Counted from the first letter of the stretch, positions 1 through 35,057 are shown. The stretch: 35,057 nt of DNA from Microcaldota archaeon (GCA_023248035.1 JAHFFJ010000009.1:1-35057); one strand, 5' to 3'. A program made the numbers and translations. Notes: generated by a model from the sequence alone, not told the origin.

Positions 1-49
1 GAGCAGTTACTATGGTCTTTCACCAAAATTCATAGCCCTTTACACAATT

Positions 50-553
50 ATGATGTTTCTCGATGGTGGGTGGGGGGATACTTTCGTAGAATTTCTTGAA
101 ACCTGTGCAGAGGGTAAAGCAGATGAAAAACGAGAGGTTATTTACTCCATAAAAAAACTGCTTGTTTTGGAAAAGTATAAGGAAGCAATAACAGAGCATC
201 TAGGCGCTATGTTAAGAGACCGAAAATTTTGCAGCATAGCTCTTGTTTATATTGCCGGAGTAGATAGTGAGGAACTTTCAAGGCATTTTATGAAAGAACT
301 TATGACTATAGCAAGAGGAGATATAGATCAAAACCAGGCAAATGCCATAAGTGCGATTATGAAAATAAAGGATGATGAGGTAAAAAAATCACTCATAGTA
401 CTTCTTTCCCATTGGGATAGCAATGCAAGGCTGGCTGCCGCACAAGCACTATTAAGTATGAGAGATGATGAGGTAAAGAGTGCTGCAGCAAAAAAGCTTG
501 ATGTAGAAACTGATGATGATATTAAAAAACTCCTTAAGAAGATAATACGTTGA
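50..553 (+). CDS. HEAT-repeat-like helical protein
   Basis: ORF with repeated helical units such as 'SNARLAAAQALLSMRDDEVKSAAAKKL'; overlaps the downstream KH ORF by a few nt. The true start may lie near or beyond the window edge. Confidence 0.55.
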   Translation: MMFLDGGWGDTFVEFLETCAEGKADEKREVIYSIKKLLVLEKYKEAITEHLGAMLRDRKFCSIALVYIAGVDSEELSRHFMKELMTIARGDIDQNQANAISAIMKIKDDEVKKSLIVLLSHWDSNARLAAAQALLSMRDDEVKSAAAKKLDVETDDDIKKLLKKIIR

Positions 554-1086
554 TGGTAGGTATGACAGAAATAGTAAAGATTCCCGTTGAACGCGTAAAG
601 GTTCTTGTTGGCGAACATGGAGCGACAAAGAAAAGGATAGAAAGGCGATGCAATGTAGAACTAGTTATAGATCCTGAAGGTGAAATTGAAATAGTAGGTG
701 AAGCTGCAGACATATATTTCGTAAGGGATGTGATAAAGGCTATAGGTAGAGGATTTCCATCTCAAGCATCATTAAAACTTCTTGAATCAGAATTTGGTCT
801 TTATATAATACAGATGAAGGAATTTGCCCACACCGAAAAAGCAATAAGCAGGCTTAAGGGTCGGGTAATTGGTGAAAATGGGAAGATAAAAATGCAGATA
901 GAAGAAGCAACTGATTCTTTCTTGAGTATATATGGCAACACAGTTGGGATTATCTCTAGAATAGATACTATGGACTACGCTAAAGAAGCAATAAGCATGA
1001 TATTGAATGGGGCAAGACATACGAGTGTGCTTGCCTATCTTGCAAAGGCAAAAAGAGAGATAATGGAAGCAAGGCTTAGGACTTAG
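550..1086 (+). CDS. KH-domain RNA-binding protein, archaeal Dim2/Pno1-like
   Basis: Two KH-like segments: 'IPVERVKVLVGEHGATKKRIERRCNVELVID' and 'AISRLKGRVIGENGKIKMQIEEATDSFLSIYGNTVGIIS'. The likely start is an internal Met (MTEIVKIPVERV). Confidence 0.85.
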   Translation: MMVGMTEIVKIPVERVKVLVGEHGATKKRIERRCNVELVIDPEGEIEIVGEAADIYFVRDVIKAIGRGFPSQASLKLLESEFGLYIIQMKEFAHTEKAISRLKGRVIGENGKIKMQIEEATDSFLSIYGNTVGIISRIDTMDYAKEAISMILNGARHTSVLAYLAKAKREIMEARLRT

Positions 1087-1091
1087 GCTTT

Positions 1092-1697
1092 TTAGTGTAA
1101 TATAGTTTGATCAATAGGAGTAGGTTGATGTAGCCAGCTCTCGATTTGATTTTTCAAACTTTGAAGATCAGCCTGCGCATCTTTTTGTAGCTGGAGTGGA
1201 GCTTCACTGCTATTTGGGAAACCTTTTAGTTGCCGAGCTATGAAAATCCGCTTATTATAAACTCCATCAAATCCCGCATGCTCGATTCGAACAACAACCG
1301 GATCAGTACTACCAGGATAATATACAGAAGTAGTTAGTACTACTGGAACTTCGCGACCCTGCCTCGCTGCCCGGGATTTTATAATCTTAAGAATGTCAAA
1401 ACCTTGATAACCAACCCGTGCAAGCGAAAGGTCGGTTAGAACTATATCTGGTTTAGTAGCCTCGATAACACGTATTGCGGCATGGAGACTGGTAATAAGA
1501 TGTGCGGGAATGATTTCGATACCACCAATGGTTCTTAGAAAAGATAATGAAAGTTCCAGACAGATTGGGTTGTCTTCAAAAACAGCAATTTTTGGTTTAG
1601 TGGGTTGATCTGGTTTTTGATATCTGGCAAAAATAGCTCTCTGGAATGGGGGAATCAAAGTGGCATGATGAATATTTGCATGGTGTAAATTTCCCAT
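1092..1697 (-). CDS. Stand-alone response-regulator receiver (REC) domain protein
   Basis: 'KIAVFEDNPICLELSLSFL', phospho-acceptor context 'PDIVLTDLSLA', 'VPVVLTTSVYY'; no output domain recognised. Confidence 0.7.
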   Translation of the reverse strand: MGNLHHANIHHATLIPPFQRAIFARYQKPDQPTKPKIAVFEDNPICLELSLSFLRTIGGIEIIPAHLITSLHAAIRVIEATKPDIVLTDLSLARVGYQGFDILKIIKSRAARQGREVPVVLTTSVYYPGSTDPVVVRIEHAGFDGVYNKRIFIARQLKGFPNSSEAPLQLQKDAQADLQSLKNQIESWLHQPTPIDQTILH

Positions 1698-1803
1698 ACT
1701 TCTCTAGTATACAACGCAACATTTAAAAATAAATTAGAACTAACCAAGTTCCCAGCACGTTTCACAAAGAAAGTTCGGAATAAATAAATAGTAGGAGGAT
1801 ATT

Positions 1804-1842
1804 ATGTCCCTATCTTTAAGAGAGGTTATCTATGTCAGATGA
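1804..1842 (+). CDS. Putative 12-codon uORF (MSLSLREVIYVR) overlapping the top6B start
   Basis: Strong SD 'GGAGG' at ~1794-1798, ATG at 1804, TGA stop at 1840-1842, inside top6B. Confidence 0.35.
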   Translation: MSLSLREVIYVR

Positions 1843-3445
1843 AGTTTTCAAACAGTTCAAAGAGCACTCGGTAGCGGAATTCTTCAAAAAGAACCGACAG
1901 ATGCTTGGTTTTTCAGGAAAGGTTCGCTCACTCACAATGATAGTCCATGAACTTGTCACAAACAGCCTGGATGCATGCGAAGAAACAGGGATATTACCAG
2001 AGGTATTTGTCCAGGTAGAGGAATTGGGCACTGATCACTACCAGCTTACGATAAAAGACAATGGTCCAGGCATACCTAAAAGTCATCTTGGAAAAGCACT
2101 CGGCCAGATGCTTGCAGGAACAAAATTCCACCGCTATGTCCAACAGCGTGGGCAGCAGGGAATTGGAGCAGCAGCATGTACGATGTTTTCTTATATTACA
2201 ACAGGACAATCCACCAAGGCCATTTCTGCATGTAGTGGAAAAAAATTCACTGCGAACATAGCGATAGATTTTGTAAAAAATAAAGCAGTGGTAGAAGAGA
2301 TTGAGGAAGTTCCAACTGATGAGAATGGACTTACAGTAATTTCAGAATTCAAAGACGTGAAATACGAAAGGAGCAATTATGGGGTTTATGAATATCTTAG
2401 AAGAACTGCACTTGCAAACCCAAATTGCAGCATAACACTCATTGAACCAAATAAGCAAAGGGTTACTTTCCCGCGATCGGTGGAACAAAACCCCCCGAGG
2501 CCGGTGGAGATAAAACCGCACCCGCTCGGTATAGGTACGCACGATCTTCTTGAATTTGCAAAAAGAAGTAAGGAGAGTAAGAAAATATCCCCATTCCTTA
2601 CTGAAACTTTTGCGAGAATGAGTGCAGGAAAAGTTGAAGAGTTAAAAAATATGTTGCCAACCGTTGATTTTAACAAAAATCCATCTGATATGTCTTGGGA
2701 AGATGCTGAAGCAATTGTTAAGGCATTTGGTCAGGTAAAATGGATTGCACCAGCTACCGATTCCCTGGTGCCAATAGGCAAAACACAGGTGGAAGCTTCT
2801 TTTAGAAACATTTTCAATCCAGAAGTACTTGTCATAACAGAAAGGAGCCCCAAAGTTTATCGTGGGGGTATACCTTTCATGGTTGAAGTGGGTATTGCTT
2901 ATGGTGGCGGGGTGGCAGCAGCAGAGAAGAGGGGAGAGGTGATGAGATTTGCAAACCGCGTACCCTTGCTTTTTGATTCTGGTGGTTGTGCAATAACAGA
3001 AACCATAAAGACAATTGACTGGAAACGATATGATATCAAGAACTTCGATGAAGAACCTATAGCGGTATTGGTCAATCTTATCAGTGTTCATGTACCTTAT
3101 ACAAGTGCCGGAAAACAGGCTATATCTAATGAAGAAGATGTTATGGACGAGATAAAGTTCGCCATAATGGAAGCTTCAAGAAGCATACAAAAATACTTAT
3201 CTGGAAAACGGCGGGCAAATGAGATAGCAAATAAGAAAAAGGTCGTGACAAGGTACATACAGCAACTTTCAAGCGACCTTTCCATACTTTCTGGCGAAAA
3301 GAAGGATGACATACAAAAACGCCTTACAAAAATAATCGAGGATAAGTATGGTGGAGAGGAAGAACTAGCTCAAGGCGAAGGGAAAGGAAACGAAGAGGAA
3401 ACGGTTCCGACTGAAAAAGAGGAGGACGAAGAGAATGGCGAGTAA
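1832..3445 (+). CDS. top6B: DNA topoisomerase VI subunit B
   Basis: GHKL ATPase motifs 'LVHELVTNSLDACEE' and 'IKDNGPGIP', 'RGQQGIGAAA'; adjacent to subunit A. Confidence 0.97.
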   Translation: MSDEVFKQFKEHSVAEFFKKNRQMLGFSGKVRSLTMIVHELVTNSLDACEETGILPEVFVQVEELGTDHYQLTIKDNGPGIPKSHLGKALGQMLAGTKFHRYVQQRGQQGIGAAACTMFSYITTGQSTKAISACSGKKFTANIAIDFVKNKAVVEEIEEVPTDENGLTVISEFKDVKYERSNYGVYEYLRRTALANPNCSITLIEPNKQRVTFPRSVEQNPPRPVEIKPHPLGIGTHDLLEFAKRSKESKKISPFLTETFARMSAGKVEELKNMLPTVDFNKNPSDMSWEDAEAIVKAFGQVKWIAPATDSLVPIGKTQVEASFRNIFNPEVLVITERSPKVYRGGIPFMVEVGIAYGGGVAAAEKRGEVMRFANRVPLLFDSGGCAITETIKTIDWKRYDIKNFDEEPIAVLVNLISVHVPYTSAGKQAISNEEDVMDEIKFAIMEASRSIQKYLSGKRRANEIANKKKVVTRYIQQLSSDLSILSGEKKDDIQKRLTKIIEDKYGGEEELAQGEGKGNEEETVPTEKEEDEENGE

Positions 3446-4532
3446 TGATGCGATGAAGAAGCTCGAGCTTCTTGGTAAGAGTATGGTTAGCGAAGTAAAA
3501 AAGGGAGAAGGCCCCACTTTTGAAACTACACTAAGAACAAAAAGCAACACGATTTTCGATGAAGCGGTAGGCTGCCTCAGAACAGGAGATAAAAAAGAAG
3601 TCAGAAAATTCCTCAGTGTCGCCCAGGCAAGAACTTTCATGCAAACTGTTGCTATAGCAAACAAGACAAGGCAGTTTTTGAAGGAAGACCTACACACTTC
3701 AATCAGAGGTTTGTTCTACCAGCTAAAGTTCAGCCTTGGGGAAGATATAGATGAGGATCTTTTTACTGAGCAGTCGGAATCCAATGGACTTATTGAAGAT
3801 CTTGAGGTTGCACTCAAAATAAAGCGTGAAGACCTCCATCTTACAACCGACCGTAAAGGTTTTGTGGCAGGACCAATGACCATACTTGATAGGTTTGGTG
3901 GTGATGAAACTATAATTGACCTTGAAAAACAAGGCCGCAGTGGTTGGAGCATACCAAGCGATGTGGATAATGGCATGGAGATAACAAAACTCGATGCTGA
4001 TTATGTACTTGTAGTCGAGAAGGATGCCCTTTGGCAGAGACTTAATGAGGATAAGTTCTGGAAAAAAGAAAACTGCATACTTGTAACGCCCAAAGGCCAG
4101 TCCACAAGAGGAACGAGAAGGCTTCTTAGAAAACTTGCAGACCGAAAACTCCCAGTATACTGCCTTATGGATTGTGATGCTTGGGGATGGTACATTTATT
4201 GGACGATAAAAACCGGAAGCATGAACCTTGCTTATCTTGGGCGGGATTTTGCAGTTCCTGAAGCGAAGTTCTTAGGAGTGACCATGAGCGACATTGAAGA
4301 ATTCAGTTTTTTGGATAAGTTGACTATAAAGGCAAAAGAAGTGGATGTGAAAAGAGCAGAAGAAATGCTTGGTTATCCATGGATAAATCGCCATAAGGAC
4401 TGGGTTCATGAACTAAAACTTGTATTAAAGACCAAGAAGAAAATTGAGCAGGATGCACTCCAGGGGGAGAGACTTACTTTCGTTGGTGAGTACATAAATA
4501 ATAAGATTAAGAAAAAAGAATGGCTTTCTTAA
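3435..4532 (+). CDS. top6A: DNA topoisomerase VI subunit A (Spo11-like)
   Basis: Catalytic Tyr context 'TSIRGLFYQLKFSLGED', Toprim-like 'YVLVVEKDALWQRL' and 'LMDCDAWGWYIYWTIKTGS'; overlaps the top6B end by 11 nt. Confidence 0.97.
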   Translation: MASNDAMKKLELLGKSMVSEVKKGEGPTFETTLRTKSNTIFDEAVGCLRTGDKKEVRKFLSVAQARTFMQTVAIANKTRQFLKEDLHTSIRGLFYQLKFSLGEDIDEDLFTEQSESNGLIEDLEVALKIKREDLHLTTDRKGFVAGPMTILDRFGGDETIIDLEKQGRSGWSIPSDVDNGMEITKLDADYVLVVEKDALWQRLNEDKFWKKENCILVTPKGQSTRGTRRLLRKLADRKLPVYCLMDCDAWGWYIYWTIKTGSMNLAYLGRDFAVPEAKFLGVTMSDIEEFSFLDKLTIKAKEVDVKRAEEMLGYPWINRHKDWVHELKLVLKTKKKIEQDALQGERLTFVGEYINNKIKKKEWLS

Positions 4533-4590
4533 TTTTAGTTCTTTGTAGTTCTTGCTTTTTGGACTTTTTTATTTTTGCACTTTTTATGTA
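4533..4590 (+). terminator. T-rich putative archaeal terminator after top6A
   Basis: Repeated T-runs directly downstream of the stop codon (ttttagttctttgtagttcttgctttttggacttttttattttt). Confidence 0.5.
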
Positions 4591-4594
4591 ATTT

Positions 4595-4689
4595 GTCAAC
4601 TGGCTCGCCCCCACCACCGCTAGGCAAGCACACGCTGTGCTTGCCGCGGACCGGTGGCATGCTCGCTTCGCTCGGGGGCTCGCGTTGAC
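4595..4689. repeat. GC-rich hairpin element with terminal inverted repeats, related to the left half of the 12952-13100 element
   Basis: Ends GTCAAC (4595-4600) / GTTGAC (4684-4689); outer stem CCACCG (4614-4619)/CGGTGG (4652-4657); inner perfect hairpin GGCAAGCACA-CGC-TGTGCTTGCC (4623-4645). Confidence 0.75.
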
Positions 4690-4691
4690 GA

Positions 4692-4827
4692 CTAATTGAA
4701 AAAATCTGACAGAGTCTTTTGCCCCTTTTTGATGCCGTTATTATTTGCATAATTTATTGCTCCATCAATGTTTCCATCACCCGCTGTTTTGCAGCAGTAG
4801 GCAGTGTCAAAAACGGATGGAATATCA
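4692..4827 (-). pseudogene. C-terminal coding remnant (reads ...ADIPSVFDTAYCCKTAGDGNIDGAINYANNNGIKKGQKTLSDFFN*)
   Basis: Open minus-strand frame ending in TAG at 4692-4694, running upstream into the GC-rich repeat; protein-like composition; no start codon of its own seen. Confidence 0.4.
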
Positions 4828-4905
4828 GCCCTTTGGGGGGTTTGGGCGGTGACGGACTACGGGGGGTCATCAGTTTGTACTAAGAAACCGCCCTTGGGCT
4901 GTCAT
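4816..4905. repeat. GC-rich foldable repeat, copy A2 (direct repeat of 13007-13100)
   Basis: TGGAATATCAGCCCTTTGGGGGGTTTGGGCGGTGACGGACTACGGGGGGTCATC...CTAAGAAACCGCCCTTGGGCTGTCATT; outer stem CAGCCC/GGGCTG; inner GGGGGGTTT/AAACCGCCC with one mismatch. Confidence 0.85.
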
Positions 4906-4943
4906 TTTAATTTATTTTTTTATTTACTGTTTTTATGATTCTT

Positions 4944-7568
4944 TTATTTTTTTGGCGGCTCATCAGGAAGATAGTAAGTCCCGCTTTGAGGAACTTTTGG
5001 AACTCCAGGTGCAGTACACAAATCATGATTATATTGCCCAGAGCCATCGGCTTTGCAAAGCTCATCTGCAAGCTTTTTACCATCAGGACAGAAATTGTTG
5101 GAACATCCCTGGCTGAGGTAAAGGAAGGCATTAACTTTTTCAGCACCAGGATCATGGGCAGGCGAAAGGAATGGGACGCCACAGTCATGAATATACTTTA
5201 TGATATCAGTATAACCATAGCAGTAGTATGGTGGTTCGGATCGAGGATTACCACCTTTGCATTTAGTCTTATCATCTTTACCCTTTTCTGAACTGCAATA
5301 TTTTGAATCGATTGCACGACTATCAGCAAAGCCCTGTGCCCAGCACTCCCCATTGGAAAATCCGCTTGAGCAGCCAGGCTTAACTTTGTTATAGTCTGAA
5401 GATCGTGTATTTGAATCCCAGAAACCAGCATATTTATTACCTGCAACATAGGCTGCAAAAAGACTATTGGCATCGATATTGCTTGCAGACCAGCCAAGAA
5501 GACCTTGGTGATCACTTACCCATTTCCTTGAATCTTTAAGCATGCGCTCGATTTTTAATGTTCCAAGACAGGCGGAATCATCGGGATTAAATGGATTGAA
5601 TTTTGGATTACATCCACCTTTTTTGATTGCATCAAGGCTATCTGCAGTAACTGCTTTGCCTTTCCAGAAACCTGATTTTTCAAGTACCTTCCACGAAGGG
5701 CCATCCTGATTATCCGTATTGACTGCACTTGGCCAGAATGTGTATGGTGGTTCTATAGTCTGCATCAAGCCCATAGCACACCATCTCCAGTCGATTTTTT
5801 TACCTGGGGAGGGTGTTACTGCATTTGGAAGCAATGATGGATCGCAAAAACCTGCAGGATCGTAAATCTCATCATAAGCACTAGAATAACATTCACTATT
5901 ACCCGAACCATCAGCAGGGAAACAACCAGCATTAGGATGACTGGCCATGTATTCTTTTGAACAAACTTTGGAAGCTGCACATTGAGTAAAATTACTTTCA
6001 GTAAGCACAAAAGCACGGACAAGCATTGGGTCAAGGTTGCGAGCATTTGCCCATTGATCGATTTCCGGGAACCCAGTACAATAAAGTTCAGGGGGAGTTC
6101 CACCCTTATTGCTCAATGCAAAAGGAAGGTCATTGGTTTTGATTTTAGTAAGAAGGCAGGCATCGCAGCTGAAGATTTTTGGAACAGGAGACTGAATTTC
6201 AGATGCAAGTGGTTGCATAATATCTTTTCCATTAAAATTAGTCCCGCCTATGAAATCAAGCTGGGTATTTTGATTGCAAACACCACCAGACTGACTGGAG
6301 AAAATTATCCCAGTTCCTCCTGAAGGATTGATTTTGGAACCCCGGCTAACTGCAGTATAAGACTGGCAACCCCCATACCATGCTTTAAGGCGCGCTTCAC
6401 TTCTTGCCACCCCACAATCGGCACAGCCAAGAGGATTGGTGAAACTATATGTTCCCGTAGTATTGAAGGAGTACGGAGCAATCCCCACCACCCCGCGTTT
6501 TTGGAGGCTGGTAATGGCAAGTGGGAAAAATCCGCCATAACCTGAAACCACCGCTGATTCGCTCCAGGTGCATGACTTATCTATATCTTGGCCACCGTTA
6601 TCAAACATTACATAAGGTATTATGGTCGGTTTACCCCAAGTATAAAGTGAATAGGATGAGAAAACAGTTGCCTGCTGACGAATGTTTGAGGCATCACAGG
6701 TATGAACGTAATTATTGTTTATCCCATAGGCAACAAGATCAACTTTGTCTTTATCAGTGCCAAGTTCATTCATAACTGCATCAAGTGCCGCCACATCACC
6801 CATTTTTATTCCGACTGCAACCATGCAGTGGATTTGGTTATTGGCCCGATCATTACCGCATTTTGAATCTATGGAACGTACCTGGTCAGCGATCTTTGAT
6901 GTGAGACCTTTATCCACCATACTTTTATCAAAATCCATTTCAGTAACTACGACAACCGGGCCAACCGGGCCATCAGAAAGTTTACCTAGGAAAAGATCCT
7001 TACCTTCTTTTCCAAGGGTGGTGGCAATTTTATCAGTCTGGGTTATGTTTATGTTTTCACCATGGCTGTAAAGTATGTAAACTGGGATTACATCCTTACT
7101 TAAGAAACACATTGTTCTTGCTGCATCTGCTGTTGCATAAGGAGCATCTTTGTTACCAACAAGCCATTGCACAGACATGCTAAGTCTATCAGAACAATAG
7201 GGATTTGCACTCGAAAAATCACTTAATGTTGGGCCCTGACCCACCATCATCTGACGGATGGACAAATCAGGTTTGACTTTACCTGTCATCAGTTCCGCCG
7301 TCTTTTCAACTGTGCATTCTTTTTCAAAATAACAATAGCCACCTATTAAGTTGTTAAGAGGACCAAAAATGTTGGTGCCGTTTTTACACACCATGCACCA
7401 GCAGCTGCCAGTTGGACAGAGTGGGATCTTATCGGTATCGGAAATTGCAACACGTGCTATACCGGATTTGTAATCATTGCTATAGAGGGAAGAACTGTTA
7501 CCAATGCGTTGAAGGCAACCGGCCATAAGAACGAGGCCAAAAAAGATTAGGAGAAGGTAGATTCTCAT
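4944..7568 (-). CDS. Large Cys-rich secreted lipoprotein with an SLT (lytic transglycosylase-like) domain
   Basis: Signal peptide + lipobox 'LLLIFFGLVLMAGC'; SLT-like 'WANARNLDPMLVRAFVLTESNF ... MGLMQTIEP'; many Cys. Confidence 0.7.
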   Translation of the reverse strand: MRIYLLLIFFGLVLMAGCLQRIGNSSSLYSNDYKSGIARVAISDTDKIPLCPTGSCWCMVCKNGTNIFGPLNNLIGGYCYFEKECTVEKTAELMTGKVKPDLSIRQMMVGQGPTLSDFSSANPYCSDRLSMSVQWLVGNKDAPYATADAARTMCFLSKDVIPVYILYSHGENINITQTDKIATTLGKEGKDLFLGKLSDGPVGPVVVVTEMDFDKSMVDKGLTSKIADQVRSIDSKCGNDRANNQIHCMVAVGIKMGDVAALDAVMNELGTDKDKVDLVAYGINNNYVHTCDASNIRQQATVFSSYSLYTWGKPTIIPYVMFDNGGQDIDKSCTWSESAVVSGYGGFFPLAITSLQKRGVVGIAPYSFNTTGTYSFTNPLGCADCGVARSEARLKAWYGGCQSYTAVSRGSKINPSGGTGIIFSSQSGGVCNQNTQLDFIGGTNFNGKDIMQPLASEIQSPVPKIFSCDACLLTKIKTNDLPFALSNKGGTPPELYCTGFPEIDQWANARNLDPMLVRAFVLTESNFTQCAASKVCSKEYMASHPNAGCFPADGSGNSECYSSAYDEIYDPAGFCDPSLLPNAVTPSPGKKIDWRWCAMGLMQTIEPPYTFWPSAVNTDNQDGPSWKVLEKSGFWKGKAVTADSLDAIKKGGCNPKFNPFNPDDSACLGTLKIERMLKDSRKWVSDHQGLLGWSASNIDANSLFAAYVAGNKYAGFWDSNTRSSDYNKVKPGCSSGFSNGECWAQGFADSRAIDSKYCSSEKGKDDKTKCKGGNPRSEPPYYCYGYTDIIKYIHDCGVPFLSPAHDPGAEKVNAFLYLSQGCSNNFCPDGKKLADELCKADGSGQYNHDLCTAPGVPKVPQSGTYYLPDEPPKK

Positions 7569-7593
7569 TAGATAATAATGGCTTCATTGAGAA

Positions 7594-7602
7594 TTTAAAT
7601 AC
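7594..7602 (-). promoter_or_regulatory. TATA box for the 4944-7568 gene
   Basis: Reads GTATTTAAATTC on the minus strand, ~25 nt before the ATG; suggests leaderless transcription. Confidence 0.55.
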
Positions 7603-7864
7603 TTGCATCTTTTGGAGTAAAATTTGAACTACACCAAACCAATTAAATCGTACTAAATAATTACGCGCTCGAAAAAGATCGAATAACTTAGATGTTGACC
7701 GTAACTAATTCGTTTGTGTCATTTTGTTGTTTTGGTATAGGTTTATTAGTATCGATAATAACAACTAAGGATTTTTTAGACCAAAAACTTGGAAATAGAA
7801 CTATATTGAATAAAGAACTAGGTTGAATAAAAAATTATGAAAATGAAGTACCCAATCGCAGCAA

Positions 7865-8022
7865 GCTGTGGGGTATATGACCCAGGAACCGCTACGGGGG
7901 AGCATTTGGGGGGAGGTCACACGGTTTGGCTAGTCAAAATATCCGTTCTTTATATTACTCTAGCCTATTGTGCAGGAGGAACCTCAAACTGGGGAGGGGG
8001 TGCTCCCCCTCCGCGGTTCGGA
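7865..8022. ncRNA. GC-rich highly structured intergenic island (candidate ncRNA or 3' structure)
   Basis: Stems: GGGT/ACCC (7871-7883), AACCG/CGGTT (7887-7891/7922-7926), GGCTAG/CTAGCC (7928-7933/7960-7965) with inner AATAT/ATATT, GAACC/GGTTC enclosing GGAGGGGG-TGCT-CCCCCTCC (7993-8012). Confidence 0.4.
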
Positions 8023-8023
8023 A

Positions 8024-11000
8024 TTAAGCGATAACCTGCCCATTACAGGCTGAAGTGGTGCACCTGCTTCCACGAAGACGGGTGGTGTGGCACAAAGGAC
8101 ATTCGCTGATACGTGCAACGCTGTAACGGAGCATCGAAGTCCGATGAGCAACATCCTGACCCCAGCGATTAAGACCATCGCCAAAGCTCCAACCATGACC
8201 CTCTTTGTGGACAGATACAACTTTAGTTAAAATGTCTTTGAGTTTCAACTTGTGGATTGGCCAGAGAACTGGACTTGCATGTGCAAATATATCATTCTGG
8301 AATATTCCATACCCTCTTTGCTCGCTGTTTCTCTGTATTGCAAGTGCTTCTGCCTGAACCGTTCTTGGAATAATATTGTTGAGCGAGGCATTTATCACGT
8401 CCTTATCATATGCAAACTGACCTATCTGCTCAGCTACCAGTCTTGATGCCATACGAGAATGAAGAAGCCTATCAAGCCGGTAACTTCCAACTGATTCGGC
8501 AGGATTGATGTTACCAAGACGAGCTTCTACCATCGCACCTTTTAGGTCAGAGAAATCCTGTGCACTTCCTGAAAGACCGGAAAGTACAGCATTGCCACCA
8601 GTATATCTTTTAGCTGCACTACTCTCAACGACATTCATTTTCACAAGGGCTCGTGAAAGCCAGCTGTCTGACCACCCCGAAGCAAATGGATTGAAAATTG
8701 CCTGCATTGCCTCCCTTAGACGGGGGGAGCTGTGTTGCATCGAACGAAGCGGATCTCCAGTACTATCAAACCTGCCTGGAGCACCATGAATTGCTTTTTG
8801 TGAAGTGGAGAACATGTTCTGATAGAATCTTGCTATGCTGGTATTGATGGGGAGTGAGAAACCATATATGGCATCGAAGTTAATCTTCTCGCCTGGAGTA
8901 AGGAATGCTCCAACATGAGCACGATAATCAAAGTTACCAGCAGGACCCATGTAGAATCTGGAAACATCAGACTGGTGGGTACCCATAGAGCTTGAAAGAC
9001 CCCAAGGATTACGATCAAGAGTCCATTGAGAGGCCTGTTCCCTCGCACTATTTTTCATTGCAAATGTGTAGTATGCCCTTTTTTCAGCATCACTAAGCTT
9101 GCCCCAGCGCCCGGTTTCTATACCTTCGACAAGGGTATGGGAATGGATACTTGCTGCGGCTGAAACTGCGGATATATCATATGAAGATGAAAGTATTCCC
9201 CTTCCTTTTGGTGTATCAGCAGCAATAGTAGCTACTTTAGAGATATAATCTCCAATAGCCATACCAATATCTCGAAGTGGACGGGTTACTCTAGCGAGGC
9301 TGTGCCCATCTTCTCCAAAGAACCGGAATGGTGTTGGTGCAAGAGGAGTAATATTGCGCCTTGCTTCCACGGTAACACCGCTTTGCTCCCAATAGCGACC
9401 ATAATCATGAGTAGCACTTGCGGATTGCCAGAGAACGGCTGCAAGTACAGCATGTTTGGCAAAGCTGTAAGTACCAGACTTGGCCCATTGGGTGGTATTA
9501 TCCAGGAAAGCAGTCCATTTGTTTGGGTCTTTTGATCGTTGAACTTCGGCGTATTGACGAGCAAGATCATCTCTTCCTTCAAATTTAACTGCAACATCTT
9601 CAGGAACAAATGGACGTTTTACCCCTTTCTCATCCCTAAGGGTAGCTGCTCCAGCCATTATACTGTCACGATCACTTAGATGCATACCTGGAGTATAGGG
9701 AACGTAAGTACCATCATTGAGTTTTACAAGTGCACGGCTGGATGAGGCAACATCATCATAGGTTACTTCACGAGACATTACTGCACGATATTCCTTATCA
9801 TGTTTTGTGAGTAGAGTTGCAAATTCAGTAAGGTGTTTTGGATTGGTTACATCGAGCTTGCTAAGGAACATCCGCTCGGGGTGATTGCTTGCAAGTCCTT
9901 TATCATCAAATGCCTGCATGAGCATAGATTTAGCCTGCTCAATTGTTTGCCTTGCAGTTTCATGAGTGGTACCATAGGCATTGTGTGCAAACTGTGAACC
10001 AAAGCTGCGCTCGGTATCTGCAAGGAAAAGTTTTTTGACATAAAGATCTTTTTGGAGTGATATCTCTTCTGCAGCACTTCTTGTAGCTGAACCTGGAAGA
10101 CGTTTTGCTTCTGCTGCAATCTCAGCATCATATGCACCAACATGAGCACGTCCGCCATATTTGCCATTTGCAAAGTGTGATATACCAAAGTATTCTCGCT
10201 CATTAAATCCAGCGAAGAAATGCCTTTTCATATCAACATAGAAGGCACCGCGAGGAGCATCGAGTTCAAGATCGGATGAACGATAGATGGGAAGACCAGT
10301 AACTGGATCTTTGGTCATTGATTTTTGTAGAGTACCACCATAACGAAAATCAACCAGCTCTTCGATTGAAGCCTGCCCTACTTTTTTGCCCTTGGCTTTT
10401 TCAAAGAGTATTTCACCTTCTGGTGTAACAAGGCCTACAAATGCATCGTGAGCCATTTTCGCTACTGCTTTAAGCTGAGCTGCATTACGCTGAGATTCGG
10501 GAAGGTGTTCCATTTGTTTGGAATTATCACCAAGGCCAGCAAAACGGTTAACGTTATTTACATAAGCACCAAGAAGTTCTTCACGTATACCACCCCGAAG
10601 ATAGCCATTTTCGCCATCCCAAACAACTGTTCTAAGAACTCTAAGTTTCCATGCTTCGCTAACGGTAAGGCTTTCACCACCCACATGGCAGATGTATGCA
10701 TCATCATTATGAACGCTTTTTTGTGCAGCCATGCGTATGGTGTTCTCGCTTTCTAGCTTCTGGAGAAGAGTTAGGAATTTTACGTGCTCGCCTGCAACTG
10801 AGGTTTCTATGGTCTGAACTCTATCTGCAACAGAGATCATACGACCATCGATATAGGCACCAATTGCATGTGATTCTGCCATTACAGTAAGTGCATGAAG
10901 CTTTTCTATTCCAGTAAATGATGTGTTTGCAAGGATAGTTTTCATCTGTGCTTCTACTGCTGCAATTTCAGCAGACTGATGGTAATTTGAGCGGCCTAGG

Positions 11001-12829
11001 ATATCAACAGATACACCATTAATCTTTAGGGTTTTATGACCCATACTGAGAATTTCTTCCTCATTAAGATTGAAGTTAATGCCCATTTTCTTATAGACCT
11101 GACCTATTACATAGACCATTTGATCGCGGGTAATTTCATCCCGAAGAGTCATGTAGAGGTGGGCCATATCGGCATTTACATCGTGCATTCTGCCCTGGAT
11201 AGACACTGTGGATGGTTTTTTATTTAGCTGATCATATGCAAGTGCTGCAGCCCCTGAACTTTTGGCAGCATATTCGAGGTTCTTCATTGAACGCTCGCCA
11301 CCAATAAGTTCCATGGTGGCTCGACCGGTTCTGCGTGCAAGGTGAGGGAGTTCAGTTACCGCAGCACGGGCAATATCTTTCATGATTATCCCGCTTCGGA
11401 CAACTGAATCAGGAGTGGGCATTACAAGTCCACCGACAGTTGCAAATCTCCCCACACCAACAAATTTATTGAGTGCAGAAGTAACTTTGATGTAACCTGA
11501 CCTTCTTTGACCTGGAGCAGTTGATTTTGCAGTAAGTACTTCCAGTCGTTTTAGAACTTCGTTTTCATTAAGGTAGTTCTTTATCGTCATGCCCATAAGG
11601 CCTTCTCGACCCCCACGTTTTTCAAGGGCAGAAACTATCTCTGAAACTTTCTTGTGATCAGCACTATCGTAATTGTATGGAAGTTTGGTAAGTGAGTATA
11701 GTTCAGCTGCACTCATTCCGATCATGTGACCCCCAGTAACAATTGCAGTTGCAATCTTTTTACCATCAGCGATATCCCCAGCAGCACGATCACCTGCTGT
11801 ACCTTTTTGTGATTTGACTGCTGATTCTAGCCTTGAGAGTTCTGAATCTCCCCTATAGCGACCTTTAAGTACTGCAGTAGATGCTGAAACAGCAGTTGCA
11901 GCTGCAGAAAGTTTACCCTTTATTGTTCTACTCATTTCAGTGTAACCAAATGGTGCGAGTACCTGACCACCTGCAGCCACCCCTTTTGGTGCTGGTAGTT
12001 TTGGTGTGGTTATATCAAGAAGGGAGACTGGTGATTTTCCTGAAAAGTAAACTGATGCTACTAGTAAACCCATGATAAGGAATATTCCAATGCATGGCAA
12101 TGCACCCGGACTGGCACATTGAAGGTCATTACCATTTACAAAATTCCCAGTATGTACACATTCCCCACCACTCCCAGCAAGTGAGGCTATGAAGTTGTTT
12201 ATCTGGCTGTTGAATAATGTCGCTGGGGAAACCTGAGCATTACTGTATTGGTATTCAGAATAACTTGAACTGATATCCTGACCGGCTTGGGGAAGGAATG
12301 TTACCTTAAAGCTAGTACGCGAGCTACCTTCAACCGCATTTGAAAGATCGCATTTAACATAGTAATAGGTACCTTCAGTACCATCGGGCTTTTTGGCAGT
12401 GCCTTCTTTAGTTGCAATAATATCTTTGCAGATTTCAACCGGGCTCCAACCACCCTGGTTTCCATTTGCTAGAGGGTTAAAGTATTGTACTAGAAAATGA
12501 GCATCTTTGAGTGATTCCAGAGTGATCTTATATTCTGAGGACTGGCTGGTCATCTCAGTGGCCTTATTGAAAATGCAGGTTTGGACGGGAATGGAATTTT
12601 GAGCAATGCAATCTTTTGTGATCTGTTCCATTATCTCCCTGATCGTGGTTCCTGTTTGACTGGTTGCAGGTTCGAAAACAAGGAGGCTTACTTCGATTAC
12701 TTTTCCATCCCCCTGCGGGGTTATAACAACCTGGCTTTCCTTTAGATTTTGATCTCCAAATAAGCCAGCGGCAAAAGTGAAACTAAGCAAGAGAAGAAAA
12801 AACATCAGTGTGTTTTTTATGGAGAACAT
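8024..12829 (-). CDS. Giant 1601-aa membrane-anchored protein of unknown function with C-terminal Cys4 (zinc-knuckle-like) motif
   Basis: Signal peptide 'NTLMFFLLLLSFTFAAG', TM 'CIGIFLIMGLLVASVYF' near residue ~250, long soluble region, C-terminal 'CPLCHTTRLRGSRCTTSAC'. Confidence 0.8.
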   Translation of the reverse strand: MFSIKNTLMFFLLLLSFTFAAGLFGDQNLKESQVVITPQGDGKVIEVSLLVFEPATSQTGTTIREIMEQITKDCIAQNSIPVQTCIFNKATEMTSQSSEYKITLESLKDAHFLVQYFNPLANGNQGGWSPVEICKDIIATKEGTAKKPDGTEGTYYYVKCDLSNAVEGSSRTSFKVTFLPQAGQDISSSYSEYQYSNAQVSPATLFNSQINNFIASLAGSGGECVHTGNFVNGNDLQCASPGALPCIGIFLIMGLLVASVYFSGKSPVSLLDITTPKLPAPKGVAAGGQVLAPFGYTEMSRTIKGKLSAAATAVSASTAVLKGRYRGDSELSRLESAVKSQKGTAGDRAAGDIADGKKIATAIVTGGHMIGMSAAELYSLTKLPYNYDSADHKKVSEIVSALEKRGGREGLMGMTIKNYLNENEVLKRLEVLTAKSTAPGQRRSGYIKVTSALNKFVGVGRFATVGGLVMPTPDSVVRSGIIMKDIARAAVTELPHLARRTGRATMELIGGERSMKNLEYAAKSSGAAALAYDQLNKKPSTVSIQGRMHDVNADMAHLYMTLRDEITRDQMVYVIGQVYKKMGINFNLNEEEILSMGHKTLKINGVSVDILGRSNYHQSAEIAAVEAQMKTILANTSFTGIEKLHALTVMAESHAIGAYIDGRMISVADRVQTIETSVAGEHVKFLTLLQKLESENTIRMAAQKSVHNDDAYICHVGGESLTVSEAWKLRVLRTVVWDGENGYLRGGIREELLGAYVNNVNRFAGLGDNSKQMEHLPESQRNAAQLKAVAKMAHDAFVGLVTPEGEILFEKAKGKKVGQASIEELVDFRYGGTLQKSMTKDPVTGLPIYRSSDLELDAPRGAFYVDMKRHFFAGFNEREYFGISHFANGKYGGRAHVGAYDAEIAAEAKRLPGSATRSAAEEISLQKDLYVKKLFLADTERSFGSQFAHNAYGTTHETARQTIEQAKSMLMQAFDDKGLASNHPERMFLSKLDVTNPKHLTEFATLLTKHDKEYRAVMSREVTYDDVASSSRALVKLNDGTYVPYTPGMHLSDRDSIMAGAATLRDEKGVKRPFVPEDVAVKFEGRDDLARQYAEVQRSKDPNKWTAFLDNTTQWAKSGTYSFAKHAVLAAVLWQSASATHDYGRYWEQSGVTVEARRNITPLAPTPFRFFGEDGHSLARVTRPLRDIGMAIGDYISKVATIAADTPKGRGILSSSYDISAVSAAASIHSHTLVEGIETGRWGKLSDAEKRAYYTFAMKNSAREQASQWTLDRNPWGLSSSMGTHQSDVSRFYMGPAGNFDYRAHVGAFLTPGEKINFDAIYGFSLPINTSIARFYQNMFSTSQKAIHGAPGRFDSTGDPLRSMQHSSPRLREAMQAIFNPFASGWSDSWLSRALVKMNVVESSAAKRYTGGNAVLSGLSGSAQDFSDLKGAMVEARLGNINPAESVGSYRLDRLLHSRMASRLVAEQIGQFAYDKDVINASLNNIIPRTVQAEALAIQRNSEQRGYGIFQNDIFAHASPVLWPIHKLKLKDILTKVVSVHKEGHGWSFGDGLNRWGQDVAHRTSMLRYSVARISECPLCHTTRLRGSRCTTSACNGQVIA

Positions 12830-12850
12830 GATAGTATCGGACGTTTGGCA

Positions 12851-12860
12851 GTATTTAAAT
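12851..12860 (-). promoter_or_regulatory. TATA box for the 8024-12829 gene
   Basis: ATTTAAATAC on the minus strand, ~22 nt upstream of the ATG at 12829. Confidence 0.6.
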
Positions 12861-12894
12861 GAGTATGGTTACATAGTAAAGTAAAAATACAAAA

Positions 12895-12935
12895 AATACA
12901 AAATTTGTATTAAAATTGTGTTTGCTAAACACAAT
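12895..12935. repeat. Two adjacent AT-rich palindromes upstream of the 1601-aa gene promoter
   Basis: AATACAAA-A-TTTGTATT (12895-12911) and ATTGTGTTT-GCT-AAACACAAT (12915-12935). Confidence 0.6.
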
Positions 12936-12951
12936 ATACCATAAAAAAACA

Positions 12952-13100
12952 GTCAAATGCTCGCACCCACCACCGCTAGGCAAGCACAGCGTGTGCTTGC
13001 CGCGAAACAGTGGAATCCAGCCCTTCGGGGGGTTTGGGCGGTGACGGACTAAGGGGGGTCAGAAGTATGGGCTAAGAAACCCCCCTTGGGCTGTCATTGA
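12952..13100. repeat. GC-rich foldable repeat, copy B (full-length)
   Basis: GTCAAATGCTCGCACCCACCACCGCTAGGCAAGCACAGCGTGTGCTTGCCGCG... followed by CAGCCCTTCGGGGGGTTTGGGCGGTGACGGACTAAGGGGGGTC...AAACCCCCCTTGGGCTG; matches 4595-4657 and 4816-4905 in the same orientation. Confidence 0.85.
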
Positions 13101-13139
13101 GTATGATAGGAGAACATTAGACAATATATTGGAAAACTG

Positions 13140-14171
13140 GTGATTATTATAAGCGAACTGATACGTGGACCAAATCCATTTGCAATAGAATTTGGAGAGT
13201 TACTTGGGCGCAAGGAAGAAATGCAGCTTTTCAGAGGACTTTTAAGTTCGACCACATCGGGGAACTCAGAGCTGATGGTAGTGATGGGGAGTTTTGGAAT
13301 TGGTAAAACTGCACTTTTTAGGGCGTGGAAGGTTGAGGCTGAAAAAAATGGGCTTAGAACTTTTTATGTAAGGGTAAATGATGGTGATGATAGTGAGAAT
13401 GTAGTTGAAAAAATCGTCCAGAGTGGAAGATTTGAGAATGCGATGAATTTGGATTCCATTATTATGGCAATTGAAAAACAGTCAGAATTTGGTGCAGTCA
13501 TTTTTTTAGATGACTGTGAAAAAATGAAAGCAGAGGGGAAAAATAAAACTTTGGGGGGAACGCTTGGCCAGTTCTTTGAGAGGGTTAAACTTACTGGAAA
13601 ACATGTTTCTTTGGTTCTTGGTTCTTTGGTAGATTTGGACATTGTGGGGGATAAGAAGATTTTACTTAAACCTTTTAGTGAACATGATGTACGGGAGTTT
13701 GTAGAGAAAGCACTCAAAAAAGAGATCAGGATGGGGGAGGAATGCCTGACCACTATAACTTCAGATAGTAGTGGAAATCCGAAAATGATCAGAACCATAT
13801 GCAGATGCATATATGAAAAATTGCGGGAGAATGAAAAAGTTATAAACAAAGGCCATTATCTCGAGCAACTATCCTACATAATGAGCACACTTTCTTCAGA
13901 GTGGTTTGGGCAGTTATACCAGATACCTGAAGCTGAACGTAAAGTACTTTACCAGATTGCTATTAATGAGAACCTGCCGATTAAAGAAATTGCTCAGAAA
14001 TCAAAAATGAATAACGGACCTGCAAACACACTTGCACAAAGGCTCCTCCAGCGCGGCCATATTGTAAGGCTAGGGAGAGGAAGGTACAGGGTTTTCTCAA
14101 GGCTTTATGGAAAATATGTGATCGAAAGGTTCAATCTGCAATTAACCAGTCATTCTCGAAAACGCGAATAA
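13140..14171 (+). CDS. AAA+ (Orc1/Cdc6-like or archaeal ATPase) protein with C-terminal winged-helix-like region
   Basis: Walker A 'GSFGIGKTALF', Walker B-like 'GAVIFLDDCEKM', C-terminal HTH-like 'LPIKEIAQKSKMNNGPANTLAQRLLQRGHIVRLGRGRYRVFS'; GTG start. Confidence 0.75.
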   Translation: MIIISELIRGPNPFAIEFGELLGRKEEMQLFRGLLSSTTSGNSELMVVMGSFGIGKTALFRAWKVEAEKNGLRTFYVRVNDGDDSENVVEKIVQSGRFENAMNLDSIIMAIEKQSEFGAVIFLDDCEKMKAEGKNKTLGGTLGQFFERVKLTGKHVSLVLGSLVDLDIVGDKKILLKPFSEHDVREFVEKALKKEIRMGEECLTTITSDSSGNPKMIRTICRCIYEKLRENEKVINKGHYLEQLSYIMSTLSSEWFGQLYQIPEAERKVLYQIAINENLPIKEIAQKSKMNNGPANTLAQRLLQRGHIVRLGRGRYRVFSRLYGKYVIERFNLQLTSHSRKRE

Positions 14172-14646
14172 AATCACCCACCGAAGGTGAATTTTTTATT
14201 ATTACTGATGCCTCGCGATTTTTATAGAGTGCGGAGTTGCTCAAGTTGTGGGAACCAACAAGTACTGAAATGCGATCGATTATTATGAATTTTGCATGGG
14301 TGAGTTTGAAGGATTGGCTTGCATAGCGTATGGAATAACCTTTGGAGAGGAGTTCGTGATAGATTTGGCTATTTTCACCACCAATAACGTTTGGCTCGAT
14401 TATAATCCGGACTAAAACACCACGCCCACGTGCACGTTCGAGAGCCTCTACCACATCACGCGAACTGAATGTGTATATTTCTATGTCGATTGATTTTTGT
14501 GCGCTATCGACAAATGAAATAATTTTTGCCCCATCCTCTGGTGAAAAAATTGGAGTGACTGAAGGTGCAAAGAAAGATGGCGATAAAAGATGGTATATTA
14601 GAATGCCAATGGCTATGCCTAGAACTAAACTCATCCCCCGATTCAT
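14131..14646 (-). CDS. Membrane-anchored phospholipase D-family nuclease-like protein
   Basis: N-terminal TM; HKD motif 'HAKFIIIDRISVLVGSHNLSNSAL' and 'SIDIEIYTFSSRDVVEALERARGRGVLVRIIIEP'. Confidence 0.88.
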   Translation of the reverse strand: MNRGMSLVLGIAIGILIYHLLSPSFFAPSVTPIFSPEDGAKIISFVDSAQKSIDIEIYTFSSRDVVEALERARGRGVLVRIIIEPNVIGGENSQIYHELLSKGYSIRYASQSFKLTHAKFIIIDRISVLVGSHNLSNSALYKNREASVIIKNSPSVGDFIRVFENDWLIAD

Positions 14647-14795
14647 CAGAACTGATCGCAGTCATATATTTTAACTTATGTGCATTTCTAGTGGTATCTA
14701 ATTGAATAAAAGAATTTACCGTCTTAAAATCCGGATTTATTCACTCAACTATTCCTTTTTCGTTTGTGTGTTTTTTTTGTTGTTTATTCTGATTT

Positions 14796-15530
14796 CTAGT
14801 TGATTAGTTGATATCTTTGTGCTCCTTCTATATTGATAGAGGTTATATCTACCCTATCGCTCATAGAGCCAAGCATACCTAAAGCTGCATCATGCACTAG
14901 TTCGATAGGAGGTTGGTGGAAAGTCAAGCTTTCGCCTGATAGTAATAGACCGCGTTTTTTACTAGTCGTAACAAACCCACCACCCAAAATTTCACTGCCC
15001 GGATGATTAGCCCAAATATCGCGGTGTTGGTTCTCCCCATTAGTCCAGCCAAAGATAAAACCGTCACTATCTTTCATTAGAAGATATTTATCAAGAAGTA
15101 AACCTGTTGATGGAATTTCAGGATGGATTCTCCATTTATTTGCAGATTGGGATGGTTTGATACTGCCCACTCTTTTTGCAACTTCCAGATACAATTGAGC
15201 TGCGCTAAGTTCATGATGAAGGAGTAATTCCCGTAAAAGTTCGGCTAGGTGATCTGGAGAGTAAAGTGACCCGAATACACCCAGACTAGTTTTTTTCTTT
15301 TCACAAAATAGATGACCATCAGTTGCCCCCACCCCCGATGCATGCAGGGTCACATTTTCCAGCCTTAAAACTGCAGAATGTGGACCGGAGGAATCACCGA
15401 TAACAGTTACTTTTCCATCAAAACATCTATCAAGTAGAGGCACATCTACATTCACCCTACTTCTGTTGGGCAGATCAGTTGGCCTAAAACTTCCGAAAGT
15501 TCGCATTCTGGGTACTGACATAAATATCAT
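14796..15530 (-). CDS. Hypothetical protein
   Basis: Long ORF with protein-like composition; the likely start is an internal Met (MSVPRMRTF). Confidence 0.6.
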   Translation of the reverse strand: MIFMSVPRMRTFGSFRPTDLPNRSRVNVDVPLLDRCFDGKVTVIGDSSGPHSAVLRLENVTLHASGVGATDGHLFCEKKKTSLGVFGSLYSPDHLAELLRELLLHHELSAAQLYLEVAKRVGSIKPSQSANKWRIHPEIPSTGLLLDKYLLMKDSDGFIFGWTNGENQHRDIWANHPGSEILGGGFVTTSKKRGLLLSGESLTFHQPPIELVHDAALGMLGSMSDRVDITSINIEGAQRYQLIN

Positions 15531-15681
15531 TTTTTAATCTGAATTCTGGGAGTTCAACTGCACCAAATTATTCACTTACATTTTAATTACTGACTATCAT
15601 CTAGTTAACATTAATTATGACAAATTCCCATTATAAACCTTACTTTTATTTGAATTTCAGAACTCAAGATCATCGTCATCG

Positions 15682-15750
15682 GAAACTTTTTGGAAAAAAG
15701 TTTCATCAAAAACTCATAATAAGTTTTGACAATACTTTTTGAAAAAAGTT
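15682..15750. repeat. Tandem AT-rich hairpins
   Basis: GAAACTTTTT-GGA-AAAAAGTTTC (15682-15704), TCAAAAACT-CATAATA-AGTTTTGA, ACTTTTT-GAA-AAAAGT (~15734-15749). Confidence 0.6.
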
Positions 15751-15813
15751 TCTCTCAGTGGTATTGCAGTTCATCACATTGGATAATTATCTGAAAGTAA
15801 TTAAGAAGCTAGG

Positions 15814-16506
15814 TTAAGCTTCTTTTTTAGAGACCGAGATAAACTTAATAACAGCACCTTTTTGATCCTCGTACCGTTCCATTGCGGAGATAAAAGAATC
15901 AAAATCCATATTTTTGTTTCCATTTATCTCAGTTACTTGGGTTACTGTTTTTCCACCCATAAGATCAAGAGCTTTGAAAACCGACCATGGATCACCAGCT
16001 TTCCCCTTGATGGTTTCATCGATAGCGTTTTGTGCAGCTTGATTAACTGTAGCATAAAATTGTTGATCTTCATTTGGGTTTTTTGCAGGCACTTTAAGAT
16101 TATAGGAAATAAGATAGGTTTTTCCATCCATATCAATCCTAAGTTCTCCAGTTTCAGTAGCTTTAGGTCCTGAAGCTAACGAAGTTGGTTTTAGAACTTC
16201 TTCTTGTCTTATTTTTTCAGCTAATTTGCCATCTGCCTGATGACCAGATTTAATCTCCTGCACTCTTACAACAGCATAGAACTGTTTTGCAACTTCATTT
16301 GCAGTTTGTTGAGAAGTTCGATCAGGTGAAGCCGCTTTACTTACGATATTTTGAACTTCATTACCTGTGAGATGAACCTGGGGATATTTTTGCTGCAGGG
16401 TATCTAGTGTTGATCTTGCAACATCCCTGCTCGCAACATCTCTTCCAAGAACTTCCGCGAATTCTTCTTTAGGCGCCATAAAACCACGAATTTGCTCTTT
16501 GAACAA
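15814..16506 (-). CDS. Hypothetical protein
   Basis: 230-aa ORF, protein-like composition, divergent from the 16574 gene. Confidence 0.65.
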   Translation of the reverse strand: MFKEQIRGFMAPKEEFAEVLGRDVASRDVARSTLDTLQQKYPQVHLTGNEVQNIVSKAASPDRTSQQTANEVAKQFYAVVRVQEIKSGHQADGKLAEKIRQEEVLKPTSLASGPKATETGELRIDMDGKTYLISYNLKVPAKNPNEDQQFYATVNQAAQNAIDETIKGKAGDPWSVFKALDLMGGKTVTQVTEINGNKNMDFDSFISAMERYEDQKGAVIKFISVSKKEA

Positions 16507-16573
16507 ACATAGATCGCAATAATATATTAATACAGTATTATACCATACTTTGATTTGTTATAGTTGATTTGGT

Positions 16574-17041
16574 ATGGCAGAATTAGGTAAAAATGCTTAC
16601 ATCAAGCAGATGATAATATATTTTGGAAACCAGGATTACCAGGTTGCATATACTTTTGGAAAGGAATTTGCCCAAAAATTCCCTGATGAAATGGTTGCGC
16701 ACTTTTTCCTTGCAAAGGCAGCTTATTGGACAGGTAATCATCAGGAGGCAGCTTCAGAAGGACGAAAAGCATTCAATCTTTCCACTGTTCCAGAAGATAT
16801 GCTTGCTACTGCAATTATAGCAGGTACCGCCTATTATGAACTTAGAGAATACAGTAAAGGCCTGGAAATGTTAAATGGAATATCAAAAAACAAAACCAGT
16901 GAAGAGCTTGAAACGTTATTATTCTTATTTAACCTTGCAATAAAGGATGAGAAAGCGGCACTCGTGCACGTAGAAAAATTATATAAGATGAATAAAAAGA
17001 CTGCCGAAGATTTGATGCTTAAAGTTATTGGCGGTAAATAA
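16574..17041 (+). CDS. TPR-like protein, paralogue of 17249-17713
   Basis: Shares a KNAYI..Q / AY...KEF....PDE / RKAFNLS / AYY.L.EY.KG pattern with the 17249 ORF. Confidence 0.7.
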   Translation: MAELGKNAYIKQMIIYFGNQDYQVAYTFGKEFAQKFPDEMVAHFFLAKAAYWTGNHQEAASEGRKAFNLSTVPEDMLATAIIAGTAYYELREYSKGLEMLNGISKNKTSEELETLLFLFNLAIKDEKAALVHVEKLYKMNKKTAEDLMLKVIGGK

Positions 17042-17071
17042 TTGTCAGAGTTTAAGTGATCCTCATAGGCG

Positions 17072-17088
17072 CTTAAGTTTAACTTAAG
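17072..17088. terminator. Palindrome in convergent intergenic space, possible bidirectional terminator
   Basis: CTTAAGTT-T-AACTTAAG between convergent genes. Confidence 0.35.
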
Positions 17089-17248
17089 ACCTCGGTCTGT
17101 CGAACACTCATCATCCTTTTGTTAATTCCACTTCCAGGATTATAAAGTGATGGTAAGCGCCAGTCTGATTTTTAGACCAGCTAAAGTTCTATATCTTAGA
17201 TCGAAAATTTATAGAAAACTATCCGCAGTAACTAACAATGTTGTGGAA

Positions 17249-17713
17249 TTATTTTAGTTTAAAAAAAGGAGTGCAAAAGTTTCTTGCAGCTTTAGCATTA
17301 AAATCAATCATTTTTTGAAGATGTTTGGATGCCTTATCTGGATTCTTCATTGCCGTATGGAAAAGAAAGGTGAACTGCTCCAGGTCCTCATCAGCTAGAA
17401 TATTTTCAAGCGCTTCCAATATTGATATACCCTTTTGATATTCTTTTAGTTGATAATATGCAAGACATGCTCGAAGACCACTGACTCTCATGTCATCTTT
17501 GTTTTTTGAAAGATTAAATGCCTTTCTTGCAGCCGTAGCAGATTCTTCGTATTTACCAAGAAAATAAGCTGACTGAGAAAAAAGATAATTCGAAATTACT
17601 TCATCAGGATAAAGCGAAGTAAACTCTTTTGCGATTTTATATGCTTCTGAGTAACAGTTATTTTTAAGAAAAGTTACTGATTGTGATATATATGCATTCT
17701 TTGAAAATGTCAT
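17249..17713 (-). CDS. TPR-like protein, paralogue of 16574-17041
   Basis: See paralogous motif pattern; convergent arrangement. Confidence 0.7.
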   Translation of the reverse strand: MTFSKNAYISQSVTFLKNNCYSEAYKIAKEFTSLYPDEVISNYLFSQSAYFLGKYEESATAARKAFNLSKNKDDMRVSGLRACLAYYQLKEYQKGISILEALENILADEDLEQFTFLFHTAMKNPDKASKHLQKMIDFNAKAARNFCTPFFKLK

Positions 17714-17773
17714 TATGATCTTCCTTTAAATAATTATTTCGATACAAGTAAATTATAAAGACAGAAAAGATTA

Positions 17774-18931
17774 TTATTTGTCTTTTATAGCTGCATTGAT
17801 ACCTGAAGGTGCTATTGCAATACTCCATGATAGTATTTCTTTTACAATTATTTGTAGGGATGTAGGATCTTTATTTATTGCAGCCCTTTTTAAAGCAATA
17901 AAGAAATTTGCCGAAATTCCATTTGGCATGCCTGCAAGTTTATCAGATATTTGACTAGCTACTTTATCACCAACAGCATTTCTGATCTTGGCCATAGCTT
18001 CGCTACCAATTTCCTTGCCGATTAGACCACCACTACCAACTACTGTACCCATACTAGTTGCTGCAGCAAGTCCAAATTTAACTCCGGCTACAGTAGTATC
18101 TTCAACATTTTCATTAATTGTTGAAAAACCCGAAGCTGCCGCCCGGAACTTTGATGCAGCTGCTTCCATTTTTTCTCTTGCATTATCGACTCTTTCAAGT
18201 AAAATTGGATAGTCACCTTTGGACCTTCCAGCTGTTAAATCAGTTATGGGAAGATCCTTGATCGTATCAAATCCTTTGAGTGCATCAATAAGATTACTAA
18301 GTTCTAAAGTTGCATGTCGATATTCAATATATGCAGCCTTAGTCTGCTCAACTTTTCCAGCATATTCTCCAGAAACAAGACCCCAGCCGGTTACCATACG
18401 AGCCCCAGCAGATTGACTTCCAGCAGAGAAAATATCCTGAAGTGGAACTGCACCGGCTGCCATACCTAAAACTCCTGCACATATTTGCGAAAATCGATCT
18501 GCTCTAAAATCAAGTGCAGCTGTTTCATCGCTTTTTGTGAATTTTTCAATCCTAGCTAATTCGCGTTCTCCCCAGGCAATTGTACTGCTGACACGAGTAA
18601 CTAAAGTTGATGTTACTGCTTGCCCATAGTTTAAGTTTGTCGCTTGAGTTGGGAGCGATGCTTTCATACGTTCTAACCACATTCCACTTTCCGCAGGCCA
18701 ATGTACTTTCAATATAAGATCTCTTGCCATGCCCCGTATATCATCTTCAGTACCTCTAGTGGCTGCAATTTTAACAACGTCATTTACTAAATTGGCAAGA
18801 TCACTACGGATTAGGTCATTTGGTGAAAGATTTCTACGTGAAAGTTCATTAGAGATTTGGGGTATACTAAACAGAGCTGATGTTGCTGCTGCAGTTGCAG
18901 CATTTTTCTTTTCTTCATTTGTTAATGGCAT
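17774..18931 (-). CDS. Hypothetical Ala-rich helical protein
   Basis: 385-aa ORF with a Gly/Ala-rich hydrophobic stretch 'GVKFGLAAATSMGTVVGSGGLIGKEIG'. Confidence 0.7.
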   Translation of the reverse strand: MPLTNEEKKNAATAAATSALFSIPQISNELSRRNLSPNDLIRSDLANLVNDVVKIAATRGTEDDIRGMARDLILKVHWPAESGMWLERMKASLPTQATNLNYGQAVTSTLVTRVSSTIAWGERELARIEKFTKSDETAALDFRADRFSQICAGVLGMAAGAVPLQDIFSAGSQSAGARMVTGWGLVSGEYAGKVEQTKAAYIEYRHATLELSNLIDALKGFDTIKDLPITDLTAGRSKGDYPILLERVDNAREKMEAAASKFRAAASGFSTINENVEDTTVAGVKFGLAAATSMGTVVGSGGLIGKEIGSEAMAKIRNAVGDKVASQISDKLAGMPNGISANFFIALKRAAINKDPTSLQIIVKEILSWSIAIAPSGINAAIKDK

Positions 18932-19069
18932 ATTTAGACCTCAGTTTAATGGATCACTTAGTATTATATTTATTTGTCGGCTTTCGTCATTTAACGAATT
19001 CATAAATACATATTAATGAATCAATACCCCATAGTTCTTTTCCGTTTACGAAATATAAAAACTATAAAA

Positions 19070-19816
19070 TTAATCCAACTTAACACTTGCCTCTCCTGGA
19101 ACTAGCAACGAGCTAACCACCGGAACCAGAGAAGGAGAAAAGTCGCCCCAGTTTATATCCACATCAACTGACCTCTCGAATAAGAAGAAACTGGTGCGAG
19201 AGACAGAACCATGATAACCAGTTGCTGTTTTTTGATAATTGTATCTTCTTACACTACCATATCTAGATAATGAATTATCAAGGTCTGCAGGTTTGGTTCT
19301 CAAAGGAAACCCGGATTCATCAGTCAACGCCCAATCGCCTCTCATGAAGTCAACTACAACCACTTTTCCTTCCAAAACAGCTGGATCACCTAAAACAGTA
19401 AATTCTTTTTCACCAGTTTGTTCTATTCTCAAAAGCCCTATTGATGGTACAACACCCATACCGGTAGCATTTTGCAAACTTATTTCTTTCCCATTAACAC
19501 TAACCTGGATATCTTCAACTTTGAATTTATAGGCAATTCCTTTTTCGATCCAGATGATCTCTTTACCAAGAACAGCAGTTGGATCTTTCCTATAAAAAGC
19601 ATACTCAACCGCCCTCAACGATAAATTTACATCTGGATTAAAGGCATAACTTTCGTTAATTGCGTAATCGATTTCTTTGACAGTCATTATTCCCTCACTT
19701 GCTGGAACAAAAATACCGCCAGTATGCAAGCCGAACATATCTCTTTGAGTATAGAGTCCGGGTAGAATTCTAACAGTTCTAGCATTGGAAAGACGATTTT
19801 TAACAACAACACTCAT
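19070..19816 (-). CDS. Hypothetical beta-rich protein
   Basis: 248-aa ORF, protein-like composition; divergent from the TrmB-like gene. Confidence 0.65.
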   Translation of the reverse strand: MSVVVKNRLSNARTVRILPGLYTQRDMFGLHTGGIFVPASEGIMTVKEIDYAINESYAFNPDVNLSLRAVEYAFYRKDPTAVLGKEIIWIEKGIAYKFKVEDIQVSVNGKEISLQNATGMGVVPSIGLLRIEQTGEKEFTVLGDPAVLEGKVVVVDFMRGDWALTDESGFPLRTKPADLDNSLSRYGSVRRYNYQKTATGYHGSVSRTSFFLFERSVDVDINWGDFSPSLVPVVSSLLVPGEASVKLD

Positions 19817-19890
19817 AGGGGATACACCTCAGTTTATTTTTCATTCAATGACATATATTACAACGAAACAGAGGTTATATTTAAATTAAT

Positions 19891-19918
19891 GTCGTCCGGA
19901 ATGCGAACGACTATAAAA
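19891..19918 (+). promoter_or_regulatory. Inverted repeat (operator-like) abutting the TATA box of the TrmB-like gene
   Basis: GTCGT...ACGAC (19891-19911) directly before TATAAAA (19912-19918); ATG at 19939. Confidence 0.5.
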
Positions 19919-19938
19919 CATTGCTACACTTTAACTTT

Positions 19939-20697
19939 ATGAACGAGAAAGAATTACTTTCTAAGATAGGTCTTGGAGATAAAGAGTCAGAAGTGTATCT
20001 TATTTTACTTAAACGTGGCCCTCTATCTGCATATTCACTTGCCCAAAACACAGGAATATATCGCCCTCATGTCTACGACCGTTTGCAAACACTTGCGGTA
20101 AAAGGACTAGTAAGTTATACAAAAAAAGGAAAGACAAAGGTTTACTTTGCAGCCCACCCATCTAAGATTTTAGACTATCTTGGTGAACGTGAGAATGAAG
20201 TAAAAAATGACATAAAAATACTAACTGAAAATATGCAGAACCTTATAGGTCTTAGTAACATACAAACAGAGGATACCAAAGTAGAGGTACTTACGGGCAT
20301 CGAAGGACTAAAGTTTTGCCAAAACGAAATATGGAAAGGGGCAGAAAAAGAGGTTCTGATATTCGGACTGGATGATAAAAAATATATGGAAAATTTACCG
20401 ACTTTTATGCCACAATATTTCAAAAATCTCAAAGAACATGGGATACGTGAAAGGGTAATAACCCAGAAAAAGAAAAATGTTTTTATGTATAATAACGACG
20501 TGACTACCTATCGCTTTATGGACAGTAAAGATATAAACCCCACAAATACCATAATTTATGGAGAATGGATTGCATTGGTGATATGGGGGATGCCAATAAC
20601 GATAATAAAAATAGAAAATAAAGGGCTTGCTCTTACATACAGAGAATATTTCGAAAAATTGTGGAGAATTGCGGATGCAGAAAATATAGAGAAATAG
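19939..20697 (+). CDS. TrmB-family transcriptional regulator
   Basis: N-terminal wHTH 'LGLGDKESEVYLILLKRGPLSAYSLAQNTGIYRPHVYDRLQTLAVKGLV'-type sequence; start taken at the internal Met (MNEKELL). Confidence 0.85.
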   Translation: MNEKELLSKIGLGDKESEVYLILLKRGPLSAYSLAQNTGIYRPHVYDRLQTLAVKGLVSYTKKGKTKVYFAAHPSKILDYLGERENEVKNDIKILTENMQNLIGLSNIQTEDTKVEVLTGIEGLKFCQNEIWKGAEKEVLIFGLDDKKYMENLPTFMPQYFKNLKEHGIRERVITQKKKNVFMYNNDVTTYRFMDSKDINPTNTIIYGEWIALVIWGMPITIIKIENKGLALTYREYFEKLWRIADAENIEK

Positions 20698-20722
20698 CAT
20701 AGAATAGATTAAAATAGAAAAA

Positions 20723-21652
20723 TTAGAGATTTACTTTCAAGCCAAGTTCTTTCTTAAGTTCACGGTAGCGATTTCTTATTGTAACTTCAGTCACACCAGC
20801 AACATCAGCAACCTCTTTCTGGGTTTTTTTCTCCCCATGCATAGCACTTGCAATGTAGAGTGCTGCTGCAGCAACCCCAGTAGGACCGCGACCGGATATT
20901 AATCCTTTTCGAAGTGCCTTTTTGATAAGCTTTACTGCTTCCTCTTGAACTTCACCACCCAAACGGAGTGCGGTTGCAAATTTAGGAACATATTGTGCCG
21001 GATCGGTAAGTGGTACATCAACTTTGAGCTCGGTTTTTATGAAACGATAGGCTCGGCCAATTTCCTTCTTTTCTATACCCGAAACACGTGAAATCTCATC
21101 AAGAGTTCTTGGAATTCCTTGTAGCCTGCAAATGGCATAGATTACTGCAGCAACCACACTCTCGATAAGTCGTCCTCTTATAAGTTCTTCTTTGACTGCC
21201 TTTCGATAAAGAAGGGCAGCACTTTCTTTTATGTTTTCAGGGAGACCCAATGAGGAAGCAACACGATCAAGTTCGGCAAGTGCGATTACCAGGTTTCTTT
21301 CCATCGAAGTGGCTATAGAAACACGCTTATGCCATTTTCGCATACGATAGAGCTGTGCCTGCTTTTTAGGGCTGATTTTACCCCCACGAATATCACGATT
21401 GTATTGGTCTATTTCAGTAACAAGACCCTTGTTTGGCCTCATATACTTGATTGGTGCACCGCCACGAGCTTTTTTCTCCTTCTGCTCAGCATCGAATGCA
21501 CGCCATTCAGGACCCATATCGTGAATATTTTCTGCAATTATAAGACCACAACTTGAGCAGAGAAGTTCACCTTTTTCGTAATCACGAACCACGCGTTTGC
21601 TTTTACATTCTGGGCATTTAGTAGTTGTAGATCCAGGTGCTGTTTTTGACAT
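20723..21652 (-). CDS. tfb: Transcription initiation factor IIB (TFB)
   Basis: N-terminal zinc ribbon 'CPECKSKRVVRDYEKGELLCSSCGLI', two cyclin repeats, C-terminal HTH; SD GGAGG upstream of the ATG at 21652. Confidence 0.97.
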   Translation of the reverse strand: MSKTAPGSTTTKCPECKSKRVVRDYEKGELLCSSCGLIIAENIHDMGPEWRAFDAEQKEKKARGGAPIKYMRPNKGLVTEIDQYNRDIRGGKISPKKQAQLYRMRKWHKRVSIATSMERNLVIALAELDRVASSLGLPENIKESAALLYRKAVKEELIRGRLIESVVAAVIYAICRLQGIPRTLDEISRVSGIEKKEIGRAYRFIKTELKVDVPLTDPAQYVPKFATALRLGGEVQEEAVKLIKKALRKGLISGRGPTGVAAAALYIASAMHGEKKTQKEVADVAGVTEVTIRNRYRELKKELGLKVNL

Positions 21653-21849
21653 TGAAAGTCCTCCGCAAATTGTAGTAAGGTTTTTAAGAATTTGCAAGGA
21701 TTTTATAGGTAGATGTATTTATATATTTTTTGGTCTTCCGACGTGAGTTTTTACCTTTTTTTAAAGACTAGTGACCATTTTTGATAACTAAATCATAGTG
21801 AGTAAATGAATAGGAATAGAAAGCAGCGCGGAGGGTTTTTTAGTTAAGT

Positions 21850-23127
21850 TTAGCGGGAAAGTATTTCTTTTGCAAGTTCATCAGCCGCACGGATAACTTC
21901 ACCTTCATTAACAGTAAGTATTTTTCTCTCTTGCATAACAACCTTGCCATTGATTATTACATCAGAAACATTCTGTGGCCCGGCAGCATAGATGATATTT
22001 GCAACAATATCATGTTCGGGAAACATATTAGGCCCACGTTCAAGCAACACAATGTCTGCAAGTTTTCCTTTTGAAAGTGAACCTCCATTGACTCCTAGGG
22101 CTTTTGCACCATTTATAGTAGCAAAATCAAGTATTCTTTGATTGGAGATAACATCGGCCTTCCAGTAATGGTGTTTTTGCAGAAGGGCGGCCATTTTCAT
22201 GGTTTCAAACATATTTAGTGAATTGTTGCTTGCTGCACCATCAGTACCCAATGTTACTGTGGCTCCGGCTTTATCAAGTTCAGATATTTGGCAGATTCCA
22301 CCTGTAGCGAGCTTCATATTGCTAATTGGGCAACTCGCGACATTAAGATTACGTGAAGCTGCAAGAACCATTTCTTTTTTAGTTAACCATCCACCATGGG
22401 CAAAAATGGAATCGCTATCCATCAAACCGATTGAATCCAGATATTCGTATGGGTATTTCCCAGTTTTATTTAATATTTCAAATATCTCTTTTCGGGTTTC
22501 ACTTACATGGATCTGGTACTTGAGTTTTTTTCTCTTTGCAAGCTCTTTGGTCTTTAGAAGAAGTTCTTCTGAGCAGGTATATGGGGCATGGGCAGAAACT
22601 GATGGGAGAAGAGTATCACCGGAATATTGTAATGAGGATTCAATTTCCCGCATAATTTTTGGAATCCATTGAGGGTGATTAAAATCCATGATCCCACGTG
22701 AGATTATTCCACGCATTCCCACTTCGTTTGCAGCAGAAAAAATCCCGTGGGTATCATGAAGGCACATCTCGGCAAATGAAGTAGTACCGCTTTTGATCAT
22801 TTCACAAAAAGACAATCTTGCAGCAATTCCTGCATCCTTAGCAGTTTGCCTTGCTTCGATGGGCCAGATTTTTTCCTCAAGCCAACGATGGAGTGGCAGG
22901 TCTTCACCATAGCCTCGGAATATGGTCATACCGACATGAGTATGTGCATTGATTAGGCCAGGAATGGCAATTTTTCCGGTTGCATCTATAAGATATTCAG
23001 GATTATTAGACTCGATTTTTTCTCCTATTTCTGATATTGAATTGCCATCAATCCTGATATCGCCCTTTATGATTTCTCTTTGGTCGTTTTGGGTTATTAT
23101 GGTAGCATTTTTGATGATAATGGACAT
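21850..23127 (-). CDS. mtaD: Amidohydrolase, 5-methylthioadenosine/S-adenosylhomocysteine deaminase-like
   Basis: 'GLINAHTHVGMTIFRGYGEDLPLHRWLEEKIWPIEA', 'IHVSETRKE', 'FAHGGWL', 'LGTDGAASNNSLNMFETMKMAALLQK'. Confidence 0.88.
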   Translation of the reverse strand: MSIIIKNATIITQNDQREIIKGDIRIDGNSISEIGEKIESNNPEYLIDATGKIAIPGLINAHTHVGMTIFRGYGEDLPLHRWLEEKIWPIEARQTAKDAGIAARLSFCEMIKSGTTSFAEMCLHDTHGIFSAANEVGMRGIISRGIMDFNHPQWIPKIMREIESSLQYSGDTLLPSVSAHAPYTCSEELLLKTKELAKRKKLKYQIHVSETRKEIFEILNKTGKYPYEYLDSIGLMDSDSIFAHGGWLTKKEMVLAASRNLNVASCPISNMKLATGGICQISELDKAGATVTLGTDGAASNNSLNMFETMKMAALLQKHHYWKADVISNQRILDFATINGAKALGVNGGSLSKGKLADIVLLERGPNMFPEHDIVANIIYAAGPQNVSDVIINGKVVMQERKILTVNEGEVIRAADELAKEILSR

Positions 23128-23195
23128 GAGTAGACAATAAGGGAATAGAAATTTAAAAAGAAAGATTCAAAATAAGTTTTAGTTGGGTGTAGTTT

Positions 23196-23768
23196 ATGAC
23201 ATTAGTTAGGACAAGGGAGATACAATTAGAATATCCAATGTCCGAGGCAGATAGAGTTTTTTCTGGTTCTCTTACATCAAGATTCATAGCTTATTTTCAG
23301 AACACAGAAAGTGAAATAGCAATGGATAGGCGAAAAATAAGAAACGCCCTACATGCAAATGTTAGCGATAAAAAAGCGTTATTTGTCACGTGGGGGGAAC
23401 AAAAAAGTGAAGAAGAAGTACGAGCACATGTTGTTCGTGTAGAAATTGCAACATTAGAAAGAATACCTATTTTCGATATAGAAATGTTAGCTCGATTTGC
23501 TGGTCCCGAGAGTGTGAGAAAATTAAAACAGGACATGCTAGAACTCCTGGAATTTGAAACTAGACAAGACGATTATACTGAACTTGTTTTAAGAGCATTA
23601 AAATTTGCCGACTATAAAGTTCCGGATGGAGTCAATTGGAGTTATTTGGCTTTGAAGTTTCCCGGAATTGGAGCTGAGCAGCCATTTGAACTTGACATGG
23701 AAGGTCATGTAGAGGTAATGGAGCTAAATAAAGAAGTTAGTAAATTTGGACCACCAAATATCAGTTAG
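23196..23768 (+). CDS. Hypothetical protein, paralogue of the 28605 and (distantly) 23846 genes
   Basis: Shares 'FDIEMLARFAGPESVRKLKQD' with the 28605 gene, with near-identical DNA across that block. Confidence 0.7.
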   Translation: MTLVRTREIQLEYPMSEADRVFSGSLTSRFIAYFQNTESEIAMDRRKIRNALHANVSDKKALFVTWGEQKSEEEVRAHVVRVEIATLERIPIFDIEMLARFAGPESVRKLKQDMLELLEFETRQDDYTELVLRALKFADYKVPDGVNWSYLALKFPGIGAEQPFELDMEGHVEVMELNKEVSKFGPPNIS

Positions 23769-23845
23769 ATCTTCACTTTCAGAACATTTATAAAAAGTTA
23801 TAAATAAACATATTTTGTGCATCTATTCTCTACGGTGAAACCCAA

Positions 23846-24439
23846 ATGACATTACTTAGAGTGGAACCAAAGATATCCAGATTGCCCCTATCCCAGAGTG
23901 AACTTAGGCGATTTTGCGATTATGCTAAAATTAGATATTCGGATTGGGATAGTGTTGCTCTTAATGCACCCTGGGTTGCCTCGAAAAACACGAGAGAGGT
24001 TCAAGCGCACCTGATAATACATATGCAACCCGGCTTGATTGCTGGTAATTTTGGATTACCAATTTTTGACTTAGTTATGATGAAATTGGCTCTGGGTAAT
24101 CAAAGTTTGATTGAAACAAAAAATAATGCACTTTTTGTAATGGTTTCGGAATTTGAAGGAAATTTTCTCACAGTAGAACATATCATAGCAATGAACAGAT
24201 TATATCGATTGATAGGTGCTATAGTTGATGGATCGGACGAATTTTTGTTCTTAAGTAAAAAAGAAAGGGGAGAGCTCGTATTACTTAGAAGAGAATGGAG
24301 GGGACGTGGAAAACCAAACATAGCTAATGTTGATGTCCCCAAGAGCCCGGATTTTGCAATTGTTGATGACCTTTTGAGAAAATTTGCAATTGTAAGAAAT
24401 CCAGATACAATGGAAATGGATGATGGAGATTTGTTTTAA
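23846..24439 (+). CDS. Hypothetical protein, divergent member of the same family
   Basis: 'NTREVQAHLIIHMQ...PIFDLVMMKLALG' aligns with 'SEEEVRAHVVRVEI...PIFDIEMLARFAG'. Confidence 0.6.
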   Translation: MTLLRVEPKISRLPLSQSELRRFCDYAKIRYSDWDSVALNAPWVASKNTREVQAHLIIHMQPGLIAGNFGLPIFDLVMMKLALGNQSLIETKNNALFVMVSEFEGNFLTVEHIIAMNRLYRLIGAIVDGSDEFLFLSKKERGELVLLRREWRGRGKPNIANVDVPKSPDFAIVDDLLRKFAIVRNPDTMEMDDGDLF

Positions 24440-25509
24440 TTATCTTTTGAATCGACCAAAAGTCCACTTTTTTTGACCCACCAATAAGATGCAATAATTG
24501 ATATTAGAGTTGAACCAACAATAATAGATAGGTACAAGAACTGGTCTTTTGACGAAAGACCAAAGACATCACTAGTAAGTATTGTTGCAAGGGTATTTGG
24601 AACAAGTACCGCAGTACCAAGAACGGTAAGGTATGCAACCAGAAGAGCAATTTTGTTATTAAGTATTTGAAGCTGGTTATTGTAGATACTCTGCATAACT
24701 TCAAGCCCGCTGGCAAGAACTTCACTCATATGTTCTGCAAGACTTATCTGATTGTTTACTTCACTAACAAGACCATTCATTTGAGCTACGAGTTTGGGAT
24801 TATCGCTTAAGAGTTCTGGATCGCCATACCTTAAGGTGTTTAATACATCCATAGTTTCCCAAAGACCATTTAAATAAGCAATAAGCGAGTGTTTCATTGT
24901 ATGAATATCCAGGCTTATTTCCTGACGCGGAGTATTTACATTAGTCATTTTTTCGCTTACATGATCCGAGTTTTCCTCTATTTCGCGTAAATGCTCAAAA
25001 TTTCTCGAATTGTTTTCATCAATAATTCGAAATAATAGTAGGGTGATACGGTCGATAGGAGAGGCATATTTATTCATTTTTTTCATAAAGATTTTAGCAT
25101 AGCGTCGCATCCTAAAGAAGCGCTTAATTTCAGGTGTATGAACTGTCACTATTAGTCCTTTTTTTATCATTATTAGTAAGTAAGTAACATGAACGTTGAA
25201 GCCACTCACAATAATTGCTGGCAATAGGAGCGCCATTTCATGATCAAAATCCTCATAACCGGCATTCTTTTTTTTCAGTAGTTGGGTGAGAAGTTCTCCA
25301 CTAAATCCTAGCTGGGATGCAAGTTTTGGGGCTTCTGATTTAACATTGCTTAACGTATAATCTAACCATGATAATTTAGATGAGAATATTAAACGAACAA
25401 AATTTTCTATTGGTTGATCAATCATTTCAATGCTTTTTCCATCCTTAAGAAGGCTAGCACAGAAGCAATCACCAGATTCTTTTAGAACTAATGGATCGAT
25501 ATTTGACAT
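24436..25509 (-). CDS. CorA-like divalent cation transporter family protein (GMN motif not evident)
   Basis: Long helical N-terminal region, two C-terminal TM helices 'IALLVAYLTVLGTAVLVPNTLATIL' and 'FLYLSIIVGSTLISIIASYWWVKK'. Confidence 0.6.
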   Translation of the reverse strand: MSNIDPLVLKESGDCFCASLLKDGKSIEMIDQPIENFVRLIFSSKLSWLDYTLSNVKSEAPKLASQLGFSGELLTQLLKKKNAGYEDFDHEMALLLPAIIVSGFNVHVTYLLIMIKKGLIVTVHTPEIKRFFRMRRYAKIFMKKMNKYASPIDRITLLLFRIIDENNSRNFEHLREIEENSDHVSEKMTNVNTPRQEISLDIHTMKHSLIAYLNGLWETMDVLNTLRYGDPELLSDNPKLVAQMNGLVSEVNNQISLAEHMSEVLASGLEVMQSIYNNQLQILNNKIALLVAYLTVLGTAVLVPNTLATILTSDVFGLSSKDQFLYLSIIVGSTLISIIASYWWVKKSGLLVDSKDN

Positions 25510-25561
25510 AACTATTTATCCTATTGTCGAGTTTTAAAAACTTCTCGGTTAAATCCCATCC

Positions 25562-27184
25562 ATGAAAAAACGCAACTTCCTTATATTCATCACGGTTGTT
25601 GCAGTTGCCGCCTTTTATTTTATCGGTAGTGATGCACTCGGACTACCTTACCTTGCTTTTCGAACATTCATAAGAATGCTTGGTGCATACGCACTTTCAC
25701 TTGTTTTCTCGTTAGGCTTGGGAATTTTTATTGCACACAACAAAAAAGCTTTTGAAATGATTTTTCCGGTCCTTGATATTGTCCAGTCAATTCCGATTTT
25801 AGCTTATCTTCCTTTTGCAGTTATTTTTATTATTGAAACCGTCCCATTTTTGGGAAGCGAACTGGCAACGGTATTCCTTATTTTTACAAGCATGACATGG
25901 TCGATAATTTTCAACGTAATTGAAGGGGTACGGAGCATACCTGGAGATATAAGAGATGCTGCCCGAATGAACAGACTAAGCGGAGTGGATTATCTTTTCC
26001 ACATCGTTTTTCCTGCAATATATGGACCAGTAATATCAGGAAGCATAACTGGATGGGGTGGGGGATGGTATTTCTTAGTGGCTGGAGAGTACATATCTTT
26101 TGGAAAGGGGCCACCTTACATACTTGAAGGTGTGGGATCTTTCATAACACAATCAGCATATGCAGGAGACGTTATACACTCAATTATTGGAATTGCTATC
26201 TTAACTGCGATGGTATTGTTCATGAATATTTTTGTCTGGCAACCTTTGTTTTCACGCTCACAGAGGTTTAGCTACTCTACTACTGCTTCTGGTGATCATA
26301 TCCCCATAGTACAGAATGGCATAACAAGAATACTTGAAAAAATATATTCGATGATAAAAACATTTTCAGTAAAACGTTTTGGAAAAGGAACTACAACTAT
26401 GATGAATATGATAGCGGTCAAACCTTCATCTTATGTTGAAAGTAGGGATAGTATTTCTGTTTACGATATTATAATCATAGGTGCTGTTTTATTGGGTTTT
26501 GTTGCCATATTTATCACCAGTGGAAATGGTTTTCCAGAAGCTTCGATACTCGTTCTTTTTTCAGCTAAAACCATCATAAGGATATTTGTAGCTTATCTAA
26601 TAGCTTCTATATGGACGGTAGCTTTTGCAACCTATTTTGCAAGAAATAAGAAGATAATTGAACCGTTAATGCCTTTATTTGATGTTGCCCAGTCAATACC
26701 GGCAATAGCAATTTTCCCCATAATAGTAGTATATGTTATAGGTATTTTTGGCACTACAGTTGGGATAGAAATAGCATCTATTTTACTCATTCTTACGGGC
26801 ATGCAATGGTATCTTTTATTTAATGTCATACGTGCGGTTCAGGCCATACCCGGAGAACTTATAGAGGTCTCGCAAAATCTTCACCTTAGACCATGGCAAA
26901 AAATTACAAATATCCTGCTTCCAGCAATTTTCCCCACATTCATAGTAAGTAGTATTCAGGCGATAGGAGGAGGATGGAATGCAACCATTGTAAGTGAATA
27001 TATAACATACAAAGACCAGATTTTTTATGCAGAAGGATTGGGCTATCTTCTCGATAAGGCAACAACTGAGGGGAATATAACTTGGGCCATAATTAGCGTA
27101 CTTACAATGATAGCGATAATAATATTCTTTAATAAGTTTGTATGGAGAAAAGCCCTCAAGCAAGCGGAGCGATATAAGTTCTGA
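25562..27184 (+). CDS. ABC transporter permease, internally duplicated (nitrate/sulfonate/taurine type)
   Basis: Two BPD_transp_1-like halves: 'VLDIVQSIPILAYLPF...SIPGDIRDAARMN' and 'LFDVAQSIPAIAIFPI...AIPGELIEVSQNL'. Confidence 0.9.
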   Translation: MKKRNFLIFITVVAVAAFYFIGSDALGLPYLAFRTFIRMLGAYALSLVFSLGLGIFIAHNKKAFEMIFPVLDIVQSIPILAYLPFAVIFIIETVPFLGSELATVFLIFTSMTWSIIFNVIEGVRSIPGDIRDAARMNRLSGVDYLFHIVFPAIYGPVISGSITGWGGGWYFLVAGEYISFGKGPPYILEGVGSFITQSAYAGDVIHSIIGIAILTAMVLFMNIFVWQPLFSRSQRFSYSTTASGDHIPIVQNGITRILEKIYSMIKTFSVKRFGKGTTTMMNMIAVKPSSYVESRDSISVYDIIIIGAVLLGFVAIFITSGNGFPEASILVLFSAKTIIRIFVAYLIASIWTVAFATYFARNKKIIEPLMPLFDVAQSIPAIAIFPIIVVYVIGIFGTTVGIEIASILLILTGMQWYLLFNVIRAVQAIPGELIEVSQNLHLRPWQKITNILLPAIFPTFIVSSIQAIGGGWNATIVSEYITYKDQIFYAEGLGYLLDKATTEGNITWAIISVLTMIAIIIFFNKFVWRKALKQAERYKF

Positions 27185-27939
27185 TGATAAATATGCCAAC
27201 TGACTTAGTACTTAAAAGTGTGACAAAAAAATATTCAGTAGATGGTAACGAGCTTGTAGCATTAGAAAATGTATCTTTTTCAGTAAAGAAACGTGAATCA
27301 GTTGGACTTGTAGGCCCAAGTGGTTGCGGAAAAACCACCCTGATAAGAAATATCTGCGGCCTTGAAGCACCAACTTCAGGCTCAGTCCTTTTCCTTGGAA
27401 AACCAATAACCGAACCAAACAGAAAGATAATGATGATTTTCCAGTCATTTGCCATACTGCCATGGAAAACTGTGCAGGAAAATGTGGAGCTTGCACTTCT
27501 TGATAAACCAAAGAAAGAAAGGGCGAAAATAGCTAGGAATTTTATAGAGCTTGTTGGCCTCGATGGGTTTGAAGCAAGTTACCCTCGTGAACTTAGTGGG
27601 GGAATGAAACAGAGGGTGGGAATAGCACGGGGCATATCCACCGAACCCGATGTGCTTTTACTCGATGAACCTTTTAGTGCACTCGATGCACTTACTGCCA
27701 ATAACCTTCGTAACGAAGTTTTACGTTTTTACCTAAGTAAGAAGCATAAACCAGACATACTGATACTAGTTACCCACTCGATAGAGGAAGCGGTGTATAT
27801 GTGCAACAGGGTTATAGTCCTTTCAAAGCGACCAGGACATATTGTTGAGGATATAAAAATAGACCTTCCATTCCCCCGAAACAGGCGCGATCCGAGGTTC
27901 TATGAGTATGTAGATAGGATAACCACACTTATTACATAG
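27184..27939 (+). CDS. ABC transporter ATP-binding protein (nitrate/sulfonate type)
   Basis: Walker A 'GPSGCGKTTL', signature 'LSGGMKQRVGIARGI', Walker B 'VLLLDEPFSALDALT'. Confidence 0.96.
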   Translation: MINMPTDLVLKSVTKKYSVDGNELVALENVSFSVKKRESVGLVGPSGCGKTTLIRNICGLEAPTSGSVLFLGKPITEPNRKIMMIFQSFAILPWKTVQENVELALLDKPKKERAKIARNFIELVGLDGFEASYPRELSGGMKQRVGIARGISTEPDVLLLDEPFSALDALTANNLRNEVLRFYLSKKHKPDILILVTHSIEEAVYMCNRVIVLSKRPGHIVEDIKIDLPFPRNRRDPRFYEYVDRITTLIT

Positions 27940-27960
27940 GGTTTATGCAGAACCAGTTTT

Positions 27961-28470
27961 TTACTTGCTAGAATTATCATCGTTTTTAGGTTTTATAATC
28001 GGCCTAAAAACACCTGTAACACCATCGTATTCGAAAATTTCGGCATAACCTCCCCAGGTAAGAAGAAGCTTGTGGAAACGGGCTTCGTCCTCTATGATCA
28101 TTTTTTGGGATTGTAGTTTTTGGATTATAGTTTTGCTGCTTACTTCACCGTTTTTTAGGATCTTAAGCACGCTTTTGAATGGTTCTATTTTCGGCAGCCT
28201 TTTACGAAGAACATGCTTCTTGTTTTCTATAGTACCAAGATTAAGTGCTTCCCCAAAAACAGTAAGCTGGACTTCACCGTTTTTGACAGTAAGAAGGTTG
28301 AGCAATTCTGCCATATCTATAACATCGCCAAGATCATCAAGTTGCATACGAAATTCTTCTGCAAGAAATGATATTTTTACCTTCTCACCATAGGCATATA
28401 TGATTTCGACAAGACCTAGCACCTCACCGACGTTTGCATCGGGAAGAGGCAACATTTTGTGTTTTACCAT
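27961..28470 (-). CDS. AAA-associated / nitrate ABC ATPase C-terminal-like domain protein
   Basis: 'PLPDANVGEVLGLVEIIYAYGEKVKISFLAEEFRMQLDDLGDVIDMAELLNLLTVKNGEVQLTVFGEAL' resembles the C-terminal extension of archaeal nitrate-type ABC ATPases; next to such an ATPase. Confidence 0.65.
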   Translation of the reverse strand: MVKHKMLPLPDANVGEVLGLVEIIYAYGEKVKISFLAEEFRMQLDDLGDVIDMAELLNLLTVKNGEVQLTVFGEALNLGTIENKKHVLRKRLPKIEPFKSVLKILKNGEVSSKTIIQKLQSQKMIIEDEARFHKLLLTWGGYAEIFEYDGVTGVFRPIIKPKNDDNSSK

Positions 28471-28604
28471 TTTCTCTCGTAATAACTATCTAAAGTATGG
28501 TTTATAAAATCAGGACTTGGAGTAGTTTGTGTGTTTTTTAGGTTAGATTTAGCTTTAGAAAGGAAAAAGAAGGATTTAAAATAAGTTTTAATTAAAGGTA
28601 TTTT

Positions 28605-29357
28605 ATGATTATACAGAAGCTTATGTTTCGACCTGAGGAAAAAATACCTGAGGAAAAAATAAAACCAATAACATATAAACTCGGACTTAACGACAATGTC
28701 GGACTTAAAGACAATGGCTTTAATGGCACCCAAGAATTAGTTGATGGTATTACAAGATTTATAGAAATGCAGGGCAACGTGCGTTCGGATAGAAGAAGGA
28801 TGCTTTACCTTGATGTGGATCCTGCAAGAGCTTTTTTTGTAGCCTGGGAGGCCCGAAAAACTGAGAAAGAAGTAAGGTCACACATTGTCCAGACAGAAAT
28901 TGGATTTGGAACTAATGCAGCTGTATTCGATATAGAGATGTTAGCCCGATTTGCTGGTCCTGAGAGTGTGAGAAAATTAAAACAGGATATACTAAAACTC
29001 TTGGAGGATGAAAATGAATCAGCAGATGATTATGTCGAGCGTTTATTGCGTACATTAAAATTCGCTGATGAAAAAGTTCCAGGTGGAGTTGAATGGGCAG
29101 ATTTGGCAATAAAGTTCAAAGTAGATGTTCGTGAACCATTTCGACCTACAGAAGCGGAACAAAAAGAACTTAAAACTCTTGAAAGCACAATTGCTAAATA
29201 TGGACCCCCAAACATTGTAAGTGATGACGGCAATATGGCATTAATTAGTATTTTAGCTAGAATGGAATATAATAGTTTTAGAGACCCTCCAATTAAACCA
29301 TTATTTGGATATGAAAAAATAAGTGGACTAACATTGAATTTAACTCCTAACGACTAA
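28605..29357 (+). CDS. Hypothetical protein, paralogue of 23196-23768
   Basis: Shared core 'FDIEMLARFAGPESVRKLKQD' and conserved upstream region; N-terminal micro-repeats PEEKIPEEKI and LGLNDN-VGLKDN. Confidence 0.7.
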   Translation: MIIQKLMFRPEEKIPEEKIKPITYKLGLNDNVGLKDNGFNGTQELVDGITRFIEMQGNVRSDRRRMLYLDVDPARAFFVAWEARKTEKEVRSHIVQTEIGFGTNAAVFDIEMLARFAGPESVRKLKQDILKLLEDENESADDYVERLLRTLKFADEKVPGGVEWADLAIKFKVDVREPFRPTEAEQKELKTLESTIAKYGPPNIVSDDGNMALISILARMEYNSFRDPPIKPLFGYEKISGLTLNLTPND

Positions 29358-30539
29358 CTTTTTCTCATTTTCATCAAGAGCCACCAAACCAGGCAGTTCC
29401 TTCCCACAAAGATATTCTATCAAAGCCTTTCCCGAAAGACTGACATAGTTGAAATGATTTTTATCGATACCAAATCTTTCTATTGCAGATATTGTGTGCC
29501 CACCGCCAAGAAGGGAAAATGCATCTGAATTGGCTATAGCTTCAAGAATCTTTTGAGTGCCTTTACCAAAATCATCAAGCTCGTAAACTCCTGCAGGGCC
29601 ATTCATAACAATATATTTGGAATTATTGATTATGGAGACATAGTGGGCAATTGTTTTATCTCCGATATCCCAGATCTGACCTTTAATTATCTTATCAACA
29701 TCACCTTCATGGCGTTCCATATTTATTGAAAGCCCTACATCAGATGGTAGAATGATCTTCCCATTAAACTTATCTAGAAGCTCTTTTGCCTCTTTTACCT
29801 TTGTTTCAAGGCCGGATGCAACAAGATATTCTTTAGATTCGCCCACGTTATGGCCGGCAGCATGAAGCATAAGAACAGCGAGGGCACCACCTAAAAGAAC
29901 CTCTTTTGCCCTTCCTTGTGAAAGCCATTTTTTCATTACAGTAAATGATTCGTCAACTTTTGAACCGCCAAAAATGAATGTTACATCACTTGCTTTTTTT
30001 ATCTTGTCTACAGCTTCTAATTCGCCTGCAAGTATTTCTCCTGCAAAGCAGGGAATTTTCTTTGAGAACCCAACAATGCTTGAATGGTTGCGGTGTGCTA
30101 CAGAAAGCGCATCGAGGACAAAATAATCAGCAAGCACTGAGAGGTGATGGACAATTTCTCCTTCAGCATGAGGATGATGAGTTTCGCAGTGAAGGTTTCG
30201 AACATTATCAAGAACCAGGATTTGCCCATCTTTAAGTCCGAGTATTGCTTTCTTAGCTTCTTCACCAATAACATCATCGACAAAAAGCACATCTTTTTTG
30301 ATTATTTGATGAAGAATTTTTGCATGCTGCTCAAGAGCAAGAAAATCATCGCGCTCTTTCTGACCTTGATGAGCGAGAACAATAACCCTGGCGCCACGAT
30401 CGCTTAGGTTTTTTATTGTGGATGCATGGGCACGTATTCTTGTATCGCCGATTATTTTTCCATTCTTTATAGGACAGTTAAAATCCACACGTACAAGAAT
30501 TTTTTTGCCAGATACATCATAATCAGCTATTTTTCTCAT
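29340..30539 (-). CDS. pgk: Phosphoglycerate kinase
   Basis: 'KKILVRVDFNCPIKNGKI', 'FIFGGSKVDESFTVM', 'YIVMNGPAGVYE', 'FSLLGGGHTISAIERFG'; start taken at the internal Met (MRKIADYDV). Confidence 0.95.
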   Translation of the reverse strand: MRKIADYDVSGKKILVRVDFNCPIKNGKIIGDTRIRAHASTIKNLSDRGARVIVLAHQGQKERDDFLALEQHAKILHQIIKKDVLFVDDVIGEEAKKAILGLKDGQILVLDNVRNLHCETHHPHAEGEIVHHLSVLADYFVLDALSVAHRNHSSIVGFSKKIPCFAGEILAGELEAVDKIKKASDVTFIFGGSKVDESFTVMKKWLSQGRAKEVLLGGALAVLMLHAAGHNVGESKEYLVASGLETKVKEAKELLDKFNGKIILPSDVGLSINMERHEGDVDKIIKGQIWDIGDKTIAHYVSIINNSKYIVMNGPAGVYELDDFGKGTQKILEAIANSDAFSLLGGGHTISAIERFGIDKNHFNYVSLSGKALIEYLCGKELPGLVALDENEKKLVVRS

Positions 30540-32610
30540 TATCCTCACTCTTAGACTCAATGGTTTTACTTATGTCAGTAGTTTTCTTATCGGTCTTTTT
30601 CCCCCAACTTGCCTTAGAAGGGCAGTTAGGATCAATACACATGGTATATCTGGTTCTAGTCTTTTTAACATTTATAGTGGGTTTATCACATGATTCGCAT
30701 TTCTTACCCGTAGCAGAAACGATTGTGCCAGGTGGAAGAGGATAGGCATTCCTGCAGTTAGGATATCCAGAACACCCAACAAATTGCCGTTTATCTCTCA
30801 TCTTTATCATTCGAAGCTGATTATGGCATTTGTCACATTCACCCATAAGATTGGCCCTCTCCTGAGTAAGCTTTAATGCATCTACAAGCTCATTTCCTAT
30901 TTTTACTTCGTTCTTTTTCCATTTATCTAGGATCTGGGTGAGAATTTCCTTGCTTTCAACAATAACTTTTTCCTTATCCACCTTCCCCTCTGCTATTAAT
31001 TCCATTTCTTCTTCCATTTTCTTAGTGAGATTCTCATCGAGTATTTCGGGTGCATATTTCTTTAGAACTTCAGTAACTTTAAGTCCAAAGTCGCTTACTT
31101 CGATTGATTTTGTTCCTGCTGCGTAGCCACGCTTGAATAAGGTGTCAACAATGACTGAACGGGTGGATTTTGTACCAAGATGGCGTTTTTCCAGCTCAGA
31201 AACTATAGATGCCTGGGTATATCTTTTTGGAGGCTTTGTTTCTTTTTTAGTAACTTTTTTGGAATTTAGCTCGACCCGCTCATCTATTTTGAATGGCGGG
31301 AGTTCGACATCTTCAGAAGTATAATATTTACCGTAGAATTCGGTCCAACCTTTTTCCACAATCCTGCTTCCAGATGCTGCAAAGACTTCTCCGCTGGAAT
31401 TTACTTCGATACGGTTTCGCTGTCGGGTGGCAGGAGGGGCAAATGACGCAAGGAAACGCCTGACGATAAGATCGTAAAGGTTGGTTTCCGGCCCACCTAA
31501 AGAGCCTTGCATGCCCGTCGGATGAATTGCAGGATGTGCAGGATCTTCCTTCTTTCCCTGAACTGGTTTATACCATTTGTTTTCTGTGATTTTTTTTACG
31601 AGCTTAGAGTAGTCGGGGTTTTTGGAAAGTGCAATAATAATCGGCTGGAGTTTGATTGATGATGGTATCTGCTGCGATGAAGTTCTCGGATAAGTTATAA
31701 CGGAGGCTTCGTAAAGAGTTTGTGCAATTTCGAGGGTGCGGGAGGGTGAATAACCAAAAAGCTTGTAGGCTTCCACTTGGAGACTGGTAAGATCGAAATT
31801 TGGTTGTGCTTGTATTTCCTGCTCTTTAACATCTACTGCAATTACTTTGCCATCATCAGCAGTTTTTTTAAGTGCTGCATCTGCTTTTGCTTCCTCTAAA
31901 AATCGTGCAGTTTTATGCATGAATTCGACATCTTTTATAATTGCACTAAGTTCCCAGTATGGAGTGGGAACAAATGCACGAACTTCTTTTTCCAGATCGG
32001 AAACTAAAGATAGCGCAGGACCCTGAACACGACCTATAGAAAGAACACGATAGCGATGAGCTGCGTTTAGTGCACCCATAAGGGCACGACTTAGGTTAAT
32101 ACCATAAAACCAATCGAGTATGTGTCTTGTTTCACCGGCATATGCATTGGAATAGTCAAAATCACCGCGATCTTCATAAGCATTGACAAGATCCCCCTGA
32201 GTAAGTGCGGAGAACTTCATTCTTCTTCCTTCACGTATGGTGGTTGCAAAACGAAAAACGTTATATGCTATAGTACTTCCTTCGATATCATAGTCGCATG
32301 CAGAAACAAAAATATCGGCTTTTTTTGCAAGTTTCTGGATAAGCTCTACGTAGCCTTTGGTGTATGCTGCCTCTTTGGAAGCCTGATAAGCTGGCACCCA
32401 TTCAATATCGAATACAGGATAGGTGCGAGTTTTTTCCTTTTCTACAAGGGTGTAGACATGACCAACTGCCGGTGCCACAGTTATTTCCTGGCCATTTCGT
32501 GTGGCTTCGTAATATGAGACACCATTGTATGATTTCTTTTCAACATTATCTCCTATAGCCATCGCTATTTTCTCAGCTACCTTTGGCTTTTCTGCAACAA
32601 TAAGTTCCAT
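30523..32610 (-). CDS. topA: DNA topoisomerase I (type IA) with C-terminal zinc ribbons
   Basis: Toprim 'ELIVAEKPKVAEKIA', 'FVSACDYDIEGSTIAYN', active-site 'YEASVITYPRTSSQ', zinc ribbons 'CDKCHNQLRMIKMRDKRQFVGCSGYPNC' and 'CESCDKPTINVKK...CIDPNC'. Confidence 0.96.
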   Translation of the reverse strand: MELIVAEKPKVAEKIAMAIGDNVEKKSYNGVSYYEATRNGQEITVAPAVGHVYTLVEKEKTRTYPVFDIEWVPAYQASKEAAYTKGYVELIQKLAKKADIFVSACDYDIEGSTIAYNVFRFATTIREGRRMKFSALTQGDLVNAYEDRGDFDYSNAYAGETRHILDWFYGINLSRALMGALNAAHRYRVLSIGRVQGPALSLVSDLEKEVRAFVPTPYWELSAIIKDVEFMHKTARFLEEAKADAALKKTADDGKVIAVDVKEQEIQAQPNFDLTSLQVEAYKLFGYSPSRTLEIAQTLYEASVITYPRTSSQQIPSSIKLQPIIIALSKNPDYSKLVKKITENKWYKPVQGKKEDPAHPAIHPTGMQGSLGGPETNLYDLIVRRFLASFAPPATRQRNRIEVNSSGEVFAASGSRIVEKGWTEFYGKYYTSEDVELPPFKIDERVELNSKKVTKKETKPPKRYTQASIVSELEKRHLGTKSTRSVIVDTLFKRGYAAGTKSIEVSDFGLKVTEVLKKYAPEILDENLTKKMEEEMELIAEGKVDKEKVIVESKEILTQILDKWKKNEVKIGNELVDALKLTQERANLMGECDKCHNQLRMIKMRDKRQFVGCSGYPNCRNAYPLPPGTIVSATGKKCESCDKPTINVKKTRTRYTMCIDPNCPSKASWGKKTDKKTTDISKTIESKSEDNEKNS

Positions 32611-32620
32611 TGAAACCCCA

Positions 32621-32745
32621 CTCCTTAAAAGGAACCAAGGTTCCTTTTTATCCTCCTATGAAAAGAACCAAGGTTCTTTTCTAATCTCCTTTAAAAAGAA
32701 CCAATGGTTCTTTTTGAATCTCCTTTCCTTTGAAAGGTTCTTTCC
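32621..32745 (-). promoter_or_regulatory. Tandem array of hairpins, each separated by an SD-like motif, upstream of topA
   Basis: AAAAGGAACC-AA-GGTTCCTTTT (32627-32648), AAAAGAACC-AA-GGTTCTTTT (32661-32680), AAAAAGAACCA-A-TGGTTCTTTTT (32693-32715), degenerate fourth unit (~32727-32748); minus-strand RGGAG motifs in the spacers. Confidence 0.8.
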
Positions 32746-32756
32746 AACTTCCTTTT

Positions 32757-32786
32757 ATTTGACGGTCGGTTTTCGATCCGTCAAAT
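32757..32786. repeat. 9-bp inverted repeat upstream of the topA hairpin array
   Basis: ATTTGACGG...CCGTCAAAT with a 12-nt spacer. Confidence 0.7.
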
Positions 32787-33021
32787 TGTTTTATTGAATC
32801 CTGATGGTGAGTTAAAAGTTAATAAATAAATAGCTAACTAAGACAATAAACAATTACATGCCCACACTCGAATGAGGTTGTGTATGTTTTCCGATTTTGT
32901 TTTTTCGTGTTGTATTTTTTGTCTGTTTTTCTGTCGTAGATTTGTGTTTTTTCTGTGGTTGTTCTATTTGTGTTTTTTATTCGGATTTGTCGGAAAGTGT
33001 AGAAAATGAGTTTCAAGCACT

Positions 33022-34263
33022 TTAATCATACCTTAATGCCTCAATCGGGTCCATTTTTGCAGCCCTAAAAGCAGGAATAAGGCCGGCTGCAAACCCAGTA
33101 CCCAACGAGAAGAGGAATACAAATGCAACTATGCGTAAACGGAGGAAAACCGGAACGCCAAGGAAGTTCTGGAGGATTTCGAGTATTATGAATCCTATGA
33201 TTAGACCGATAAGACCCCCAGCAAAACCAATAATAGCACTTTCTATGAGGAAGATTTTTAGGATATCATTGCCAGTCCCTCCAATTGATTTTATTATGCC
33301 GATTTCTTTTATACGTTCAAGAACATTCATGAACATTGTATTGGAAATTCCAATTGCACCAACTACAGAAGCAATAAGTGCAACTGCACCAAGCACTAGT
33401 TGGGAGGCAAAGAGTATTCCACCCACAGTTTCCATAATCTGTTCAGATGTAATAACCGAGAAATCCAGATCATCAGCACGCACATGATGATTTGAAGCGA
33501 GCTTGCGTTCAATTGAATTTTTTATCTGGTTGGCTTCAAAGCCAGATTTAATTTTAACGCTTATATAGCCAACTTCATTTTCCACAATCTGACCTGCAAA
33601 AACTTTTTTCCCATCATCAAAAGGTATGTAGATCGCTTTATCATCAGTAGAGGAAAGGGAACTTCCAATACGTTCAAGAACGCCCACAACGCGATAATTT
33701 TTCTGATTTATCATAATCACGCTTCCAACCTGAACCTTGTCTTTCCCAAAAAGGTCGGTAGTAGCATCGGCTGCAAAAACTGCGACATTATGTTCGCCTT
33801 CTTTATAGAGGCGACCACTTTCTATTTTAAGATAATCCGGAAGCTGCTCGAAAGATTCGCGATCAGAAGAGTAGACTGTTGCTGTAATATTTTTTGCCTT
33901 GAAAGAAAGACTTGCCCGGCCAAAATTAGAACGGGAAACACTATCCACACCCGGTATACCCAGGATATCAGTAACATCTTCCTCGAAAAGCTTGCCACTT
34001 GTAGGCGGTCTTGCAAAACTTAGGCTAAATGCCTGGCTGGATGATGAAACTGGAAAAATTATCAGGGTGTCAGAACCAAAACTCGATAGTTGAGTGTTAA
34101 TGTCTTTCTGGAATCCTTCACTAACTGAGAGTATAACAACAAGAGCGATTACACCTATAACCATTCCGGTTATAGTAAGCCAGCTTCTTAGGCTGCGGAT
34201 GGAAAGGCTTTTTACAGAATACAAAAATGCCTCGTCAAGTTTCATTGTTGGTTCACCATTCAC
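33022..34263 (-). CDS. ABC transporter permease, MacB/FtsX-like
   Basis: 'SLRSWLTITGMVIGVIALVVILSVSEGF', MacB-PCD-like region, FtsX-like C-terminus 'GAIGISNTMFMNVLERIKEIGIIKSIGGT...PAFRAAKMDPIEALRYD'. Confidence 0.92.
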   Translation of the reverse strand: MNGEPTMKLDEAFLYSVKSLSIRSLRSWLTITGMVIGVIALVVILSVSEGFQKDINTQLSSFGSDTLIIFPVSSSSQAFSLSFARPPTSGKLFEEDVTDILGIPGVDSVSRSNFGRASLSFKAKNITATVYSSDRESFEQLPDYLKIESGRLYKEGEHNVAVFAADATTDLFGKDKVQVGSVIMINQKNYRVVGVLERIGSSLSSTDDKAIYIPFDDGKKVFAGQIVENEVGYISVKIKSGFEANQIKNSIERKLASNHHVRADDLDFSVITSEQIMETVGGILFASQLVLGAVALIASVVGAIGISNTMFMNVLERIKEIGIIKSIGGTGNDILKIFLIESAIIGFAGGLIGLIIGFIILEILQNFLGVPVFLRLRIVAFVFLFSLGTGFAAGLIPAFRAAKMDPIEALRYD

Positions 34264-35057
34264 TCATACCTCAGTGCTGTTATTGGATCTAGTTTTGCTG
34301 CACTCATTGCTGGAAAGGTTCCTGAAAGGACACCAATTAGGATTGAGAATATCATTGAACCCAGGATTACCATATTGTCAAATACGAATGTTATGTTGAT
34401 GAGGGTTATTAGTAAAAATCCCATAAATAGTGCAATTACTACTCCCAATATACCGCCTACGAAACCTATCAGGCTGCTTTCTATTAGGAAAATATCGCGT
34501 ATTTGGTGGGTGGTGGCACCAACTGCTTTTAAAGTCCCGATTTCTTTACGCCTCTCAAGTACGCTCATGAACATAGTGTTTGAGATCCCGATACCCCCAA
34601 CTATTAGAGATATGGAGGCTATTGCACCAAGGAATATAGTAAGAAGATCCAATATGCCACTAAACTGCTTGTTTATGAATGCAGGACTGATTACCCCAAA
34701 ATCTTCCTCATCTTTACTAACCCGATGAGAGGCTGCCATGATATCCTCGACTTCCTCGCTTACTTTTTCCAGATCGCTGCCCTCTTTAAGAGTGATGCGA
34801 ATGGCTGATATTTCTTTATCAAGAAGGCGGACGGAGAATATTTCATGACCGGAATCAAACGAAATGAATATCACACTATCCACCGGGCCGAAGGAATTTC
34901 CGGTTTCTTTAAGTATCCCAACCACACGATATTTTTTGCCATTTATTATTAGGTTGGAGGATGAAGTTAGTGGCTCATCAAAACTGGTTGCTACTTTTGA
35001 TCCAACCACTACACCAAACTGGTCGCTAGATTTTAGGAAACGACCACTTGCAACCTC
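34260..35057 (-). CDS. ABC transporter permease, MacB/FtsX-like (N-terminus beyond window edge)
   Basis: 'GGIGISNTMFMSVLERRKEIGTLKAVGATTHQIRDIFLIESSLIGFVGG...MSAAKLDPITALRYE'; frame stays open to 35057 (EVASGRFLKSSDQFGVVVGSKV); overlaps the downstream start by 4 nt. Confidence 0.92.
   Translation of the reverse strand, partial: EVASGRFLKSSDQFGVVVGSKVATSFDEPLTSSSNLIINGKKYRVVGILKETGNSFGPVDSVIFISFDSGHEIFSVRLLDKEISAIRITLKEGSDLEKVSEEVEDIMAASHRVSKDEEDFGVISPAFINKQFSGILDLLTIFLGAIASISLIVGGIGISNTMFMSVLERRKEIGTLKAVGATTHQIRDIFLIESSLIGFVGGILGVVIALFMGFLLITLINITFVFDNMVILGSMIFSILIGVLSGTFPAMSAAKLDPITALRYE

Follow-up and report, generated by a model that had tools for sequence, protein, structure and literature searches.

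Two adjacent genes in the 35,057-nt stretch of DNA analysed here (the window), part of an 83-contig genome assembly of 1.17 Mb (G000), encode a giant bitopic membrane protein of 1601 aa (BIG) and an 874-aa lipoprotein with a predicted lytic transglycosylase (SLT) domain. The two genes form a stable, vertically inherited operon of Candidatus Micrarchaeota, and the pair is best read as parts of a phylum-wide envelope machine that resembles a type IV secretion system (T4SS), is duplicated in this genome and is armed with a glycan hydrolase. The computational evidence comprises the stability of the operon, the domain architecture of its products, its association with sets of six paralogous polytopic membrane proteins (hexads), and the homology of two such gene sets.

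A stable operon and its surroundings

BIG (8024–12829, minus strand) is the first gene of the operon and the SLT lipoprotein gene (4944–7568, minus strand) the second; both open reading frames, which the initial annotation had described as two large co-oriented genes, were confirmed. Of 37 micrarchaeal BIG loci, the window included, 34 have the lipoprotein gene downstream of BIG and co-oriented with it, two of them with one additional gene in between. Two of the three exceptions are contig ends; the third, G049, has a disrupted lipoprotein reading frame where the gene would be expected. Among 196 Micrarchaeota genomes, 58 carry both genes, seven the lipoprotein gene only (all family f8) and six BIG only. 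BIG homologs are present in 64 of the 196 genomes (and in 53 of 59 relatives), and the SLT lipoprotein family in 65. The labels of the GTDB contigs that carry BIG relatives include Candidatus Micrarchaeota and Candidatus ainarchaeum.

The pair usually lies, in the window's family, between convergent topoisomerase VI genes and a divergent AAA ATPase gene. In the window, Pfam and synteny identify the former as topoisomerase VI B (1832–3445, plus strand) and topoisomerase VI A (3435–4532, plus strand). The divergent gene (13140–14171, plus strand) encodes an AAA_16/ATPase_2-type ATPase with a winged helix (Pfam). Its place next to BIG is conserved in the window's family, with 18 other f1 loci having it at the same position.

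Each gene of the pair has its own TATA box, TTTAAAT(A), at −30 from the ATG of BIG (12852–12859, minus strand) and at −31 from that of the lipoprotein gene (7594–7601, minus strand; TTTAAAT on the gene strand). The near-identical promoters noted earlier do exist, but there is nothing special about them: TTTAAAT is also present at −30 of the window genes at 1092–1697 and 21850–23127, and the window contains five occurrences of TTTAAATA, where 5.2 would be expected. The sites are ordinary archaeal TATA boxes, generic in the window.

Direct GC-rich repeats surround the pair, as had been described, with 90% identity over 81 nt (4826–4906 and 13018–13098) and 86% identity over 58 nt (4603–4660 and 12959–13016). 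They belong to a dispersed repeat of three parts: a 5′ module, in which 23 nt form a palindrome-like hairpin; a spacer whose length varies; and a 3′ module that is strongly structured (fold z = −4.15). The window holds a long copy (4595–4906, plus strand; 5′ module 4595–4660, 3′ module 4818–4906) and a compact copy (12952–13100, plus strand; same fold z), the latter recognized by its matches across the genome and bearing no relation to the operon. The coding remnant reported beside one copy lies in the spacer of the long copy (4832–4695, minus strand; 46 aa, ending in a stop); it is one of two related C-terminal peptides, of 43–46 aa and 74% identical, that the spacers of two repeat copies encode on the opposite strand. 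The GC-rich island between the two genes (about 7860–8022) is also real, but was rejected as a third repeat: apart from two partial matches of 30 nt elsewhere, it occurs once. An Rfam search of the repeats gave no match.

Repeat copies away from the pair, which the initial annotation had named as evidence against a mobile module, are spread over the genome. In G000 the repeat has about ten copies; its 149-nt version gives 24 matches, fragments counted, and the 81-nt 3′ module 11. The matches of the 3′ module are all intergenic or at an intergenic edge, beside unrelated genes, and several are at contig ends. Fifteen of 16 genus-mates lack the repeat and the other has a single partial match, yet nearly all of these genus-mates carry the gene pair, at the same locus and with no sign of mobility. 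An intergenic, structured element of 149 nt, the repeat is unrelated to the pair and does not mark cassette boundaries.

Domain architecture of the lipoprotein and of BIG

HMM and structure searches, which the initial annotation had proposed for both proteins, are consistent with its description of a murein-hydrolase-like lipoprotein. Homologs share an invariant lipobox (G17-C18) and some 30 conserved Cys positions, a pattern that suggests a disulfide-rich exported protein. An AlphaFold (AF2) model (pLDDT 83, pTM 0.84) predicts a GH-like (clan A-type) TIM barrel at residues 100–410 (6339–7271, minus strand), a range taken from the predicted secondary structure. Foldseek matches this region to glycosidase TIM barrels (GH26, GH53, beta-glucuronidase and others) with E-values of 9e-6 to 5e-4, and E210 (conserved in 93%) and D277 (96%) are candidate active-site acids.

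The predicted SLT (lysozyme-like) domain spans residues 494–716 (5421–6089, minus strand). The Pfam SLT profile matches the window's lipoprotein with E 5e-4 and a score of 20.0, just under the cut-off of 21.3, and is found in 7 of 28 homologs; profiles of the region also match MltC and EtgA. The motifs of a GH23/SLT enzyme (catalytic Glu, GLMQ and AYNAG) are present as E524 in an ES pair, GLMQ at 600–603, and A-Y-x-A-G at 709–715. The catalytic Glu is retained in 25 of the 28 homologs (89%); most of the homologs also have A-Y-x-A and either GLMQ or a near variant of it. The AF2 model is confident in this region; the Foldseek matches listed are TIM-barrel glycosidases. Two relatives (L054 and L060) lack the SLT motifs, which makes the predicted TIM barrel the core of the lipoprotein and the putative SLT domain an accessory. 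As a surface protein, the lipoprotein is predicted to cleave the wall sugars of a different cell. Shorter, additional SLT-domain proteins stand alone elsewhere in some genomes.

BIG is predicted from hydropathy and alignment to comprise a signal peptide, about 215 residues outside, one transmembrane (TM) segment, and a cytoplasmic part of about 1,300 residues, in agreement with its earlier description as bitopic. The predicted extracellular domain (residues 21–240; 12110–12769, minus strand) contains two invariant cysteines, C134 and C160. The most conserved stretch is the TM segment with its signature motif, PCxGxFLILGLLLASMYFSGKSPxSLLDITTPRLPxPK (residues 244–282; 11984–12100, minus strand). 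Toward the C-terminus lies a zinc-ribbon-like set of cysteines (C1577, C1580, C1590 and C1595; 8045–8101, minus strand), about 77% conserved among 37 homologs. For BIG the searches gave no family in Pfam or NCBIfam and nothing convincing among solved structures in the PDB, where the hits were spurious ones to designed helical repeats, plus an adhesin fragment.

Hexads, a second gene set and the ATPase

At the f5, f7 and f11 loci, BIG is oriented divergently to a tandem row of polytopic membrane proteins, most of them 300–520 aa long, that form six-member sets. The hexad family is present in 177 of the 196 Micrarchaeota genomes and has no match in Pfam. Two hexads are found in G000 (contigs C70 and C16), and two hexad clusters in G163, which also has BIG and the lipoprotein; G060, G065, G073 and G099 have one main cluster each. 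G041 has BIG near a hexad, and the second set and the ATPase (see below) within one operon.

The second hexad in G000 is followed by a 1454-aa lipoprotein and is itself adjacent to a 1077-aa bitopic protein (BIG2). Lipoproteins of this second system have no match in Pfam or NCBIfam, and share the TIM-barrel region of the SLT lipoprotein (hhalign 98%, E 2.4e-13); BIG2 shares the TM signature of BIG (hhalign 96%, E 1e-9). With barrel and signature common to both, these profile comparisons identify two paralogous sets in G000, the second consisting of a hexad, a predicted TIM-barrel lipoprotein and BIG2.

Outside the window's taxonomic order, in families f12, f13 and f17, the hexad heads an operon with two 2-TM proteins, an ATPase of 500–520 aa, further genes, and a 2-TM protein of ~790 aa. 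The last was considered as an ancestor of the lipoprotein or of BIG and rejected, as it has no similarity to either. The f17 operon ends in giants, one of which has the BIG signature (two genomes). Small proteins upstream of the hexad in two f17 genomes match T4SS_pilin (2.8e-5) and TrbC/VirB2 (1e-4), both below gathering scores; such VirB2-pilin-like matches were found only in f17. In f12 and f13, topoisomerase VI B follows the hexad-ATPase operon; this gene is a neighbour of the pair in the window's family and, in other families, of the T4SS-like operon.

In the window's genus the ATPase lies apart from the hexads (in G005 it is found with a 2-TM protein and one hexad-family protein). The BIG/SLT pair, each hexad and the ATPase (on C22) are on different contigs in G000, so we infer their physical association. 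The envelope-spanning secretion or cell-contact apparatus envisaged in the initial annotation finds support in outline: the pair is linked to tandem polytopic proteins, and elsewhere a BIG-type protein and the ATPase are encoded in one operon.

The ATPase scores above the Pfam cut-off for AAA_10. CedB and CedD are the profiles in NCBIfam that match it best, and its scores (CedB 101 bits, VirB4 CD1110 87, HerA 50) are far below the equivalog cut-offs. Alignment by hhalign with VirB4 of R388 and with PrgJ gives 64–76%, and the closest solved structures in the PDB are HerA helicases, a VirB4-like protein ranking fourth. By these comparisons the putative motor is VirB4-like at the superfamily level only. 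The hexad aligns at below 1% with VirB6 of Ti, VirB6 of R388 and PrgH in hhalign, a comparison of low sensitivity with single-sequence references, and its predicted fold, mostly long helices, has no match in the PDB. With hhalign and Foldseek both negative, the assignment of the hexad as VirB6 was rejected. Against VirB3 and VirB8, hhalign found no match for the 2-TM proteins. As for a VirB1-type hydrolase, E524 is conserved in 89% of lipoprotein homologs and the lipoprotein has a profile match to MltC; its Pfam SLT score is just below cut-off. Membership in the T4SS is not established for this gene set.

A proposed envelope machine and its alternatives

The micrarchaeal set resembles the T4SS (VirB/VirD4; the comparison includes the monoderm and Patescibacteria versions, PMC12102498) in having an ATPase of the HerA/VirB4 superfamily, polytopic membrane proteins, candidate pilin-like proteins (in f17), and a putative SLT hydrolase (VirB1 analogue). 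It differs in that its polytopic paralogs stand six in tandem, in its giant bitopic proteins, in the large size and predicted TIM barrel of its lipoproteins, and in being chromosomal and phylum-wide, without detectable VirB6 or VirB3 homology. Tandem VirB6 paralogs, some with long extensions, are known from the T4SS of Rickettsiales (PMC2653234, PMC7648143); the hexad likewise consists of several polytopic paralogs, but these are archaeal, number six per set, and have no sequence relation that we found. SPEARE and similar proteins of nanohaloarchaea, giant single-anchor surface proteins of DPANN archaea proposed as T4SS members (PMC10266531), recall BIG as a giant DPANN protein with a single anchor. 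BIG differs from them in having no detectable ATPase domain and in being predicted to be mostly cytoplasmic rather than an Ig-like ectodomain. In Pacearchaeota and Woesearchaeota, large surface proteins with murein transglycosylase domains are proposed to act on bacterial walls (PMC8204110, PMC9723730). The micrarchaeal lipoprotein is by description also a DPANN surface protein with an SLT domain, but has a GH-like TIM barrel and is encoded in a fixed operon with BIG. In the open-access literature searched, neither a T4SS nor a comparable machine is described from Micrarchaeota.

BIG and the SLT lipoprotein are probably subunits of a chromosomal Micrarchaeota envelope machine that works like a T4SS or a Ced-type system. 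By analogy with the T4SS, from which all of these roles are drawn, the hexad would be the membrane platform and the HerA/VirB4/CedB-like ATPase (G000:C22) the motor that energises the machine. BIG, with its outside domain, one-TM anchor, and cytoplasmic bulk ending in a zinc ribbon, may serve as a loading arm or scaffold. The TIM-barrel/SLT protein, held by its lipid anchor, would face outward, toward a partner cell, where local cleavage of glycan strands would enable the machine to make contact. A further paralogous set, with a predicted TIM-barrel lipoprotein and BIG2 as its giant, is present in the window's taxonomic order. That the parts assemble into one complex we infer, as we do the direction and substrate of transport and the target glycan.

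A more tentative reading, which we consider possible, is that the Micrarchaeota envelope machine is of an undescribed kind, mostly independent of the T4SS, with a six-paralog platform, giant bitopic arms, surface TIM-barrel lipoproteins and a HerA/VirB4-superfamily ATPase, and that one taxonomic order has it in duplicate, equipped there with a wall-cutting lipoprotein that would serve cell-to-cell contact.

The same machine could instead import or exchange DNA among micrarchaeal cells, as the archaeal DNA-import systems Ced and Ted do (PMC9905601), the hydrolase merely loosening surface glycans. Consistent with this, the micrarchaeal set is also a chromosomal archaeal system, its near-universal presence would suit a housekeeping exchange system, and CedB and CedD lead the ATPase's NCBIfam profiles; the comparison covers the ATPase profiles, and the glycan hydrolase and giant proteins set the micrarchaeal system apart from Ced and Ted. 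HerA-type ATPases, however, are widespread, and we know of no SLT hydrolase or giant protein in Ced. We consider DNA exchange unlikely.

Somewhat less likely again is that the gene set encodes no translocator but a complex with a structural or biogenesis role at the micrarchaeal surface, its lipoproteins being scavenging glycan hydrolases that feed the cell. No relation of the hexad or the giant proteins to a secretion family was in fact detected, and the lone, shorter SLT-domain proteins of some genomes are what one would expect of free enzymes. Against this stand the conserved coupling of the hydrolase to a protein with 1,300 cytoplasmic residues and to tandem polytopic proteins, and the translocase-type ATPase in the same operon in other families.

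The mobile or recombining cassette proposed initially, on the strength of the two repeat copies that flank the pair, is refuted and retains almost no probability, because the repeats are scattered without the pair while relatives carry the pair at the same site without the repeats; none of the marks of such a cassette (repeats only at its ends, empty sites, differing loci in relatives) was seen, the neighbouring genes scanned include no integrase or transposase family, and tRNA-associated integration was rejected, as the window contains no tRNA gene.

Micrarchaeota are widespread DPANN archaea, for which the open-access literature searched describes neither a contact nor a secretion machine. 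BIG and the SLT lipoprotein, taken as parts of a T4SS-like envelope machine, apparently belong to a large membrane machine that has gone undescribed, and its gene set is near-universal in the phylum and takes up a notable share of genomes of 0.8–1.5 Mb. BIG, the SLT lipoprotein, the hexad and the ATPase provide named targets for testing how Micrarchaeota interact with partners and whether carriers of the SLT lipoprotein engage walled cells, either bacteria or pseudomurein archaea.

The T4SS-like operon, the hexad family and the SLT lipoprotein: variants

The T4SS-like operon, which combines the hexad (six tandem polytopic membrane proteins) with 2-TM proteins and an ATPase, ends in giant proteins on relatives' contigs G086:C5 (loci L257 and L258), G089:C3 (L259) and G099:C1 (L255); their lengths range from about 1,900 to >3,000 aa. 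The TM signature of BIG, the giant bitopic membrane protein of the window, is present on one giant in each of L258 and L259. In the window's own assembly (G000), a match to the hexad family at C37:996-2051 (L174) is broken by two TAA stops and adjoins a gene for a 2-TM protein; it is possibly a pseudogene or joined neighbours.

The SLT lipoprotein, the operon partner of BIG, is duplicated in tandem at G009:C5:57123-62220 (L080). BIG is not detectable in the lipoprotein-bearing family f8 genomes G043, G050, G052, G055, G057, G168 and G180. Separate short proteins (400-490 aa; G009:C7, G015:C16 and G006:C32) match only the SLT half of the lipoprotein.

Other genes of the window

A small, secreted or anchored PLD-like phosphodiesterase (14131-14646; PF13091, 8e-29) is encoded by a gene that often neighbours BIG within the window's family. 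The window also contains a paralogous pair in opposite orientation, ~155 aa each [16574-17041 (+) and 17249-17713 (-)], and paralogs of one sequence cluster at 23196-23768 (190 aa) and 28605-29357 (250 aa).

A dispersed structured repeat

Copies of a bipartite structured repeat lie in the window (4595-4906 and 12952-13100) and on G000 contigs C2, C38, C42, C45, C56, C60, C73 and C76. The repeat comprises a 5' palindrome module, a spacer of variable size and an 81-nt 3' module whose last bases are CATT. The spacer of two copies holds a related C-terminal peptide of 43-46 aa (IPSVFDTAYCCKT...LSDFFN). The repeat is species-specific, with ~10 copies, and is possibly a non-autonomous element.
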